A DNA stretch of 64,000 nucleotides. Origin: Clostridia bacterium (GTDB taxonomy: Bacteria > Bacillota > Clostridia > Oscillospirales > Acutalibacteraceae). Where the stretch lies: the NCBI GenBank assembly GCA_017428525.1, contig JAFRQQ010000002.1, positions 62,001 to 126,000 of the forward strand. The letters are read 5' to 3'. The notes below the pieces were generated by a model. That model made no database searches. It saw only the letters and a program-made list of their open reading frames with translations, and was not told the DNA's origin. The position numbers were made by a program, and so were the translations under genes. This document shows, in pieces, positions 1 through 64,000 of this stretch; within the stretch, counting starts at the first letter, position 1; every line of letters starts with the position of its first letter.

Positions 1-1589
1 GGCATATCCAGCGTGACGAGGCGCGGATAGGCGCCCTCTGTCCTGTCCACCGCGGAGGTGCCGAGTCCCATGACCAGACGTAGCATGCCCGCGGACGGAT
101 CGGCGGATTTCAGGAAACGGTAGGGGCTGTAGGAATAGCCGACCCCCGCGGCGCAGGGCATGTAGTAGGTCCCGTAATAGGAGCCGGAAACGCGCTGCAC
201 CAGCAAGGACATCTGCTCGTCCCGTTTGTCAAGCCCGCGGCGTTTTCTGTAGTCAAGCGCGGATAAGCTCATCGTGCTCGCATAAACGGTTTTGATTGCT
301 TTTTCAAATTCCTCCAGGCGCTCCTCGGGCGAGCCTCTGTTGACGCAGAAGACAGATTCGTATTTGCCGGCAAACGCGTTTCCGAAGCCGTCCTCCAAAA
401 TGCTGCTGGACCGGACGATATAGGGATCCTGCCCGTAATACTCAATGATGCGGCTGAGCTGCGCCCGCATTTCATCGGAGAAGCTGCCGTTCATCAGCTG
501 CTGTGCAAACCGGTCGGCAAGCGAAAAATAGCCCGCTTCCGTGCGCTGCCGGATGCGCATATCCCAGAAATGATTGTCCACGATGTAGGTATAGTAAACA
601 TCGGAGCCGATATAAAAGGAATCGTGCGGCTCGAGAATCTCGTCGATCTCCGGCGCGTTGTTTCGGATGATTGCGCGCGCAAGCAGCATGCCGCAGGCTT
701 TTCCGCCGACCATGCCTGTGCCGATCATGTGATCGCGCACGCGGAAATAATCCTCGGGGCGGAAATGCTTTTTGACCATTTGCCGCATTTTTTCGTCGCG
801 CGTCATCATGATATCGCACATGTTGCCGCACTGTTCCGTGATATCCGCGCCGCTTTCATAGAGCAGCTTCGCGCGATTGAAGAATCTGTCCCACGAATCT
901 GTGAACTGCTCGTCTGCGGAGCGCTGCGCATTCCCGAGCACCTGATAGAAACGGCTGGATTTCACGCCGTCCAGGATCGGCCGGAACCGTCCGCTTTCCG
1001 GCTCATAGGTGTGCGGCAGAAACATGGTATCCGAGCTTCTGTTCCACACCTTCTGCGGACGCACATAAACGCTCTTCCGGTCCGAGTAAACGTCGAGAAA
1101 CAGCTGTGTGGTGTCCAGAATCTTCTTGATGGCGTGGACGGAGTGCTTTCCCCGTATGATCGGAAAAAACGCGACCGTGTCCAGAATGAACAGAAACGGA
1201 CAGGTCACTTTGAAAAAGTTGCCCATCATCAGGTCCGTTGCCCACATGGCCTGCAATTCCGAAAGACAGTCAAAGATATAAAACGCGTCGCGGCCGGCTT
1301 TTTCAATCTCATTATGGATCTCGACGGTGAAGGTTTCAAATCTGTGCGAGAGCGGAACGTTGATGATCTGAACCTCCGGGCAGTCTTCAACAAGCGGCGT
1401 ATGGCTCGCAAAGCGAAAATAAATGATTTTTCTGCGATCCGCAATCGCCTGCCGCAGATACGGCTCCATAAACAGGCGGAATTCGGACAGATCCGAAACC
1501 CGCCATACCACGTTGTCGCCGAGCCGGATCGAATCGAGCGCCGTGTCCAGTTCGGGGATCCCCGACAGAATTCTGTCAAATGCAGCCAT
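1..1589 (-). CDS. PEP/pyruvate-binding domain protein with KaiC-like N-terminus, partial (3' end outside window)
   Basis: About 529 residues are visible and the reading frame runs off the left edge without a stop. The C-terminal part has the PEP synthase/PPDK ATP-grasp signatures: GGKACGML in the middle and VRSSSILEDG..FAGKYESVF near the edge. The N-terminal 60 residues resemble a KaiC/RecA-like module (GIPELDTAL, GDNVVW) but show no Walker A lysine. The start at 1589 is supported by GGAGG 7 nt upstream. Family knowledge suggests a phosphotransferase related to PEP synthase; the true substrate is unknown. It is preceded by its own near-perfect promoter and by a terminator-like hairpin (1607-1646), so expression may depend on read-through of that hairpin. 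Confidence 0.8.
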   Translation of the reverse strand, partial: MAAFDRILSGIPELDTALDSIRLGDNVVWRVSDLSEFRLFMEPYLRQAIADRRKIIYFRFASHTPLVEDCPEVQIINVPLSHRFETFTVEIHNEIEKAGRDAFYIFDCLSELQAMWATDLMMGNFFKVTCPFLFILDTVAFFPIIRGKHSVHAIKKILDTTQLFLDVYSDRKSVYVRPQKVWNRSSDTMFLPHTYEPESGRFRPILDGVKSSRFYQVLGNAQRSADEQFTDSWDRFFNRAKLLYESGADITEQCGNMCDIMMTRDEKMRQMVKKHFRPEDYFRVRDHMIGTGMVGGKACGMLLARAIIRNNAPEIDEILEPHDSFYIGSDVYYTYIVDNHFWDMRIRQRTEAGYFSLADRFAQQLMNGSFSDEMRAQLSRIIEYYGQDPYIVRSSSILEDGFGNAFAGKYESVFCVNRGSPEERLEEFEKAIKTVYASTMSLSALDYRKRRGLDKRDEQMSLLVQRVSGSYYGTYYMPCAAGVGYSYSPYRFLKSADPSAGMLRLVMGLGTSAVDRTEGAYPRLVTLDM

Positions 1590-1606
1590 TTCAACACCTC
1601 CCGAAT

Positions 1607-1646
1607 AAAAAACAACGGCACGTCCCGAAACAGGGAAGCGCCGTTG
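1607..1646 (-). terminator. Terminator-like hairpin in the leader of the PEP-binding gene (possible attenuator)
   Basis: Read on the minus strand, CAACGGC and GCCGTTG pair (7 bp), an inner TCCC/GGGA helix stacks, and six U follow. It lies between the promoter at 1659-1687 and the ribosome site at 1597-1601, only 17 nt before the start codon. No other minus-strand gene lies upstream, so it can only act on this gene's own transcript. Confidence 0.6.
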
Positions 1647-1658
1647 CTCTCCGCACGT

Positions 1659-1687
1659 ATTATAGCACTGCCGCGCAGCTTTGTCAA
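1659..1687 (-). promoter_or_regulatory. Sigma-A promoter of the PEP-binding gene
   Basis: On the minus strand there is TTGACA, a 17-nt spacer and TATAAT, a perfect consensus. Transcription would give a leader of about 65 nt before the start at 1589. Confidence 0.85.
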
Positions 1688-1715
1688 GATTTCGCCGGCG
1701 CGATCCGGGGTGTCA

Positions 1716-1734
1716 ACGGACGGCATCCGTCCGT
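1716..1734. other. Intergenic hairpin
   Basis: ACGGACGG and CCGTCCGT pair around a 3-nt loop, with weaker outer pairing TCAAC/GTTGA. It lies upstream of the promoter at 1659-1687 and has only a short T stretch, so its role (weak terminator or protein site) is unclear. The rest of 1690-1817 shows nothing else. Confidence 0.35.
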
Positions 1735-1817
1735 GGTTGATTTAAGATTATTTCAAAAACCGTTGATTCCCCGCCCCCGGGTCCCGTCAAATCGTTTAAA
1801 AAAAGCGAAAAAGCCTA

Positions 1818-1848
1818 TTGACTTTTCCACTGCATATTAGTGTATACT
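1818..1848 (+). promoter_or_regulatory. Probable promoter of the TipAS gene
   Basis: TTGACT, a 19-nt spacer and TATACT. A second TATAAT-like box overlaps 5 nt downstream. The spacing is long, so the exact -10 is uncertain. Confidence 0.45.
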
Positions 1849-1896
1849 ATAATCAAGGTATGCGCGCCGTTACGACGCATGAGAGGAGAAACTGTG

Positions 1897-2295
1897 ATGG
1901 ATGTATCTGACAACAACCGGGCTGAACAGTATAAAGACGAGGTGCGGGAACGCTGGGGCGGCACCGCGGCCTATGCGGAATATGCCGCCAAAGCCGAAAG
2001 CGATCCGGCCGCGCTGAAGGACGCCGCCGCAGGGATGGAGCGCCTGATGGACGCCTTCGCAGCCTGCATGCAAGGCGGCGCGGCGCCGGATTCTGCCCAG
2101 GCACAGACGCTTGTGCAAAACCTGCAGGCCTATATTACGGCACATTTCTACACCTGCACGGATGAGATCCTCGCCGGGCTCGGTCAGATGTACACCGCAG
2201 ATGAACGCTTCCGGCGCAATCTGGACCAACGCGCCCCCGGCACGGCGGCATTCATCAGCGCAGCGATCAAAAACGCGGAAACGGCGGACCGGTAA
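1897..2295 (+). CDS. Stand-alone TipAS-type drug-recognition domain protein
   Basis: 132 residues. The segment EVRERWGGTAAYAEY and the later ..YTADERFRRNLDQRAPGTAAFI follow the antibiotic-recognition domain found at the C-terminus of MerR-family TipA regulators. The DNA-binding MerR domain is absent, so this is a free ligand-binding protein, like the short TipAS form. The start at 1897 follows AGGAG by 8 nt; an earlier in-frame GTG has no such support. It is followed 34 nt later by the DUF4298 gene and both probably share a transcript. The ligand is unknown; thiopeptides are the classic ligands of the family. Confidence 0.75.
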   Translation: MDVSDNNRAEQYKDEVRERWGGTAAYAEYAAKAESDPAALKDAAAGMERLMDAFAACMQGGAAPDSAQAQTLVQNLQAYITAHFYTCTDEILAGLGQMYTADERFRRNLDQRAPGTAAFISAAIKNAETADR

Positions 2296-2329
2296 CCACG
2301 CCGCAAATACACCCCAAGGAGGACGCTTT

Positions 2330-2650
2330 ATGCAAAACCGATTTGAAACGCCGGCGGAACGGATCACATTTTACGAAGAAACGCTGGACCGCTGTCTGGC
2401 GGCGCTCGCGGCGCTGCAGGATGCGCCGGGTCAGCTGGACGCGCTGCGGCGGGACGCGGCGGCGCTGGAGGCCTATTATACAAGCCGGGCATGGCGCGAC
2501 GATTTCGAGGCCGACGAAGCCGGACGGCTGCCGGCCGGGCTTAAACGCGGCGTGCTGTCCGAGGACGGCATCGACAGTTTGCTGGAGGACTGCGCGGCGC
2601 TCTTCGCGGCGCTGCGGGAACAGCTTCCGCCCGTGGAACCGGACGCTTGA
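2330..2650 (+). CDS. DUF4298 domain protein
   Basis: 106 residues, AAGGAGG before the start. The pattern AYYTSRAWRDDFEADEAGRLP followed by LKRGVLSEDGIDSLLED is typical of DUF4298, a small helical Firmicutes family of unknown function. The N-terminal half is predicted coiled coil, rich in Leu and Ala (ETLDRCLAALAALQDA). It is the second gene of a short unit with the TipAS protein. No signal peptide or membrane segment is visible. Confidence 0.75.
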   Translation: MQNRFETPAERITFYEETLDRCLAALAALQDAPGQLDALRRDAAALEAYYTSRAWRDDFEADEAGRLPAGLKRGVLSEDGIDSLLEDCAALFAALREQLPPVEPDA

Positions 2651-2740
2651 TCCCGCATACAGCGCGGATTCTTCGACAGCTTCTGCACGGATTTGTTGAT
2701 AGTTAATAATATTTGCAATGAAAATTCATGCATTGTTAAC

Positions 2741-2779
2741 AAAGAATTAGCACTCGCCTATTGACAGTGCTAATTCTTT
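2741..2779 (+). promoter_or_regulatory. CIRCE-type HrcA operator
   Basis: TTAGCACTC, 9 nt, CAGTGCTAA: the CIRCE consensus with one change (the second arm normally starts GAG). The palindrome extends outward to perfect 14-bp arms, 2741-2754 and 2766-2779. The right arm overlaps the hsp20 -35 box and spacer, as expected for HrcA repression released by heat stress. Confidence 0.88.
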
Positions 2780-2789
2780 GTGCTATAAT
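2761..2789 (+). promoter_or_regulatory. hsp20 promoter
   Basis: TTGACA, 17 nt, TATAAT; perfect consensus. It is overlapped by the CIRCE palindrome. The leader to the start codon is about 80 nt. Confidence 0.88.
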
Positions 2790-2875
2790 ACAGGCGAACA
2801 AAGGAACAGAGATCAAAGAAAGGACCTCCGCTCCCGATGCTCAGGTAACAACAATACAGCAAGGAGGAATGACGT

Positions 2876-3319
2876 ATGTTGCCGAGTATTTTTGGAGAGA
2901 ATTTGTTTGATGACTGGTTCGCGTTCCCGGGCTTTCACGAGCTGGAAAATGTGGACCGCAAGCTCTACGGACGCCGCGCCGCGCATGAAATGCGCACCGA
3001 CATCCATGAGCATGAGGACGGCTACGAGGTCGATATCGACCTGCCGGGCTTCAAAAAGGACGAACTGGCGCTCAGCCTTTCCGACGGTTATCTGACTGTG
3101 CGCGCGGCCAAGGGCCATGACGAGGAAAAGAAGGACCGCAAAGGCAGAGTGATCCGCCAGGAGCGCTACGCGGGCTCCATGCAGCGCAGCTTCTATGTGG
3201 GCGAGGCGCTCACGGAGGAAGACATCAAGGCGAAGTTTGAAGACGGCGTGCTGCATCTTTGCTTCCCGAAGCGTGAAGCGAAGAAGCTGCCGGAGCATAA
3301 AACCATCAGCATCGAATAA
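2876..3319 (+). CDS. hsp20: Hsp20/alpha-crystallin small heat-shock protein
   Basis: 147 residues, the usual size. The alpha-crystallin domain spans roughly 38-147: EMRTDIHEHEDGYEVDIDLPG at its start and the conserved FEDGVLHLCFPK near its end, with a C-terminal TISIE tail of the I-x-I type. It is an ATP-independent holdase for unfolding proteins in the cytosol. AAGGAGG precedes the start. Regulation is visible: a perfect sigma-A promoter overlapped by a CIRCE operator. It is monocistronic, ended by two hairpins. Confidence 0.95.
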   Translation: MLPSIFGENLFDDWFAFPGFHELENVDRKLYGRRAAHEMRTDIHEHEDGYEVDIDLPGFKKDELALSLSDGYLTVRAAKGHDEEKKDRKGRVIRQERYAGSMQRSFYVGEALTEEDIKAKFEDGVLHLCFPKREAKKLPEHKTISIE

Positions 3320-3338
3320 GTAAACAAAGCAGAACGAA

Positions 3339-3365
3339 GGGCGTGCCGCAGTTTGCGGCACGCCC
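3339..3365 (+). terminator. Hairpin after hsp20
   Basis: GGGCGTGCCGCA pairs with TGCGGCACGCCC (12 bp, 3-nt loop). The T tract after it is weak (GTTATTTAT). Confidence 0.65.
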
Positions 3366-3384
3366 GTTATTTATACCGATACCA

Positions 3385-3413
3385 CCCGGATCCGCTGTGA
3401 TCCGGGCGTTTTT
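3385..3413 (+). terminator. Second terminator after hsp20
   Basis: CCCGGATC pairs with GATCCGGG, followed by CGTTTTTG. It sits between the convergent hsp20 and the phosphoesterase gene. Confidence 0.7.
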
Positions 3414-3414
3414 G

Positions 3415-4986
3415 TTACCACGGCAGGGTCCGATCCATCACCCGCGTGCCGTTCTGATCCGCGGCCTCGAAGCGCACGCCGTCGGGCGAGAGCGTCAGTC
3501 TGGAAGCGACATAGGTCTTGCCGGAATGGCCGCCGTCCAGATAGGTCGTGATCGACGGATAGGCGTCCAGGTATGCCTGCTCCTCTTCGGACGCGCCGTC
3601 CAGGAACCGGCATGCGTGCGTGTGGCCGCTGATTTCAAACCGTACGCCCAGACGCAGGAAATCATCCCAGATCGCGCGCGAGAGCTCCGGCTTCGGTTCG
3701 CTGACCTGCCAGACGTGGCTGAGCGCGAGCACATGCGGCGCCGTGATCTGCACGCCGGCAAGCCAGGCCGCCATCTCCTCGCGGCTGCGCTGATAATCCG
3801 TCATGCCGCCGTATTCCACATGGTCGTCCGGCTTGTCTTCGCCGCTGTCAAGCACGAGGAAGGCATAGGGGCCGCGTTCAACCGTGTAGTAAAGCTGATC
3901 GAAGCCCAGATAGTCCGGCAGTTCGTCCGTGAAAGCGCCGCGCGTTTCGTGGTTGCCGCGCGCGTAGATTGCCGGCATCGTGCCGCCGGTCAGTCTGCCG
4001 CCGAACGCCACCAGATTCTCTGCGGCCTCCTCCTCGAAGTCCATGCCCGCAGTAGGGTCGCCCATGAGCAAAACGGCGTCATAGGCGCCGAGCTGCTTCG
4101 CGGCGGTTTCGGCCTGTCTGAGATAGGAATGCCAGTCGGAAACGACCAGATAGGTCTGCGTTTCTCCTTCCGGCGCGCGGAATGCATAGCGGTCGCTCTT
4201 CACCGTCTTTCCGAGGCGGCTGCCGTAGCTGTATTCCTCCAGCACCCGCGTGCTGCCGACGGCGTAGCTGTTGTTTTTCAGATGTTCATAGGGAACGCGG
4301 ATGCTGTGAATCATCCGGTCGCCGATGCGCCGGCCGCTGCGCTGCGCATAGACCGTGCAATCCTGCCCCTCAAAGCTGTATTCCACAAAGCCCGTGCCCT
4401 TCGCGTTCGTGGCAAAAACAACGGCGTAGTCCTCGCCGGTGTCAAGCACCAGCGGATCGGACAGAATGCGATAGGGCAGAAGCGGGAAAATCTGCCACAG
4501 CGCCGCGCCGGCCATGCAGACGGCAAGCGCGCCCGCGAGCAGATGCCGGCCTTTGCCCTTGCAGGCGGGCACCGCGATCAGCAGAAGCACCGCTGCGCAG
4601 AATGCGAGGATCACAGGCAGATCCTTTTTCAGATAGAGCAGCATCACGCGGTTTGTTTCCGGCCCGCTGAATACGCAGATCGCAATGACGCTCAGGCAGA
4701 CCAGGACGGTCAGAATCAGCGCGATCAGCGCAAGGATGCGAAAGCCCCGTTTCTGATAAAGCGGCGTTTTTGCGTTCAGCCGCAGCCAGAGCAGCGCGAG
4801 CAGCAGCGCGATGACCGCGAGCAGCACCAGAAACAGCCCCACCGCGCCGCCGAGGAACACAAGATTGGGGTCATAAAACACCCACACCTCCCGAAACGCG
4901 TGATAAATGCTCGCGCCGCAGGTCATCAGAAACAGCAGCACGGCCAGCGTCGGAATCCGGGTAAGAAAGGATTTCTTCTCTTTCAT
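3415..4986 (-). CDS. Membrane-anchored metallophosphoesterase
   Basis: 523 residues. About five hydrophobic segments lie at 12-30, 43-68, 83-106, 123-141 and 148-168. The C-terminal calcineurin-like domain keeps the metal-binding motifs SDWH (283-286), GD (309-310), GNHE (344-347), SH (423-424) and GHTH (454-457). Topology suggests an enzyme domain held at the membrane; the substrate is unknown. The stretch GEDKPDDHVEYGG also occurs, almost unchanged, in the soluble phosphoesterase at 55024-56088, so the two catalytic domains are relatives. GGAGG precedes the start. Transcribed alone, divergent from the nucleosidase gene. Confidence 0.85.
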   Translation of the reverse strand: MKEKKSFLTRIPTLAVLLFLMTCGASIYHAFREVWVFYDPNLVFLGGAVGLFLVLLAVIALLLALLWLRLNAKTPLYQKRGFRILALIALILTVLVCLSVIAICVFSGPETNRVMLLYLKKDLPVILAFCAAVLLLIAVPACKGKGRHLLAGALAVCMAGAALWQIFPLLPYRILSDPLVLDTGEDYAVVFATNAKGTGFVEYSFEGQDCTVYAQRSGRRIGDRMIHSIRVPYEHLKNNSYAVGSTRVLEEYSYGSRLGKTVKSDRYAFRAPEGETQTYLVVSDWHSYLRQAETAAKQLGAYDAVLLMGDPTAGMDFEEEAAENLVAFGGRLTGGTMPAIYARGNHETRGAFTDELPDYLGFDQLYYTVERGPYAFLVLDSGEDKPDDHVEYGGMTDYQRSREEMAAWLAGVQITAPHVLALSHVWQVSEPKPELSRAIWDDFLRLGVRFEISGHTHACRFLDGASEEEQAYLDAYPSITTYLDGGHSGKTYVASRLTLSPDGVRFEAADQNGTRVMDRTLPW

Positions 4987-5066
4987 ACGGCACCTCCTTC
5001 GGATTCTGCTTTCATCATAGCAGAATTGCGCAGCTTTTTCCAGCCCCTGAGAGAAAAAAGCGGCAG

Positions 5067-5095
5067 TTGCGCACGGTCGGAAAGTATGCTATAAT
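5067..5095 (+). promoter_or_regulatory. Promoter of the nucleosidase-sialidase pair
   Basis: TTGCGC, 17 nt, TATAAT, 29 nt before the start codon. Confidence 0.65.
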
Positions 5096-5124
5096 GAATC
5101 GAAATCCCCATCGGAGGTGATTCG

Positions 5125-5892
5125 ATGACAAAGCAGACGGCGCCGATTCTGGTGCTCGGCCCGATGGCCAGCGAGATCGACGCGCTCACGGCGGCGCTGA
5201 CCGCGCCGGAAGAAACCGTGCGCGGCGGCTATCGCTGCACAGCCGGGCTGCTGGACGGCGTGCCCGTGGTCACGGTGCGCACGCTGATCGGCATGGTCAA
5301 TGCCGCTGCGGCGACGGCGCTGGCGGCGGAGCGGTTTCATCCGCGCTGCGTGATCATTCAGGGCACCTGCGGCGCGCACGACCCTGCGCTGCACCGCGGC
5401 GACCTGATCCTCGGCGCTTCTTTGATCGAAATGGGCAGCTACTATACGCCGCACCGGGATGCCGGCGCGGGCAGTTGCTATAATGACTACACCTTCCCCG
5501 GCGTTCAGCTTGCAGCCGACAATGCAGGGGACCGCGTGCGGACGCTGCACAGCGACCCGGCGCTGCTGGCGATCGCCGAAGCCGTGCCGTATGCGCACGG
5601 CGCGCGCGTGACCGGCACGGTCAGCAGCGGCGATATCTGGAACCGCGAGCTGGACGTGATCGCCCGCCTGCACCGCGAATGCGGCTCCCTCTGCGAGGAA
5701 ATGGAAGGCTTTGCCGTGGCGCAGGTCTGCCGGATGCTCGGTCTGCCGATGCTGGCCGTGCGTGTGGTGAGCAACAGCGAATGGCACGCCGACGAGGCAT
5801 TTGACGAAAGCGTCGGCCTGCTGTGCCAGGACTATTGCCGGCAGCTGATCGCGCAGATCGATCTGCACTTCGGGGAAGGAAACGAAGCATGA
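5125..5892 (+). CDS. MTA/SAH nucleosidase-like protein (phosphorylase superfamily)
   Basis: 255 residues of the PNP/UDP phosphorylase fold. Visible motifs are the N-terminal LGPMASEID, GTCGAHDPAL in the middle, and EEMEGFAVAQVC, which matches the ME-G nucleoside-binding segment of MTA/SAH nucleosidases. The position of the catalytic Asp in those enzymes (VR-SD) is Asn here (VRVVSNSE), so activity may differ, as in futalosine-hydrolase-like relatives. The stop overlaps the start of the sialidase gene (ATGA), which implies translational coupling, although no obvious metabolic link between the two is known. Confidence 0.7.
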   Translation: MTKQTAPILVLGPMASEIDALTAALTAPEETVRGGYRCTAGLLDGVPVVTVRTLIGMVNAAAATALAAERFHPRCVIIQGTCGAHDPALHRGDLILGASLIEMGSYYTPHRDAGAGSCYNDYTFPGVQLAADNAGDRVRTLHSDPALLAIAEAVPYAHGARVTGTVSSGDIWNRELDVIARLHRECGSLCEEMEGFAVAQVCRMLGLPMLAVRVVSNSEWHADEAFDESVGLLCQDYCRQLIAQIDLHFGEGNEA

Positions 5893-7397
5893 AACGATTC
5901 TTTGGGCTGGTGATGGCAATGGTGCTCCTGACTGCGCCGCTCGGCGCATCCGCTGCGGCAGACGGCAACCCGTTTGCGGCAGGCGTCTGCGGCTGCGATC
6001 AATTCCGCATCCCCGCGCTCTATACGCTTGCGGACGGCAGTGTGCTGGCCTCGGCCGATCTGCGCTGGGATCACGGGCAGGATTCGCCGCAGAATATTGA
6101 CACGGCGGTTGCCCGTCTGGACGGCGACGTCTGGACCTGCGCTGCGGTCAACCGGTTTGACGATTTTGCCGACGGCGTCGGCAGCAAGCAGAGCGCTTCC
6201 TTCATTGACAGCGCGCTGCTGCAAGCCGCGGACGGCACGGTCTTCCTGCTCACGGAGGCCTATCCCTCCGGCGTCGGCATCATGAATACCGCGCGGGGGA
6301 CGGGCTGCCTGACCGTGGACGGCAAACCGCGCATCGCGCTTGCCGCAAAAGGGACGCAGGCTTATACCTATTATATCGGCGACTTTGCGGAAGGCTTTGC
6401 GCCGATCTGTCAAAACGGTGCGCCGACGGATTACAGCGTGGATGCGGACTACCGCATCTATCGGGGCGGTGCGCTGCTCACGCAGCCCCAGCGCGGCGCA
6501 GACGAAGCGCCGACGGGCGTTGAGATCGCGCAGACCGTCTTTTATGCCGACGCAGCCTTCTGCGTGGCGGCCAAGCCCTTCCTCTGGCTGCGCCGCAGCA
6601 CGGACGGCGGCCGCAGCTGGAGCGCGCCGCAGATCCTCAACGGTATGCTCCTGCGCGAGGACGATTATTTCCTCGGCGTCTGCCCGGGGCGCGGCTGCGC
6701 CGTTGTCGTCAACGGCGTCGAACGTCTGATTTTCACGGTGTATCATTCCAACGCGGGCGGCAACGAGTTTGCCATGACGATTTATTCCGAGGACGGCGGC
6801 GTTACCTGGCAGCGCGGGGAAGCGGTGCGGCATGCGCCGATGCTCGGCAAGACGAGCGAATCCCAGATCGTTGCGCTTCCGGACGGCACGCTGCGCATGT
6901 TCTCCCGCAACAAATCGAATTACGTCGCCTTTTGCGACAGCACGGACGGCGGCGTCACCTGGACGAAGGCACAGCCGGATCCGGGGCTTTGCGGCACGAA
7001 AAACTGCATGGTTTCGTTTCTGGACGCCGGGTGTGAGATCGACGGCAAGCGCGTGATCCTCGGCTCGATGGGCGGCTCGGTCAGCGGACGCGCGGACGGC
7101 GTGGTGCGCGTCGGTCTGCTCGGCGCGGACAACCGCATCGACTGGATCTCGACCTATCACGTCAACGACGGCTTCTTTGCCTATTCCTGCCTGACCCGCC
7201 TGCCGGACGGCGGCTTCGGCCTGCTCTATGAGGATGCGCCGGCGCAGATCAGCTATCTGACGCTCGACCTGCGATCGGACGGCACGCTCACCGCGCGCGG
7301 CGGAGACATCGACTTCAACAAACAGCCGACCTTCGCGGAGCGCCTGCAGATCTTTTTCATGGATCTCTGGCTGCGTCTGCGCGCCGTATTTATATGA
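5889..7397 (+). CDS. Secreted sialidase-like exo-glycosidase (GH33 type)
   Basis: 502 residues. A signal peptide (MKRFFGLVMAMVLLTAPLGASA) covers about 1-22. The sialidase FRIP motif is at 39-42 and three Asp boxes are clear: STDGGRSW (237-244), SEDGGVTW (300-307) and STDGGVTW (351-358). An Arg in FRIP is the first of the carboxylate-binding triad; the others cannot be fixed without alignment. It would release terminal sialic acids or similar sugars outside the cell. The start overlaps the preceding stop by 4 nt. A short hydrophobic/aromatic tail (FFMDLWLRLRAVFI) ends the protein and could be amphipathic. Confidence 0.8.
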   Translation: MKRFFGLVMAMVLLTAPLGASAAADGNPFAAGVCGCDQFRIPALYTLADGSVLASADLRWDHGQDSPQNIDTAVARLDGDVWTCAAVNRFDDFADGVGSKQSASFIDSALLQAADGTVFLLTEAYPSGVGIMNTARGTGCLTVDGKPRIALAAKGTQAYTYYIGDFAEGFAPICQNGAPTDYSVDADYRIYRGGALLTQPQRGADEAPTGVEIAQTVFYADAAFCVAAKPFLWLRRSTDGGRSWSAPQILNGMLLREDDYFLGVCPGRGCAVVVNGVERLIFTVYHSNAGGNEFAMTIYSEDGGVTWQRGEAVRHAPMLGKTSESQIVALPDGTLRMFSRNKSNYVAFCDSTDGGVTWTKAQPDPGLCGTKNCMVSFLDAGCEIDGKRVILGSMGGSVSGRADGVVRVGLLGADNRIDWISTYHVNDGFFAYSCLTRLPDGGFGLLYEDAPAQISYLTLDLRSDGTLTARGGDIDFNKQPTFAERLQIFFMDLWLRLRAVFI

Positions 7398-7414
7398 TTA
7401 GATAGAAAGAATTA

Positions 7415-7460
7415 ACCGCAGCGGATGACCGTTCCCGGCCGTCTGCTGCGGTGCTTTTTT
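7415..7460 (+). terminator. Terminator after the sialidase gene
   Basis: ACCGCAGC pairs with GCTGCGGT around a 22-nt loop that can pair further, followed by GCTTTTTT. Confidence 0.75.
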
Positions 7461-7471
7461 GCTTTTTTGCG

Positions 7472-9022
7472 TCAATCCCAGTCGTAGGCGGTTTCCGTGT
7501 CGCCGAAGCGCCAGCGCACGGGGCAAAGGGTTTCCTGCCAGTCCAGCGGCTGTGCCGGCGGCTGCGGCCGCGCGGCGGTTGCCAGCGCCTCCCGCACCTC
7601 CGTCAGCTGCTGCTGCGTGAGCGTATCCGGCGCAACGGAGATGAACAGCGGCGTGCCGGAGCGGGCAAGCAGGTCGAGCCACTGCCGGTTTTTCTCCCAC
7701 GGCACATCCGGCGTGATGCCGACGCAATCCGCATCGGCGTCGAAAAACACGCCCTGCTGCGGCATGCGGAAGGCCAGGGAATTGACCCCCATCTTTTTTG
7801 TGCGCGCCCAGTCGCGGCCGCTGGTGTCGTCGCCCGTGCGGTTGAGCTCCACCCAGCCGACGCCGAGATGACCGGCCACATTGCAGCCGAGGATCAGCGC
7901 CTTGCCGGCCGCTGCGTCATGGATCGTCCGATACAGGCGCTTGAGGATCTCCGCCGTCGTGCGGCTTCGATCCTGAAAATGGATGTCCTCGCGCACCGGC
8001 GGCAGCCCGCAGTGCACGCCCCATTCGCCGAAAATATCCACAAAGGAATAATCATGCTTGATCAGCTCGTAGCCCCAGCTCGTCAGCGTGCGGACGTCCT
8101 CCGCGATCCAGTCCAGCACCGCGTCCAGCGAGGGATCCAGGATCCAGTCCGACGGGTCGCGGTACCACTCCGGCGGGATCTGCGCGGCCTTGTTCTGCAG
8201 CGGCCGCATCCAGATGCCGGGGCGCACGTCCAGCGCGCGGATCTGCGCTGCCAGCCCGGCCATGTCGGGGAAGCGGCTGTTGGAAGCGCGCCAGTCGCCG
8301 CCGATGATGCCGTCGGTCTCGCGTTCAATCTGCCAGCCGTCGTCGATTACGAGGAACGGGCGGTTTTCCAGCCCGCGGGTCAGCGCCGCGAGCTCCCGCG
8401 CGGAGGCCAGCATGATTTCCGCGGAGGAATCCCCGTATGCATAATACCAGTTGTTGTAGCCGTAGACCGGCGCAGAAGGGAATACGGCGCCGTCCGCCAG
8501 CAATGGCAGCAGCTGCAGCGCCCCCGCAAAGGCGTCGTCTGTCTGCAGCTCCGCGCACACCGGCACGCCGCAGGTCAGCGTCCGGCCGTGAAGCGCCGTG
8601 CCGTCCGCGCCGCAGCCTACGTCGAGCGTCAGGGTGATGCCTTCCGCGTCGCAGGTGAAGGCACAGAGCGCGTCGGGACGCACCTTCACGCCGTAGAGCG
8701 CCAGATGATCGCCGTGCTGCGCAAAGAAATACCAGGGCATCACCCGCGGCTCGGAAGCGTCGCGCCAGGCCAGGTCGCCGTAGGCGCGCTCCCAATGATC
8801 GCCGCACACGCGCGTGCCGGCCGGCAGCGGCGTTGCCCACCGCAGGGCAATCCATTTCACGCGCTGCGTTTCAGCCGTCAGGCGCACCGCGCCGTCCGCG
8901 AGCGACAGCGTCAGATCGCCGTCGGTGATCACGCGTGCGCCGGGGTGTTCGACGCGGCCGGTTTCCGTGACGATCGTGCAGGTCGACGGCAGGTTCGTCA
9001 GGTCGGGAAAATATTGCATCAT
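7472..9022 (-). CDS. Alpha-galactosidase-like glycoside hydrolase (clan GH-D)
   Basis: 516 residues. A beta-rich N-terminal region is followed by a TIM barrel with FLVIDDGWQ, the nucleophile-type motif LIKHDYSF, and RTGDDTSG, which carries the likely acid/base Asp, all arranged as in GH27/GH36 enzymes. There is no signal peptide, so it should act inside the cell on short alpha-galactosides. The start at 9022 is chosen because GAGGAGG lies 8 nt before it; the frame is open further upstream into the next gene. It follows the histidine phosphatase by 13 nt and shares its transcript. Confidence 0.75.
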   Translation of the reverse strand: MMQYFPDLTNLPSTCTIVTETGRVEHPGARVITDGDLTLSLADGAVRLTAETQRVKWIALRWATPLPAGTRVCGDHWERAYGDLAWRDASEPRVMPWYFFAQHGDHLALYGVKVRPDALCAFTCDAEGITLTLDVGCGADGTALHGRTLTCGVPVCAELQTDDAFAGALQLLPLLADGAVFPSAPVYGYNNWYYAYGDSSAEIMLASARELAALTRGLENRPFLVIDDGWQIERETDGIIGGDWRASNSRFPDMAGLAAQIRALDVRPGIWMRPLQNKAAQIPPEWYRDPSDWILDPSLDAVLDWIAEDVRTLTSWGYELIKHDYSFVDIFGEWGVHCGLPPVREDIHFQDRSRTTAEILKRLYRTIHDAAAGKALILGCNVAGHLGVGWVELNRTGDDTSGRDWARTKKMGVNSLAFRMPQQGVFFDADADCVGITPDVPWEKNRQWLDLLARSGTPLFISVAPDTLTQQQLTEVREALATAARPQPPAQPLDWQETLCPVRWRFGDTETAYDWD

Positions 9023-9035
9023 CTGTGTTGCCTCC

Positions 9036-9668
9036 TCAATCCGGCAATTCTTCTTTTTCAAACGGGAACAGGCTGAAGACCTCCAGCTTCTTGCCGCGCA
9101 TCCACAACGCGGGATGCACCCGCAGCGCATAGCCGCAGCCGGGGTCTGCGCGCCATTCCGTCATCGGCAGCTCCGGCAGGCCGTAGGCCGCGAGCAGCGC
9201 CATGATAACGCCGCCGTGCGTGATCATCGCCGTGTCCGCCGTGCCGGTTTTCATCAGCCCTTCAATGATTTTTTCAAATGTGGCGCATACGCGCCGGCCG
9301 AAGGCTTCGCTGCTTTCGCCGAACGGCGGCGCCACCCCCGGTTCTCCCGCCAGCCAGCGCGGAAAGACCGGGCTTTTTTTCAGTTCCTCGGCGTTTTTGC
9401 CCTCAAATTCGCCGAAGCTGCATTCCTTCAGCCCGTCGATTTCGATCGGCGTCTGCCCGGGATACAGCCGCGCGGCGGTCGCCGTGCAGCGCCGGAGCGG
9501 GCTGGAAAACACCGCCGCCACCGGCGGATACACCATCGCCTCGCGCAGCGCATCGAGCGCCTGCGCGCCGGCCTCGCTCAGCGGCGCGTCGGTCTGGCCG
9601 ATGTATCTGCCCTGCAGCGCGTCCTCCGTCTGACCGTGACGGATCAGATAAATCGTATAAGTTTTCAT
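9036..9668 (-). CDS. Histidine phosphatase family protein (phosphoglycerate mutase-like)
   Basis: 210 residues. The RHGQT motif with the phospho-accepting His is at the N-terminus (IYLIRHGQTED), the second conserved His is in MITHGGVIMAL, and FGEFEGK and SSPLRRC are present. The length and motifs fit the CobC/PhoE-like branch. The substrate is not predictable. AAGGAGG precedes the start. It is the first gene of a two-gene minus-strand unit with the alpha-galactosidase-like enzyme and is divergent from an XRE regulator. Confidence 0.85.
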   Translation of the reverse strand: MKTYTIYLIRHGQTEDALQGRYIGQTDAPLSEAGAQALDALREAMVYPPVAAVFSSPLRRCTATAARLYPGQTPIEIDGLKECSFGEFEGKNAEELKKSPVFPRWLAGEPGVAPPFGESSEAFGRRVCATFEKIIEGLMKTGTADTAMITHGGVIMALLAAYGLPELPMTEWRADPGCGYALRVHPALWMRGKKLEVFSLFPFEKEELPD

Positions 9669-9737
9669 GCATCCTCCTTAAAAAGGACTATACAAATTGT
9701 AAATGATCGTGTATAATACTATACGAGGTGTTGATTT

Positions 9738-10388
9738 ATGGAGAAAAATTTCCCGTTGATTATTACGGAGCTGCGCAAATCGCGCGGCATCAGCCAGAAA
9801 GAGGCAGCCGAGAATCTGGGTATTTCTCAGGCGCTGCTCTCCCACTATGAAAAAGGCATCCGCGAATGCGGGCAGCGTTTTCTGGTGCGCATCGCCGATT
9901 ATTATGACGTTTCGGTCGATTATCTGCTCGGGCGCGAAAACACGCCGAACCGCATCAGCAGCATCTTCGCCATGATCGATGACTCTGCGGAAGGCTGGGA
10001 AGAAAACGATCTGTCGCTCATGCGCGCCGCCATCCAGCTGCGGGAGTACCTGCGCCGGAGGGATCCGCAGCTGAGCGATCTTTTCATCCGGCATCTTTCG
10101 GTGCAGCTTTATCGCCTGATTCTGCTGCAGGCGCGGCTGGGCAACCTGCCGAAAAACTGGGCGGGCGTCGCCTGCTCGGACGGCGAACTGTTTGCGAACA
10201 ACCTCTATCTGCAGCTGATCGATCAGGCGCAGATGGAGGAGATTGACAGCCGTCGGCCGAGTCACCCCGCGGCGGCGAACGAGCCGACGCCGGAGACGGT
10301 CAAATCCGTGGTCAGCCGGGCGGAGGACTATGTTTTCCGTACCCTTGCGGATTATCTGCCGCCCCTGCCGACAAAATATCTGAAATAA
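9738..10388 (+). CDS. XRE-family transcriptional regulator
   Basis: 216 residues. An N-terminal helix-turn-helix of the Cro/C1 type covers about 7-65 (SRGISQKEAAENLGISQALLSHYEKGIR), and the rest is a helical domain of unknown ligand. It is divergent from the phosphatase gene; the 69-bp gap holds a TATAAT box and the inverted repeat GTATA..TATAC, which could be an autoregulatory site, although this is weak evidence. Confidence 0.85.
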   Translation: MEKNFPLIITELRKSRGISQKEAAENLGISQALLSHYEKGIRECGQRFLVRIADYYDVSVDYLLGRENTPNRISSIFAMIDDSAEGWEENDLSLMRAAIQLREYLRRRDPQLSDLFIRHLSVQLYRLILLQARLGNLPKNWAGVACSDGELFANNLYLQLIDQAQMEEIDSRRPSHPAAANEPTPETVKSVVSRAEDYVFRTLADYLPPLPTKYLK

Positions 10389-10412
10389 AAAGCCGTCAGG
10401 CAGAATCGAAAC

Positions 10413-10444
10413 GCGGGGCGCTATCCGGCAGGATAGCGCCCCGC
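10413..10444. terminator. Strong hairpin between convergent genes
   Basis: GCGGGGCGCTATCC pairs with GGATAGCGCCCCGC around GGCA (14 bp). Neither side has a good T tract, so it may mostly protect 3' ends of the XRE gene and glgA. Confidence 0.55.
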
Positions 10445-10455
10445 AACGCGTTGCA

Positions 10456-11874
10456 TCAGATGATGGATTCGTAAAGCTTGATGTATTCCCGCGCCGAACG
10501 GCCCCAGCTGTTGTCGCATTTGAGCGCGCGCTGCACGAGGGTCGGCCAGTAATCGCGGTCGCCGTAAGCGCCGAGCGCGCGGTAAATGGCGTCGAGCATG
10601 TCGTAGGCGTCGTAGCTCTTGAAGGTGAAGCCGTTGCCTTCGCCGTCGCCGCTGTCGGTGATCGTATCCTTCAGGCCGCCGGTCTCGCGCACGATGGGCA
10701 CCGTACCGTAGCGCAGCGCCACCATCTGCGACAGGCCGCAGGGCTCGCTCTTGGAGGGCATGAGGAACAGATCGCTGCCCGCATAGATCTTGCGCGCAAG
10801 ATCCGGCACAAAGCCGATGCGCAGCCCGACCTTGCCGGGGAACGCGCCCGCAAGCGAGCGGAAGAAATCTTCATATTCCGCGTCGCCGGAGCCGAGCACG
10901 ACCAGCTGCAGATCCGCGTTGGAAAGCAGCTCCCACATCACGCGCTTGATCAGATCGAGTCCCTTGTGCGCCACCAGACGCGTCACGATGCCGATCACGG
11001 GCACATCCGCGCGCGCGGGCAGGTTGAACCATTCCTGCAGGCCGGCCTTGTTCGCCGCCTTGCCGGAGGGATCCTTCGCGGAATAATTGGCAAAGATCTG
11101 CGGATCCGTCGCGGGATCGTAATTGACGGTGTCGATGCCGTTCAGGATGCCGGACAGCTTGTAGCGCCGCTCATTGAGGATCGGGTGCAGGCCGTGGCTG
11201 AACCAGGGATCCAGGATTTCCTCGGCGTAGGTGTTGCTCACCGTCGTGACGCGGTCAGCGCATTCGATGCCGCCCTTCATCAGGTTGATGCAGTTGCCGA
11301 ATTCCAGCAGCGACGCGTGCTCCTCGCCGAAGCCGAACAGATCGCCGAGAATCTCCTTGCCGTAGATGCCCTGATACTGGATATTATGGATGGTAAACAC
11401 CGTCTTGATGCCGGTGTAGCCCTCCCGATTGGCATACATTGTGGAGTAATAGACGGGCACAAGCGCGGACTGCCAGTCGTTGCAGTGGATGATGTCGGGC
11501 TTGAAGTCGAGATAGGGCAGGATCTCCAGCACCGCGCGGGAGAAGAAGGCGAAGCGCTCGCCGTCGTCATAATGCCCGTAAAGCGTGTCCCGCTTGAAAT
11601 AGTATTCGTTGTCGATCAGATAATAGATCACGCCGCCGGCACGCGCCTCAAAAATGCCGCAATACTGCCGGCGCCAGGAAACGGGCACCATGATATTGGT
11701 GATGAATATCATCTCTGCGCGCAGTTCCGGACGGATCGTGCCGTAAAGCGGCATCACCACGCGGCAGGCCACATGCCGGTTGCGCAGCGCCTGCGGCAGA
11801 GATCCGGCCACATCCGCCAGACCGCCGCTCGCGGCAAAGGGCAGCGCTTCGCTGGAAACATATAACACTTTCAT
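10456..11874 (-). CDS. glgA: Glycogen synthase (ADP-glucose)
   Basis: 472 residues, normal for bacterial GlgA (GT5). The ADP-glucose-binding N-terminal motif appears as ASGGLADVAGSLP; HCNDWQ, TIHNIQYQG and the C-terminal SKSEPCGLSQM..TVPIVRETGGL are as in the family. It adds glucose from ADP-glucose to the growing alpha-1,4 chain. It is the last gene of the operon glgB-glgC-glgD-CAP-glgA, 19 nt after the CAP-like gene. Confidence 0.95.
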   Translation of the reverse strand: MKVLYVSSEALPFAASGGLADVAGSLPQALRNRHVACRVVMPLYGTIRPELRAEMIFITNIMVPVSWRRQYCGIFEARAGGVIYYLIDNEYYFKRDTLYGHYDDGERFAFFSRAVLEILPYLDFKPDIIHCNDWQSALVPVYYSTMYANREGYTGIKTVFTIHNIQYQGIYGKEILGDLFGFGEEHASLLEFGNCINLMKGGIECADRVTTVSNTYAEEILDPWFSHGLHPILNERRYKLSGILNGIDTVNYDPATDPQIFANYSAKDPSGKAANKAGLQEWFNLPARADVPVIGIVTRLVAHKGLDLIKRVMWELLSNADLQLVVLGSGDAEYEDFFRSLAGAFPGKVGLRIGFVPDLARKIYAGSDLFLMPSKSEPCGLSQMVALRYGTVPIVRETGGLKDTITDSGDGEGNGFTFKSYDAYDMLDAIYRALGAYGDRDYWPTLVQRALKCDNSWGRSAREYIKLYESII

Positions 11875-11893
11875 AATGAGAGATCCTTTCTCG

Positions 11894-12871
11894 TCAGCCG
11901 AAAATGACTGTGGTGTAATAAATATCCTTATACTTCACAACAGCAACGCCGATCTTTGTTTTGTCGGCGCTCATTGCGCTGGCAGAGGCGCCGCTGATGA
12001 CCTGATTGGCAAGTCCCGTTCCGCCGTACGTCGTCTGGAAGCGATAAACGTCGCCCTTGACGCCGCGGCTGCCGTAGACCTCCGGCATGGCGGAGGCCAG
12101 ACTGCCCGTGCGCGCGGAATTGGTCAGGTCGGAATTCTTTTCCAGGGGCGCAAGGCCGGCGGCCGTGCGGGAAGCGTTGATCTGATCCGCCACGCTGTCC
12201 GCAAGCGCATCCTGCCGGTCCGCCTTCGGAATGGTCGGCAGCACATTGCGGTTCGTGGTCGTCACCTCTTCGGTCGTCGGCGCGGACGTGTCGCCTTCCA
12301 GCGTCGTCGGCGCCGCGGAGGACGGCGGATCGATATAAATCAATTCCGTCACGGGGTTGCCGTTGGCGTCCGTCAGATCGCGGTGGAAGATATCCGTCTT
12401 CGGGACCACCGAAGTGCGCTGCACATAGGCGGTGGTGGTTTCCGTTGTGGTTTCATCCGCACGCATGGTGTAGGTGACCACTTCCGTGATCGGCTCGCCG
12501 TTCTCATCAAAGAGCGGGTTGCCGTTTTCATCACTGAGCTGCACTACGCTGGTCAGCTCCACATAGTCTATGATCTCGGTTTCCTCTGTGAAAACAGTGG
12601 AGGTCTCCTTCGGCTTTGTGGTCGGATAGGTATGGTTGGAGGAGACGCGCGGGCGGGCGTAATACTCCACCATCGTATAATAAAACGTATCGCCGTCTTC
12701 GTTCACATCACTCATGAGCACGACGGAGGATTCGATCACAGTGTCGTTTTCTTCTCCGTTGGAGCCTCTGCCGCCGCGTGAGATCACACCGGTTTTTACC
12801 AAAACAACAACACCGACAAGCACCAGCGCCAGCGCGACGACGACGCCTGTCAGAATATTCTTTTTGGACAT
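11894..12871 (-). CDS. Membrane-anchored CAP/SCP-like protein inside the glycogen operon
   Basis: 325 residues. One N-terminal membrane segment (about 8-28, VVVALALVLVGVVVLV) is followed by a long Thr/Glu/Ser-rich linker (to about 215) and a C-terminal CAP-like domain: QINASRTAAGLAPLEKNSDL at its start and IGVAVVKYKDIYYTTVIFG at its end. The start at 12871 is preferred over a GTG 9 nt upstream because GGAAAG is better placed. Function is unknown; an exported protein between glgD and glgA is unexpected and may be linked to the cell surface or simply co-transcribed. Confidence 0.6.
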   Translation of the reverse strand: MSKKNILTGVVVALALVLVGVVVLVKTGVISRGGRGSNGEENDTVIESSVVLMSDVNEDGDTFYYTMVEYYARPRVSSNHTYPTTKPKETSTVFTEETEIIDYVELTSVVQLSDENGNPLFDENGEPITEVVTYTMRADETTTETTTAYVQRTSVVPKTDIFHRDLTDANGNPVTELIYIDPPSSAAPTTLEGDTSAPTTEEVTTTNRNVLPTIPKADRQDALADSVADQINASRTAAGLAPLEKNSDLTNSARTGSLASAMPEVYGSRGVKGDVYRFQTTYGGTGLANQVISGASASAMSADKTKIGVAVVKYKDIYYTTVIFG

Positions 12872-12974
12872 TTCGTTCACACTTTCCGTGGCGGCGCCGC
12901 GCTTCGCGCAGCGCCGCCCTGCTTGTTTCTAATGCGATGCCGCGCGTTTTGTTCCGCGCCGGATCGCGTTTTAA

Positions 12975-14087
12975 TCAGATGACAATCCCTTTCCCCACAT
13001 AAACGGGATAATTCTGTGCGCCGCAAAGCATTTTGTTGGGTTTCACGACCACGGATTTGTCGAGGATCACACTGGCCAGAGAAACATTTTCGCCGATATA
13101 GGTATTCTGCATCAGGATCGAATCCTTGATCTTCGCGCCCTTCGCCACGGTCACGCCGCGGAAGAGGATGCTGTTTTCCACCTCGCCCTCGATCTTGCAG
13201 CCGTCTGCGATCAGGGAGTTGGAAACGCGCGCGTTCAGGCCGTAAACCGCCGGCACCTCGTCGCGCACCTTGGTGAAGACCGGGCGCTCGGGGTCAAACA
13301 GAAGATTGCGGTTTGCGCGGTCAAGCAGCGCCAGATTCGCTTCATAGTAGCTGCCCAGCGAGGAGAGCACGCGCACGAAGCCGCCGACCTCATAGCCGTA
13401 GACATTCAGGAACTGCAGGTTGGAGGCGATGATCTGCTCAAAGCTGGTCTGGCCGGCGCTGTGCGCCTCATGCAGCAGACGCTCAAGCAGCGTGCGGCTG
13501 ATCACCATGATTTTCAGCGAGTAGCTGATCGCGCTGCTGTAGCAGTCAATGCCGCGGCAGGCGGTCACCTTGCCCTGCGCATCCATGACCAGCTCGGTCG
13601 CCGCGCGCATCTTCGGCGGGATGCCGTTGGTATAGGCAAGCGTCACGTCCGCATTGCTGGCCGTGTGCGCCTTGATGATCGCGTCGTAATCGATCGTGCT
13701 CACCACATTGCAGTCCGTGCAGAGCACAAGGTCCTTGTCCGCATGGCGGAGATAATCGATGCTGCCGTAGAGCGAATCCACTTTATCTTTAAACGCGCCG
13801 GTTTCCGTGGAATTATACGGCGGCAGGATGGTCATGCCCTCACGCTTGCGGGAAAGATCCCACGCCTTGCCGTTGCCGATGTGATCCATCAGGGAACGGT
13901 AGTTGCTCTTGGTGATGACACCGACCTTCTGAATGCCGGCATTGACCATGTTGGACAGGGGGAAATCGATCAGGCGGTACCGCCCCGCGAACGGGATGGA
14001 GCCCATGGTGCGCAGCGCGGTCAGCTCCGGGAGCGCCTCGTCATACGCGTTGGAAAAGATCATACCGAGCACATTTTTAGCTGCCAT
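12975..14087 (-). CDS. glgD: Glucose-1-phosphate adenylyltransferase, GlgD-type subunit
   Basis: 370 residues. It has the nucleotidyltransferase fold (SIPFAGRYRLIDFPLSNMVN, VGVITKSNYRSLMDHIGNG) and a left-handed beta-helix tail, but the N-terminal GGxGxRL motif of the catalytic subunit is replaced (MIFSNAYDEALPEL), as in the regulatory GlgD subunits of Firmicutes. It forms the ADP-glucose pyrophosphorylase with GlgC. Its ATG overlaps the glgC stop (TAATG), so the two subunits are made together. Confidence 0.93.
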   Translation of the reverse strand: MAAKNVLGMIFSNAYDEALPELTALRTMGSIPFAGRYRLIDFPLSNMVNAGIQKVGVITKSNYRSLMDHIGNGKAWDLSRKREGMTILPPYNSTETGAFKDKVDSLYGSIDYLRHADKDLVLCTDCNVVSTIDYDAIIKAHTASNADVTLAYTNGIPPKMRAATELVMDAQGKVTACRGIDCYSSAISYSLKIMVISRTLLERLLHEAHSAGQTSFEQIIASNLQFLNVYGYEVGGFVRVLSSLGSYYEANLALLDRANRNLLFDPERPVFTKVRDEVPAVYGLNARVSNSLIADGCKIEGEVENSILFRGVTVAKGAKIKDSILMQNTYIGENVSLASVILDKSVVVKPNKMLCGAQNYPVYVGKGIVI

Positions 14088-15301
14088 TATTCCGCACCTC
14101 CGATATCCGTATCCACCATCGCTTTCGGCGCGACCTTTGCGCCCTTGCCGACGGTGACGCCGTTGCCGACCACGGCAACGCCCCAGTCATTGATATCCGC
14201 CATGTTCTCCGGGCTTTCGCCGACGACGGCGCCCGGTTCGATCACTGCGTCTTCCGCAACGATCGCGTACTGCACGACCGCGCCCTTTTTGATCACCGTG
14301 CCGGGCATGACGATGGAATAGCGCACCTCGGCGCCCTCCTCGACCGTCACATTCGCAAACAGCACGGAGAAGTCGATGTTGCCTTCAATCTCGCAGCCTT
14401 CGGTGATCATGGAATTCTCCACCTTCGCGGCGCTGCCGATATAATGCGGCGGCGCGGTCGGGGATTTGGAATAGATCTTCCAGCTGTCGTCGTTGAGATC
14501 CAGATCCACCTTCGGATTCAGCAGATCCAGGTTCGCGTCCCAGAGGCTGTTGATCGTGCCGACGTCTTTCCAGTAGCCGTCGAACTGATAGGCGAACATC
14601 CGCTCGCCCGCCTCGTGCATGGCGGGAATGACGTCGTGGCCGAAATCGTTGCTGCTGCCCTCCTTCGCCTCGTCGGCGATCAGATAGGCGCGCAGCTTTT
14701 CCCATGTGAAGATGTAAACGCCCATGGAAGCCTTGTTGCTGCGGGGATTCTTCGGCTTCTCCTCGAATTCGCTGATGGAGCCGTCCTCGTTGACCAGCAT
14801 CAGGCCGAAGCGGCTGGCCTCCTCCCACGGCACCTCGAGCATGGCGATGGTGCAGTCGGCGTTTTTCTCCTTATGATAATCCAGCATTTTGGAATAATCC
14901 ATTTTATAGATGTGGTCGCCGGAAAGGATCAGCACGTATTCGGGATCGTAACGCTCGATGAAATTGATATTCTGATAAATCGCGTTCGCCGTGCCTTTAT
15001 ACCATTCCGTGCCCTTGATCTGCTGATAGGGTGAAAGGATGTGGACGCCGCCGTTTGCGCGGTCCAGATCCCACGACTGCCCGTTGCCGATGTAGTCGTT
15101 GAGCTCCAGCGGCTGATACTGGGTCAGCACACCGACCGTGTCGATGCCGGAATTGACGCAGTTGGAAAGCGGAAAGTCGATGATGCGGTATTTGCCGCCG
15201 TAGGGAACGGCGGGCTTGGCGATGGATTTGGTCAGGATGCCGAGCCGGCTGCCCTGGCCGCCCGCAAGCAGCATCGCGATGCATTCGGGTTTGATTGCCA
15301 T
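14087..15301 (-). CDS. glgC: Glucose-1-phosphate adenylyltransferase, catalytic subunit
   Basis: 404 residues. [15 protein letters not shown] is the nucleotide-binding motif, [11 protein letters not shown] the metal-binding Asp segment, and FEEKP the sugar-phosphate Lys/Glu segment. It makes ADP-glucose from ATP and glucose-1-phosphate, the controlled step of glycogen synthesis. The start at 15301 follows AAAAGGAGG; the frame extends upstream but without a ribosome site. It lies 61 nt after glgB. Confidence 0.95.
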
Positions 15302-15362
15302 AATGTGGCCTCCTTTTCTTGATCCGCCGAACAGCAGCGGCGGTCTGTATTCTGCGGGGAAC

Positions 15363-17324
15363 TTATTTCTTTTTCTTTTTGCCCTTGACCGGGACCACCG
15401 GCGTTTCCTGCGCGGCTGCCGTGCGGCGCTTGCGGGAAACATCCTGAATATACATGCAGCTGAGCCCCTCCAGATCCAGCTCGATGCTATAGCCGAAGCC
15501 GTGCATCGGGATGGGTTTGGCTTTCACGGAGCCCACGGTGCTCTCGCCCCGGCCGCCGTACTGCGGATCCGCGGAGCTGAACACCACGCGGTAGGTGCCC
15601 GGCGCGGGCACGCCGATGCGGTAGCCGCGGCGGGTCACGTTGGTGAAGTTGCACAGCGCGATCACGCTCTTGCCCGCCTTGTCCGTGCGGCGGTAGGCGA
15701 CGACGGAATTCGTGCTGTCATCGCTGACGATCCAGCCGAAGCCGTCCCAGCCGTAATCAATCTCCCAGAGCGCGGGGTGATCCAGATAGAACTTGTTGAG
15801 CGCCGCCACATAGTCCTTCAGCTGCCGGTGCGCATCATAGCCGAGCAGCAGCCAGTCCAGCGGCTGTTTATAATTCCATTCGATGAACTGCCCGAATTCA
15901 CTGCCCATGAACAGCAGTTTTTTGCCCGGGTGGCTCATCATGTAGCCGAGGAAGGCGCGCATCCCGGCGAATTTTTCCTCGTAGGAGCCGGGCATTTTAT
16001 TGATCAGGGAGCATTTGCCGTGCACCACCTCGTCATGCGAGATCGGCAGCACGAAATTCTCCGAGAAGGCATAGAAGAAAGAGAAGGTCAGACAGTCGTG
16101 GTTGAATTTGCGATAAATGCCGTCCAGCGAGAAATAACGCAGGCAGTCGTTCATCCAGCCCATGTTCCATTTGAAATTGAAGCCGAGGCCGCCGAGATAG
16201 GTCGGCTTTGTGACCAGCGGCCAGGCCGTGCTCTCCTCCGCGATCATCATCACGTCGCTGTGCTCGCGGAAGATGGCCTCATTGAGCTTTTGCAGGAAGG
16301 CCACCGCCTCCAGATTTTCGTTGCCGCCGTGGATGTTGCGCACCCACCGGCCCTCCTCCCGGCCGTAGTCGAGATAGAGCATGGAGGCCACGGCGTCCAC
16401 GCGCAGGCCGTCGATATGATAGCGGTCGATCCAGAAGAACGCGCTGGAAATCAGGAAGCTCTGCACCTCCGGCTTGCCGTAATCGAAGACCCGCGTGCCC
16501 CACTGCTCATGCTCCCCCTTGCGGGGATCGGCATATTCATAGCAGGGGCCGCCGTCGAATTCATACAGGCCGTAGGCGTCCTTCGGGAAGTGGGCGGGCA
16601 CCCAGTCCAGGATCACGCCGATGCCCGCGCGGTGCGCCGCGTCGACAAAATAGGCAAAATCCGCCGGCGTGCCGTAGCGGGAGGTCGGGGCGAAATAGCC
16701 CGTCACCTGATAGCCCCAGGAGCCGTCAAAGGGATGCTCCAGAATCGGCAGCAGCTCGATGTAGTTGTAGCCCATTTCCTTGACATAGGGCACCAGACGG
16801 TCGGCCAGCGCGCGGTAGTTGAGCGGGTTGCCGTCGTCATAGGTCTGCCAGGAGCCGGCGTGCACCTCATAAATGTTGACGGGGGATTCATAAATGTTGC
16901 GGTGCCTGCGCGCGACCATCCAGCCGCGGTCCTGCCAGTCGAACACCGGCGCGCCATAATACTTGGACGCCGTGCCCGGACGGGTTTCTGCATGGAAGGC
17001 ATAGGGATCGCTTTTATAGAATCTGCGGCCGTCCGCCGCCTGAATATGGAATTTGTAAGCGTCATACTGCTTTACGCCCTGCACCGTGCATTCCCAGACG
17101 CCGCCGCTGATTTTCTGCATCGGCAGGCTTTCCGGCGCCCAGTCATTGAAATCGCCGGCCACCCAGACCTGCGCGGCGTTCGGCGCCCAGACGCGGAATA
17201 CGACCGCATCTGCGCCGGCGGCGTGCGCGCCGAGATATTCATAAGTCTGCGCATTGGTCCCTTCGTGGAACAGATATAACGGCACTGCGTTTTTTTCTTT
17301 TGCCACCTTCCGGTCCGCCTCCAT
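15363..17324 (-). CDS. glgB: 1,4-alpha-glucan branching enzyme
   Basis: 653 residues. An N-terminal CBM48 region ([20 protein letters not shown]) precedes a GH13 barrel with [11 protein letters not shown] (nucleophile Asp), MMIAEEST (acid/base Glu) and [11 protein letters not shown] (transition-state Asp). The C-terminus ends in a short Lys-rich tail (KGKKKKK). It forms alpha-1,6 branches in glycogen. It is the first gene of the glycogen operon, with a promoter at 17361-17388. Confidence 0.95.
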
Positions 17325-17360
17325 CCGTTTCCTGAATAATACGTATAGTTATTTAGATTA

Positions 17361-17388
17361 ATTATACCATAAAACGGCTTATTTTCAA
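17361..17388 (-). promoter_or_regulatory. Promoter of the glycogen operon
   Basis: On the minus strand: TTGAAA, 16 nt, TATAAT, about 36 nt before glgB. Confidence 0.75.
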
Positions 17389-17461
17389 GCCCCGTTTGTG
17401 AATTTTATAAAAACATTGTTGGTTTTTGACAGTGAATGCGGCAAAAACCGGCGGTTCCGCA

Positions 17462-17490
17462 TTGACAAATCGGCGATTTTTTGATAAGAT
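17462..17490 (+). promoter_or_regulatory. Promoter of the PASTA pseudokinase gene
   Basis: TTGACA, 17 nt, TAAGAT, 62 nt before the start codon. Confidence 0.8.
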
Positions 17491-17552
17491 GACAGTGGTT
17501 TATTATGGACATCTGTTTCCATGAAGCAAACGCTGTTGAAGGAGATCCGAAT

Positions 17553-19328
17553 ATGGTTAGCACTGATCATCTTTGTATGCGATGCATGCGCGAAATCGGG
17601 GAAGCGAAGATCTGCCCGCACTGCGGTTATCATGTGGATTCCGTGCAGATCCCGCCCTACCTGCCCGTGCGCACGCTGGTCGCCAACCGCTATCTGGTCG
17701 GCACCCTGCTCGAATATAACAGCGAGGGCGCGACCTATATCGGCTGGGATATGACGGAAAAAAAGGCGGTCAAGATCCGCGAATTCATCCCCGATACCAT
17801 CACCGTGCGCGATGAAGCCACGCTTCAGGTGCGCGTGATGCAGGGGCAGGAGCGCACCTTCGGCGAGCTGCGCCAGAGCTTCAACGAGCTGTGGACCAAG
17901 CTCGCGCGGCTCAAGGGGCTCTCCGCGCTCATCAGCGTCAACGCCGTGGCCGAGGATCACGGCACCTCCTATGCGATCTACGATCATTTCGAGGGGATCA
18001 GCCTGCGCGATTTCCTGCTGCGCAGCAAAACCGGCTATCTGCCCTGGGAGCGCGCGCAGCAGCTGCTCATGCCGATCCTTTCCACGCTCGGCACGCTGCA
18101 TTCCTCGGGCATCATTCACCGCGGCATTTCTCCCTCTACCCTGGTCATTGCCGGGGACGGAAAAATCAAGATTACCGGCTTCTGCATCGGCGCCGCGCGC
18201 ACCGCGCGCAGCGAGCTGAGCAGCCAGCTGTTTGACGGCTACGCCGCCATTGAGCAATACGGCTTCAACGGGCAGCAGGGCACCTGGACGGATATTTACG
18301 CCTTCGGCGCCGTACTTTACCGCACGCTGATCGGCAGCGATCCGATCTCCGCGCGCGAGCGCATCCAGAACGACCGCCTGATGGTGCCCGGCAAATTTGC
18401 GGAGGCGCTGCCTGCCTATGTGATCAACGGGCTGGTCAATGCGCTGCAGATCCTGCCGGAGGACCGCACGCGCACCGTGGAGCAGCTGCGCGCCGAGCTT
18501 TCCGCCTCGCCCGTGGCGACGGCGGTCAGCGGGCAGTATCAGCAGTCGACGCCCGCCGCGCACACGCCCGCCGGTTCGACCCGCGCCGCAAAACCGAAAA
18601 AGCCGGTCCGCGGCGGCGCCGTCGTGTTCCTGACGACGTTGCTCTCCCTGCTGCTGGGGCTCGGCATCTTTGTGCTGCTTTCCTTCACGGTGTTCAAGGA
18701 TAAGTATTCCTTCAGTTTTCTGGACAACACCGCGCAGACCACGGACGCCGCGCAGGCCGAAACGGTCAAGGTGCCGGATTTCGTCACCCGCAGCTATTAC
18801 GACGTCATTTCCAACCCGGTCTTCAAGAATAATTTCCAGTTTGTGCAGGAATTCGTCTATGACGACGAGGTGTCCGTCGGCTATATCGTGCGCCAGAGCG
18901 TCGATCCGGATACCGACGTGCCGCAGGGCACGGTGATCACCCTCTATGTCAGCAACGGCAAGGAATCGCTCCTGCTGCCGAATGTGGAGGGCAAGAACGC
19001 GGAGGAGGCCGAAAAGGAGCTGACCGATCTCGGTTTCAAGGTCACAAAGACCGAAGCCGTCGATCAGTCCGCGCCGAACAACACGGTGCTCAAGATGTCG
19101 CCGCTTGCCAACCAGAGCTATGACCGCGGCACCATTGTCATCCTGCAGATCAACACTCTGCCGGCGCAGACGACGGCTGCGCAGGAGGATGAGGACGAAA
19201 CCACCCGCCGCTCCCGTTCCTATGACGACGAGGAGGACGAGGAAGAGGAAGAGGAGGAAACCACGACCTCCCGCAGCAGATACGAATATACTTACACCTA
19301 TAATCCCGGCGGAGACGACGAGAACTGA
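17553..19328 (+). CDS. Zinc-ribbon, kinase-like (probable pseudokinase), PASTA membrane protein
   Basis: 591 residues. In order: a zinc ribbon (C8-C11, C21-C24), a Hanks-type kinase-like domain (about 40-315), a membrane segment (355-378), two PASTA repeats (about 404-472 and 474-545) and an acidic/Thr-Ser tail. The beta-3 Lys is kept (K74, AVKI), but the catalytic-loop HRD is HRG (189-191) and the DFG motif is GFC (209-211), so both key Asp residues are missing. The PASTA part would face outside and bind muropeptides or beta-lactams by family analogy. The start at 17553 follows AAGGAG; the frame extends 48 nt upstream without a ribosome site. It is 36 nt before a secreted phosphoesterase. 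Confidence 0.85.
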   Translation: MVSTDHLCMRCMREIGEAKICPHCGYHVDSVQIPPYLPVRTLVANRYLVGTLLEYNSEGATYIGWDMTEKKAVKIREFIPDTITVRDEATLQVRVMQGQERTFGELRQSFNELWTKLARLKGLSALISVNAVAEDHGTSYAIYDHFEGISLRDFLLRSKTGYLPWERAQQLLMPILSTLGTLHSSGIIHRGISPSTLVIAGDGKIKITGFCIGAARTARSELSSQLFDGYAAIEQYGFNGQQGTWTDIYAFGAVLYRTLIGSDPISARERIQNDRLMVPGKFAEALPAYVINGLVNALQILPEDRTRTVEQLRAELSASPVATAVSGQYQQSTPAAHTPAGSTRAAKPKKPVRGGAVVFLTTLLSLLLGLGIFVLLSFTVFKDKYSFSFLDNTAQTTDAAQAETVKVPDFVTRSYYDVISNPVFKNNFQFVQEFVYDDEVSVGYIVRQSVDPDTDVPQGTVITLYVSNGKESLLLPNVEGKNAEEAEKELTDLGFKVTKTEAVDQSAPNNTVLKMSPLANQSYDRGTIVILQINTLPAQTTAAQEDEDETTRRSRSYDDEEDEEEEEEETTTSRSRYEYTYTYNPGGDDEN

Positions 19329-19364
19329 GTCCGGCCGGACGCCGCAGAAAGGAAGGAATCCCCT

Positions 19365-20606
19365 ATGAAAAACCGAACCGCCCGCAGGGTCAGAAACATT
19401 CTTTGCATTCTGCTCAGCTGCGTGCTGCTCTTCGCCTGTGCCGCGCCGGCTCTCGCCGGAGAAGCGACGGACAACGGCTTTGAACGCCCGGTCAACGCGC
19501 ATCTGACCTTCAATGAAGACGGCGAATTCACCATTCTGCAGGTGGCGGATATTCAGGACGGCGTCCTGCTGACCACGCTCGCGAAGGAAACGCTGCGCGC
19601 CGCCGTGGAAAAGACGCAGCCCGATCTGATCGTGCTCACCGGCGACAATATCGCGGGCTACGTGTGCACCCTCGGCAAGATGCCGGAGCTTGCGATCCGT
19701 CAGTTCATGGATATTTTTGAGGAATACGGCATTCCCGTCGCCGCCGTTTACGGCAATCACGACGATCAGAACACCGCCATGGACAAGGAAGCGCAGATGG
19801 ACGTATATATGGAATACGACTGCTTCATCGGCTGCAAGGGCGTCATTGCGGAAAAGACCGTTGACGGCAACACCATGAAGAACGTCGGAACCTACAATAT
19901 CCCCGTGTTCGCTTCCGCGGACAGCGATCAGGTGCTGTTCAATGTCTGGTGCTTCGATTCCGGCAACTACAATCCCGATAAGAGCGTCGGCGGTTACGGC
20001 TATGTGCTGCCCGAGCAGGTCGAATGGTACGAGGGCGTTTCCGACGCGCTCAAGGCGGAAAACGGCGGCACGCCCGTGCCCTCGATCGCGTTCCAGCACA
20101 TCGTGCCCCCGCAGATCTACCGTGCGCTCAAGGAAGTGCCCAAGGGCACGGAAGGCGCCATCACCCGCTTTGGCAAATATTACACACTGCCCGACGGCGT
20201 GGATCCCGCAACGAACTGGCTCGGCGAACCCCCCTGCCCGCCGAATCCGGATTTTGAGCCGGCCTATGCGCAGGTGGACGCCATGGTGCGTCAGGGCGAC
20301 GTGATCGCGCTCTTCTTCGGCCACGATCATATCAACAGTTATATTGTGCCTTATGAGGGGATCGACCTGGTTTCCTCGCCCGGCATGACTTATCTTTCCT
20401 ATAACAACGCGAACCGCGGCTTCCGCACCATCACGGTCAATAAAGCGGATCCCTCGACCTATACGACCAGAACCTACACGGTCGAAGAGCTGTTTGAGGG
20501 CAACACGTTCCGCACGGTGCTGCTGAAGCTCCAGGGCATCATCGACAGCGTCAAGAACTTCTTTGTCGACCTCTGGAATACCAAGCTCAGTCCGCTTTTC
20601 AGCTGA
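19365..20606 (+). CDS. Secreted metallophosphoesterase
   Basis: 413 residues. A signal peptide covers about 1-31 (CILLSCVLLFACAAPALA). The calcineurin-like domain has ILQVADIQD in place of the usual DxH, then VLTGDN, VYGNHDD, a conserved QHI segment and FFGHDHIN. This order matches Dcr2/purple-acid-phosphatase-like enzymes that act outside the cell on phosphomonoesters or nucleotides. The C-terminus is a hydrophobic/amphipathic stretch. It probably shares the pseudokinase promoter. Confidence 0.85.
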   Translation: MKNRTARRVRNILCILLSCVLLFACAAPALAGEATDNGFERPVNAHLTFNEDGEFTILQVADIQDGVLLTTLAKETLRAAVEKTQPDLIVLTGDNIAGYVCTLGKMPELAIRQFMDIFEEYGIPVAAVYGNHDDQNTAMDKEAQMDVYMEYDCFIGCKGVIAEKTVDGNTMKNVGTYNIPVFASADSDQVLFNVWCFDSGNYNPDKSVGGYGYVLPEQVEWYEGVSDALKAENGGTPVPSIAFQHIVPPQIYRALKEVPKGTEGAITRFGKYYTLPDGVDPATNWLGEPPCPPNPDFEPAYAQVDAMVRQGDVIALFFGHDHINSYIVPYEGIDLVSSPGMTYLSYNNANRGFRTITVNKADPSTYTTRTYTVEELFEGNTFRTVLLKLQGIIDSVKNFFVDLWNTKLSPLFS

Positions 20607-20617
20607 GGATCCCGCAG

Positions 20618-20646
20618 GCGGGCGCCGTTCCCGAAACGGCGCCCGC
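20618..20646 (+). terminator. Hairpin after the secreted phosphoesterase
   Basis: GCGGGCGCCGTT pairs with AACGGCGCCCGC (12 bp), followed only by TTTC. It may end the pseudokinase-phosphoesterase transcript in part. Confidence 0.55.
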
Positions 20647-20694
20647 TTTCACCGCTCCGGCGGGAGCGCAAACAAGAGAAAGGGGAACCGCGGA

Positions 20695-21285
20695 ATGCCG
20701 AAAAAGGATGCGGGTAGCACCAAACTCAAGCTCATCAGCGCCGCCTGGTCGCTGTTTTATGAGCAGGGCTACGAAAACACGACCGTGGAGGATATCGTGG
20801 AGCGCTCTGCGACCTCCAAGGGCTCGTTTTATCATTATTTTGACGGCAAGGCGGAGCTGGTCGGCTCCCTTTCCTATCTGTTCGACAGCAAATATGAAGC
20901 GCTCGCGCCGACCCTGCCGGCCGACATGAGCGCCTTTGAAAAACTGCTGTATCTCAACCGCGAGCTGTTCCTGATGATCGAAAACAGCGTGCCGATGGAT
21001 CTGCTGACCATGCTCTATTCCTCCCAGCTGACGCTCAAGGGGGATAGGAATCTGCTTGACCGCAACCGGACGTATTACAAGCTCCTGCGGCGCATCGCCG
21101 TGGAGGGCTTTGCCAACGGGGAATTTGACCCGGCGGTTTCCGTCAACGAGCTGGTCAAGGCCTACGCCCTGTGCGAGCGGGCGATTCTGAGCGACTGGTG
21201 CCTGTGCAACGGCGAATACGCGCTTTCCAAGTATTCCGCCTCACTCCTGCCGACGCTGCTGCAGGGCTTTCTGCGCAAGGAGTAG
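20695..21285 (+). CDS. TetR-family transcriptional regulator
   Basis: 196 residues. The N-terminal DNA-binding domain (about 10-55: LISAAWSLFYEQGYENTTVEDIVERS, then SKGSFYHYFDGKAELV) is clearly TetR. The C-terminal helical domain is not assigned to a ligand. The start follows AAAGGGG by 8 nt. Its target is not evident; the next genes on the same strand have their own promoters. Confidence 0.9.
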   Translation: MPKKDAGSTKLKLISAAWSLFYEQGYENTTVEDIVERSATSKGSFYHYFDGKAELVGSLSYLFDSKYEALAPTLPADMSAFEKLLYLNRELFLMIENSVPMDLLTMLYSSQLTLKGDRNLLDRNRTYYKLLRRIAVEGFANGEFDPAVSVNELVKAYALCERAILSDWCLCNGEYALSKYSASLLPTLLQGFLRKE

Positions 21286-21425
21286 CTGCTTTTTATATAT
21301 TTTTTCATACACACATCAAATGTCAAGTCAAGTTGGTAGACAAGTGCGCCGAATACATGGTATGATTAAGCTGTGACGGCACAGCGTGCTGTCCGGATCA
21401 ACAGGATTGAAAGGAGATTCGTGTG

Positions 21426-21865
21426 ATGAAAAATCTGAAAAAATGCTCGCTTTGCTGCTTTCCGTGCTGTTGCTGCTTGGCTGTGCAGCGTCGGCCTTTG
21501 CGGAGGAAGCAACGGAGCCGGAGGAACCAGCGCAAACCGAGATTAACCCGAAGGATCTGCCGCTGATTGACATTAAAACAGGAATCGCCGTGACACGGTA
21601 CATGTATTCCACGCTTATGTCCCAGCCGGATTTTTCCGAATATCTTCAATCCCTAATGAAGTACTTCGCTCAGGAAACTGCCGAGAAAGGGGCGTTCGCT
21701 CTGATTGTCGAGCCGATCGTATTGGGCGTTTTGTCGGCACCGTCCTGGTCCTTCTTTGTCATCGTCCCGCTGTTTGCTTTCTTCCCGCGCTTTTCCTACA
21801 GAACTGTCGGCGAAGTCGTTGATCTATCTTCTTTTCATCCGATAGCGGATGAAGTCCCGGCATAA
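21426..21865 (+). pseudogene. Small secreted or membrane protein with an apparent 1-nt frameshift in the signal peptide
   Basis: A good ribosome site (AAAGGAG) and ATG at 21426 begin MKNLKK, but the frame then runs into unlikely Cys/Arg-rich sequence. The other frame continues as a proper signal peptide, MLALLLSVLLLLGCAASAFA (from 21443), and a 120-residue mature part with one hydrophobic segment (about LIVEPIVLGVLSAPSWSFFVIVPLFAF in outline). One missing A in the A6 run at 21437-21442 explains this. It is either a real mutation, a phase-variable tract or a sequence error. No family is recognised. The 21286-21425 gap holds a weak TAGACA-18-TATGAT promoter. Confidence 0.5.
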
Positions 21866-21884
21866 TCCATTGATTATCAATTTT

Positions 21885-21922
21885 CCGCTGTGCGCCGAAG
21901 GACCGGGGCACGGCGGTTTTTT
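21885..21922 (+). terminator. Terminator after the frameshifted gene
   Basis: CCGCTGTGC pairs with GCACGGCGG (9 bp with one G-T), followed by TTTTTT. Confidence 0.8.
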
Positions 21923-21989
21923 ATGCACCGAAAGCGGGCGATTCCGTCGGGCGCAAATAGGGCGCGCCGTCCGGAAAACGGTAGGGGGC

Positions 21990-22018
21990 TTGACAAATTG
22001 CGCAAATTGTAGTAAGAT
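21990..22018 (+). promoter_or_regulatory. Promoter of the YolD-like gene
   Basis: TTGACA, 17 nt, TAAGAT. The spacer contains the palindrome TTGCGCAA. Confidence 0.8.
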
Positions 22019-22049
22019 AAAGGTACAAATGCGTAATTGGATTGCGCAA
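21998..22049 (+). promoter_or_regulatory. Paired TTGCGCAA palindromes, candidate operators
   Basis: TTGCGCAA occurs at 21998-22005 (promoter spacer) and again at 22042-22049 just before the ribosome site, both inside the longer shared ATTGCGCAAA. The centres are 44 bp apart, close to four helical turns, which would suit a repressor binding two sites on one face. The repressor is not identified. Confidence 0.5.
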
Positions 22050-22062
22050 AGGGGGGCGCGCC

Positions 22063-22473
22063 ATGGAAAATGCAAGACGAAAATACACGCAGATCATCGA
22101 TCTGCCGCATCCCGTTTCCGTGCGGCGTGCGCAGATGTCCCGGCTCAGGCGCGCGGCGCAGTTTTCGCCCTTTGCGGCGCTGACCGGCTATGAGGATCTG
22201 ATCGCGGAGACCGGGCGCGTCACGGCGCCGGCGCCGGTGCTGGACGAGGCGGCGCTGGAGGAGCTGGACCGCAAGCTCGCCTGCCTGTGCAGCCTTCTGC
22301 CGGCGCGGCCGACGGTCACGGTCACCGTGTTTTGCCCGGACGGGAGAAAAGCGGGCGGCGTTTACCGCACCTGCTGCGGCGTGCTGTCCGCGATCGATCT
22401 GCGGACGCAGGCGCTCCTGCTGGAGGGGCAGGCGCCGATTGCGTTGAAAACGGTCACGGATCTGCGCTTTTGA
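22063..22473 (+). CDS. YolD-like domain protein
   Basis: 136 residues. IIDLPHPVSVRRAQMS followed by RAAQFSPFAALTGYEDLIAE is the hallmark of YolD-like proteins of Clostridia, which often sit beside DinB/UmuC-type polymerases; here none is adjacent. The C-terminal part (about 80-136) is the beta-rich region that follows in these proteins. The start is placed after AAAGGGGGG. Its role is unknown, possibly linked to DNA damage by family context. Confidence 0.7.
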   Translation: MENARRKYTQIIDLPHPVSVRRAQMSRLRRAAQFSPFAALTGYEDLIAETGRVTAPAPVLDEAALEELDRKLACLCSLLPARPTVTVTVFCPDGRKAGGVYRTCCGVLSAIDLRTQALLLEGQAPIALKTVTDLRF

Positions 22474-22494
22474 CAGCGAATTTTCATCTTCCGC

Positions 22495-22524
22495 TTGACA
22501 AACGGTCATGGTTTTCTATAGAAT
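22495..22524 (+). promoter_or_regulatory. Promoter of the papain-like protease gene
   Basis: TTGACA, 18 nt, TAGAAT; a TATAAT-like box also begins 5 nt further on. Confidence 0.6.
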
Positions 22525-22585
22525 ATAATCAGAGAAGATAAATTGGCGGTGTGCGCCGCACAGACAGAAGGAAAGGGGTGGTTCG

Positions 22586-24385
22586 GTGAAAACGCTGAAA
22601 AAACGACTGGCTGTTTTGCTTTGCGCCTGCATGCTCTTTGTCTGTGCCGTGCCCGGTTCCGCGGGGGCGTCCGCCGCGCTGCCGATGCTCCTGCTGGAAA
22701 CGGAATCCAACGGCGGTTATCTGAATTATCATCTCACAAATGCCGCCACGGGCGCGCAGGTCACGCTGCCTTCCGCGGCCGCGCCCGGCGGCCCGCGCAG
22801 GGCCGAAGCGCAGCTGCCGACTGCCTATGACGCGCGCACGGCCGGTGTTGTGACCGGTGTGCGCAATCAGGGCGAGACCGGCGCCTGCTGGGCCTTCTCC
22901 ACGCTGGCCGCGCTGGAGAGCGACGCGATCGCCGGGGGCATTGCCGATCTGACGGCCGATTATTCCGAGGCGCATCTGGCATGGTTCGCCAATCACTCGC
23001 TGGTAACGGACACGGCGGACGGCACCTGCGGCGACGACTATACCGTGGAGGAACCCTACATGACCGGCGGCAACTGGCTGATCGCAACGTCGGAGCTGTC
23101 CCGCTGGGGCGGCATTGCGCGCGAGAGCAGTTTTCCCTATGCGCCTTACAGTGCGTCCACCATGGGCAATTATGCCGCGGCCGACCGCTATACCACGGAC
23201 AGCGGGGCGGTGCTTCGCTCTGCCGAGGAGCTGAGCAGCGCTGCGGCGGTCAAGCAGTGGATCCAGACCCACGGCGCTGTGACGGCCACCATTTATATAG
23301 ACGATGTGAATTATGAATACAACGGCGCTTATTATTACAACGGCACGGAATCGCCCAACCATCAGATCACGCTGATCGGCTGGGACGACAGCTACAGCGC
23401 CGCCAATTTCAAGCCGGGCTGCCGGCCGGCGGTCAACGGCGCGTGGCTGGTCAAGGACAGCTGGGGCACCTATTTCCATAACCGGGGCTATTTCTGGCTC
23501 TCCTATGCCGACGTCTCCCTGTGCAACACGGTCGGCTTCACCGCGCAGTCGACGGAGGCCTATCAGTATAATTACACCTATAACGGCGCGGGGTGGAACG
23601 CCAGCCTGACGCCCACGGGCAACAGCAAGGTGGCCAATGTGTTCCGGGCAAAGAGCAAGGAGCTGCTCCAGGCCGTGGCGTTTTACACCGTGATGCCTGC
23701 GCAGACGGTGACGATCTCGGTCTACAGCCTTTACAGCTCCTATAATTCGCCCGTGCGCGGCTCGCCGCTGCTGACACAGACGCTGACCCTGACCAACGCG
23801 GGCTATCATACGGTGGATCTGAACTCGGCGATCTCGCTTGCTTCGGGCAGCTATTTTTCGGTCGTGATCGAATACGCCGCGATGTACAACAGCGATTACA
23901 ACGCCAGCATTGCCGTTATTCCGGTGGAATACAACGGCGTGGACGACGGACGCACCTACGCGAGCCAGAGCAAGCAGTCCTATGCCTATATCCCGTCCTT
24001 CTCCGGCAACAACAGCTGGTATCAGCTTTCGGCGTTTGACAGCGGTCTTTGCAACGTCTGCGTGCAGGCGCTCACGAGCTGCGACCACGCGTGGTCGGTC
24101 ACGCAGGTGGACGCAACCTGCGAAGCAGACGGCTATACCGACGCGGTCTGCAGCCTTTGCGGCAAGGAGACGCATACCGTACTGCCGGCCACGGGACACA
24201 GCTACGGCGACTGGAGCGCCTACGCCTATGCCGGCGCCGGCGTGCGGGAAACGCACCGCACCTGCGGCGTCTGCGGGCATGTGGAATCGCAGACGATTTC
24301 CACCGGCGCGCGCTTCATCACGCTGCAACAGCTGCTCGAACGCCTCTTCACTGTCTTTCAGACGGCTCTGCGGCAGCTGCGATAA
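22586..24385 (+). CDS. Secreted papain-family (C1A) cysteine protease
   Basis: 599 residues, GTG start after GGAAAGGGG. A signal peptide covers about 1-28. The C1A domain has QGETGACWAFST with catalytic C101, SPNHQITLIGWDD with H259, and WLVKDSWGTYFHNRGYFW, where the usual Asn is D291 (seen in some bacterial members). A beta-sandwich, lectin-like region follows (about 320-485). The C-terminus (490-580) holds Cys pairs of the form CDHAWS..ATCEADGYTDAVCSLCG, like the extracellular repeat modules of gut Firmicutes. It should degrade proteins outside the cell. Monocistronic. Confidence 0.9.
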   Translation: MKTLKKRLAVLLCACMLFVCAVPGSAGASAALPMLLLETESNGGYLNYHLTNAATGAQVTLPSAAAPGGPRRAEAQLPTAYDARTAGVVTGVRNQGETGACWAFSTLAALESDAIAGGIADLTADYSEAHLAWFANHSLVTDTADGTCGDDYTVEEPYMTGGNWLIATSELSRWGGIARESSFPYAPYSASTMGNYAAADRYTTDSGAVLRSAEELSSAAAVKQWIQTHGAVTATIYIDDVNYEYNGAYYYNGTESPNHQITLIGWDDSYSAANFKPGCRPAVNGAWLVKDSWGTYFHNRGYFWLSYADVSLCNTVGFTAQSTEAYQYNYTYNGAGWNASLTPTGNSKVANVFRAKSKELLQAVAFYTVMPAQTVTISVYSLYSSYNSPVRGSPLLTQTLTLTNAGYHTVDLNSAISLASGSYFSVVIEYAAMYNSDYNASIAVIPVEYNGVDDGRTYASQSKQSYAYIPSFSGNNSWYQLSAFDSGLCNVCVQALTSCDHAWSVTQVDATCEADGYTDAVCSLCGKETHTVLPATGHSYGDWSAYAYAGAGVRETHRTCGVCGHVESQTISTGARFITLQQLLERLFTVFQTALRQLR

Positions 24386-24403
24386 TGAACAAATTATAAG
24401 AAT

Positions 24404-24439
24404 CAGCGCTTACGGAGGGGAATCCGTAAGCGCTGTTTT
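24404..24439 (+). terminator. Terminator after the protease gene
   Basis: CAGCGCTTACGGA pairs with TCCGTAAGCGCTG (13 bp), followed by TTTTG. Confidence 0.85.
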
Positions 24440-24459
24440 GTCTGAATGATGTGGTTTTA

Positions 24460-25254
24460 TTAGAACTGATATTGAAGTGGGAAGGCAAAGACTTCGAAGC
24501 TTGCAACATCCGCAGCCGCAATATTGCTGCCCAGATTTGAGGTTTCAAATCCGATCTTTTCGCCGGGCTGCAGATCGTTATCAAGAATCGTAAACTGCTG
24601 CGCTAACAATTGTCCGTTGGCATCAAACAACTGTGCGACAACATAAACCATCTTGCCGACTTCATCCGTTGTGTTTTCAACGCGACCCGAGACTTTTGCT
24701 CCGTAGTAGTCCGAATCTTTCACTGCCGTTTCACTCACGGCGTAACGGATGCAATCGGCAGATGCTTTTTTCACGGATACATGCGGAATTGCTTTCAGCC
24801 CCTCTGCCGGAAGTGCTTCCTCTGCAGTTGTTTCGTTAAAGTAATATGCAGTTTCACCGGGCTTAAGAATTTGAGGATAGACGCTAACCATGCTTAATGT
24901 TTTAACGAGGTTTCCTGAAGCGTCCTCGATGTCAACGGAAGCACTGGAAAGATAAAGGTTTTCTGTTCCTGTATTTTTTACAGGAATCGCAACGCTTACC
25001 CAAGGCGTTTGAATGCTACTTTTCCAGACTTTAACCGTTCCTTCACCGATTTCATAAGCTTCCTGTGCAGCTGCTTTTGTTTCCGTCTTATCAACATTTT
25101 CTGTTGCCTGTGTGCCCGCGTCCGGATTAGCCGGATCGGTTTTTTCGTTTTTACCGCCTTTTCCGAGTGCGGCAAGCAAAATTACGACAACCAGAACGAT
25201 CAGGACCCAAAACCACCATTTTTTCACAATCGGTTTTTTTGTTTTTTCTTCCAT
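24460..25254 (-). CDS. Membrane-anchored FxLYD/DUF5067-like protein
   Basis: 264 residues. One membrane segment lies near the N-terminus (about 14-33, WWFWVLIVLVVVILLAAL), followed by a linker and a beta-sandwich region with AIPVKNTGTENLYLSSASVDIEDASG and AKVSGRVENTTDEVGKMVYV, in the style of FxLYD domains of Firmicutes surface proteins. The start at 25254 follows GAGGAGG. Base composition is more AT-rich than the neighbours, suggesting recent gain. It is divergent from a small XRE regulator and their shared gap contains paired operators, so that regulator probably controls it. Confidence 0.65.
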   Translation of the reverse strand: MEEKTKKPIVKKWWFWVLIVLVVVILLAALGKGGKNEKTDPANPDAGTQATENVDKTETKAAAQEAYEIGEGTVKVWKSSIQTPWVSVAIPVKNTGTENLYLSSASVDIEDASGNLVKTLSMVSVYPQILKPGETAYYFNETTAEEALPAEGLKAIPHVSVKKASADCIRYAVSETAVKDSDYYGAKVSGRVENTTDEVGKMVYVVAQLFDANGQLLAQQFTILDNDLQPGEKIGFETSNLGSNIAAADVASFEVFAFPLQYQF

Positions 25255-25270
25255 TTTTATACCTCCTCTT

Positions 25271-25293
25271 AAATATCCCAAATTGGGATATTT
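25271..25293. promoter_or_regulatory. Operator 1 of the divergent XRE/membrane-protein pair
   Basis: A perfect palindrome, AAATATCCCAA, A, TTGGGATATTT (11-bp arms). It lies in the leader of the minus-strand gene. Confidence 0.75.
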
Positions 25294-25295
25294 TT

Positions 25296-25324
25296 ATTAT
25301 ACCATTTTGGGATAATAGTGTCAA
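25296..25324 (-). promoter_or_regulatory. Promoter of the FxLYD-like gene
   Basis: On the minus strand: TTGACA, 17 nt, TATAAT; perfect consensus, with operator 2 covering the -10 and spacer. Confidence 0.85.
25297..25315. promoter_or_regulatory. Operator 2 of the divergent pair
   Basis: TTATACCAT and TTGGGATAA form an imperfect palindrome sharing the TTGGGATA half-site with operator 1. The centres are 24 bp apart. Binding here would block the minus-strand promoter. Confidence 0.6.
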
Positions 25325-25335
25325 GAGGGGTTTTT

Positions 25336-25539
25336 ATGAGAATCAAAGAGTTAAGAACCAGCAGGCACTTGTCCCAATTGAAAATGGCGATGGATCTGAA
25401 CATGGCGCAAAACACGCTCAGCAGGTATGAAACCGGCGAACGTGAGCCGGGTATTAGTGAACTGATCCGAATCGCGGACTATTTTCAGGTTTCTGTCGAT
25501 TATCTGATTGGCCATTCGGATCATCCCGATCCGCGCTGA
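25336..25539 (+). CDS. Small XRE-family regulator
   Basis: 67 residues, essentially only a Cro/C1 helix-turn-helix: LRTSRHLSQLKMAMDLNMAQNTLSRYE, then the common ending ADYFQVSVDYLIGHSD. GAGGGG precedes the ATG. With no sensing domain it is a minimal DNA-binding protein. The divergent layout and the TTGGGATA palindromes in the gap point to regulation of itself and of the membrane protein gene. Confidence 0.85.
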   Translation: MRIKELRTSRHLSQLKMAMDLNMAQNTLSRYETGEREPGISELIRIADYFQVSVDYLIGHSDHPDPR

Positions 25540-25560
25540 TCGGAGTATTTTATATAACAA

Positions 25561-25610
25561 AAAGCAGATGTTGGTTGACGCTTTTCGCGAAACAACAAAC
25601 ATCTGCTTTT
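25561..25610. terminator. Bidirectional terminator
   Basis: AAAGCAGATGTT pairs with AACATCTGCTTT (12 bp), with A and T tracts on both sides, between the convergent XRE and HerA-like genes. Confidence 0.75.
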
Positions 25611-25626
25611 CTTGTTGATCGGAGGC

Positions 25627-27306
25627 TTATTTCTTCAGCCCGAACAGGGTGCCGACCAGGCCGCGGCCGAGGCTCGCGCCGAGGTTGCCGCCGAGGGTCT
25701 TGCCGAATTTGCCGAAGCCGGAGCCGACCGCTTTGCCGACCTCGCGGCCGACCGTGCCGGCCACGGAGTTGCCGACGGATTTCGCGGCGTTGTTGACGGC
25801 CTTCTTCTTCTTATCCTTGGCCTTCTGCGCCTCTTTTTCGGCCTTCTCCTTTGCCTTCTGCTCTTCCTTTTCCTTCTGCGCGGCGGCCTTGGCTGCCGCT
25901 TTTTCTTCGGCTGCCGCCTGCTTGGCCGCTTCCTTTTCCGCGAGCGCCTGCTGCTTGGCGGCTTCTTTTTCCTCCGCCGCCTTGCGCGCGGCTTCCTCGG
26001 CCGCTTCGGCGTCCGCGATGCCCTTGCGCTGCAGGAATTCATAGGCGGAATCGTTGTCCACGGGATTGGTATACTTGCTGTAAAGCAGGCTGCTCTTGAT
26101 CGCGCGGTCGCGGTCCGCATCCGAAACGCCCGCCATCAGGCACTGCGGCGGCAGGATATAGGCCTTCTCCGCCACGGTGGGGATGCCCTTCTCATCCAGG
26201 AAGGAAACGACGGCTTCACCGGTGCCGAGATTGAGGATCGTTTCATAGGTGTCGAACGCGGGATTGACGCGGAAGGACTGCGCCGCCGCCTTGACCGCCT
26301 TCTGATCGGTCGGCGTGTAGGCGCGCAGACCGTGCTGAATCTTGTTGCCGAGCTGGGCAAGCACGCCGTCCGGAATGTCGCGCGGATTCTGCGTGCAGAA
26401 ATAGACGCCTACGCCCTTGGAGCGCACGAGCTTGACCACCTGCTCGATCTTGTCGAGCAGCGCCTTGGAGGTCTCCTTGAAGAGCAGATGCGCCTCGTCG
26501 AAGAAGAAGACGAGCTTCGGCTTGTCCAGATCGCCGACCTCGGGCAGCATCTCAAACAGTTCGCTGAGCAGCCAGAGCAGGAAGGTGGAGTAGAGCTTGC
26601 CGTTGTTGATCAGCGAGGAGCTGTCAAGGATATTGATCATGCCGCGTCCGCAGTCCTGGGTCAGCCAGTCGGCGATGTTCAGGCCGGGTTCGCCGAAGAA
26701 GGTGTCGGCGCCTTCGCTCTCGAGCGCCACGATCGCGCGCACGATCACGCCCACGGAGGCGCTGCTGATGCGGCCGTAGTCCGCGGCGAAATCGGCGGAA
26801 TGCTCGTCCACATAGGCGAGCGCCGCCTTGAGATCCTTGGTGTCGACCAGCAGAAGATTGTTGTCGTCACAGATTTTGAACACGATGGAAAGAATATTGC
26901 TCTGCGTTTCATTCAGACCGAGGATGCGCGCGAGCAGCAGCGGGCCCATTTCGGAGATCGTCGTGCGCAGCTGGATGCCCTGCTGACCGAACAGATCCCA
27001 GAGCGTGACGGGATAGCCGGTGTAATGGAAGCCGACCTCGTCCAGACCGAATTTGGCAATGCGCTTCTGCATGCTCTCGCTGTCGACGCCGGGCAGCATC
27101 ATGCCCGCCACGTCGCCCTTGACGTCCGCCATGAAGACGGGCACGCCCATGTCGCTGAAGGTCTCGGCGAGCACCTTGAGCGTGACGGTTTTGCCCGTGC
27201 CGGTCGCGCCGGCGACCAGACCGTGGCGGTTGGCCATCTTCGGCAGCAGATACAGGTTTTCGCCTGCGTCGTTGTTTGCAACCCAGATCATATTGTTTTT
27301 CAGCAT
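25627..27306 (-). CDS. HerA-like ATPase (DUF853 family)
   Basis: 559 residues. Walker A is GATGTGKT (33-40) and Walker B is KLVFFFDEAHLLF; the segment VYFCTQNPRDIPDGVLAQLGNKI is typical of the HerA/DUF853 helicase-like family. After about residue 420 there is a long Ala/Glu/Lys coiled coil and then a Gly-rich C-terminus (GKAVGSGFGKFGKTLGGN). The family is thought to move or process DNA, but its cell role in Firmicutes is unclear. It is a single-gene unit with a TAGACA-17-TATAAT promoter. Confidence 0.85.
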   Translation of the reverse strand: MLKNNMIWVANNDAGENLYLLPKMANRHGLVAGATGTGKTVTLKVLAETFSDMGVPVFMADVKGDVAGMMLPGVDSESMQKRIAKFGLDEVGFHYTGYPVTLWDLFGQQGIQLRTTISEMGPLLLARILGLNETQSNILSIVFKICDDNNLLLVDTKDLKAALAYVDEHSADFAADYGRISSASVGVIVRAIVALESEGADTFFGEPGLNIADWLTQDCGRGMINILDSSSLINNGKLYSTFLLWLLSELFEMLPEVGDLDKPKLVFFFDEAHLLFKETSKALLDKIEQVVKLVRSKGVGVYFCTQNPRDIPDGVLAQLGNKIQHGLRAYTPTDQKAVKAAAQSFRVNPAFDTYETILNLGTGEAVVSFLDEKGIPTVAEKAYILPPQCLMAGVSDADRDRAIKSSLLYSKYTNPVDNDSAYEFLQRKGIADAEAAEEAARKAAEEKEAAKQQALAEKEAAKQAAAEEKAAAKAAAQKEKEEQKAKEKAEKEAQKAKDKKKKAVNNAAKSVGNSVAGTVGREVGKAVGSGFGKFGKTLGGNLGASLGRGLVGTLFGLKK

Positions 27307-27336
27307 AAATGATTCCTCCGCACTTATGATAAATCT

Positions 27337-27365
27337 ATTATATCGAAACTTGCGCGCTTTGTCTA
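27337..27365 (-). promoter_or_regulatory. Promoter of the HerA-like gene
   Basis: On the minus strand: TAGACA, 17 nt, TATAAT. Confidence 0.75.
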
Positions 27366-27374
27366 GACCGCGGG

Positions 27375-28316
27375 CTAATTTTTATACTGATAGGCGCGCA
27401 CATAATCGACGATCATCCGCGCGGGCAGCTGATCGTTCTGCGCGATCCGCTCATCGACCCCCACGGAAATGATCAGATAGAGCGGCACGGCGCATACGCC
27501 GCCGAACTCGGTGTGCGCCGTTTCGACGCCGTTGATATAGAAGGTGTAGCCGTCCGGATTCCACGCCACGCCGTAGGTGTTGAATTCCTCATAGGGATTG
27601 TTTGCGTAAAACCAGCCCTGTATCTCCCGCCGGTGGGCGTCGCCGTAGGCGTCCACGTGGATGGTGTGGAAGACCGAGCCGTAGAAGCGGTCGCCGGGCA
27701 GCTGATCGGTGTCGGTTTCAAACACGTCCACCTCCGCGCCGGAAACGCCGCCGTCCGTATCGTCCGCCCACATGCCGTCCGTCAGCAGCCAGAAGGCCGG
27801 ATTGATCCCCACGCCCTTGGGCAGGATGCAGCGGATTTCAAAATACCCGTACAGCTGCTCGTAGCCGACGTGGTCGCCGCTGTAGTTTTTGTTGGGATTG
27901 GTTTCCATGCCGTAGGCATAATAATGCGCGCCGGCGGGGCCGTCCTCCCTGTATTCGACGGTCAGCACCAGGCAGCCGTCGTCGGTGAAGCTGATCTGCT
28001 CGCGATTCCACCAGGCGACGTCGCGCTGCTGCGTGTCGTTCGCGCCGTAGACATAATGCCCCTGCCAGATCGTCGTGTCGAAGCCGTGGTCGAATTCATC
28101 CGACCAGACCAGCGAAAACTGCGACATGTCGATCGGGTCTTTGTAAGGGGTGATCGGCGCGTCGCCGACGACGTTGAACAGCAGCTGGGGCAGCACGAGC
28201 AGCAGCGCGCCCACGCGCCGGAAATTGCCGGTGAACAGCGCGCGCAGCAGCAGCCCCGCAAGCCCGGGCAGGGCGGTCAGCGCGGCCAGATGCCGTTTCG
28301 GGAATGCAGCAGCCAT
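27375..28316 (-). CDS. GH16 family glycoside hydrolase
   Basis: 313 residues. Two hydrophobic stretches at the N-terminus (about 11-28 and 36-50) suggest membrane anchoring. The catalytic motif ExDxxE is EVDVFE (E195, D197, E200), of the beta-bulge type seen in laminarinases and beta-glucanases; WSDEFDHGFD, FWLLTDGMW and VDYVRAYQY frame the domain. It likely cuts beta-1,3 or mixed beta-glucans, or galactans. The start at 28316 follows AAGGAGGG; the frame extends upstream through a terminator. That terminator (28335-28369) separates it from the symporter gene, so it is read only by leak-through or from an unseen promoter. Confidence 0.8.
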   Translation of the reverse strand: MAAAFPKRHLAALTALPGLAGLLLRALFTGNFRRVGALLLVLPQLLFNVVGDAPITPYKDPIDMSQFSLVWSDEFDHGFDTTIWQGHYVYGANDTQQRDVAWWNREQISFTDDGCLVLTVEYREDGPAGAHYYAYGMETNPNKNYSGDHVGYEQLYGYFEIRCILPKGVGINPAFWLLTDGMWADDTDGGVSGAEVDVFETDTDQLPGDRFYGSVFHTIHVDAYGDAHRREIQGWFYANNPYEEFNTYGVAWNPDGYTFYINGVETAHTEFGGVCAVPLYLIISVGVDERIAQNDQLPARMIVDYVRAYQYKN

Positions 28317-28334
28317 CCGGGGTTCCCTCCTTTG

Positions 28335-28369
28335 AAAAAACGGCCCGCACCGTCGACGGACAGTGCGGG
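28335..28369 (-). terminator. Terminator between the symporter and GH16 genes
   Basis: On the minus strand CCCGCAC and GTGCGGG pair around the self-complementary CCGTCGACGG, followed after CCG by six U. It ends 18 nt before the GH16 start codon. Confidence 0.8.
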
Positions 28370-28381
28370 TCAATCATTATG

Positions 28382-29809
28382 TTATGCTTCTTCCGCAGCG
28401 CGGACCTTGTCGAGCTCCTCATGCACGGTCACGAGCTTTTTCTTGGAAAGATCGTAGCCGACAAAGAGCAGGATCGCCATGAGCGCGAGCATGATCGCAG
28501 GCACGAGCGTGGAAATATCATAGAGCTTGGAGAGCACCTCGTCGCTCAGCGCGATGCCCTGTTTGGAAAGCTCGCCGTTATAGGCGATTTTTGCGAGCAG
28601 CACGTTCAGACCGACGCCGGCGAGGGTCTGGCCGAGCTTGCGGGTAAAGGAGAAGAAGGCGTAGGCCATGCCCTCCTCGCGCTTGCCGGTGCGCACCTCG
28701 TGATAATCGATCGTGTCCATGACCAGCGCCCAGACTTCCAGCACAAGGAAGGTCTGGCCGAGGCCGGAGAAGAAGGTGAACACGAGGAAGACGACCGGAT
28801 TGTGTGCCAGCGGGGTGCCGCGCAGCGAAAAGAGAATGAGATTCACAACGGCGGCAAAGGCCATGCCGACCGCGCACAGCTCCTTTTTGCCGACCTTCCG
28901 GATCAGCTTGTTCATGATCGGAATGAAGATCGCCATCGGGCCGTAGGTGCAGATCGTCACAAAGGCATAGAAGCCGGGTTTGCCGAAATAATCGGTGAAC
29001 AGATAATTGTAAGCGGACTGATAATAAAACTGAAAGGCGATCAGCAGCATGGAAGCGAGCGAGAGCATGATGAAAGCGCGGTTTTTCAGAAGCGCCCGGA
29101 TGGTCGCGATCGCGCTGTAATTCTGATCCTTCAGCTTCTTCTGCGGCGCCACACGCTCCTTTGTCATCTTGTAATGCAGGAAATAGACAAAGACAGACAG
29201 GACGGACAGCGCCAGCACGCACCAGAACAGCTTGGTTTCATCCAGCGCCTTGATGTCCGTGCCGTTGGCATATTTGCCGGTGGTGGTGTAGACGATCATC
29301 GGCAGCAGGATGGTGCCGGGCAGACCGCCGACGCCCGCGCCGATCGAGCGCCACATCGAGAGGGAGGAGCGCTCGAGCTCGTCGCTTGTGACAACGGAAG
29401 CCAGCGAGCCGTAGGGGATATTGACTGCCGTATACATCATGCCGTAGAGGATATAGGTGATGTAGGCATAGGCCAGATAATTCACGCCGGGGATTTTGAG
29501 GAACATCAGCGCGGCGGAAACCGCCAGCGGGATCGAGAAGCCGATGATCCAGGGGCGGAACTGCCCCTTCGGGCTGGGCTTGCGCGACTGGATGAACGCG
29601 CCCCAGAGCGGATCGTTGATCGCGTCCCAGATGCGGGCGATCAGGATCAGGACGGCGATCTTGGCCGGACTGATGCCGAGCGCATCGGTATAGAACTTGT
29701 TTTGAAATGCGCCGATCAGGGAGAAGGTCAGCAGGCCGCCGGCGTCGCCGAGCGCGTAGCCGATCTTGTCCTTGAGCTTGATGCCGTAGGTTTGTTGCGC
29801 GGTTGACAT
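28382..29809 (-). CDS. GPH-family sugar:cation symporter (MFS)
   Basis: 475 residues with about 12 membrane segments. The N-terminus KLKDKIGYALGDAGGLLTFSL and the segments IWDAINDPLWGAF and SLSMWRSIGAGVGG are typical of glycoside-pentoside-hexuronide:cation symporters (MelB/YihO type). It sits downstream of the ROK gene, in the same direction, with its own promoter. By position it is the likely importer for the sugar handled by the upstream operon; E. coli sulfoquinovose importers belong to the same family. The start at 29809 follows GAAAGGGG. Confidence 0.85.
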   Translation of the reverse strand: MSTAQQTYGIKLKDKIGYALGDAGGLLTFSLIGAFQNKFYTDALGISPAKIAVLILIARIWDAINDPLWGAFIQSRKPSPKGQFRPWIIGFSIPLAVSAALMFLKIPGVNYLAYAYITYILYGMMYTAVNIPYGSLASVVTSDELERSSLSMWRSIGAGVGGLPGTILLPMIVYTTTGKYANGTDIKALDETKLFWCVLALSVLSVFVYFLHYKMTKERVAPQKKLKDQNYSAIATIRALLKNRAFIMLSLASMLLIAFQFYYQSAYNYLFTDYFGKPGFYAFVTICTYGPMAIFIPIMNKLIRKVGKKELCAVGMAFAAVVNLILFSLRGTPLAHNPVVFLVFTFFSGLGQTFLVLEVWALVMDTIDYHEVRTGKREEGMAYAFFSFTRKLGQTLAGVGLNVLLAKIAYNGELSKQGIALSDEVLSKLYDISTLVPAIMLALMAILLFVGYDLSKKKLVTVHEELDKVRAAEEA

Positions 29810-29846
29810 ACAAAAGCCCCTTTCACAAGCAGAATCTGGTAATTCT

Positions 29847-29875
29847 ATTATAACGGATGCATTCCGGAATTGCAA
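29847..29875 (-). promoter_or_regulatory. Promoter of the symporter gene with palindromic spacer
   Basis: On the minus strand: TTGCAA, 17 nt, TATAAT. The spacer contains ATTCCGGAAT, a perfect palindrome that could bind a regulator such as the adjacent ROK protein. Confidence 0.7.
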
Positions 29876-29880
29876 CCGGT

Positions 29881-30903
29881 TCAGACAAAAAAGAACCGTT
29901 CCGCGCAAAGCGCCGCGGGGCCGATATAGGCGAGCCGGTCGTTTTCCGGCGCGGTCAGCACCGCCGCCGGCGGCAGCGTGGAATTATATTGCAGGATGCG
30001 GTCCTTGAGCGCCTCTGCGACGGCGGGATCGGCAAACTGCGTGCCGAAAAAGACGACGCCGTCCGCCGCGAGGATCGTCGCCGTGTTGGCCAGCGCCAGC
30101 GCAACGGTATCGATCACGGTGGGGGAGGGCACGCCGTTGACGGCGGCCTCGGCCTCCAGACAGCCGCGCCGTCCGCAGCGGCAGGGCTTGCCGTCCGGCC
30201 GGACGATGTAATGCCCGATCTCGGCCAGCCCGCTCTCCGCGCCGGAAAGCACCGTGCCGTTCGACAGGATCGCCGAGCCGACGCCGGGACCCCATTTGAA
30301 AAAGAGCGTTGCGCCCTTGCCCGCGCCGCGCAGCTGCGCCTGCCCGAGGGCGAAGGCTTTCACGTTGTTTTCGATTGCGACGGGCCGGCGGAAGGCGGCG
30401 TCGAACGCCTTGCAGACCGCCTGCGCGTCCCAGAGCCCGTAGCTGCCGGTCTGCACCGCGCCGACCACGCAGACGCCGACGGCGAACAGCGTTTCCGGCG
30501 CAACGGCATGCGCGGCAAGAAAGTCCTGCGCCGTTTTCACAACGGCGGCAATTCCGGCCGTGAAGGGCGTCTGCAGCAGCGCCTTCAGCTGCCCGTCCAG
30601 GGTGCACAGCGCGTAGCTGATCTGCGTGGTTTCCGCGTTGACGCCGAGGATCAGCTGCTCCTGCAGGCAAAGCCGCAGCGGGATCTCACGGCGGCCGGCG
30701 CCGGCGGTTTCCGCCGGCGCCGTTTCGGCCACGCGGCCCTCGGCGATCAGCTCCGTGCAGAGCTTGGAGACCGCGGCGGGGGTCAGCTGCGCCGCTTCCG
30801 CGAGCGCCTTGCGGCTCATCGGTCCGCGGGCGGCCAGCAGGCGGAGCAGCAGCTTTTTATTTTCCGTGCGCATGGAGCGCAGATTGTATCCGGTGTCGTT
30901 CAT
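29881..30903 (-). CDS. ROK-family transcriptional regulator
   Basis: 340 residues. A winged-helix DNA-binding domain (about 15-65: SRKALAEAAQLTPAAVSKLCTEL) is followed by the ROK sugar-binding fold with EIGHYIV and the zinc site CRCGRRGCLE. The sugar-kinase Asp of ROK kinases is replaced (IENNVKA), so it is a regulator and not a kinase. It is the last gene of the six-gene operon, 1 nt after the exporter gene, and is the natural candidate for controlling the operon and the symporter in response to the sugar. Confidence 0.88.
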   Translation of the reverse strand: MNDTGYNLRSMRTENKKLLLRLLAARGPMSRKALAEAAQLTPAAVSKLCTELIAEGRVAETAPAETAGAGRREIPLRLCLQEQLILGVNAETTQISYALCTLDGQLKALLQTPFTAGIAAVVKTAQDFLAAHAVAPETLFAVGVCVVGAVQTGSYGLWDAQAVCKAFDAAFRRPVAIENNVKAFALGQAQLRGAGKGATLFFKWGPGVGSAILSNGTVLSGAESGLAEIGHYIVRPDGKPCRCGRRGCLEAEAAVNGVPSPTVIDTVALALANTATILAADGVVFFGTQFADPAVAEALKDRILQYNSTLPPAAVLTAPENDRLAYIGPAALCAERFFFV

Positions 30904-30904
30904 A

Positions 30905-31639
30905 TCATTTCACCAACAGAGACACGCCGCTGATTGCCATAAGCGTATCCGTCAAAACCATAAAGGACTTGCGGCTGAGCTTTTCCGCGATCCGGTGACC
31001 CAGACGAAGGGCGATCAGCAGCAGCGCCAGGCAGGCGAACAGCAGCTGATTCGTTTCGCGCACAAAACAGCCGGCGGCCAGATCCGTAATGAACATGATC
31101 GAGTTGAGCACGATCCAGACCATGGAAAGCGTTGCGCTGAACTGCTCGTTTTCCTTCAGCTTCACCGAAGCATAGGTCACGATCAGCGGCCCGCCGCAGG
31201 TGAAGACGCCGTGCACCGCGCCGCCGAGCGCGAGGAGGGGATAACCGACGGCTTTGCCTTCCCCGACGATCGGTTTTTTGGTGCGCAGGGAGATCACATT
31301 CATCAGGTCAAACGCAAGCACGATCAGGCCGAGCGCTTTATAGAGCAAAACCTCATACCCGATTAGCTGCGGACGCAGATAGGTGCCCAGCGCCATGCCC
31401 GGCAGCGCCACGGCGAGGATTTCGCCGAACGTCGGCCAGCGGATCACCTTGCGGTGCTGGATCACAACGCCGACGGAGGCGGCGATGCCCAGCACGTTCA
31501 GAATGGGCTTGGCCGTGCCGAAGCCGACAAGCATGATCGAAAACGGCATGGCCAGCACCGTGCCGGCAAAGCCGGTGACGCATTGGATGATATTTGAAAG
31601 AAAGACGACGATCAGAAATCCGATTTTTGCAAGGATCAA
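30905..31639 (-). CDS. TauE/SafE-family sulfonate/sulfite exporter-like protein
   Basis: 244 residues with about 7-8 membrane segments. FLSNIIQCVTGFAGTVLAMP is the conserved first repeat and VHGVFTCGGPLIVTYA the second. The family exports sulfite, sulfoacetate or other organic anions. In sulfoglycolysis clusters a TauE-type protein is thought to release the C3-sulfonate end product. The ATG overlaps the isomerase stop by 4 nt, so it belongs to the operon. Confidence 0.85.
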   Translation of the reverse strand: MILAKIGFLIVVFLSNIIQCVTGFAGTVLAMPFSIMLVGFGTAKPILNVLGIAASVGVVIQHRKVIRWPTFGEILAVALPGMALGTYLRPQLIGYEVLLYKALGLIVLAFDLMNVISLRTKKPIVGEGKAVGYPLLALGGAVHGVFTCGGPLIVTYASVKLKENEQFSATLSMVWIVLNSIMFITDLAAGCFVRETNQLLFACLALLLIALRLGHRIAEKLSRKSFMVLTDTLMAISGVSLLVK

Positions 31640-32973
31640 AACGAAAACACCTCGATGCCGAGCATGTTGCCCAGTGCTTTTACAGCGGCGGAGATATCGC
31701 CCATCGCCACCGCGAAATGGGGCTCCCAGCCGTATTCCACGCCGCCGCGCACAAAGGCCTCGGCGTCGCAGGCGGTCCGGACGACGACCGACGTGCCGAA
31801 ATACTGCTTCGGACGGTCGAGCGCTTCACCCTTTGCGGTCAGCAGACGGAAGTTGCCGTCGGCGTCCCTGCCCAGGCGAACGATCGTGACGCACGGCGCG
31901 GCCTTGCAGCCGAATTCCAGGGTCGGGCCGATCCTGCGGTTGCAGTGCACGCCCGCCTCGGCGCCGGTATCCTCCCGCGCGAGCGAGCAGGCGGCGGTGC
32001 CGCAGTGCCAGAAGGTGACGGTGTTTTCCTCTTTGTTCAGCGCCACGGGATCGCCGAAGAAGGCCGGCTTGCCGGTCAGCTGCGCGGCAAAATACATCGA
32101 GAGCGCGCCGTAGGTATCCGTTTCGCAGGCCGCGGGCACGCCGAGATCATTCAGCATCGCGAGCACCGCGCAGACCGGGGTGCCGAAGGAAACGAAGAAA
32201 TCCGGCCAGCAGCGGCTGGCAACCGCGCCGATGCGGTTGCCGCGGATATATTCCGCATACGCCTTATAGAGCCGCGCAAAGTCCAGCACATTCTTTTCGT
32301 CAATGCTGTCCAGCTTGCAGATACGCTTGCGCGCGTCCTCCAGATAGGGCTGCACATCCGCGTCGCTGAAGCTTTTTGCCCGGTCGATCAGCTCGCGCGC
32401 CTCGATGGAGAGCAGGCGGGCGCCGAAGGTGCGCGTGATCTCATGATCCAGCGCGCGGCCGAAGCCGAAACCCTCGGGGGTGTAGCCGATCTGCAGCAGG
32501 GTGAGCGAACGCAGCGCCTTTTTGAGCTTTGCCGCCTGCCAAACGGCGCGGATCGCCTCCGCCGTGGCGGGGTCCTCCGGCGCGCCGTAGACATAATTGA
32601 ACGGGCGGCGGCAGGCACTGAGCATGTTCGCCGCGGAATACGCGCCGGTCAGCGCGTTGAGCTTGAGCCGGCCGGTATCGGCGGCGGGCTCCTGCGGCGT
32701 CCAGAGCAGGACGGGGCAGTCGAAACGGCGCAGCACCTCGGCGGTATAAGCGCCGTTGGCAAAGGTCACGTTCTGCAGCACGACGAGATCCGGGCACTTG
32801 TCCTCTGTGAAGGCATTTAACTTGTCAAGGCCGAGCAGCATCTCCTGCGGCACGGCGGTTTCGGCGTCGACGGCGCGCAGCAGCGCCGCGGAGGCCTCGA
32901 ACACCTTGCCCGCGGCGGTCAGATCGAAGGTCGGCACGCCGATGGGCAGATAGAGCGTCTGAAACATGGTCAT
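31636..32973 (-). CDS. L-fucose/arabinose isomerase-like sugar isomerase
   Basis: 445 residues. It follows the FucI/AraA-like pattern: VVLQNVTFANGAY and PVLLWTPQEP near the N-terminus, and the C-terminal domain with LEFGCKAAPCVTIVRLGRDADGNFRLL. The enzyme would interconvert an aldose and a ketose. In Firmicutes sulfo-transaldolase clusters an isomerase of this fold converts sulfoquinovose to sulfofructose; this assignment is by context. The start overlaps the DUF4867 stop (TGATG). Confidence 0.8.
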   Translation of the reverse strand: MTMFQTLYLPIGVPTFDLTAAGKVFEASAALLRAVDAETAVPQEMLLGLDKLNAFTEDKCPDLVVLQNVTFANGAYTAEVLRRFDCPVLLWTPQEPAADTGRLKLNALTGAYSAANMLSACRRPFNYVYGAPEDPATAEAIRAVWQAAKLKKALRSLTLLQIGYTPEGFGFGRALDHEITRTFGARLLSIEARELIDRAKSFSDADVQPYLEDARKRICKLDSIDEKNVLDFARLYKAYAEYIRGNRIGAVASRCWPDFFVSFGTPVCAVLAMLNDLGVPAACETDTYGALSMYFAAQLTGKPAFFGDPVALNKEENTVTFWHCGTAACSLAREDTGAEAGVHCNRRIGPTLEFGCKAAPCVTIVRLGRDADGNFRLLTAKGEALDRPKQYFGTSVVVRTACDAEAFVRGGVEYGWEPHFAVAMGDISAAVKALGNMLGIEVFSF

Positions 32974-33644
32974 CACCTGTATTTCACTTCTTTGTTTTCG
33001 CCGATCAGGCCGGGAAACGCGCCCTGACGGATCAGCGGCGCCCGGTCGGGGTGGGCGATCACCCATTTGTTGGTCTGCAGCAGCAGACGGCTTTCCGCGC
33101 TGCCGCCTTCGGGCCGGAATGCCAGCGGCGTATTGGTGCCGCGCGGCAGGATCACAATGTCCCGGAAGCCCGCGTCGCAGGTGCGGCAGGGGGAAAGGTG
33201 CAGCGTCGTCTGATAGAATTCGATCGCCGTGCCCTGCGGCACATAAAAGACGGCGGCGTCCTCCACGCGAAAGGTATTTTTCTGCACCTGCCAGAGATGG
33301 CCGAGCACCAGGCAGAAATCGGTCGCGGCAACATTCACTTCGCTGCCTTTATGATATTCAAAACCGTTGTAGGTCGTGTTGCGGCCGTTGCAGTAGCCGA
33401 TCTGGATCGGCATCCCGCCGTAGATCAGATCGCGCACCTGCGAAAACAGCGGCTCGATCGCCTCCATCTCCGGCACGGACGCCACATAGACGTTGCCCTC
33501 TTCCGGGATGGCCGTTTCCCGCGTCAGCCAGGCGCACAGCGGCGAAAAATCAAAGCCCTCCAGCACGCGGCCGTACGGCGCGAAGGCCGGGTCAAAGACG
33601 GAGCGCACCGGCACGTCGTTGACGGCATTCAGCTTCTCAAGCAT
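32973..33644 (-). CDS. DUF4867 family protein
   Basis: 223 residues of a cupin-like family (related in outline to ureidoglycolate-lyase folds): IQIGYCNGRNTTYNGFEYHKGSEVN and VFYVPQGTAIEFYQTTLHLSPC are its conserved stretches. The function is not established. DUF4867 genes sit beside sugar isomerases in Firmicutes sugar operons, which fits a role in handling the ring or acyclic form of the sugar, but that is inference. It overlaps the dehydrogenase gene by 8 nt. Confidence 0.75.
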   Translation of the reverse strand: MLEKLNAVNDVPVRSVFDPAFAPYGRVLEGFDFSPLCAWLTRETAIPEEGNVYVASVPEMEAIEPLFSQVRDLIYGGMPIQIGYCNGRNTTYNGFEYHKGSEVNVAATDFCLVLGHLWQVQKNTFRVEDAAVFYVPQGTAIEFYQTTLHLSPCRTCDAGFRDIVILPRGTNTPLAFRPEGGSAESRLLLQTNKWVIAHPDRAPLIRQGAFPGLIGENKEVKYR

Positions 33645-34503
33645 CGGCGTCTCCCTTCACAACCTTGAAGGTGGTGCGGAAATCGAGCTTGCCCAGCCCT
33701 GCCGCCATGCCTCGGTCATAGACGGCCTTGCAGTTGGCGACGCCCGGCATGGCAAAGCCGGTTTCCTCGCTCAGACGCGCGGCGATGCCGAGATCCTTGT
33801 GCATGTTTTCCAGCGAAAAGGCCGTGGTCCAGTTCTCCGCCGCCAGATTCTGCCATTGCCCGTCCAGATAGAAATTCTGACCGCCGCCGTAGGAGATCGC
33901 CGTTGCGAAATCCTCCACGGCAATGCCGAATTTCTGCGCGAGCGCGAGCGTTTCGTTCACGCCGTTCTGGATGGACGCCACAAGCGCGTTGTGGCAGATC
34001 TTCATCACGAGGCCCATGCCGTTGCCGCCCATGCGGATGACGTTGCTGCCCATGTAGCTCAGAATCGGGCGGATCACAGGGAACAGCGCTTCGTCGCAGC
34101 CGGCGTAGATGCCGAGCGTGCCGGCGATGGCGGCGGGCTTGGATTTGACGACCGGGCAGTCCGCAAACTGCGCGCCCTTCGCCTTGACCTGCCCGGCCAC
34201 CTCCACGGAAACGGAGGGATCGATCGTGCTCATGTCAATGCAGATTTTGCTCTCGTCCAGCACGGGCAGGATCTCCGCGTAGACGCTGCGCAGATGCTCC
34301 GAACGCGGCACCATCGAAATGATGGCCTCCGCCTTCTCCGCCAGCTCTGCGGCGCTGCGGCAGGGGATGCCGCCGAGCGAGCCGAGCTTTTCCTTCTTTT
34401 CGTCCACGACGTCATACACATACACGGCGTCGTCATGCTTCTTGATGATGTTTTCGCACATGGATTCGCCCATGATGCCCAGACCGATAAATCCGATGCG
34501 CAT
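33637..34503 (-). CDS. Beta-hydroxyacid dehydrogenase, candidate sulfolactaldehyde reductase
   Basis: 288 residues. The N-terminal Rossmann motif is IGFIGLGIMG. The substrate motif, usually DAPVSGG, is DCPVVKSKPAAIAGTL, and the catalytic Lys segment is MKICHNALVASIQNGVNE. This is the 3-hydroxyisobutyrate dehydrogenase superfamily, to which the E. coli sulfolactaldehyde reductase YihU belongs. Next to a transaldolase it would reduce the C3 product, giving dihydroxypropanesulfonate if the substrate is sulfoquinovose. The changed SGG motif means the exact substrate needs checking. Confidence 0.75.
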   Translation of the reverse strand: MRIGFIGLGIMGESMCENIIKKHDDAVYVYDVVDEKKEKLGSLGGIPCRSAAELAEKAEAIISMVPRSEHLRSVYAEILPVLDESKICIDMSTIDPSVSVEVAGQVKAKGAQFADCPVVKSKPAAIAGTLGIYAGCDEALFPVIRPILSYMGSNVIRMGGNGMGLVMKICHNALVASIQNGVNETLALAQKFGIAVEDFATAISYGGGQNFYLDGQWQNLAAENWTTAFSLENMHKDLGIAARLSEETGFAMPGVANCKAVYDRGMAAGLGKLDFRTTFKVVKGDADA

Positions 34504-34506
34504 ACC

Positions 34507-35196
34507 TTATTCCTCCGTGATGGTCTTGTCCCACGCCGCCTGGAACTTTGCAAGGCCGTAATCCGTGAAGGCGTGGTAAAAGCTGTCTTTATAGACCTGC
34601 AGGCCGGCGGTCACGATATCGGCGCCCGCCACGGCGCAGTCGACGATCTGCTTGCCGTTGCGCACCGCCGCGCAGATGATCTGCGTGTTGCCGTAATAGC
34701 CGTAATTGGAGTAAATGTCAACGATGTCCTGAATGTACTGCGCGCAGTCCTCGCCGCTGTTTTCCTTCCAGCCGATGAAGGGAGAAACGAAGAGCGAACC
34801 GTTTTTCGCGGCGATCAGTGCCTGCGAGGCGGAGAAGACCAGCGTCAGATTCGTGCGCACGCCCTGCTGCTCCAGTCTGCGCGCCGCGGCGATGCCCGCT
34901 TCGGTGCAGGGGATCTTGATGACGAAATTCGGGCACATGGCGGCGATCTTCGCGCCCATGGCGACCATTTCATCCGCATCGTCCAGATGGGGGTTGATTT
35001 CCACGGAGATCGGAAACACGTCCCAGCCCTCGATGCCCTTTTCTTTCACGAAATCGGCCAGCTCGCCGATGACGGTGAAGAAGGGCTTGCCGCTGTTCAT
35101 GATGTGGTTCGGGTTGGTGGTGATGCCGTCGATGCCGAAGGTGTCATAGGCCTCGCGGATCTCATCGATTTTGGCGCTGTCAAGAAAATACTTCAT
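34507..35196 (-). CDS. TalC/MipB-type transaldolase, candidate sulfofructose transaldolase
   Basis: 229 residues, the short class of transaldolases and fructose-6-phosphate aldolases. FLDSAKIDEI and DGITTNPNHI form the N-terminal signature, VIKIPCTEAG carries the Schiff-base Lys (K94), and GVRTNLTLVFSASQALIAA follows. It is the first gene of the operon, 3 nt before the dehydrogenase gene. In Firmicutes sulfoglycolysis this enzyme cleaves 6-deoxy-6-sulfofructose, passing the C3 ketose part to glyceraldehyde-3-phosphate. The start at 35196 is the last in-frame ATG before the motif and has a weak ribosome site (AGGAAAGGATGGAACGAGGT). Confidence 0.82.
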   Translation of the reverse strand: MKYFLDSAKIDEIREAYDTFGIDGITTNPNHIMNSGKPFFTVIGELADFVKEKGIEGWDVFPISVEINPHLDDADEMVAMGAKIAAMCPNFVIKIPCTEAGIAAARRLEQQGVRTNLTLVFSASQALIAAKNGSLFVSPFIGWKENSGEDCAQYIQDIVDIYSNYGYYGNTQIICAAVRNGKQIVDCAVAGADIVTAGLQVYKDSFYHAFTDYGLAKFQAAWDKTITEE

Positions 35197-35248
35197 ACCT
35201 CGTTCCATCCTTTCCTGATGTTTGAAAAAATACAATGTATGCATTCAA

Positions 35249-35271
35249 ATTGATTAACGCTGTTAATCAAT
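35249..35271. promoter_or_regulatory. Perfect operator palindrome of the sugar operon
   Basis: ATTGATTAAC, 3 nt, GTTAATCAAT. It begins 3 nt downstream of the -10 box, over the expected transcription start, a position typical of repressor sites. Confidence 0.8.
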
Positions 35272-35274
35272 TGC

Positions 35275-35302
35275 ATTATAGCACGTTTTGGGCGTTTGTC
35301 AA
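35275..35302 (-). promoter_or_regulatory. Promoter of the transaldolase operon
   Basis: On the minus strand: TTGACA, 16 nt, TATAAT. Confidence 0.85.
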
Positions 35303-35365
35303 CCGCAAATCCGAATATTTTTTTCGCCGTCCGCGCGCGCGGTGCAAATAATTTGGTTCCCGCCC

Positions 35366-35394
35366 TTGCAAACGCGCCGTTTGTGCTTTATAAT
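35366..35394 (+). promoter_or_regulatory. Promoter of the GtrA-GH3 pair
   Basis: TTGCAA, 17 nt, TATAAT, 28 nt before the GtrA start. Confidence 0.75.
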
Positions 35395-35422
35395 GAGGAA
35401 AAAAGCAAGGAGGAGCCGCCGG

Positions 35423-35944
35423 ATGGGAAAAGAAAAAACACAGCCCTCAAACGCGAAAAAAGGGATCCTGCAATTCATCAAATATGCGCTCTTCGCCGCC
35501 TCGGCCGGGCTGATTCAGGTGCTCAGCTTCACGCTGCTCAATGAGATCGTGGTCAAAACGCCGCTGATTCAGAATGCGATGGCGTCCAGCCCGGGCTTTG
35601 CCCGCATCATGCAGAATGATTACGGTCCGATCTATCTGATCGCGCTGATTCTGTCGGTGCTCTGGAATTTCACCTTCAACCGAAAATTCACTTTCAAATC
35701 GGCCAACAATATCCCCATCGCCATGCTGAAGGTCTTCGGCTATTATCTGGTCTTTACGCCGGTTTCCGTTGTGCTGGGCAACTATTTCACTGCGAAATAC
35801 GCGTCCTTCCCTGCGATTGAATACATCGTGCTCGGCATCACCATGGTGATCAACATGGTCACGGAATTCCTGTTCCAGAAATTCATCGTATTCCGCAATT
35901 CGGAAAACACGGCGGTCACGAAAAAACAGGAGGAAGCAAAATGA
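35423..35944 (+). CDS. GtrA-family membrane protein
   Basis: 173 residues with four hydrophobic segments (about 18-36, 68-86, 102-122 and 132-150). LWNFTFNRKFTFKS and LFQKFIVFR are the typical GtrA motifs. The family is linked to moving lipid-bound sugars across the membrane or to sugar polymer decoration. The start follows AAGGAGGAG. Its stop overlaps the GH3 start (ATGA), so both are made together. Confidence 0.85.
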   Translation: MGKEKTQPSNAKKGILQFIKYALFAASAGLIQVLSFTLLNEIVVKTPLIQNAMASSPGFARIMQNDYGPIYLIALILSVLWNFTFNRKFTFKSANNIPIAMLKVFGYYLVFTPVSVVLGNYFTAKYASFPAIEYIVLGITMVINMVTEFLFQKFIVFRNSENTAVTKKQEEAK

Positions 35945-38010
35945 ATCTGCAAACGGCAAAAGCGCGCGCGAAGGAACTGGTCGCGCAGATGACGGCGGAA
36001 GAAAAAATGACGCAGCTGGTGTATAACGCGCCGGCGATCGAGCGGCTGGGCATTCAAGAATACAACTGGTGGAATGAAGCGCTGCACGGCGTGGCCCGCG
36101 CCGGCACGGCCACGGTGTTCCCGCAGGCGATCGCGATGGCGGCCGCCTTCAATCCCGCGCTGCTTGAAAATGTGGCGGAGATCATAGCGACCGAGGGCCG
36201 CGCGAAATACAACAACAGCGTCGCGCTGGGCGACCGCGATATTTTCAAGGGCCTGACCTACTGGTCGCCGAATATCAACCTTGTGCGCGATCCACGCTGG
36301 GGGCGCGGGCACGAAACCTACGGCGAGGATCCCTGCCTGACGGCCACGCTCGGCAAGGCCTTTGTGCGCGGACTGCAGGGGGAGGGGGACTACCTCAAGG
36401 CCTCTGCCTGCGTCAAGCATTTCGCGGCGCATTCCGGTCCCGAGGCGGAGCGTCACGGCTTCAACTCCGTCGTATCGAAAAAGGATCTGGCCGAAACCTA
36501 TCTGCCCGCGTTTGAGCAGACGGTCCGTGCCGGCGTGAGCGGCGTCATGGGCGCCTACAGCGCGATCAACGGCATTCCGGCCAACGCGCACCCCCTGATT
36601 GCGGAAACCGTGCGCGGCGACTGGGGCTTCGAGGGCTATTTCGTTTCCGACTGCGGCGCAATCAACGATATCTATCAGCATCATCATTATGTCGAAACTG
36701 CGCCGGAAGCGGCGGCCGTCTGCCTGAAGGCCGGCTGCGACCTGAACTGCGGCGACTGCTACGCCCATCTGATCGAGGCCTATGAGCAGGATCTGATCGA
36801 CGAGGACGATCTGACCGCGGCGGCCGAGCATCTCTTCACGATCCGCTATCTGCTCGGCGAATTCGAGCCGGAGCGCCCCTATGCCGACCTGCCTTATGAT
36901 CTGGTGGACTGCCCCGCGCACCGCGCGCAGAATCTGGCCGCGGCGCTGGAAACGGCGGTGCTGGTCAAAAACGAAAACGGCTTTTTGCCCCTCGACCCCG
37001 CAACCACGCAAAAGATCGGCGTGGTCGGCCCGAACGCGCTGTCCGTTTCCGCGCTCGAGGGCAACTACGAGGGCAAGGCCTCGGAATACATCACCGCAGC
37101 GGACGGCATCCGCCGCGTTTTCACCAATGCGGATCTGCGCGTTTCGCCCGGCTCCGTTTATCTCAATGCGGAAGCGAACCACTGGGACGGCAACCGCAAC
37201 ATGCTCTCCGACGGCGTGGCCGTGGCCAAGCGCAGCGACGTGACGATCCTCTGCCTCGGCCTGAATCCGCAGATCGAGGGCGAATGCGACGACAAGGAAG
37301 GCATTCAGCTGCCGGATGCGCAGCGTCAGCTGGCCGAAGCGGTCTGCGACGTATGCGAAAACGTCGTGGTGCTCCTGCTCTGCGGCAGCTCCGTGGATCT
37401 CGGCGAGAAAGTGCGCAGCCATGCCAAGGCGATCCTTTGCGGCTGGTATCCCGGCGCGCTGGGCGGTCTGGCGCTCGCAAAGCTGCTCGCCGGCGAGGCG
37501 AATCCCTGCGGCCGTCTGCCGCTCACCTTCTACAGTGCGGAGCGCCCGCTGCCGCCGATGGAGGATTACAGCATGGCCGGGCGCACCTATCGCTATCTGA
37601 CCGAAGCGCCGGTCTGGCCCTTCGGCTTCGGCCTGAGCTATACGACGGTGGAATATGAATCCGCCGCGGTTTCGGCCATGGACGAAACGTCCATCCTCCT
37701 GACCGCGACGCTGAAGAATACCGGCGCCCGCGCGGTCAATGAGAAGGTGCAGGTCTATGCCCGCTATACGGACAGCCGCACCGCAACGCCGAATTTCCAG
37801 CTTTGCGGCCTGCAGCCTTTGACGCTCGCGCCGGGCGAGGAGGCGACCGTGGCAATCCCGGTTGACCGCTACTGGATCAAGGCCGTCACGGAAGACGGTC
37901 AGCGCGTGGAGCCGGATGGCGAAATCACGCTGTTCATCGGCGGCAGCCAGCCGGACGAACGCAGCCGCGCCCTCGGCGCTCCCGCCTGCGTAGCCCTGGC
38001 GCTGCAGTAA
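35941..38010 (+). CDS. GH3 family beta-glycosidase (beta-xylosidase/beta-glucosidase type)
   Basis: 689 residues without a signal peptide. NWWNEALHGVARAGTATVFPQ is typical of the GH3 beta-xylosidase branch. KHFAAHSG and GYFVSDCGAINDIY carry the conserved His and the nucleophile Asp. The alpha/beta sandwich (GVVGPNA, ILCGWYPGALGG) and a C-terminal fibronectin-III-like domain follow. It would remove terminal beta-linked xylose or glucose from oligosaccharides in the cytosol. It is coupled to the GtrA gene. Confidence 0.88.
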   Translation: MNLQTAKARAKELVAQMTAEEKMTQLVYNAPAIERLGIQEYNWWNEALHGVARAGTATVFPQAIAMAAAFNPALLENVAEIIATEGRAKYNNSVALGDRDIFKGLTYWSPNINLVRDPRWGRGHETYGEDPCLTATLGKAFVRGLQGEGDYLKASACVKHFAAHSGPEAERHGFNSVVSKKDLAETYLPAFEQTVRAGVSGVMGAYSAINGIPANAHPLIAETVRGDWGFEGYFVSDCGAINDIYQHHHYVETAPEAAAVCLKAGCDLNCGDCYAHLIEAYEQDLIDEDDLTAAAEHLFTIRYLLGEFEPERPYADLPYDLVDCPAHRAQNLAAALETAVLVKNENGFLPLDPATTQKIGVVGPNALSVSALEGNYEGKASEYITAADGIRRVFTNADLRVSPGSVYLNAEANHWDGNRNMLSDGVAVAKRSDVTILCLGLNPQIEGECDDKEGIQLPDAQRQLAEAVCDVCENVVVLLLCGSSVDLGEKVRSHAKAILCGWYPGALGGLALAKLLAGEANPCGRLPLTFYSAERPLPPMEDYSMAGRTYRYLTEAPVWPFGFGLSYTTVEYESAAVSAMDETSILLTATLKNTGARAVNEKVQVYARYTDSRTATPNFQLCGLQPLTLAPGEEATVAIPVDRYWIKAVTEDGQRVEPDGEITLFIGGSQPDERSRALGAPACVALALQ

Positions 38011-38141
38011 CCCCGCGTCAACGCAAAAACAGCAGAATGTAAAGGGATTTTACTTTACAAACCGGTTTTTTCACCGCCCCGTCGGCGCAAACGCATGTGC
38101 GCGCGCCGGCTCGGACGGGAAGGAATCCACAGATTCACGGC

Positions 38142-38173
38142 ATCCGGCGCGGCTTCGGCTGCGCCGGATTTTC
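38142..38173 (+). terminator. Terminator after the GH3 gene
   Basis: ATCCGGCGC pairs with GCGCCGGAT (9 bp), followed by TTTCT. The 306-nt gap 38011-38316 otherwise holds only this hairpin and the next promoter. Confidence 0.7.
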
Positions 38174-38219
38174 TCGCGTGAGGAGAATCGCCGGTCTGCA
38201 GTCGGCGCGCAGGTTTTTG

Positions 38220-38248
38220 TTGAATATTGAAAAAAACTGTGCTATAAT
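38220..38248 (+). promoter_or_regulatory. Promoter of the WYL pair
   Basis: TTGAAT, 17 nt, TATAAT, 68 nt before the first WYL gene. Confidence 0.7.
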
Positions 38249-38316
38249 TCATGCAATCGCCGTAAACGAGTGCTATCAGATCAACAGTTAGACCCGAACG
38301 AAAGGCAGGTGAGAGG

Positions 38317-39561
38317 ATGGCATACAGCGAGCTGATTAAGAATTTCGACAGAGTCCGCGACTACATGCGGGATTTCTATGTTTACGGCTTCAAGAGCCGC
38401 AGCGAATATGATAAAAAGAGCGCGCGCTCCTATGACGACGAGCGCCGCCGGATGGAAAGCTGGCTCGGCGACTATATGGGCTTTCGGCAGACCGAGGACG
38501 GCAAGCATGTCTTTCTCTCGATCGACAGCCGCCTTTCGCGCCATAATCCGCTGTTCCGGGCGTGGAAAACCAAGAGCTTCACGGACGGCGACATCACCCT
38601 GCATTTCATCCTCTTTGATATTCTCAGCGATCCCGACGTCGAAATGACGGTCGGCGAGCTCTGCGACGCGATCCATGACGATTATCTTTCCGGCTTTGAC
38701 GAGCCGATGAGCTTTGACGAATCCACCGTGCGCAAAAAGCTCAAGGAATACACCGGCGAGGGCATTCTTTCCGCGCGCAGAATCGGCCGGTCCGTTTATT
38801 ACAGCCGCGTGCCCGACGCCGAGCTGGAATGTACCGACGCGCTGAATTTCTTTTCCGAGGTCGCGCCCTGCGGCGTGATCGGTTCGTTTCTGCTCGACAA
38901 GGTTGCGCCGGAGGATGAGATTTTTTCCTTCAAGCATCACTATATCACCCAGACGCTGGACAGCGGCATCCTCTGCGCGCTGTTTGACGCCATGCACCGG
39001 AAGGCGGCGGTCACGGTGCAGAATATCTCGCAGCGCACGAAAGAGTGTAAGGAATTCCGTCTGGTGCCGCTGCGCATCCTGATCAGCGTGCAGAACGGGC
39101 GGCAGCATCTGCTGGCGTTCCATATCGACAAGGGCTGCCTGATGACCCTGCGCGTCGACTACATCCGTTCGGTGGAAATCGGCGAAGCATTCCCGGAGTA
39201 TGACAGCCTGCGCAAATGGGGCAACCGGATTCAGGCGCATCTCTGGGGCGTGAGCGCGCACAAGAAGCGCAGCACGCTCGAGCATATCGAATTCACGGTC
39301 TGCTACGAGGAAGACGAGCAGCACATCCCCCTGCGTCTGGAGCGGGAAAAGCGCTGCGGCAAGGTCGAACGCATCGATGCGCGGCACGCGCGCTTCACCG
39401 CCGACGTTTCCGACAGCAACGAGCTCCTGCCCTGGATGCGCACATTCATCTGCAGGATCACGGCGCTGCAGATGACCAACCGCGCGGTGGAAGAAACATT
39501 CCGGAAGGATCTGGAAGATCTGTATCGCCTCTACGAAATCGACGGAGGTGACGACGGATGA
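38317..39561 (+). CDS. WYL-domain transcriptional regulator 1
   Basis: 414 residues. A predicted winged-helix region (about 105-165: MTVGELCDAIHDDY, DESTVRKKLKEYTGEGIL) precedes a WYL region (about 200-330) with VPLRILISVQNGRQHLLAFHID and an R-Y-I/R segment RVDYIRSVE. WYL domains bind nucleic-acid-derived or nucleotide ligands and regulate defence and repair genes. The gene overlaps the next WYL gene by 4 nt. It precedes the RNA array, DUF2828 and rtcB in the same direction and probably senses the trigger for them. Confidence 0.8.
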   Translation: MAYSELIKNFDRVRDYMRDFYVYGFKSRSEYDKKSARSYDDERRRMESWLGDYMGFRQTEDGKHVFLSIDSRLSRHNPLFRAWKTKSFTDGDITLHFILFDILSDPDVEMTVGELCDAIHDDYLSGFDEPMSFDESTVRKKLKEYTGEGILSARRIGRSVYYSRVPDAELECTDALNFFSEVAPCGVIGSFLLDKVAPEDEIFSFKHHYITQTLDSGILCALFDAMHRKAAVTVQNISQRTKECKEFRLVPLRILISVQNGRQHLLAFHIDKGCLMTLRVDYIRSVEIGEAFPEYDSLRKWGNRIQAHLWGVSAHKKRSTLEHIEFTVCYEEDEQHIPLRLEREKRCGKVERIDARHARFTADVSDSNELLPWMRTFICRITALQMTNRAVEETFRKDLEDLYRLYEIDGGDDG

Positions 39562-40460
39562 TCTTCAGCGAATTATATAATGTTTATTACAACGCGGTGG
39601 CGAAGATCCTTGCCGAAGCGGTCGCCGGGACGCTCGATGAAAAGCGGCTGAACGAAATCGTGGAGCAGGCGGCCTTCGGCGAGAGCTTTCTCACCATTCT
39701 TCCGGCGCTGAAGGCGCAGAAGTGGCAGCTGCTGCACGCCGACCGTTCCACGCCCCTGCGCCACAGTCCGACCATGCCGCTCACCGAGCTCGAGAAGCGC
39801 TGGCTCAAGGCGATCTCGCTTGACAGGCGCATCCAGCTGTTTGATCTGGATTTCTCCGGGCTGGAGGCGGTGGAGCCGCTCTTCACCGAAGAGGATTACA
39901 TCATCTATGATCAATGCAACGACGGCGATCCCTATGAGGATGCGGAATATATCGCGCATTTCCGGCTGGTCCTCGACGCGATCAGAAACCGGTATCCGCT
40001 GCACATGGTCATTCAGAACCGCCACGGCGTGCCCGTGACGATGAATGTGCTTCCCGAAGCGCTGGAGTATTCCGAAAAGGATGATAAATTCCGCGTCATC
40101 GCCCGTTCCACCGGTGCGGCGGTGATCAACGTCGCCCGGATCCGGTCCTGCGAACGGTATCGGGGCGGCAGACTGCGCGTGAGCGCCCGGGAACCGCAGA
40201 TGCGCACGCTTGTGTTTGACGTCACGGATGAACGCAACGCGCTCGAGCGCACAATGCTCCACTTTGCGCATTTTGAGAAGCAGACGGAGCGCATCGGCGA
40301 AAACCTGTATCGGGTGACGCTGCATTATAACCGGGAGGACGAAACGGAGCTTGTGATCCGGATCCTATCCTTCGGGCCGAAGATCCGGGTCGTTGCGCCG
40401 GAATCCTTCATCCAACTGATCAAAGAACGGTTAAAAAGACAAAAAAGTTGCGATTTGTGA
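39558..40460 (+). CDS. WYL-domain transcriptional regulator 2
   Basis: 300 residues, a shorter partner of the preceding WYL protein. The N-terminal 85 residues form a helical region (EQAAFGESFLTILPALKAQKW), and the WYL-like part covers about 130-215 (AIRNRYPLHMVIQNRHG, VLPEALEYSEKDDKFRVIAR). The last part resembles the WCX domain (RVTLHYNREDETELVIRIL, IKERLKRQ). Coupled translation with regulator 1 suggests a hetero-oligomer. A strong terminator overlaps its stop codon. Confidence 0.78.
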   Translation: MIFSELYNVYYNAVAKILAEAVAGTLDEKRLNEIVEQAAFGESFLTILPALKAQKWQLLHADRSTPLRHSPTMPLTELEKRWLKAISLDRRIQLFDLDFSGLEAVEPLFTEEDYIIYDQCNDGDPYEDAEYIAHFRLVLDAIRNRYPLHMVIQNRHGVPVTMNVLPEALEYSEKDDKFRVIARSTGAAVINVARIRSCERYRGGRLRVSAREPQMRTLVFDVTDERNALERTMLHFAHFEKQTERIGENLYRVTLHYNREDETELVIRILSFGPKIRVVAPESFIQLIKERLKRQKSCDL

Positions 40461-40489
40461 GCAAAAATCACAAGTTCGCAACTTTTTTT
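40446..40489 (+). terminator. Strong terminator overlapping the WYL2 stop
   Basis: AGTTGCGA and TCGCAACT pair, with an inner TTGTGA/TCACAA helix, followed by a run of T. It isolates the WYL transcript from the RNA array downstream, so the array needs its own promoter. A TAAAAT box at 40515-40520 is the only candidate seen, without a good -35. Confidence 0.9.
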
Positions 40490-40503
40490 CCGTGAAAAAT
40501 ACG

Positions 40504-40619
40504 GCTGCGGGTGCTAAAATTTGGTTGCAGGCGCGGCCCAACGGCAATTGGAGCCTATTTCCGCTGCACCTGCCGCCGCGCGGCAGACTTTAACTCTGTT
40601 TGCGCGGCGTTCCCGCAGC
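40504..40619 (+). ncRNA. Array RNA unit 1
   Basis: GCTGCGGG (40504-40511) and CCCGCAGC (40612-40619) close the unit. Inside are GGC-CCAA/TTGG-GCC around ACGGCAA, and a second arm CGCCGCGC/GCGCGGCG (40574-40581, 40602-40609) topped by a tRNA-anticodon-like arm: CAGA, 7-nt loop CTTTAAC, TCTG, with UUA at the anticodon position. It shares ACGGCAATTGGAGCCTATT (40541-40559) with unit 2. Confidence 0.6.
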
Positions 40620-40811
40620 GCGGGGAAGAACGGACGGATCCCTGTTTGATGAAAACAGCCGGTTCCTGCAAAACTGCCGAAATACCGTTGATCGGTGGTA
40701 CGGCAGACCGTAATTGTCTGTCTGGCTTCAGGATCTGTAGGACAGACAGGGTACGGCGGCCGCGCTTGTTCGGCAGAAGACATAGGAACACCTTTCCCGC
40801 ACTGCGTATGG
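40620..40811 (+). other. Structured spacer between array units 1 and 2
   Basis: No protein gene is seen. Several hairpins are present: CTGTTT/AAACAG (40642-40658), TGCCG/CGGCA (40676-40705), and GTCTGTC/GACAGAC (40716-40747), the last of which can alternate with a 5-bp arm CAGAC/GTCTG with a 7-nt loop. It may hold a further unit whose ends I cannot fix. Confidence 0.4.
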
Positions 40812-40893
40812 ATCCCCTAACGGCAATCGGAGCCTATTGTGGGGATTTGTACTTCTCGCCGCGCGGCGGTCTTGAAAACCGACCGCGCGGCGA
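40812..40893 (+). ncRNA. Array RNA unit 2, with tRNA-Ser(UGA)-like anticodon arm
   Basis: ATCCCC/GGGGAT (40812-40817, 40841-40846) encloses the repeat ACGGCAATCGGAGCCTATT (40820-40838). Then an 11-bp helix (40856-40866 with 40883-40893) carries CGGT, loop CTTGAAA, ACCG. That arm is the usual anticodon arm of bacterial tRNA-Ser(UGA), including U33 and A37. Confidence 0.62.
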
Positions 40894-40938
40894 AAGACGA
40901 CCGATCGGCCGTCAATTCTTATTTGAGGGCCGGGGGAA

Positions 40939-41020
40939 AAGATACCGACAGCAATCCCGCCATCCGAATGCCGGAGCAATCGTTCACGATTCCCGGAGGT
41001 TGATGAAAAAACGGTATCTT
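40939..41020 (+). ncRNA. Array RNA unit A
   Basis: AAGATACCG and CGGTATCTT form a 9-bp closing helix. ACAGCAAT follows the 5' strand directly (40948-40955). Inside, CCGG..CCGG and AATCG/CGATT with a UUCA loop stack into an arm. Confidence 0.65.
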
Positions 41021-41029
41021 GACGGAAGA

Positions 41030-41134
41030 AAAGCGCAGACAGCAATGAAAGGATTTGCGACAGCTCCACGGGGAGCACTTGACTGATAATCAAGCAACCG
41101 CGGGTTCGACTCCCGCTTGCAAAAAACGCGCTTT
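41030..41134 (+). ncRNA. Array RNA unit B, enclosing a tRNA-Ile-like cloverleaf
   Basis: AAAGCGC and GCGCTTT close the unit; ACAGCAAT is at 41039-41046. The inner 41054-41123 folds as a 70-nt cloverleaf: acceptor TTTGCGA/TTGCAAA (7 bp), D-arm GCTCC/GGAGC with only a 4-nt loop, anticodon arm CTTGA-CTGATAA-TCAAG with GAU, 5-nt variable region, and T-arm GCGGG-TTCGACT-CCCGC with a canonical T-loop. The D-loop lacks GG and no CCA is encoded, so it is a tRNA mimic and not a working tRNA gene by ordinary criteria. Confidence 0.75.
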
Positions 41135-41140
41135 GAACAA

Positions 41141-41231
41141 AAGATGCACACAAACCCTGGTGACCGTTTAACGGTGGGTCACACCCTGCGGCAGGCATGC
41201 CAAGGGGATGAGGGAAACATTTTCGCATCTT
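41141..41231 (+). ncRNA. Array RNA unit C
   Basis: AAGATGC and GCATCTT form the closing helix. The 5' inner motif is ACACAAA, a variant of the array motif. A GTGACC/GGTCAC arm capped by ACCG..CGGT (loop with UUUAA) lies inside, then CCCT..AGGG. Confidence 0.6.
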
Positions 41232-41237
41232 GCAATC

Positions 41238-41298
41238 AGACGCTGACAGCAGAAAATGTGGAACCGGAATGCGTGCCGGTCTTGATCACACGGCGTCT
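41238..41298 (+). ncRNA. Array RNA unit D
   Basis: AGACGC and GCGTCT form a 6-bp closing helix; ACAGCAGA starts at 41246. An ACCGG/CCGGT arm lies inside. It is short and less certain than its neighbours. Confidence 0.5.
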
Positions 41299-41318
41299 TG
41301 GCCGGGCAACCGGCAACT

Positions 41319-41399
41319 AAGGCACACACAGCAATGGATTGATAATCTGGATGGGTCAGCACCGGACAGTGCGGACACCCTACTTATTTTTTGTGCCTT
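41319..41399 (+). ncRNA. Array RNA unit E
   Basis: AAGGCAC and GTGCCTT form the closing helix; ACAGCAAT is at 41328-41335. A short arm with loop TTGATAA (GAU at the anticodon position) follows, then nested GGGT..ACCC and GCAC/GTGC helices. Confidence 0.62.
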
Positions 41400-41522
41400 G
41401 CTTCCGGCTTGTGTTTGGCGAGTCACGCAGTTTTACTCCCGGATACAGGCCGGATCAGATCGTTCATTCCGCGCCCGGACAGCATCGGGCGCTGATGATA
41501 ACCCCGCGGGGGTCTTGCGGAA
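41400..41522 (+). other. Structured spacer between units E and F
   Basis: It contains a 7-bp hairpin GCGCCCG/CGGGCGC (41471-41492) whose loop is GACAGCAT, a near copy of the array motif, and the self-complementary CCCCGCGGGG. No protein gene is seen. Confidence 0.4.
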
Positions 41523-41602
41523 AAGGCACACGCAGCAATGCGCTGTCGGCGATAGAGCGGTGAGAGCCGCTCGGCGGGCTCATACCCCGATTACGGTGCC
41601 TT
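41523..41602 (+). ncRNA. Array RNA unit F, with tRNA-fMet-like anticodon arm
   Basis: AAGGCAC and GTGCCTT close the unit, identical to unit E; GCAGCAAT is at 41532-41539. Inside, GAGCGG/CCGCTC resembles a D-arm, and CGGG-CTCATAC-CCCG is an anticodon arm with CAU, close to that of initiator tRNA. There is no T-arm. Confidence 0.62.
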
Positions 41603-41624
41603 GCGTTCCCGTCCCCGCATCAAA

Positions 41625-41713
41625 AAGGTGCAAACAGCAATCGAGATCTGACCGAATCATACGGACTTCCCGACGCTGCAATCCGCAGACGTCGCAGTGA
41701 CTCATTGCACCTT
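41625..41713 (+). ncRNA. Array RNA unit G
   Basis: AAGGTGCA and TGCACCTT form an 8-bp closing helix; ACAGCAAT is at 41634-41641. Inside, CCG..CGG with a 7-nt loop and CGACG-CTGC/GCAG-CGTCG arms are present. The 3' strand is followed by GTTTTT, which could end or process the RNA. Confidence 0.65.
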
Positions 41714-41841
41714 GTTTTTCGGCGGCGTTTTTTACGGTGTTCTTCCGGAACTGACGGTGATCCGAATACGCCCGGGCTTCAAGGCGGTAAAACCTGATCC
41801 TCCGGGACTGCTTCCGAAAGAACGGCACGAAAAGACGGAAA
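41714..41841 (+). other. Spacer between units G and H
   Basis: It holds a T tract (41728-41733) and a small CGCC/GGCG hairpin near 41769-41785. No gene and no clear closing helix are seen. Confidence 0.35.
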
Positions 41842-41894
41842 AAAGCACGCACAGCAACCACGACCGATTTTGAGCGATTTCCGGACTGTGCTTT
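41842..41894 (+). ncRNA. Array RNA unit H
   Basis: AAAGCAC and GTGCTTT form the closing helix; ACAGCAAC is at 41851-41858. It is the shortest unit (53 nt) and lies 46 nt before the DUF2828 gene, so it may sit in that gene's leader. Confidence 0.55.
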
Positions 41895-41940
41895 GCGCCG
41901 AATGATGAATCATAATGAAAGGAAAGAAAGGAAGAGTATC

Positions 41941-43431
41941 ATGCTGAATTATCTCAAACACGAAGCTGCAAAAACATATACCGAAAACGACGCGCGCACC
42001 TACCGTTCAACGGGCGCCGACTGCCTCGACCTTTTCTCTTCCATCGGCGCCATCCGCCGCAACACCGAAGAGGATATCATCGATCGCTTTCTCCGGGCGT
42101 TTACCGAAAACCCGGACCTGGCGATAAAAATTCTGTTCTTCGGCAGAGATGTGCGCGGCGGCTTGGGAGAGCGCCGCGTTTTTCGTATCCTCCTGAAATG
42201 GCTGGCGGAAAACGCGCCGCAGTCCCTGCGCAAGAATATCGGCTATATCGCCGAATACGGCCGGTGGGACGATCTGCTCGCCCTGCTGGATACGCCCTGC
42301 CGGAGCGACGCGCTGCGCGTGATCGAAACGCAGCTGGAAGCGGATAAAAAGGCCTTAGCGGCGGGGGATGAGGTCTCGCTGCTGGCCAAGTGGCTGCCCT
42401 CGGTCAACGCGAGCAATGCGGAAACGGTCCGGCACGCGAAGACGGTCGCAAAGCATCTCGGCATGACCGATGCGCAGTACAGAAAGACCCTTGTCGCGCT
42501 CCGGGCAAAGATCCGGATCATCGAAAACAACCTGCGCGAAAAGGACTATACCTTTGACTATGAAAAGCAGCCGTCCAAGGCGATGTTCAAGTATCGCGCC
42601 GCCTTCAGCCGCAACGACGGTGAGCGCTACGGCGCCTTCCTCGCCCGTGTGGAAAAAGGGGAAGCGAAGCTTCACGCGGATACGCTCGCGCCCTATGAGC
42701 TGGTCGAGCCGTATCTCGACTATCGGTTTGCCCGTGGCGTATCGAGCAATATGCGGAAAATATCCGAGAATGAAAAGGCGACCCTGAACGCCACGTGGGC
42801 CTCGCTGCCGCACTACGGCAACGATGAAAACGCGCTCGCGGTCATCGACACCTCCGGCTCCATGTACGGCGGCAGCCGTCCGCTGCCCGCCGCGGTCGCG
42901 CTTTCGCTCGGCCTGTATTTCGCGGAGCACAACAAGGGCGCGTTCGCGAACAGTTTTATTGAGTTCTCGGCAAAGCCGCAGCTCATTGAGGTCAAGGGCG
43001 ACACCTTCGCCGACCGTCTGCGCTATATCTGCACCTTCAATAGAATTGCAAATACGAATGTCGACGCCGTGTTTGACCTGATCCTCGAAACGGCGGTCCG
43101 GCATCACGTCCCGCAGGAGGAGCTGCCGTCGACGCTCTACCTGATCTCCGATATGGAGTTCGACTGTTGCGTGGAAAACGCGGAGCTCACGAATTTCGAG
43201 CGCGCTGCCGCCCGCTTCGCGGCGCAGGGCTACAAGCTGCCGAACGTCGTATTCTGGAATGTGGCCAGCCGGCACGGCCATCAGCCGGTGCGCATGAATG
43301 ACGCCGGCGTCGCGCTGGTTTCCGGCTGCACGCCGCGCCTGTTTGACATGGTGATGCGCGGCGAGTTGTCCCCGTATAAAATGATGATGGAGATCATCGG
43401 CAGCGAACGGTATGAAAAAATAGCGGCGTAA
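41941..43431 (+). CDS. DUF2828 family protein, Ro60/TROVE-like with vWA domain
   Basis: 496 residues. The N-terminal two thirds are helical with TROVE-like segments (LFSSIGAIRRN, LFFGRDVRGGLGERRVFRILLKWLA, PSVNASNAETVRHAKTVAKHLG), which in Ro60 form the RNA-binding ring. The C-terminal vWA domain keeps the MIDAS motif DTSGS (303-307). The start at 41941 follows AAGGAAG. The gene sits between the RNA array and rtcB. Ro-like proteins bind Y RNAs and misfolded RNAs, and here the array would supply the RNA partners; this is inference from position and fold. Confidence 0.82.
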   Translation: MLNYLKHEAAKTYTENDARTYRSTGADCLDLFSSIGAIRRNTEEDIIDRFLRAFTENPDLAIKILFFGRDVRGGLGERRVFRILLKWLAENAPQSLRKNIGYIAEYGRWDDLLALLDTPCRSDALRVIETQLEADKKALAAGDEVSLLAKWLPSVNASNAETVRHAKTVAKHLGMTDAQYRKTLVALRAKIRIIENNLREKDYTFDYEKQPSKAMFKYRAAFSRNDGERYGAFLARVEKGEAKLHADTLAPYELVEPYLDYRFARGVSSNMRKISENEKATLNATWASLPHYGNDENALAVIDTSGSMYGGSRPLPAAVALSLGLYFAEHNKGAFANSFIEFSAKPQLIEVKGDTFADRLRYICTFNRIANTNVDAVFDLILETAVRHHVPQEELPSTLYLISDMEFDCCVENAELTNFERAAARFAAQGYKLPNVVFWNVASRHGHQPVRMNDAGVALVSGCTPRLFDMVMRGELSPYKMMMEIIGSERYEKIAA

Positions 43432-43462
43432 GCGCATGCGCCGCCTGAAAGGAAGAGGAAAC

Positions 43463-44686
43463 ATGTTTACGATCAGCGGCGCATACAACACCGCAAAAAT
43501 ATTTACAGACGCCGTCGACGACATCGCGGCGGAGCAGATCAAAGCCCTCTGTGACCAGAGCTTCACGGAGGGCTGCAGGATCCGGATCATGCCCGACGCC
43601 CACGCCGGCGCGGGCTGCGTGATCGGTTTCACGGCCAACCTGGGCGACAAGGTGATCCCCAACATCGTCGGCGTGGATATCGGCTGCGGGATGCTGACGG
43701 TCATGCTCGGCAAAACGGAGATCGATTTCGACGCGCTCGACGTGGTGATCCGCACGCAGATTCCTTCCGGCACGTTTGTGCACGCGGGCAGGATCGCAAG
43801 ATTCCCCGAATTGCAGGAAATGGACTGTTTCAGAAGCCTGAAGGATACCAAGCGGATCGAAAGAAGCATCGGCACGCTCGGCGGCGGCAATCACTTTATT
43901 GAGATTGACTGCGACGACGAAGGCAACAAGTATCTCGTGATCCACTCCGGCTCCAGAAATCTCGGCAAGCAGGTGGCGGAGCATTATCAGGCCCTGGCCT
44001 ATGATCTTCACAGAGGCATGGACCGGTTTTTTGAAAAGCAGCAGGAGATCATCGAGGGCTACAAGGCGGCCGGCAGAAAAACCGAAATCCAGGCTGCGCT
44101 CAAGGCGCTGAAAAAGGACTACCGGTGCAAGGAGTCGCCGATTCCCCGGGAGCTCTGCTATCTTTACGGCGCTTACAGAGACAGTTATCTGAAGGATATG
44201 AAGCTCTGCCAGCAATACGCCGTGCGCAACAGAGCCATGATGGCGAAAATCATTCTGCACGCGATGTTCGGCAAAGAGCTTGCGGAATTCGGCTCGTTTG
44301 AAACGGTCCACAATTATATCGATCACAAGAGCAATATCATCCGCAAGGGCGCGGTTTCCGCGCAGCAGGGCGAGCTGCTGCTCATCCCCATCAATATGCG
44401 CGACGGCTCGCTCATCTGCATCGGCAAGGGAAATGAGGACTGGAACTGCTCCGCGCCGCATGGGGCGGGCAGGCTGTATTCCAGATCGCAGGCCAGGGCG
44501 CTGTTCACCGTGGAGGAATTCGCCGCGTGCATGCAGGACGTCTACACCACCTGCATCTGCAGCGGCACGCTCGACGAAAGCCCGATGGCTTACAAAACCA
44601 TGGACGATATCGTGAACAATATCTCCCCGACCGCGGAAATCGTGAAGGTCATCCGCCCGCTGTATAACTTCAAAGCGACGGGATGA
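43463..44686 (+). CDS. rtcB: RtcB RNA ligase
   Basis: 407 residues, shorter than the classic 480-residue form and closer to RtcB2-type proteins. The Mn/GTP site is complete: VDIGCGM (D72, C75), GGGNHFIE (N143, H144), VIHSGSRNLG (H161), H283 and the guanylylated His in SAPHGAGR (H333). It joins RNA 2',3'-cyclic phosphate or 3'-phosphate ends to 5'-OH ends, as in tRNA repair after cleavage by nucleases. It follows DUF2828 by 31 nt and is certainly co-transcribed. No archease gene is present in the window. Confidence 0.93.
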   Translation: MFTISGAYNTAKIFTDAVDDIAAEQIKALCDQSFTEGCRIRIMPDAHAGAGCVIGFTANLGDKVIPNIVGVDIGCGMLTVMLGKTEIDFDALDVVIRTQIPSGTFVHAGRIARFPELQEMDCFRSLKDTKRIERSIGTLGGGNHFIEIDCDDEGNKYLVIHSGSRNLGKQVAEHYQALAYDLHRGMDRFFEKQQEIIEGYKAAGRKTEIQAALKALKKDYRCKESPIPRELCYLYGAYRDSYLKDMKLCQQYAVRNRAMMAKIILHAMFGKELAEFGSFETVHNYIDHKSNIIRKGAVSAQQGELLLIPINMRDGSLICIGKGNEDWNCSAPHGAGRLYSRSQARALFTVEEFAACMQDVYTTCICSGTLDESPMAYKTMDDIVNNISPTAEIVKVIRPLYNFKATG

Positions 44687-44703
44687 GTCCGGATTTTCGG
44701 ACT
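44686..44703 (+). terminator. Weak hairpin after rtcB
   Basis: AGTCCG and CGGACT pair around GATTTT, but there is no T tract. Read-through into the next genes is likely. Confidence 0.35.
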
Positions 44704-44767
44704 GAAAAGGGCGTAAACTGAAAGCGGCAGGATGAAGGAGCGGGCATCAACATGCCGCTGTATTTTG

Positions 44768-44841
44768 AGGCAACGGAGAAAAAGAGAGGAGGAAGATCAC
44801 ATGTATTTGCCCTGTTGGACCGACGGCCTGACCTGGCAGGA
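44768..44841 (+). repeat. 74-bp exact repeat, copy 1
   Basis: It covers the ribosome site and first 13 codons of the gene at 44801 and is identical to 47152-47225. Confidence 0.9.
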
Positions 44842-45964
44842 GCAGTTTGATTGCTATTGGATCGCAAAAGGCACATCCCCTTATGAAAAGGATGAGAATC
44901 CGCCGACCTTTCTGTCTTTGCTGCCGATCCGGTTTTACAACCATACAACCTCTTGTTATGGCGTGAATCTGCATTATTATCAATTGCCGCCCCGTTCCGG
45001 AAACAGCGACAGTGACGATGTTCGGACGTTCCGCATCCTTCACAGCCGGGAAGTATTTGCGCTTGAGCTCTGGAAACGGGCCGCGCAGATCGTTGCCGAT
45101 GAATTCCCGCTGCTCGAAAACCTTCAGTTCGGGGAGCAGCAATTTGACGGCGTTTATCCGATCACATTTCAGTATCCGGTTGAGCAGGTTGCCGCGCGGC
45201 AGGAAGCGATCATGCGTAAACTGATCGACGACGGGTTTTCGATCGAAGAATCCCTTGCGGTTCGCTGTGAAGAAACCGAACACGGAAAAAGATGGACGTA
45301 TGAAGGGATCGTCAGCCTGTCGGAAGAGGAAATGAAGGAACTCTTTTCCGACCTGCCGTATGGCGATCTGCCTGCGATCCGATGGAATAAGCAAATTCGT
45401 TATCCTTATGAAGCGTGCGAAGCGTATTATAAATCGTTTGATGCGCGGATCCTGACCCTTGGCAATCAGTACAGAAAATACGAATGCAGCGATTCGGCGT
45501 TGGAAGCAGCGATTGAACGCATGGATTTCAAAGGGATCAAATTGGATGAAAAAGACGGTCGACGACTGAACGAAATCACAAAATTCGGGGATTCTGTGTT
45601 TTCCGATGTCACTTGTTTTCGCATTGACGCTGAAAACCTGAATGAAGCAGTCATAGCGTTTCTTGATGCCTGTGTCGCTGCGGGCGCCAATCCCGCCGTC
45701 TATGGGATCACAGGAGATTCAGTGCTTGTCGATGCGGCGGAATGGAACGAGCACCGCATGACGGAATGGCTGCTGAAGCAGGGCGTCGACCTGAACATTC
45801 ATCCCTTCCTTGACGATTATTATGACGCAGAGCATACCCTGCTCGACTGGATCGATCACCGGTATGATGAAGCATACGGAGATGAGGATCTTCTGGCGGC
45901 AACAAAGAAAACCATTGATCTGTTGGAACAGTATGGCGCGAAAAGAGAAAAAATCGTTTATTAG
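44801..45964 (+). CDS. Unknown protein with ankyrin-like C-terminus (paralogue 1)
   Basis: 387 residues, start after AGAGGAGG. The N-terminus MYLPCWTDGLTWQ and the block FGEQQFDGVYPITFQYPVE are shared with the protein at 47185-49050. The last third has ankyrin-like pairs: AVIAFLDACVAAGANPAVYG and MTEWLLKQGVDLNIHPF. No enzyme motif is recognised. Composition is more AT-rich than rtcB and upstream. Position downstream of rtcB could mean a shared transcript, but a functional link is unproven. Confidence 0.65.
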   Translation: MYLPCWTDGLTWQEQFDCYWIAKGTSPYEKDENPPTFLSLLPIRFYNHTTSCYGVNLHYYQLPPRSGNSDSDDVRTFRILHSREVFALELWKRAAQIVADEFPLLENLQFGEQQFDGVYPITFQYPVEQVAARQEAIMRKLIDDGFSIEESLAVRCEETEHGKRWTYEGIVSLSEEEMKELFSDLPYGDLPAIRWNKQIRYPYEACEAYYKSFDARILTLGNQYRKYECSDSALEAAIERMDFKGIKLDEKDGRRLNEITKFGDSVFSDVTCFRIDAENLNEAVIAFLDACVAAGANPAVYGITGDSVLVDAAEWNEHRMTEWLLKQGVDLNIHPFLDDYYDAEHTLLDWIDHRYDEAYGDEDLLAATKKTIDLLEQYGAKREKIVY

Positions 45965-45975
45965 GAGGCTCCGGT

Positions 45976-46377
45976 ATGAACGAAACACAAAAGGCCGCCT
46001 GGAAATACTGCGTCGTCGGCAACATCGTCAAGACGCATATTGATGCAAACGGCGTTCTGCGCTACGGCACGGTCGCGTATTCCGGCGGCACAAGGGTCTA
46101 TCTGTGCGGAAAGTATTGGAGCTCCGACGAAGAAACGATCGATGTGATCGGCTTGAGCAGGAGAGGAAGACAGCATTGTGTCAATGAAACGCCGGTCGAA
46201 CTGATCGAAAACGTGCGGCTGTCAAGGACATATAAACCTGCCATACTGGCGCTCATGAACACCCCGGAGTTTCAAGATTGTTGGTGGAACAACACCCCGG
46301 AGGATCGCGCGGAGGCAGAAGCGTTCGTGGCGGAATGGAAGACGCGCTTTGAGCAGAAAGAGGGAGGAGAAACATGA
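45976..46377 (+). CDS. Unknown small protein
   Basis: 133 residues, AGGAGG before the start, 11 nt after the preceding gene and overlapping the next by 4 nt. No family is recognised. It is rich in Trp and Cys (YCVVGNIV, KYWSSDEETIDVIG, FQDCWWNNTPEDRAEAEAFVAEWK) and has no signal peptide or membrane segment, so a small cytosolic beta-alpha protein is likely. Confidence 0.6.
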   Translation: MNETQKAAWKYCVVGNIVKTHIDANGVLRYGTVAYSGGTRVYLCGKYWSSDEETIDVIGLSRRGRQHCVNETPVELIENVRLSRTYKPAILALMNTPEFQDCWWNNTPEDRAEAEAFVAEWKTRFEQKEGGET

Positions 46378-47078
46378 ACCTGGAACCGGATTCCGTTCTG
46401 ATATTCAAGCGTGAATTGACACGTTACGGCATGGAGCCGTTCACAACAGACCCGGACGCCTTCCGGGGAAAGCTGCAGTCGCTCGGCGTCGTCGGCCTGC
46501 GGATCAAGGATATCAGACTTACGGGACTGAACACGACGTATATTGAACCCTGTCTTTGCCGCAGCTTAGAGGAATACAAAGCTCTGCCGGAGAATTGGAA
46601 GCCTGCGATCCGGCGCTGCTTTGCCGAAACCGATCCGCCGCTGCTGATCCGGCTGGAGGATGACAGGATCCTCTCGCTGAGTTCTGTTGAAGATTATGAA
46701 TACGGCGAGGTTTATTATGCGGAGCTGGATGCCATGCAGTGGGAGGGTCAGTTCGACGAATGGTGGGACAAGCGGATCGACGAGTGGAATCCGCCGAACT
46801 GCAATGCCAACGTGCTGTTCGGCAAAGCCATCGGCATGAAAATCGACGGGTTTCAGATGAATACCGCGTTTTGCAGCAACGGCGAACCCTATATGACGTC
46901 TTATGCGTTGGAATTGATTTCTGCCGAACCGCCCTTTGAGCGTCTGGAACTGACGTTTGAATGTCATTTCGGTTACAATTGGATCGCGCTGGAGAAAAAC
47001 GGCGCCGTGCTGGAGCTGCCCGAGGCGCAGATCCCGGCGCTGTTTGCGGGCTTTGAAGACTGGAAGGATGTGTTTTGA
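46374..47078 (+). CDS. Unknown protein
   Basis: 234 residues, coupled to the previous gene by an ATGA overlap. No family is recognised. Trp- and acid-rich segments (WEGQFDEWWDKRIDEWNPPN) and a C-terminal beta-rich part (LELTFECHFGYNWIALEKNGAVLEL) are visible. The style resembles immunity-type proteins found in polymorphic-toxin loci, but that is only an impression. Confidence 0.6.
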   Translation: MNLEPDSVLIFKRELTRYGMEPFTTDPDAFRGKLQSLGVVGLRIKDIRLTGLNTTYIEPCLCRSLEEYKALPENWKPAIRRCFAETDPPLLIRLEDDRILSLSSVEDYEYGEVYYAELDAMQWEGQFDEWWDKRIDEWNPPNCNANVLFGKAIGMKIDGFQMNTAFCSNGEPYMTSYALELISAEPPFERLELTFECHFGYNWIALEKNGAVLELPEAQIPALFAGFEDWKDVF

Positions 47079-47151
47079 TGCTTCATCTGACAAGCAGAGA
47101 AGACGCGCTTTCATTTTCATAGCGGTTAGAACGGTGTGCTTTTATGCATCA

Positions 47152-47225
47152 AGGCAACGGAGAAAAAGAGAGGAGGAAGATCACATGTATTTGCCCTGTT
47201 GGACCGACGGCCTGACCTGGCAGGA
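47152..47225 (+). repeat. 74-bp exact repeat, copy 2
   Basis: Identical to 44768-44841, again covering a ribosome site and the first 13 codons. The identity at third codon positions implies a recent duplication or gene conversion. Confidence 0.9.
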
Positions 47226-49050
47226 TAAGCATTTTTGTTATCTGATTGATATCGATGTTCGAAGCGCAAAGGATTATTCGCTTTATTCTCTGCTGCCCGT
47301 CAGATATGCCGGTGATTTCAAATCCCTCGACGGAGCACCATTCTATTCGTGCGATCGGTCTGACAGCGGAGCGGAAATCCACAGAGAATTCAGATTATGC
47401 AACAGTCTGGATTATTATTCCTCCGTGTTATGGGAAAAATCTGCGGAACTGATCCTGAAGGAGTTTCAGGATATTGAGAAAATCAGGTTCGGCAAGCAGG
47501 GGTTTGACGGTGTCTATCCGATCGAATTCCGTTATCCGGTCGCTTTGATTGAAAAAAGGCAAAAAGAGATCATGCAGGAACTGATCGACGGCGGGTTTTC
47601 GATCGATGAAAGTATCCGGACGTCTGTTGAGGAGAACGGAAAGGTAAAAACCATACGGTATTTTTGTGTCGCCGATTTAACCTACAGAGAAGCGGAACGG
47701 ATCTTTAATTCGACGCCGTGCGGGCAGGATCCACCGATCGAGCTCAGAAAGAACATTTCGTATTCCTATGAAGCGTGTTCGAATGATTTTCTTACTTTCA
47801 GTGAACGGTTGCTGGAATGCGGAAATCAGCGCCGGTGCTACCGCGAAAGAAACAAAGACCTGAATGCGGCCATCAAAGGCAAGCGTCTGGACGAAGTGAA
47901 ACGATTGATCCGAAAAGGCGACAGTCTGAATGAAATATCCAAAGACGGTGAATCCGTTTTCACCGCGATCGTCAAATACTGCATGGATATTTATGATGGA
48001 ATAACGGACAGAGATATTGAATATCTTGATGAGCTGGTTGAAATGGGCGCAAATCCCGGTGTGTTCGGTGGGTTTGAGGATGATTTGCTGACAGTAGCCA
48101 TCACCCATCGGCAGAACCTGCTTGTAAAATGGTTGCTGGATAAAGGCGTCAATCCGAATCAGCATCCGTTTCCGGATGACGCGTTTGAGGCCTCAACCAC
48201 ATTGCTCGACTGGGTTTACAGCCTGGATAACGAGCTGTATCTCGATGACGACCCGGAAGAAGCACATCGGATCAATCTGGAACAAATAGCATTACTGGAA
48301 GCCCATGGCGCAAAATTCGGAAGCAGGATCCTGCTGACAGAGAATTCTTTTATGCTTTATGATCTCATGTGGACGCTGACTCCGGATTTCGATGCGATCC
48401 GGCAGTTGATCGAGCAAAACAGGATGACGCCGGAAGAAATCACACGCACCGCAATCAGGTTTGTTGAAGATGCCGCCTGGGAGGATCTGGATTGCCCGCA
48501 GCTCAATGACAACATCGTGCGCCGGCCGCTGTTTGTCGAAAGCCTGCACAGCGCCTGTCTGTATGACCTGATCCGACTCCTGCTTGACTATGGACTTGAG
48601 CCGAATGCAGTTTATAATGAGGACAATCTGATTGAACAAGTCGTGAAGATCATCAACGCCGATCAGGCGGCAGATACGCTTGCGCTTCTGCTGGAAAACG
48701 GCGGCGACGTGAATGTCACGGTGAAAGACGAACGGGTCTTTGACAGCCTGGAGTTCGATGTGTTCTTCGGCAGACATGAGATGCCAGGCCGAAGGAATTA
48801 TGACGCGCTGGTGCATTGCTGGATGGTGTTCATCGGCTACGGCGTCAAAGCATCAAACGGCAGATGCCCGGTCGATTCGGTCTATCGGCCCGATCAGAAT
48901 GAGGAATTCGGCATCAAGGATTTTGAGCTCTCCGATTTGAAGGTGCATAAAGACTTTGCTTTCTGCATTTCTAATATGCCCTCCAACGGTGAATCCTACA
49001 CCATCCACATTTTTGACAATCGCACCAAATGGGAAGTCGCGCGCGTATAA
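47185..49050 (+). CDS. Unknown ankyrin-like protein (paralogue 2, extended)
   Basis: 621 residues. The first 390 residues align in order with paralogue 1 (MYLPCWTDGLTWQ, FGKQGFDGVYPIEFRYPV, LDGWFSIDE-type segment, ankyrin-like LDEVKRLIRKGDSLNE, LVKWLLDKGVNPNQHPF). A further 230 residues add more ankyrin-like units (LIRLLLDYGLEPNAVYNE, TLALLLENGGDVNVTV) and a small C-terminal domain. It is a cytosolic scaffold-like protein without enzyme motifs. Confidence 0.68.
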   Translation: MYLPCWTDGLTWQDKHFCYLIDIDVRSAKDYSLYSLLPVRYAGDFKSLDGAPFYSCDRSDSGAEIHREFRLCNSLDYYSSVLWEKSAELILKEFQDIEKIRFGKQGFDGVYPIEFRYPVALIEKRQKEIMQELIDGGFSIDESIRTSVEENGKVKTIRYFCVADLTYREAERIFNSTPCGQDPPIELRKNISYSYEACSNDFLTFSERLLECGNQRRCYRERNKDLNAAIKGKRLDEVKRLIRKGDSLNEISKDGESVFTAIVKYCMDIYDGITDRDIEYLDELVEMGANPGVFGGFEDDLLTVAITHRQNLLVKWLLDKGVNPNQHPFPDDAFEASTTLLDWVYSLDNELYLDDDPEEAHRINLEQIALLEAHGAKFGSRILLTENSFMLYDLMWTLTPDFDAIRQLIEQNRMTPEEITRTAIRFVEDAAWEDLDCPQLNDNIVRRPLFVESLHSACLYDLIRLLLDYGLEPNAVYNEDNLIEQVVKIINADQAADTLALLLENGGDVNVTVKDERVFDSLEFDVFFGRHEMPGRRNYDALVHCWMVFIGYGVKASNGRCPVDSVYRPDQNEEFGIKDFELSDLKVHKDFAFCISNMPSNGESYTIHIFDNRTKWEVARV

Positions 49051-49125
49051 AGCGCAGAAAGGCGGGCACGGAGCGCATGCGCGGCACGCCCGAAGAGATA
49101 AAAAACTGACAGAGCAGGTGGTCCC

Positions 49126-49393
49126 ATGGAGCTGAAAAGAAGAGAAGTCACCGTTCTATGACCTGTGCTATGCCGTCGCGAATGCGACGATGCAAGTTCT
49201 CAAAGAATATGGGTTTGCCGGTTTTCATTATGCGACAGAAAGCGATCAGATCGATCTTGTGTGTTTTTTGAATGTGAAACATCTCGGCATTTTCAAGCGG
49301 CCGCTGTCGCCGACCTTTGAGGATCGCCGGAACGATCGGGACAAGCCGGTCTCCCTGCAGGATGAGATCGAGCTGCTTGCCTTTGAAATGTGA
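49126..49393 (+). pseudogene. Frameshifted remnant of a small gene
   Basis: ATG at 49126 with AGGTGG upstream reads MELKRREVT and then meets a stop after 11 codons. A +1 change near 49150 restores a frame that reads FYDLCYAVANATMQVLKEYGFAGFH and on to 49393. The gene seems broken by one indel; the family is unknown. Confidence 0.5.
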
Positions 49394-49407
49394 CCGGGGG
49401 AACGGAT

Positions 49408-50235
49408 ATGCTGAAAAAACTGTTTGCAATCAACAAAAAAGAGACCGGCAGCTATATTCTTGGTCACGTCCCGGGCGAGCAGGTTTTTATGCTTCATTTC
49501 TGCGAGGAAAACCGCACGGTTTATCTGAATGAAAACGGAGCGCGCACGGTTTGCGACAAACCGGAGGAGCCCGATGAGAATGAAAGCGGCGACCCTTGTC
49601 AGATCGGCGACATGATCAACGGCTTTTATGCGTTCACCACGCATGAATTCAGCGAAGATGCGGACGGCAGATACGGACTGTTCGGCGTCAAAGACGCAAG
49701 CGGGGCCGTGATCGCCGATGAGCAGTTCCGTGACGTGGAGTGTTTTCGATGCGGCCTGTGCCCCGTGAAAAACGCTGAGGAACGGTGGGGCTGCATTGAT
49801 GAAAACGGAACGCTGATCATCCCGTTTCGGTATTCCGATCCGCCGCGGTTCAATCTTTACGGGCTCGCGGTCGGTGACGACGGGTTGATTGACAAAACGG
49901 GCGCCCGTCTGGCCGGAATCACGTTTGACTGTGCGGATTTTTTTGACGAAGACGACCGCTATATCATTACAAACCGATTCACAAAGGAACAGTCGGATGC
50001 GATCGCGCAATGCGGCACGGCGCCGGGGATCACGGACGATTTTTTTGATTCAAAAACCCGGACCTACCTCGTGAAAGGGATCCCGGAGCGCAGCATTCGA
50101 TTATGCGGTTCCCCAGCACCGGAGGCTGTGCTTGCGGCCGTTGAACTCCTGCATGCATTTGAGGATATCCGGCTGTATGATGCATATGTTTTTGCGCGCC
50201 GCGGAGATGAAACCGTGGTTTTCAAATGTGTATGA
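49408..50235 (+). CDS. WG-repeat-like protein
   Basis: 275 residues. The segment WGCIDENGTLIIPFRYSDPP is a clear WG repeat, and YGLFGVKDASGAVIADEQFRDVE and GLAVGDDGLIDKTGARLAG are degenerate ones. WG-repeat proteins are beta-rich and of unknown function, common in bacterial accessory loci. There is no signal peptide. It lies 14 nt after the frameshifted remnant and 22 nt before the next gene. Confidence 0.7.
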   Translation: MLKKLFAINKKETGSYILGHVPGEQVFMLHFCEENRTVYLNENGARTVCDKPEEPDENESGDPCQIGDMINGFYAFTTHEFSEDADGRYGLFGVKDASGAVIADEQFRDVECFRCGLCPVKNAEERWGCIDENGTLIIPFRYSDPPRFNLYGLAVGDDGLIDKTGARLAGITFDCADFFDEDDRYIITNRFTKEQSDAIAQCGTAPGITDDFFDSKTRTYLVKGIPERSIRLCGSPAPEAVLAAVELLHAFEDIRLYDAYVFARRGDETVVFKCV

Positions 50236-50257
50236 ATGGTCTTTTGGGAGGGATAAT

Positions 50258-50995
50258 ATGCCATCGAAAGATGAATTGAATGAGAAGCTGTTTGCATTAT
50301 GCAAGGCAGACGTTATCGATTATGAGGCGGTCGAATCACTGCTGAAACAAGGCGCCGAACCGCTGGGGAAAATTGATGATTACGGGGATGATAATGTTTA
50401 CGGTGCATTTGTATATCATTTGCTTCATAAAGATATCATACCGGAAGACTTATACTTTATCACAGATCTGTTCCTGCGCTATGGAATGGATATTACGAAG
50501 CCGGCAGTTCCTTATGATGTCGATGGAGCTTGGAATCCGGTACGATATTTTCCATTTCTTACGGAGGAGTGCGTTCTCCGAACACTTCGGCTGTTGCTCG
50601 ACCACGGGCTTTCTTCCGATGATGCCTGGGAATGCTGGGGTCATGGGATTGAAGACTATCTCAATGTCGGCGGTTCCTTGTGCGACGATGAGAGCATGGA
50701 AGAATACTATGGTTATATCAGAAAACTGATGCTGATCGCGTCATATCCTCATGTATTGAATGAGAGTGACGGATTAAAGCGGGAAATATGGTATGATTAT
50801 AATCATTATGATCTTTTGAAATTCCGAAATTGGAATGACTTTTCGATCGAGGTTGACACGTCACATTGTGCGAGGATTCCGGATGTCTGCGGATCCGTGG
50901 TATCAATTATTGAAAAAAGCAGCGGAAAAGTCGTATGGAAATACGGCGTCTGCCTAAAACCGGAAGGCATTGCGAAAGCAGGAACCGAAGACTAA
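50258..50995 (+). CDS. Unknown ankyrin-like protein
   Basis: 245 residues, start after GGGAGGG. Helical pairs resemble ankyrin units: VIDYEAVESLLKQGAEPLGKIDD and LRTLRLLLDHGLSSDDAWE. A C-terminal beta-rich part follows (IEVDTSHCARIPDVCGSVVSI), similar in style to the ending of the 621-residue paralogue. It is AT-rich like the rest of this block. It is the last gene of the run and converges on htpG. Confidence 0.6.
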   Translation: MPSKDELNEKLFALCKADVIDYEAVESLLKQGAEPLGKIDDYGDDNVYGAFVYHLLHKDIIPEDLYFITDLFLRYGMDITKPAVPYDVDGAWNPVRYFPFLTEECVLRTLRLLLDHGLSSDDAWECWGHGIEDYLNVGGSLCDDESMEEYYGYIRKLMLIASYPHVLNESDGLKREIWYDYNHYDLLKFRNWNDFSIEVDTSHCARIPDVCGSVVSIIEKSSGKVVWKYGVCLKPEGIAKAGTED

Positions 50996-50999
50996 AATC

Positions 51000-51041
51000 A
51001 AAAACACCCGCTGCATCCGGTGGATCGGACGCGGCGGGTGT
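51000..51041 (-). terminator. Terminator after htpG
   Basis: ACACCCGC pairs with GCGGGTGT; on the minus strand it is followed by U5 and, after GA, U4. Confidence 0.75.
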
Positions 51042-51083
51042 GGTTTGTGTGCGGCTGTTCTGCGCCGGGGTCGGCGTGCGGGC

Positions 51084-52976
51084 TTACTCCGCCATCAGGT
51101 TGGCGACGAGCTTGCCGTATTCTGCGGGGTCCTCGACGGCCAGGCCGCTGAGCAGGCGGGCGTTGGCGTACAGCACCTTGCTGTAGGCCGCGAGCTTCTC
51201 CGGGTCGTCCGTGCGCAGCGCTTCCAGCTTCTGCACCACGGGATGCGCCTTGTTCAGCTCGAGCACCAGCGTGGCCTTGACCTTTTCGTCGCCGATGCCG
51301 GGCATCTTGTTGAGCGTCTTTTCCATGCCGACCGAGAGCTCGCCCTCCGTGGCAAGGCAGGCGGGATGATCACCGAGCTTGTCCGTCAGGCGCACGGACG
51401 CCACGGCGTCGCCCAGCGCCGCTTTCACGGCGGCCAGCAGGTCGGCGGCGTCGGCGTTCGCCTTGGAGAGCGCCTCTTTTTCTTCCTCCGTGCCCAGGTC
51501 GGCGTCCTCTTTGCAAACGTCCGCGAATTCCCTCTCCTCATAAGTGCGCAGCATCTTCAGCGCGAATTCGTCGACATCCTCGGTCAGATAGAGCACTTCC
51601 TGCCCGCGGGCAAGCGCGGCCTCCACCTGCGGGAGCATCGCGATGCGCTCGACCGTTTCGCCGGCGGCGTAGAGGATCTTCGTCTGCGATTCCGGCATCC
51701 GGCCGACGTATTCCGCGAGTGTGACGGGTTTGTCCCCGTTTGAGGAGCGGAACATCACCAGATCCTGCAGGGTTTCCCTGTGGGTGCCGTAATCGGCATA
51801 CAGGCCCCATTTGAGCTGGGTGCCGAAGGCGGTGAAGAATTTTTCATAGCTTTCACGGTCGTCCCGCTGCAGCTTTTTCAGCTCGGCGGTGATCTTTTTT
51901 TCGAGCGCCTTGGCAATGATCTTCAGCTGGCGGTCATGCTGCAGCATCTCGCGCGAAATATTCAGCGAAAGGTCGGCGCTGTCCACCAGGCCGCGCACGA
52001 AGCTGTAATGATCCGGCAGCAGATCCTTGCATTTTTCCATGATCATCACGCCGCTGGAATAGAGCTGCAGGCCCTTTTCAAAGTCGCGGCTGTAATAGTC
52101 AAACGGCGCGCGGGCGGGGATGAACAGCAGCGCCTCATAATTCGAGGTGCCCTCCGCCTTCTGGCGGATCACCTTGAGCGGCGCTTCGAAATCATAGAAT
52201 TTTTCCTGATAAAATGCGGCGTATTCCTCGTCTGTGACCTCGCTCTGGGCCTTCTTCCAGATCGGGGTCATGCTGTTGAGCGTTTCGTCGGCGGTCACGG
52301 TTTCATATTCGTCCTCCGTGCCCTCCTTCTTCTGCTCGCGGCTGACCTGCATCCGGATCGGGTAGCGGATATAGTCGCTGTATTTTTTCACGAGGGAACG
52401 CAGCTGCCATTCCTCGAGATAGTCGCTGAACTTCGCGTCCTCCGTGTCCGCTTTCAGATGGAGGGTGATCACCGTGCCGGGCGCGTCCTTTTCGCAGGGG
52501 GTCACGGTGTAGCCGTCCGCGCCGGCGGATTCCCAGCGGTTGGCCTCGTCGCTGCCGTAAGCGCGGCTGACGACGGTGATGCGGTCGCTGACCATGAAGG
52601 CCGAATAGAAGCCGACGCCGAACTGGCCGATGATATCCACGGCCTCCTTGCCCTCCTGCGCAGCGGCCTTGAAATCAAACGAGCCGCTGCGCGCGATGGT
52701 GCCCAGATTCTTCTCCAGCTCTTCCGCGGTCATGCCGATGCCGTTGTCGCTGATCGTCAGCGTGCGCGCGTCCCGATCGGGGGTCAGGCGGATTTCATAG
52801 TCCTCGCGCGTGAGCGTGACGCTCTGATCCGTCAGGGAGCGGAAATAGAGCTTGTCAATGGCGTCGCTCGCGTTGGAAATCAGCTCGCGCAGGAAGATTT
52901 CCTTGTGGGTATAGATGGAATTGACCATCAGGTCCAGCAGGCGTTTGGATTCGGTTTTGAACTGTTTCTTTGCCAT
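51084..52976 (-). CDS. htpG: Molecular chaperone HtpG (Hsp90)
   Basis: 630 residues, the normal length. The GHKL ATPase motifs are present: ELISNASDAIDKL, ISDNGIGMTAEEL and GQFGVGFYSAFMV. The middle domain has SNYEALLFIPARAPFDYY and VDSADLSLNISREMLQ, and the C-terminal dimer domain ends at AE. It is an ATP-driven chaperone in the cytosol. It is alone on the minus strand, with a promoter at 53015-53043 and no CIRCE element, unlike hsp20. Confidence 0.96.
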   Translation of the reverse strand: MAKKQFKTESKRLLDLMVNSIYTHKEIFLRELISNASDAIDKLYFRSLTDQSVTLTREDYEIRLTPDRDARTLTISDNGIGMTAEELEKNLGTIARSGSFDFKAAAQEGKEAVDIIGQFGVGFYSAFMVSDRITVVSRAYGSDEANRWESAGADGYTVTPCEKDAPGTVITLHLKADTEDAKFSDYLEEWQLRSLVKKYSDYIRYPIRMQVSREQKKEGTEDEYETVTADETLNSMTPIWKKAQSEVTDEEYAAFYQEKFYDFEAPLKVIRQKAEGTSNYEALLFIPARAPFDYYSRDFEKGLQLYSSGVMIMEKCKDLLPDHYSFVRGLVDSADLSLNISREMLQHDRQLKIIAKALEKKITAELKKLQRDDRESYEKFFTAFGTQLKWGLYADYGTHRETLQDLVMFRSSNGDKPVTLAEYVGRMPESQTKILYAAGETVERIAMLPQVEAALARGQEVLYLTEDVDEFALKMLRTYEEREFADVCKEDADLGTEEEKEALSKANADAADLLAAVKAALGDAVASVRLTDKLGDHPACLATEGELSVGMEKTLNKMPGIGDEKVKATLVLELNKAHPVVQKLEALRTDDPEKLAAYSKVLYANARLLSGLAVEDPAEYGKLVANLMAE

Positions 52977-53014
52977 AATATTTCCTTCTTTTAAAAATAA
53001 TCTGATTAAATTAT

Positions 53015-53043
53015 ATTATACCACAAATTGAAAAGAAATGCAA
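53015..53043 (-). promoter_or_regulatory. htpG promoter
   Basis: On the minus strand: TTGCAT, 17 nt, TATAAT. Confidence 0.75.
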
Positions 53044-53053
53044 ATCCGTGCAT

Positions 53054-53081
53054 TTGACTTTTTCCGAAAATGTGATACAAT
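53054..53081 (+). promoter_or_regulatory. Promoter of the lipoprotein gene
   Basis: TTGACT, 16 nt, TACAAT, 38 nt before the start codon. Confidence 0.7.
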
Positions 53082-53119
53082 AATAGGGAAGAACAACCGG
53101 AAACGGAGGAATCTCTCAC

Positions 53120-53554
53120 ATGAAAAAAATCTGCTGTATTCTGATCGTGCTTGCGATGCTGATGGGCTTGAGCGCCTGCAGATGGATCAACAACCCCGGC
53201 AACGGCGAATCGACGAGCTTTTCAAACAGTGAAATGGCGGCAAAGCAGATGGAGGTCATCAACACCTTCGGCCGCACGCAGACGGATGACCGCATCGTGG
53301 CCTATCAGGGCGAAAATGAGTATCTGAAATACGTCATTGTTTATTATAAGGACGGCGTGCGCACGGAGGAATATACGCACTATCTCGTGTTCGGCGACGC
53401 CGCTTATGCGCGCATGAAGGAGCAGTATGCCGACGTGCCGGAGGTGCTGATCGAGGATGAAACGCATCACATCCGCTTCCGCTCGGCGGAAGCTGTCGGC
53501 AGCAATTACGCGGAGGATCTGAAGATCATCCAGGAAAACTATGATCTGCGCTGA
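53120..53554 (+). CDS. Small lipoprotein of unknown function
   Basis: 144 residues. A lipoprotein signal (CILIVLAMLMGLSAC) gives lipidated Cys at about residue 20. The mature part is a small alpha/beta protein (YLKYVIVYYKDGVRTEEYTHYLVFGD) with no known family that I recognise. AACGGAGGAA precedes the ATG. It is monocistronic and ended by a strong hairpin. Confidence 0.75.
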   Translation: MKKICCILIVLAMLMGLSACRWINNPGNGESTSFSNSEMAAKQMEVINTFGRTQTDDRIVAYQGENEYLKYVIVYYKDGVRTEEYTHYLVFGDAAYARMKEQYADVPEVLIEDETHHIRFRSAEAVGSNYAEDLKIIQENYDLR

Positions 53555-53612
53555 CGAATAAAGAAACCGCGGCGCTGCCGCATTGAGCGAAAAACGTAAA
53601 AGCGACCGAAGA

Positions 53613-53655
53613 AGAGCTTGCATTCCGGACAATCATGGAGTGCAAGCTCTCTTTC
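53613..53655 (+). terminator. Terminator after the lipoprotein gene
   Basis: AGAGCTTGCA pairs with TGCAAGCTCT (10 bp), followed by CTTTCTTT. Confidence 0.7.
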
Positions 53656-53760
53656 TTTCTGTTTTAAAACGAAAACGAAAGGGTTTTCTGCTCTGGCTCC
53701 CTTTGTACAGCCTTCGGTCGAAGAAAACGCCGTTTTCATCTGAATGCAACAGCCCCGTTT

Positions 53761-54525
53761 TCAATGCAGCGCCACATCCAGCACCATCATCACGGAAAAG
53801 CCGAGCAGAAACAGCAGCGCCGCCTGCAGATGCCGGCCGCCCTGCGCGGCCTCCGGCAGCAGCGCATCCGCCACAACGAACAGCATTGCGCCCGCCGCCA
53901 GCCCCAGCAGACAGGGGAGCAGCGGTACGAGCAGCGCGGCGAGCAGGAGCGTGAGCACGGCGGCAAGGGGCTCCACCATGCCGGACAGCGCGCCGAGCAG
54001 GAATGCGCGCGGCTTGCTTCGTCCGCCGGCATACAGCGGCAGAGAGAGGATCGCGCCTTCGGGCAGATTCTGAATTGCGATGCCGAGCGCGAGCGCAAAT
54101 GCGGCCGCTTCGGTGCCGCCGGCGGCGTTTGCGGCGGCATAGGCCGCGCCGACGGCCATGCCCTCCGGAATATTGTGCACGGTCACGGAGAAAAACAGCA
54201 TGGCGGTGCCGCTCATGCCGCGTCCGCCGTGTCCCGCGCGGGTACGCAGCCGCCGGAGCGCACCGTCCGCGCCGCGCATGAGCGCGACGCCCAGCCAGAT
54301 GCCGCAAAGCGGCGGCAGAAAGGCCAGCCGGCCGGCTTTGCTGCAGGCCTCGAGCGCCGGCAGCAGCAGGCTCCAGATGGCGGCAGCCGTCATGATGCCC
54401 GCAGCCCCCGCCGCGCAGATTCTTGAGAATGCGGGACGCACGCCGCGCAGCAGACAGACGCCGGCCGCGCCGAGCGCCGTGAACAGGCAGGGCAGCAGGA
54501 TTCCAAACAGAGCAGATCGATGCAA
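53761..54525 (-). CDS. ZIP-family metal transporter
   Basis: 254 residues with about eight membrane segments. The metal-site helices are clear: VTVHNIPEGMAVG and AIQNLPEGAILSLPL. It should move zinc, iron or manganese into the cytosol. The start is a TTG at 54525, 6 nt after GAGGTGG; no ATG is available upstream with such a site. No metal-regulator site is evident. Confidence 0.85.
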   Translation of the reverse strand: MHRSALFGILLPCLFTALGAAGVCLLRGVRPAFSRICAAGAAGIMTAAAIWSLLLPALEACSKAGRLAFLPPLCGIWLGVALMRGADGALRRLRTRAGHGGRGMSGTAMLFFSVTVHNIPEGMAVGAAYAAANAAGGTEAAAFALALGIAIQNLPEGAILSLPLYAGGRSKPRAFLLGALSGMVEPLAAVLTLLLAALLVPLLPCLLGLAAGAMLFVVADALLPEAAQGGRHLQAALLFLLGFSVMMVLDVALH

Positions 54526-54621
54526 ATGCTACCACCTCAGTGCCATCGTATGCGGCGGGGAGGAATGACGTGCCGAAAACGGTATACAATAAGGGGGAAC
54601 GACGAGGGAAGGAGGAAACGC

Positions 54622-54972
54622 ATGGTCGATGATCGAAGCCGGTCGCGGCGGGTGCTCGCGCATCTGCTGCGCACACCGCCGCTGGCAACGGCGGCGCTGG
54701 CAGGCAAGGCGGCGCGCGGCACGCTGATGGTTGTCCCGTCTTCGTCCGGCGCCTTTCTTGTGCTGTCCGTGCATGGATGGGCGGCAATGACGCCGACGCT
54801 GACGCTGCGGATCGGCGAAGCAGCATGGCAGCTTCCGTTTATGACGGCGGACGGCCTGTGCTGGTGCAGCTTTTTTACGCGTTCGCTGCCGCGCGCGGAA
54901 ACGGTCTGCGTCGAAACGGCGGCGGGGGAGCGCGTTGTCAGCGGCAGGCTGCGGGCGACGGACGCGCATTGA
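54622..54972 (+). CDS. Unknown small basic protein
   Basis: 116 residues, start after AAGGAGG. It has an Arg-rich N-terminus (DDRSRSRRVLAHLLRTPP) and a beta-rich rest with several Trp (FLVLSVHGWAAM, LCWCSFFTRSL). No family is recognised. It stands alone, divergent from the ZIP gene, and is followed by the promoter of the next gene. Confidence 0.55.
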   Translation: MVDDRSRSRRVLAHLLRTPPLATAALAGKAARGTLMVVPSSSGAFLVLSVHGWAAMTPTLTLRIGEAAWQLPFMTADGLCWCSFFTRSLPRAETVCVETAAGERVVSGRLRATDAH

Positions 54973-54997
54973 CTTTTTTTATGGGATCCGCTATACT
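54969..54997 (+). promoter_or_regulatory. Promoter of the soluble metallophosphoesterase gene
   Basis: TTGACT, 17 nt, TATACT; it overlaps the end of the preceding gene. Confidence 0.7.
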
Positions 54998-55023
54998 GAA
55001 AGCGACGGAAAGGAGCGGATTCG

Positions 55024-56088
55024 ATGGCAAAGGGCGTGCTGCTGTATGACCCCGCGGTGTTTGTCGCGGGCGAGGAGTATCAGATTTTTGCGCGGGTGAA
55101 AAGCGCCTGCGCCTTTGCCGTGGAAATCGGCGGCAAGCGCTATGAGGATCATTCCAACGGCGTGGTGCGCACCGCGACGCGGATCCATCGCGTCACCGTG
55201 CCGCAGGCGGCGCTGGATGCGGCAAAGCAGTACACGGTCGTCCTGCGGCCGGTGCTTGAACGCCGGGCGTATCGCAGCCGGTTTGCGCCGGAGCAGCGCA
55301 TGGAATATCCGTTCAGGCCGCTTCCCGCGCAGGGCGTCAACATCTATCATATTGCCGATACCCACGGGAAAGCGTTCCATGCCGTGCGCTCGGCGGCGCT
55401 CTGCGGCAAGCAGATCGACCTGCTGGTGCTCAACGGCGATATTGTCAACGCGTCGAATCGCGTGTCGGAGTTTGATACGATCTATCGGATCGCGCAGGAC
55501 GTCACGCACGGCGCGCTGCCGGTGATCTGCTCGCGCGGCAACCACGATCTGCGCGGCAAAGCGGCGGAGAAGCTCTGGGAGTATCTGCCCACCGTCAACG
55601 GCCGCTTCTACTATACGCTGCGGCTGGGCAATCTCTGGGCGCTGGTGCTCGATTGCGGCGAGGACAAGCCGGATGATCATGAGGAATACGGCGGCGCGAT
55701 CTGCTGCCACGCATTCCGCGAGGAAGAAACGGCGTTTCTGCAGGAGGTGGTTGCGCGCGCGCAGAGCGAATATGCCGCGCCGGGCGTTGCGCACCGGCTG
55801 GTGATCGCGCATCATCCGTTTACCAATGTGGGGGAACCGCCGTTTGATATCGAGCAGCCGCTGTATGCGGCCTGGGCGGCGCTGCTGCGGGAGGAGATCC
55901 GGCCGGAGCTCTTTCTTGCCGGGCACTATCACCGCTGTTTCGTGAGCATGCCGGGCAGTGAATTCGATACCCTCGGGCAGGCCTGCCCGATTGCGGTGGG
56001 CGCAAAACCGGAGGGGAAACGCGGATTTACCGGCTGCTGCGTGACGCTCGGCGGCGGCGCGCCGGAGATCACCTTCCATCGCGGATAA
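55024..56088 (+). CDS. Cytosolic metallophosphoesterase
   Basis: 354 residues. An N-terminal beta domain of about 100 residues precedes the calcineurin-like domain: IADTHGK, LNGDIV, SRGNHD, AHHPF and LAGHYHRC. LDCGEDKPDDHEEYGG is nearly the same as in the membrane phosphoesterase at 3415-4986, so both derive from one ancestor, one with and one without membrane segments. Substrate unknown. Confidence 0.85.
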   Translation: MAKGVLLYDPAVFVAGEEYQIFARVKSACAFAVEIGGKRYEDHSNGVVRTATRIHRVTVPQAALDAAKQYTVVLRPVLERRAYRSRFAPEQRMEYPFRPLPAQGVNIYHIADTHGKAFHAVRSAALCGKQIDLLVLNGDIVNASNRVSEFDTIYRIAQDVTHGALPVICSRGNHDLRGKAAEKLWEYLPTVNGRFYYTLRLGNLWALVLDCGEDKPDDHEEYGGAICCHAFREEETAFLQEVVARAQSEYAAPGVAHRLVIAHHPFTNVGEPPFDIEQPLYAAWAALLREEIRPELFLAGHYHRCFVSMPGSEFDTLGQACPIAVGAKPEGKRGFTGCCVTLGGGAPEITFHRG

Positions 56089-56113
56089 CGCCAGGCAGCG
56101 CCGGAGAAGAACA

Positions 56114-56168
56114 AATAAAAAAACAGGCTTGCGGTGCATACGGCGCCGCAGGCCTGTTTGTCTGTTTT
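56114..56168. terminator. Bidirectional terminator
   Basis: AAACAGGC (56121-56128) pairs with GCCTGTTT (56152-56159), with inner GCGG/CCGC pairing. The minus side has a long U tract and the plus side GTCTGTTTT. It ends the phosphoesterase gene and the CD1247-like gene. Confidence 0.78.
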
Positions 56169-56184
56169 GATGCATTCGGAAGAC

Positions 56185-56610
56185 TCAGTCGTCGTCTTCC
56201 TCGTCGTCCTCATCATCGTCGAAGTCGATCTCGAATTCGAGCAGCTCGTTGCATTTCGGGCAATTCAGGCTGCCTTCCTCGAGGATCTCGCGATCCACGC
56301 TGATGACTTCGCCGCAATTCGGGCATTCCACATCGTAGTAATCGTCTTCGTCGTCATACTCCTCGTCGTCAAAGTAGGGATCGAGGTCTTCATAGACGAA
56401 TTCTTCCAGCGATTCGAGGTCCTCGTCAACAGCGTCCACCTGCTCGGAAATGACGTCCAGATCCTCATCCAGCGCGAGCACCGCCTTGGTCAGCTCGTCG
56501 AGCAGCGCAACGATGTTGTTGAGCACCTTGGTCTCCGGCTTCGCGGGGTCTGCGGAAAGCAGATCCACGGCGCCCTTGATGATGCCGAGCTTTTCAACGA
56601 TATCCTTCAT
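56185..56610 (-). CDS. CD1247-like N-terminal domain protein with zinc ribbon
   Basis: 141 residues. The N-terminal half is a coiled coil (DIVEKLGIIKGAVDLLSAD, LLDELTKAVLALDEDLD). The C-terminal half has a zinc ribbon (CPNCGE and CPKCNE) flanked by very acidic stretches ending in poly-Asp/Glu. Such proteins commonly sit next to efp in Clostridia; the role is unknown. It lies 27 nt downstream of efp in the same unit. Confidence 0.8.
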   Translation of the reverse strand: MKDIVEKLGIIKGAVDLLSADPAKPETKVLNNIVALLDELTKAVLALDEDLDVISEQVDAVDEDLESLEEFVYEDLDPYFDDEEYDDEDDYYDVECPNCGEVISVDREILEEGSLNCPKCNELLEFEIDFDDDEDDEEDDD

Positions 56611-56637
56611 TGCATTTGTCCTCCCAAAAACAAGAAT

Positions 56638-57195
56638 TTATCCGCGGCTGAGATATTCGCCGGTGCGGGTGTCAACAACGATCATTTCGCCTTCGTTGAT
56701 GAACAGCGGCACCTTGACCTCAGCGCCGGTCTCCAGAGTAGCGGGCTTGGTGGCGTTGGTCGCCGTGTTGCCTGCGAAGCCGGGGTCGGTCTTCGTGACC
56801 TGCAGCGTGACGCTGGTCGGGGGCTCCACGCCGAACACATTGCCCTTGTAGGAAAGGATGCGGCAGGTTTCGTTTTCCTTGACGAACTTGAAGTTCTCCG
56901 GCAGCGTGGATGCGCCGATGGGCACCATATCGTAGGTTTCGGGATCCATGAAGTAATACAGATCGCCGTCGTTATAGGAATATTCCATTTCCTTGCGCTC
57001 GATGTAAGCGGTCGGGAATTTGTCAGTGGGGCTGAAGGTGCGCTCCACCACGGCGCCGCCGATCACGTTGCGGATCTTGGTGCGGACAAAGGCCGCGCCC
57101 TTGCCGGGCTTCACATGCTGAAACTCGATGATCTGATAAACCTGACCTTCCATTTCAAAGGTCACACCGTTTCTGAAATCGCCTGCAGATACCAT
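56638..57195 (-). CDS. efp: Translation elongation factor P
   Basis: 185 residues, normal length. The N-terminal KOW-like domain has [22 protein letters not shown], with the tip Lys (in PGKGA) that is modified in many bacteria; the OB domains follow, with [20 protein letters not shown]. It relieves ribosome stalling at proline runs. The start at 57195 follows AAGGAG by 10 nt; a TTG two codons upstream is less likely. Confidence 0.96.
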
Positions 57196-57228
57196 AATCA
57201 AAAGTCTCCTTATAATATTCTCACAGAT

Positions 57229-57257
57229 ATTTTATACTATACACGGGGATTTTTCAA
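57229..57257 (-). promoter_or_regulatory. efp promoter
   Basis: On the minus strand: TTGAAA, 17 nt, TAAAAT. Confidence 0.65.
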
Positions 57258-57282
57258 GTCTTTTTTTACGGATTCCCCGTGT
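57241..57282 (-). terminator. Long-loop hairpin between the peptidase gene and efp
   Basis: ACACGGGGA pairs with TCCCCGTGT around a 24-nt loop. It overlaps the efp promoter and could limit read-through from the peptidase gene. Confidence 0.4.
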
Positions 57283-57304
57283 TTCTGTGCAAAAGCCGCA
57301 AAAA

Positions 57305-58363
57305 TCAGAGCACGCGCAGCTGCTTCGGGCAGGAGGTCAGGTTCTCCGCGCCGGTTTCCGTGATGAACGCCATATCTTCGATCCGCACGCCGAACCGCCC
57401 CGGGAGATAAATGCCGGGCTCCACGGTCACGACGTCGCCGGGTGCGAGCGTCTGGATGCTGCGGGGGTTGAGCGTCGGCTGCTCGTGGATCTCGACGCCG
57501 ACGCCGTGGCCGGTGCCGTGGCCGAAGAAGTCGCCGAAGCCCGCCGCCGCAATGACGTCTCTGGCAGCGGCGTCCGCCGCCTTGCAGGCAACGCCCGGCG
57601 CGAGCACGGCCAGGCCCGCCTCCTGCGCGCGCAGCACGGTCTGATACACCTGCGCCGCTTCGTCCGCAACTTCGCCGATCGCAACCGTGCGCGTCATATC
57701 GCTGTGATAGCCGTCCACAACCACGCCGAAATCCAGCGTGACAAAATCGCCGCGTGCGATTGTTTTTTCGCCCGGCACGCCGTGGGGCATCGAACCGTTG
57801 GCGCCGCTGACGGCGATCGTTTCAAAGGAGAGCGCTTCCGCGCCGCCGCGCAGCATGCACTGGTCGAGCGTGAGCGCCGTTTCCCGTTCGGTCACGCCGG
57901 GGCGCAGGAAGCGGCAGATTTCGTCAAACGCGGCCTCCGCGATCCGCTGTGCCGCGCAGATCTTCTGCTTTTCTGCTTCGCTTTTGCGGCGCCGCAGCGC
58001 GTTGATGCGTTCATCCAGCGCCGCCGCTTCGCAGGGAACGCCCGCCCAGTCGCGGATCGAGCGGAAATCGCGCACGGTCAGCCGTTCCGCTTCGGTCAGC
58101 AGTCTTGCAGCGCCGAGCCGCCGCAGCGCCTCCGGCAGCTGTTCGCGCAGCCGCGTGAGCAGCACGACCTCGTCGCAGTCCGCAACCGTGTTCTGCGCCG
58201 CTTCGATATAACGGCTGTCGGCGAAAAACAGCGCAGTTTCTTTTGTGAACAGCAGCACGCCGTCCGAGGCGGGGAAGCCGGTCAGATAGCGCCGGTTCTC
58301 CGGCGACCAGACCAGGCAGGCCTCGCCCGCCGCGCATTGCTGCTGGAGCGCTTTCAGATTCAT
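57305..58363 (-). CDS. Xaa-Pro peptidase (M24 family)
   Basis: 352 residues. An N-terminal creatinase-like domain (LVWSPENRRYLTGFPASDG) precedes the pita-bread domain with the metal ligands: TLDFGVVVDGYHSDMTR (two Asp), GHGTGHGVG (His), VTVEPGIY and GVRIEDM (two Glu). It removes N-terminal residues before proline in the cytosol and often neighbours efp, as here. The start at 58363 follows GGAGG; a terminator hairpin lies just upstream. Confidence 0.93.
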   Translation of the reverse strand: MNLKALQQQCAAGEACLVWSPENRRYLTGFPASDGVLLFTKETALFFADSRYIEAAQNTVADCDEVVLLTRLREQLPEALRRLGAARLLTEAERLTVRDFRSIRDWAGVPCEAAALDERINALRRRKSEAEKQKICAAQRIAEAAFDEICRFLRPGVTERETALTLDQCMLRGGAEALSFETIAVSGANGSMPHGVPGEKTIARGDFVTLDFGVVVDGYHSDMTRTVAIGEVADEAAQVYQTVLRAQEAGLAVLAPGVACKAADAAARDVIAAAGFGDFFGHGTGHGVGVEIHEQPTLNPRSIQTLAPGDVVTVEPGIYLPGRFGVRIEDMAFITETGAENLTSCPKQLRVL

Positions 58364-58388
58364 GCGGAACCTCCGAAATCTTTCATAT

Positions 58389-58431
58389 AAAAAAGGGTGC
58401 ACTGCCGAATGTGTGCAGCATTCGACAGTGC
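58389..58431 (-). terminator. Terminator upstream of the Xaa-Pro peptidase gene
   Basis: On the minus strand GCACTG-CGAATG pairs with CATTCG-CAGTGC (12 bp with one mismatch), followed after ACCC by six U. It probably ends the prfA-M18 operon after a 3' tail of about 220 nt. Confidence 0.75.
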
Positions 58432-58485
58432 GTTGGGGAAAGAGAAAATAAAAATGAAAAAAGAAGATGGCGAACCAGAGTGCGG

Positions 58486-58596
58486 AACAAATCGAAATGG
58501 ATTTGACAAAAATCCAACAAATCATCCGCTACCTGTATGATATTGCATGATTGCTTCCCGGTGGTGAACAAATTATGAACAAACCGTAAACAAATC
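58486..58596. repeat. Cluster of AACAAATC-like repeats
   Basis: AACAAATC occurs at 58486 and 58516, then AACAAATT, AACAAACC and AACAAATC at 58567, 58578 and 58589, exactly 11 bp apart. The 58364-58650 gap holds this, the terminator above and no clear gene. Confidence 0.45.
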
Positions 58597-58650
58597 ATGA
58601 ATTGAAAGGGTTTTGTGCGTTTCCCCAACAAAGCTGCCTGCACAGCCGAT

Positions 58651-60051
58651 TTATTTCTCCAAAAAGGCGGAGAAGCCCTTGAACGCCATATAGACGTCCA
58701 GCTTCGCAACGATCTCAAACGGCGCGTGCATCGAGAGCACGGGCACGCCGACGTCGACCACTTCCACGCCGAGGTTGGCGATATACTTGGCGACCGTGCC
58801 GCCGCCGCCTTCATCCACCTTGCCCAGCTCGCCGATCTGCCAGGCGACGTCTGCGCCGTCAAGCAGCGCGCGCACCTTGAAGACGAATTCGGCGTTCGCG
58901 TCGTTCGTGCTGCCCTTGCCGCCGCTGCCGGTGTATTTCGTCACGACGATGCCGCGGTTGAGATAGGCGGCGTTGCGTTTGTCGTGCACCTCGGGGAAGA
59001 TCGGATCGAAGCCGGCGTTCACGTCGGCGGAGAGGCATTCCGATGCGCGCAGCACGTCGCGCCCGGGCAGACCCTGCGCGGCGGCGATGTCCTCGATGAA
59101 CTGCGCGAGATACGCGGAATGCAGGCCGGTGTTGCCGTCGGAGCCGGTTTCCTCTTTGTCGGTGATGACCGTGATGCTCGTCAAGCGCGGCGCCGTGACG
59201 GCCAGCGCGGCGCGGATGGAGGGATAGGCGCAGACTTTGTCGTCATGGCCGTAGGCGCCGATCAGGCTGCGGTCGAAGCCGATTTCCGTGGCGCGGAATG
59301 CGGGCACGATTTCCAGCTCGGCGGAGAGAAAATCCGACTCGACAATGCCGTATTTTTCATTGAGCAGACGCAGGATATTCAGCTTGACCGCATCGCTCTC
59401 CGGCTTGTCGCCGAAGGGCAGACTGCCGATGAGCAGGTTGAGGTTTTCGCCGAGCACGGCGTCCTCCAGCGATTTCTTGCCCTGCTTGCGGTCCAGATGC
59501 GGCAGCAGATCGGTGACAACGAACTGCGGGTCGCCCGGTTCTTCGCCGACGCACACCTGCACGCAGCTGCCGTCCCTGCGGAAGACCACGCCGTGGAGCG
59601 CGAGCGGGATGGCGGTCCACTGATACTTTTTGATGCCGCCGTAATAATGCGTTTTGAAAAAGGCGAGCTCCGCGTCCTCATAGAGCGGATTGGGCTTGAG
59701 ATCCAGACGCGGGGAATCGATGTGGGAGGCAACAATGCGCGCGCCTGCCGAAAGCGGCTGCGTGCCGAAGGTGCAGAGGATCAGCGCCTTGCCGTGAATA
59801 TCGGCATAGACGCGGTCGCCCGGCGCATACTGCGCTTTGACGTCAAACGGTGCGAAGCCGGCCTGCGCGGCAAGGTTTTTGACAAACGCGGCAGTCTCCC
59901 GCTCGGTCTTGCAGGCGTTCAGAAACGCGATATAGTCGGCGCAGAACGCGTCGGAAACTGCGGTCTCCTGCGCGTCGATGACGTAGGCGGTGTGTTTGGG
60001 CTGATAGCTCAGTGCTTCCCGCAGCGCCTCGGCTTTGGTTTTTTCTTCCAT
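58651..60051 (-). CDS. M18 family aminopeptidase
   Basis: 466 residues. The zinc-site motifs are ASHIDSPRLDLKP, VITDKEETGSDGNTG and LSMHAPFE; SADVNAGFDP and GSGGKGSTNDANAE are also family-typical. It releases N-terminal acidic or neutral residues from peptides in the cytosol. It is the last gene of the operon, 21 nt after the transglycosylase gene. Confidence 0.93.
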   Translation of the reverse strand: MEEKTKAEALREALSYQPKHTAYVIDAQETAVSDAFCADYIAFLNACKTERETAAFVKNLAAQAGFAPFDVKAQYAPGDRVYADIHGKALILCTFGTQPLSAGARIVASHIDSPRLDLKPNPLYEDAELAFFKTHYYGGIKKYQWTAIPLALHGVVFRRDGSCVQVCVGEEPGDPQFVVTDLLPHLDRKQGKKSLEDAVLGENLNLLIGSLPFGDKPESDAVKLNILRLLNEKYGIVESDFLSAELEIVPAFRATEIGFDRSLIGAYGHDDKVCAYPSIRAALAVTAPRLTSITVITDKEETGSDGNTGLHSAYLAQFIEDIAAAQGLPGRDVLRASECLSADVNAGFDPIFPEVHDKRNAAYLNRGIVVTKYTGSGGKGSTNDANAEFVFKVRALLDGADVAWQIGELGKVDEGGGGTVAKYIANLGVEVVDVGVPVLSMHAPFEIVAKLDVYMAFKGFSAFLEK

Positions 60052-60072
60052 GTCAGGTCATCCTTTCTCCGG

Positions 60073-60636
60073 TCAGAAGTGATATAAATTGGCGTAAACA
60101 CGCTGCGCGTGCTCCGCCTTGCGGACATAATGGGCGGTTTCCCGCACGGGGATCGTCTGCAGATGCACGCCGTCGTCCGAGCAGGCGGGATCCGTCAGCC
60201 AGCCGTTGACCCGGCCGCGTCCGGCGTGATAGGCGGCGAGCGCCGTCGCCGGTTCGCCGAATTCCGTGAGCAGCAGGTGCAGAAAATAAGCGCCGTAGCG
60301 AATGGAGGTTTCGGGGTCGAACAGGCTGAGCGCGGCGGGATCCTCACCGCTTTTGTAGCAAAGCCATTCGAAGGTCTCGGGCGTGATCTGCGTGAGTCCC
60401 TGCGCGCCGGCGGAGGAAACGGCGTCCGGCCGGAAAGAGCTTTCCGTGCGGATCACGGCAAACAGCAGCGCCGGCGGCACCTGATACTCCGCGCTGGCCT
60501 GCAGCACGAGCGCACGGTATTTTTGCGGATAGGCCAGCCGCAGGCCGACGGCGGCAAGACCGGCGGCGAGCGCAAACAGCAGCACGGCCGCGATCAGCGC
60601 TGCGCCGATCGTGCGGCGGGGAGGACGATGCTTCAT
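60073..60636 (-). CDS. Lytic transglycosylase (SLT domain)
   Basis: 187 residues. One N-terminal membrane segment (about 10-32) serves as a signal anchor. The SLT domain has the catalytic Glu in VIRTESSFRPDAVSSAGAQGLTQI, then IRYGAYFLHLLL and ALAAYHAGRGRVNGW. It cuts peptidoglycan glycan strands at the cell surface. The start at 60636 follows AAAGGG. Confidence 0.92.
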   Translation of the reverse strand: MKHRPPRRTIGAALIAAVLLFALAAGLAAVGLRLAYPQKYRALVLQASAEYQVPPALLFAVIRTESSFRPDAVSSAGAQGLTQITPETFEWLCYKSGEDPAALSLFDPETSIRYGAYFLHLLLTEFGEPATALAAYHAGRGRVNGWLTDPACSDDGVHLQTIPVRETAHYVRKAEHAQRVYANLYHF

Positions 60637-60668
60637 AGCGGAATCCCTTTCAGAATCGGAATGCGGCG

Positions 60669-62267
60669 TCAGTCCGGCAGGACGGCGTCGACGGCCTGCT
60701 GCAGCGCGGACAGATCGCCGTCGTTGTGCAGCACCAGATCGGCATGCGACGCATAATACTCTGCCGGCGGCTGCGCGGCCATGCGCAGGCGGGCGTCGGC
60801 CTCGCTGATGCCGTCGCGCGCGCAGATGCGCTGAAGGCGCACGTCGTCCGGCGCGAGCACGGAAATGATGCGATCGCACAGCGCGGTCAGGTCGCTGTCG
60901 AGCAGCAGGGCCGCGTCAATGACCGCGGCACAGGCGCCGTCGGCTTCGGCCTGATGGATTGCTTCCACGGTCAGACGCGTGATTTCGGGATGGGTGATCG
61001 CGTTGAGCGCCGCCGTGTGCGCGGCGTCCGCAAAGGCGCGGCGCGCAAGCAGCCGGCGGTCCAGCTCGCCGTCCCGCAGGATATCGCTGCCGAAGGCGTC
61101 GCAGAGGGCCGCCTGCACCGCCGGCAGGTCCGTTGCGGTGCGGGCGATCAAGTCGCAGTCGATGATCGCGCAGCCGCGGGCGGCCAAAAGTGCGGAAACG
61201 GTGGATTTGCCCGCGCCCGTCTGCCCGGTCAGGCCGAGCACGGGAATGCGGATCTCCAGATCGATCACGCGGAAGGCCGCCGCGCGCAGCAGACGGTTAT
61301 AGACCGCCAGCCCGACGCCGCTCGGATCCGGACAGCGCACCAGTGCGCGCGCGCAGCCGGCGCCGTCGATGCGGCGCAGCGCGTCAAACACGTCGTGGGC
61401 CTGCGCGTTGCCGTCGCCGGCGAGGCCGTATTCGATCGCGTGATCGAAAGACTGCCCTTCGCCCCGGAAGCAAACGGCGCAGACCGGCGTTTTCTGCGCG
61501 TCGACAAAGCGCTTGTATTGTTCAAAACTGCCTTTGACCAGCGTGACCGCGGTCTTCGGCGCGTAATGCTTGTATTTCATGCCGGGGGATTGCGCGGTTT
61601 CATTGCTGCGCAGCTGCGCAAACACGGCGGGGGAGATCTGAATCCGGCCCAGCACCTGCTCGAGCTGCGCGTGGGTAATGCCGCCCGGACGCAGGAGTGT
61701 CGGCGGGTCCGTTGTCAGCGTGATCACCGTGGATTCCACGCCGACCTCGCTCTCGCCGCCCTCCAGAACCGCGTCGATGCGACCGTCGAGATCGGTCAGC
61801 ACATGGGATGCGCGGGTGGGACTCGGACGGCCGGAGGTGTTGGCGCTCGGCGCTGCCAGCGGCACGCCCGCCGCGGCGATGACTGCGTGCGCCGTCGGAT
61901 GGGATGGCATGCGGATGGCGACCGTATCCAGCCCCGCGCTGACAACGGCGGGGATGCGGTCGGATTTTTTCATAACGACGGTCAGCGGGCCGGGCCAGAA
62001 AGCGTCGGCCAGCGCGGACAGCCGGGGATCGACCTGCGCGACCAGCGGCGGGATCTCCTCCATGGATGCCACATGCACGATCAGCGGATTATCCTGCGGC
62101 CGGCCCTTGGCTTCGAAAATGCGGGCGACGGCGGCGGGATCCAGCGCGTTTGCGGCCAGGCCGTAGACCGTTTCGGTCGGGATGGCGACCAGCCCGCCGT
62201 TTCGGAGCAGGTCGGCGGCGCACGCGAGATCCTCCGGCCGGTCGGCGCGCAGAAGTTGCGTTTTCAT
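60669..62267 (-). CDS. TsaC/Sua5-CoaE fusion: threonylcarbamoyl-AMP synthase and dephospho-CoA kinase
   Basis: 532 residues. Residues 1-210 form the YrdC/TsaC domain (IPTETVYGLAANA, FEAKGRPQDNPLIVHV, APSANTSGRPSPT), 220-335 the Sua5 C-terminal domain (SPGMKYKHYAPKT), and 343-532 a CoaE domain with P-loop LTGQTGAGKSTVSALL and DCDLIAR. It should make the tRNA t6A precursor and also carry out the last step of CoA synthesis. The frame is continuous with no stop between the parts, so the fusion is real in this sequence. It is 6 nt after prfA. Confidence 0.88.
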   Translation of the reverse strand: MKTQLLRADRPEDLACAADLLRNGGLVAIPTETVYGLAANALDPAAVARIFEAKGRPQDNPLIVHVASMEEIPPLVAQVDPRLSALADAFWPGPLTVVMKKSDRIPAVVSAGLDTVAIRMPSHPTAHAVIAAAGVPLAAPSANTSGRPSPTRASHVLTDLDGRIDAVLEGGESEVGVESTVITLTTDPPTLLRPGGITHAQLEQVLGRIQISPAVFAQLRSNETAQSPGMKYKHYAPKTAVTLVKGSFEQYKRFVDAQKTPVCAVCFRGEGQSFDHAIEYGLAGDGNAQAHDVFDALRRIDGAGCARALVRCPDPSGVGLAVYNRLLRAAAFRVIDLEIRIPVLGLTGQTGAGKSTVSALLAARGCAIIDCDLIARTATDLPAVQAALCDAFGSDILRDGELDRRLLARRAFADAAHTAALNAITHPEITRLTVEAIHQAEADGACAAVIDAALLLDSDLTALCDRIISVLAPDDVRLQRICARDGISEADARLRMAAQPPAEYYASHADLVLHNDGDLSALQQAVDAVLPD

Positions 62268-62273
62268 TCTGTA

Positions 62274-63344
62274 TTATGCCTCACTTTTCAGCTTTTCCGC
62301 CGTGTCGGCGGTCACCAGCGCGTCGATGATCTCATCCAGATCGCCGTTGATGACGGCGTCCAGCTTATAGAGCGTGAGCCCGATGCGGTGATCCGTGACG
62401 CGGCTTTGGGGGAAATTATAGGTGCGGATGCGTTCGCTGCGGTCGCCGGAGCCGACCTGCGCGCGGCGTTCGCCGGCAATGGCGTCCTGCTGCTTCTGCC
62501 GCTCCGCTTCCAGAATCTTCGCGCGCAGAATTTTCATCGCGCGATCCTTGTTTTTATATTGGCTGCGCTCGTCCTGACATTCCACCACCGTGCCCGTGGG
62601 CAGATGCGTGATGCGGATGGCGCTTTCGGTCTTGTTGACATGCTGCCCGCCGGCGCCGCCGGAGCGGAAGGTGTCGATCTGCAGGTCGGTCGGATTGATC
62701 TGCACATCCACGTCCTCGGCCTCGGGCAGGACGGCCACGGTCGCGGCGGAGGTCTGGATGCGGCCCTGACTCTCCGTTTCCGGCACGCGCTGCACACGGT
62801 GGACGCCGCTTTCGAATTTGAAACGGGAATACGCGCCCTCGCCGGTGACGGTGAAGCTGATCTCCTTCCAGCCGCCGAGCTCCGTGGGGTTCTCGTTGAG
62901 CACCTCGAGATGCCAGCCCTTGCGCTCGGCATACATGGAATACATGCGAAACAGCACGCCTGCAAACAGCGCGGCCTCCTCGCCGCCGGTGCCGGCGCGG
63001 ATCTCAACGATCACGTTGCGCTCGTCGTTGGGGTCGCGCGGGAGCAGCTGACGCTTGAGCGTTTCCCGCAGGGCGTCCGCATCCGAACGCGCGGCGGTCA
63101 GCTCTTCCTGCGCGAGCGCGCGCAGCTCGGCGTCCTCGGCTTCGCTTTCCAGCATCGTCTGCGCCTCGGCCGCCCGGGCGAGCGCGGCTTTGTAAGCGCG
63201 GAAGGTTTCGATGATCGGCGTGAGGGTTTTGTATTCCCGCATCAGGTCGCGGTAACGCGCAGGGTCCGCCGCCGTGTCGCTCTGACACAGCAGCGTGTTG
63301 ACGGTTTCAAACCGCGCTTCCACTTGTTCGAGTTTCTCGAGCAT
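62274..63344 (-). CDS. prfA: Peptide chain release factor 1
   Basis: 356 residues. The GGQ motif ([19 protein letters not shown]) and the codon-recognition region (around [19 protein letters not shown]) identify RF1, which reads UAA and UAG. It is followed by the TsaC-CoaE gene and preceded by DUF951 at 3 nt. The usual prmC gene is not next to it here. Confidence 0.96.
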
Positions 63345-63347
63345 GGG

Positions 63348-63536
63348 TTACTCCGCTTCCTCCCGCAGGATTTTCTTGATATTCTTCTCGATTTTCACAC
63401 GCGGCGCCATGACCTCGTGCCCGCAGCCGACACAGCGGATGCGGAAATCCGCGCCGATGCGCAGCACGGCAAACCGGTTGCTGCCGCAGGGGTGCGGCTT
63501 TTTCATCAGCAGCGTATCGCCGACACGCACATCCAT
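63348..63536 (-). CDS. DUF951 family protein
   Basis: 62 residues. DVRVGDTLLMKKPHPCGSN, IGADFRIRCVGCG and PRVKIEKNIKKI are the family pattern; three Cys could bind a metal. Its function is unknown. It is the first gene of the operon with prfA, with a GGAGG ribosome site. Confidence 0.88.
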   Translation of the reverse strand: MDVRVGDTLLMKKPHPCGSNRFAVLRIGADFRIRCVGCGHEVMAPRVKIEKNIKKILREEAE

Positions 63537-63689
63537 GCGCGCGCCTCCTTCCGGATTCAGATACTATTACTATACCATAAAAGATTGAAAAAGTATACCG
63601 CAAAGCAATGAATTTTTTCCGCGGCGGCGTGCATATACTGAAACAAACGGGAAAAACCCGAATGATTTCAACCCGGAAGGAACGCGGAT

Positions 63690-64000
63690 ATGGATCAAAT
63701 CATTTATCAGCCGGAGGGACGGCTGCTTCATACGGCGGAAAACCAGCGGCGCTGCGCCGGACCTGCCGCGCTGCGCGAGGCCTTTGCAGACGGCGCGGTG
63801 CTCGAAGGGCGGGCGCTGCGCTGCGACGCGGCGCATGACCTGCATGTGGATCTCGGCTGCATGCGCGGCGTGATCCCGCGCGCGGAAGGCGCCGTCGGCA
63901 TTGCCGAGGGCCGGGTGCGGGATATCGCGCTGATCTCGCGGGTCAACAAGCCGGTGGCGTTCGTCATCACCGGCTTTACGCAGACGGCAGACGGCGAGCC
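63690..64000 (+). CDS. S1 RNA-binding domain protein, partial (3' end outside window)
   Basis: 103 residues are visible, reading MDQIIYQPEGRLLHTAENQ.. The stretch DLHVDLGCMRGVIPRAEGA and VKPV-type segment RVNKPVAFVITGF are those of the S1-domain proteins related to ribosomal protein S1 in Oscillospirales. GGAAGGAA precedes the ATG. It is divergent from DUF951; the 153-nt gap shows only weak promoter-like boxes (TATACT near 63633). Confidence 0.7.
   Translation, partial: MDQIIYQPEGRLLHTAENQRRCAGPAALREAFADGAVLEGRALRCDAAHDLHVDLGCMRGVIPRAEGAVGIAEGRVRDIALISRVNKPVAFVITGFTQTADGE

Follow-up and report, generated by a model that had tools for sequence, protein, structure and literature searches.

The window, i.e. 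the whole 64-kb stretch of DNA that was analysed, carries two regulator genes of the WYL type, followed by a gap (40461-41940) that encodes eight tandem RNA units with a common clamp and differing heads, and then by the genes for a DUF2828/DUF7788 protein and an RtcB RNA ligase (Table 1). Open reading frames within the gap overlap the RNA units on both strands. The terminator-like hairpin at the 5' side of the gap, which overlaps the end of the WCX gene and is absent from the consensus-scan listing, would mark a boundary between the regulator transcript and the array. On the 3' side of rtcB (44732-49050) lie several genes that match nothing in Pfam, and one that weakly matches ankyrin and the PADLOC entry PDC-M72A.

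Table 1. Features of the array and its neighbourhood (window positions; L007 and L011 are the corresponding loci in the sister genome G001 and in genome G005)
Feature	Position	Strand	Evidence and remarks
WYL-domain regulator gene	38317..39561	+	Pfam WYL, E 4.6e-6
WCX-domain (WYL-type) regulator gene	39558..40460	+	Pfam WCX, E 1.9e-5
Terminator-like hairpin, seven T at its end	40441..40489	+	read directly from the sequence
Accessory hairpin with ACGGCAATTGGAGCCTATT, not a clamp unit	40537..40559	+	repeat family D8
Accessory hairpin, second copy, ACGGCAATCGGAGCCTATT	40816..40838	+	repeat family D8
Unit 1	40939..41021	+	clamp AAGATACCG/CGGTATCTTG, motif ACAGCAAT; kept in L007, L011
Unit 2	41030..41135	+	clamp AAAGCGC/GCGCTTTG, motif ACAGCAAT, complete tRNA-like head; kept in L007, L011
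tRNA-Ile(GAT)-like domain in unit 2, without CCA	41054..41124	+	ARAGORN; Rfam tRNA 53.1 bits
Unit 3	41141..41232	+	clamp AAGATGC/GCATCTTG, degenerate motif ACACAAA; L007 copy with ACAGCAAT
Unit 4	41238..41299	+	clamp AGACGC/GCGTCT, ACAGCAG; L007 copy AAGACGCC with ACAGCAAT; kept in L011
Unit 5	41319..41400	+	clamp AAGGCACA/TGTGCCTTG, motif ACAGCAAT; kept in L007, L011
Unit 6	41523..41603	+	clamp AAGGCAC/GTGCCTTG, motif GCAGCAAT; kept in L007
Unit 7	41625..41714	+	clamp AAGGTGCAA/TTGCACCTTG, motif ACAGCAAT; kept in L007, L011
Unit 8	41842..41895	+	clamp AAAGCAC/GTGCTTTG, motif ACAGCAAC; kept in L007, L011
DUF2828/DUF7788 gene	41941..43431	+	predicted Ro60 fold, vWA MIDAS motif
RtcB RNA ligase gene	43436..44686	+	Pfam RtcB, E 8.8e-59

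The DUF2828 protein is predicted to adopt the Ro60 fold, i.e. a ring of helical repeats joined to a vWA domain, and the MIDAS motif DxSxS of the latter (D303, S305, S307) is invariant across 50 sequences. In Pfam the protein matches DUF2828 and DUF7788 only, with no TROVE match, and a comparison with PDB sequences returned no Ro60 chain at E<=10. The RtcB protein matches PHROG 1075 (tRNA splicing ligase, E 3.4e-130) as well as its best solved relative, also an RtcB, with an E value of 4.8e-11, the DIGCG/DINCG, HSGSR/HTGSR and HGAGR stretches being aligned; RtcB ligates 2',3'-cyclic-phosphate ends (PMC7824862). Pfam scans of the eight proteins encoded nearby turned up neither an rtcA cyclase nor an RtcR regulator. 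According to PADLOC the DUF2828 and RtcB proteins match no listed defence protein, and the two regulators give generic WYL/Csa3 matches only.

All eight closing helices described in the earlier note are present, with 9, 7, 7, 6, 8, 7, 9 and 7 uninterrupted Watson-Crick pairs, and in each unit the 3' strand is the exact complement of its own 5' strand. The same note had counted at least ten units, of which these eight stand, whereas the remaining two (ACGGCAAT, at 40537 and 40816) are hairpins of another type. The exact pattern of these accessory hairpins (ACGGCAATYGGAGCCTATT) occurs in the own genome and in G005 only, among 40 genomes searched; a looser copy with a closing stem of its own is seen at locus L008. 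The motif RCAGCAA lies 0-2 nt past the 5' strand in six of the eight units, the exceptions being ACAGCAG (41238) and ACACAAA (41141), and the sister-genome copies of both exceptions carry ACAGCAAT; a G comes next after the 3' clamp strand in seven of the eight. All eight units recur in unchanged order in the sister genome, whose DUF2828 protein is 88% identical, with the first seven stem letters identical in seven units and one letter off in unit 4, and G005 has six of the eight. When one mismatch is allowed, ACAGCAAT is not enriched window-wide (52 matches versus 43.2 expected). A strict finder, which demands both pairing and CAGCA, recovers six units on the forward strand of the window (five of them in the gap) and one on the reverse strand.

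Related arrays beside DUF2828 genes are found throughout the genomic set, which consists of the best 80 of at least 485 confirmed DUF2828 relatives; most of its record titles name Clostridia or clostridial families, and Fusobacterium naviforme, Synergistaceae, Planctomycetales and Thermoguttaceae appear in one record each. At these loci the strict finder detects 250 units on the gene strand and 4 on the opposite strand, and 246 of the 250 lie upstream of DUF2828. Every one of the 80 loci carries an upstream unit and 66 carry two or more, up to a maximum of nine (L012), and the last unit ends a median of 43 nt before the DUF2828 start codon. At 80 viral loci the counts are 91 versus 5, with at least one unit at 48 loci, and here 72 of the 91 gene-strand units lie upstream and 19 downstream of the gene. 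The frequency of the motif in this output is no evidence, because the finder requires CAGCA, and because it also demands pairing a separate test was run in which 5' sites were picked by sequence alone upstream of the 80 relatives. The own 7-mer complement was present within 170 nt for 246 of 294 sites, versus a mean of 5.2% (maximum 7.9%) after the stems had been swapped; for viral sites this was 72 of 147 versus 2.4%. The pairing thus lies far above that of swapped stems, but the initial claim that pairing and not sequence is kept goes too far, in that the stem sequence is also partly kept: in 245 units that begin with AA the next letters are R-R-Y-R-C, the changes at positions 3 to 6 are nearly all transitions, and almost every unit has a C at position 7. 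Nor do the stems within one array differ more than expected by chance (44 identical pairs out of 378 versus 46.8 +/- 6.4 when shuffled), and the idea that they are chosen to differ is not supported on this count.

Further searches were made with other patterns. Pattern AARRYRCNNACAGCAA yielded 5, 6, 2, 3, 4 and 1 matches in six genomes with a DUF2828 match; single matches are uninformative, because one or two are also present in 22 of 54 other genomes, which lack such a match. A relaxed finder applied to eight named records gave 21 units on the gene strand versus 4 on the other, three of the latter in finno and one in F207. No clamp unit was found in Vibrio phage D491s, and in Mycobacterium phage Rose5 the finder detected none and three units were recognized by eye downstream of the gene. 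At gathering thresholds, Rfam returned tRNA matches only for the window and eight further loci.

RtcB was detected at 55 of the 80 genomic loci, and at 51 it starts within about 1 kb downstream on the same strand; among the 25 loci where it was not detected, 23 belong to the 76 whose downstream sequence spans 600 nt or more. Homologues of the WYL-domain and WCX regulators occur at 63 and 64 of the 80 loci. Within the flanks examined, no RtcB was found at any of the 80 viral loci, and WYL genes were likewise found at none of them; in the Listeria phages P100 and CKA15 a tRNA splicing ligase is annotated 1.3 kb downstream.

What the clamps enclose resembles, in many cases, parts of tRNA. The window itself has one full tRNA-like head, in unit 2, and the other seven units show no tRNA match. 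A plain tRNA gene at 41054 was rejected as the whole story, since the domain sits within a clamp. Its anticodon stem equals that of the host tRNA-Lys, yet its anticodon is GAT, and the copies in L007 and L011 carry other anticodons, GAA and TAT. All 31 distinct host tRNAs (read from 30 loci, of 38 matches) end in CCA, which is missing from 20 of 20 tRNA calls inside strict clamps; its absence is weak support and does not discriminate clamp heads, because 15 of 20 calls outside strict clamps lack it as well. In addition, the head of unit 6 has an initiator-tRNA-like anticodon arm (CGGGCTCATACCCCG, 41575-41589), one letter apart from that of the host initiator-type tRNA (CGGGCTCATAACCCG), with a 4-bp stem that fails the strict 5-bp test described below.

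That test, i.e. a 5-bp stem closing a 7-nt anticodon-type loop with T loops excluded, was applied to 275 distinct non-viral heads. An anticodon-type hairpin is present in 68 of them, versus 3.5 +/- 1.7 in shuffles and 4-13 for six control types of 7-nt loop, and 46 of these 68 have no T arm. T arms occur in 62 heads (0.5 in shuffles), and 167 of the 275 have neither element. Viral heads behave similarly, with anticodon-type hairpins in 23 of 84 (shuffles 1.9, controls 1-6) and T arms in 15 of 84 (shuffles 0.02). The 69 anticodon hairpins called, of which at least one is wrong (the 'CGG' of L059 at 3792 is a T-arm variant), cover 31 triplets, with an A34 other than ACG in four and a stop-reading triplet in two. 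Loops identical to a natural loop of the host or of O. valericigenes make up 32 of the 69, versus 14.5 +/- 2.8 after shuffling of the triplets. In eleven heads, found with a loose pattern, a T arm precedes a D-arm-like stretch; those of L077 and L088 and some of the viral ones are read, from sequence, as circularly permuted tRNAs.

Two further observations concern the choice of anticodons. Among 24 anticodon hairpins in viral units, Lys TTT is the most frequent with five (L104, L111, L133, L134 and L135), three of the five units being similar in sequence; tRNA-Lys TTT is the target of PrrC-type anticodon nucleases. In a Christensenellaceae record (L078:4406-5963) eight tRNA calls, each with an anticodon of its own, lie beside DUF2828; two strict clamp units are found among them, and their heads share two of the anticodons (Glu TTC, Lys CTT), an arrangement that is phage-like.

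The likeness extends to rRNA. Seven of 357 heads match one and the same 32-nt stretch of 23S rRNA on the same strand (E 1e-8 to 4e-4), whereas the 15 opposite-strand matches in the rRNA operon have an E of 0.005 or weaker and include none at this stretch. Outside tRNA genes, no second rRNA site recurs at E<=0.001 among the 357 heads. In four cases (L012, L034, L060 and L064) the AAAUU strand follows the hairpin rather than preceding it, so that the site is reassembled in another order; L061 and L031 have the stretch in its natural order. We take the stretch to be H70/H71, presumably the site of action of a MazF toxin and of a uridine methyltransferase. A PTC-like match noticed by eye in L012 (unit 5229) was dropped, as it was absent from the rRNA comparison at E<=0.1.

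Which part of a tRNA is kept depends on the kind of head. A set of 27 similar tRNA-like units, selected by eye, has a consensus fold made up of the clamp and the D, anticodon and T arms, with 22 pairs of which 12 show paired changes (L013 is misaligned at its 3' end in alignment A3). The anticodon arm is their most variable part (1.36 bits per column, versus 0.57 for the D arm, 0.43 for the T arm and 0.25 for the 5' clamp), its stem being kept by paired changes. It is the D/T elbow and not the anticodon that is kept in these units, because only 12 of the 27 pass the strict anticodon-hairpin test and, among the 15 that fail, two miss it by a single mismatch and several carry a tetraloop in place of the anticodon loop. 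There are thus two kinds of heads, namely elbow heads, in which the tRNA body matters, and anticodon heads with a loop of natural type; the former argue for docking of an elbow-binding partner and the latter for capture of anticodon-reading enzymes.

Taken together, we consider it possible, at a probability of roughly 0.45, that the units are interchangeable baits, carried on the Ro60-like protein, for enzymes that cut tRNA or rRNA, and that RtcB reseals them. A single transcript would be cleaved into the eight units, and each RNA would sit by its clamp on the ring that the protein is predicted to form. The head would then occupy an enzyme that cuts tRNA or rRNA. After a cut in the bait, its two halves would be kept in contact by the clamp and rejoined by RtcB, and the WYL regulators would control the array. 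This reading is weakened by the elbow heads, by the 167 of 275 heads that fall in neither class, by the failure to detect RtcB at the viral loci, and by a report that YrlA fragments were not detected in Salmonella with cut tRNAs (PMC7790460). A broader proposal, which we make tentatively and at somewhat less than even odds, is that a Ro60-like particle, carrying a genetically encoded library of exchangeable copies of translation-RNA targets, may serve bacteria and phages as renewable armour against RNA-cutting toxins and defence nucleases; as part of the same proposal, the library would hold anticodon arms, whole and circularly permuted tRNAs and the rebuilt 23S H70/H71 site.

Alternatively, the heads may be docking adaptors that bring PNPase, or other proteins acting on tRNA or rRNA, to the Ro60-like ring for RNA decay or quality control, a reading that is somewhat less probable than baits. 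YrlA, which tethers Rsr to PNPase (PMC8394870), sets a precedent, and the YrlA model gives sub-threshold matches to the permuted tRNA heads of L077, L088 and Rose5; the elbow heads, moreover, keep the D and T arms and the clamp while most fail the anticodon test. Baits are nevertheless preferred over adaptors because of the 46 anticodon-loop units without a T arm, the spread of their anticodons and the 23S copies, all of which adaptors leave unexplained, and because of the ligase. The heads could also act as damage sensors, a cut head altering the Ro60-like protein or the input of the WYL regulators and so switching the operon on, in keeping with the frequent WYL/WCX genes and with the reported regulation of the Salmonella RNA repair operon by damaged tRNA (PMC7790460). 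This is unlikely, in that a few heads would suffice for sensing, yet arrays reach nine strict units, and in that no WYL gene was detected at the viral loci. Still more improbable is that the heads are by-products without a role, i.e. tRNA genes that were captured or are decaying and sit caught between repeats: ordinary tRNA genes are indeed interspersed with units in phages and in L078, and the large unclassified fraction would fit, but paired changes keep the head stems, all eight units are kept in order in L007, and rearrangement, not decay, is seen in four of the seven 23S copies. Finally, that RtcB circularizes or matures the units, with the clamp juxtaposing their ends and the ligase, often encoded close downstream, closing them, is very improbable, as the sequence holds no evidence of cut ends and 25 of the 80 loci have no detected RtcB.

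The array brings together, as one heritable unit in many bacteria and phages, RtcB, a protein predicted to fold like Ro60 and many tRNA- and rRNA-shaped RNAs, and the clamp plus ACAGCAA beside DUF2828 provides a signature by which such RNAs can be found. If the units are baits, predictions follow on the nuclease drawn by each head, on resealing by RtcB and on the survival of phages facing anticodon nucleases. In the open-access literature searched we found no description of such arrays and no paper with both DUF2828 and RtcB. The idea of a decoy is not new, as a 2020 paper, which leaves the role of bacterial Ro proteins and Y RNAs beside rtcB open, raised the possibility that YrlA competitively inhibits an anticodon nuclease (PMC7790460); for a library of target copies no description was found in the same literature search.

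Among phages, a homologous protein is known as PHROG 850 or 'Ro-like RNA binding protein' (677 records; mycobacteriophages, Listeria and Felix O1-type phages), and ROT/TROVE proteins occur in some jumbo phages (PMC7824862). Several PHROG 850 phages have candidate ACAGCAA clamp units like those of the present array, although these are few, lie beside phage tRNA genes and often have stems of other sequence. In Listeria phage CKA15 the homologue CKA15_055 was found in purified virions and likened to Rsr, and abundant RNAs near its gene were suggested to be Y RNAs (PMC12282133). Of three abundant regions, the one with stated coordinates (26,236-26,727) contains no ACAGCAA unit, unlike the present array, the three candidate clamp units lying at 25,289-25,552, 0.7 kb away, so the CKA15 transcripts were rejected as evidence that units are expressed. 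This region (L257:2477-2968; about 490 nt), strongly folded and reportedly the most transcribed of the phage (PMC12282133), is perhaps a separate large noncoding RNA.

The closest known system is the rsr-yrlBA-rtcBA operon with Rsr and YrlA, and the earlier note's interpretation of the locus as a Ro/Y RNA/rtcB-like array is supported overall. Shared traits are the Ro60-fold protein (predicted here), mimicry of tRNA (in the window a full domain in unit 2, with no tRNA match in the other seven units), the nearby rtcB and a long helix that closes the RNA by joining its 5' and 3' ends, seen in eight of eight window units with 6 to 9 pairs. The Rfam YrlA model (RF02553) has no match in the window, and none at E<=1 in the gap; heads of the relatives L077 (47.7 bits), L088 (32.8 bits) and L246 and of mycobacteriophage Rose5 (36.4 bits) match it below its threshold of 69 bits, with that of L077 the best. 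Compared with the Rsr operon, the present locus has DUF2828 in place of a Pfam TROVE match and WYL/WCX regulators upstream. Where Rsr is accompanied by YrlA, the present arrays have up to nine strict units, and their heads in DUF2828 relatives include, unlike YrlA, anticodon arms and the 23S stretch.
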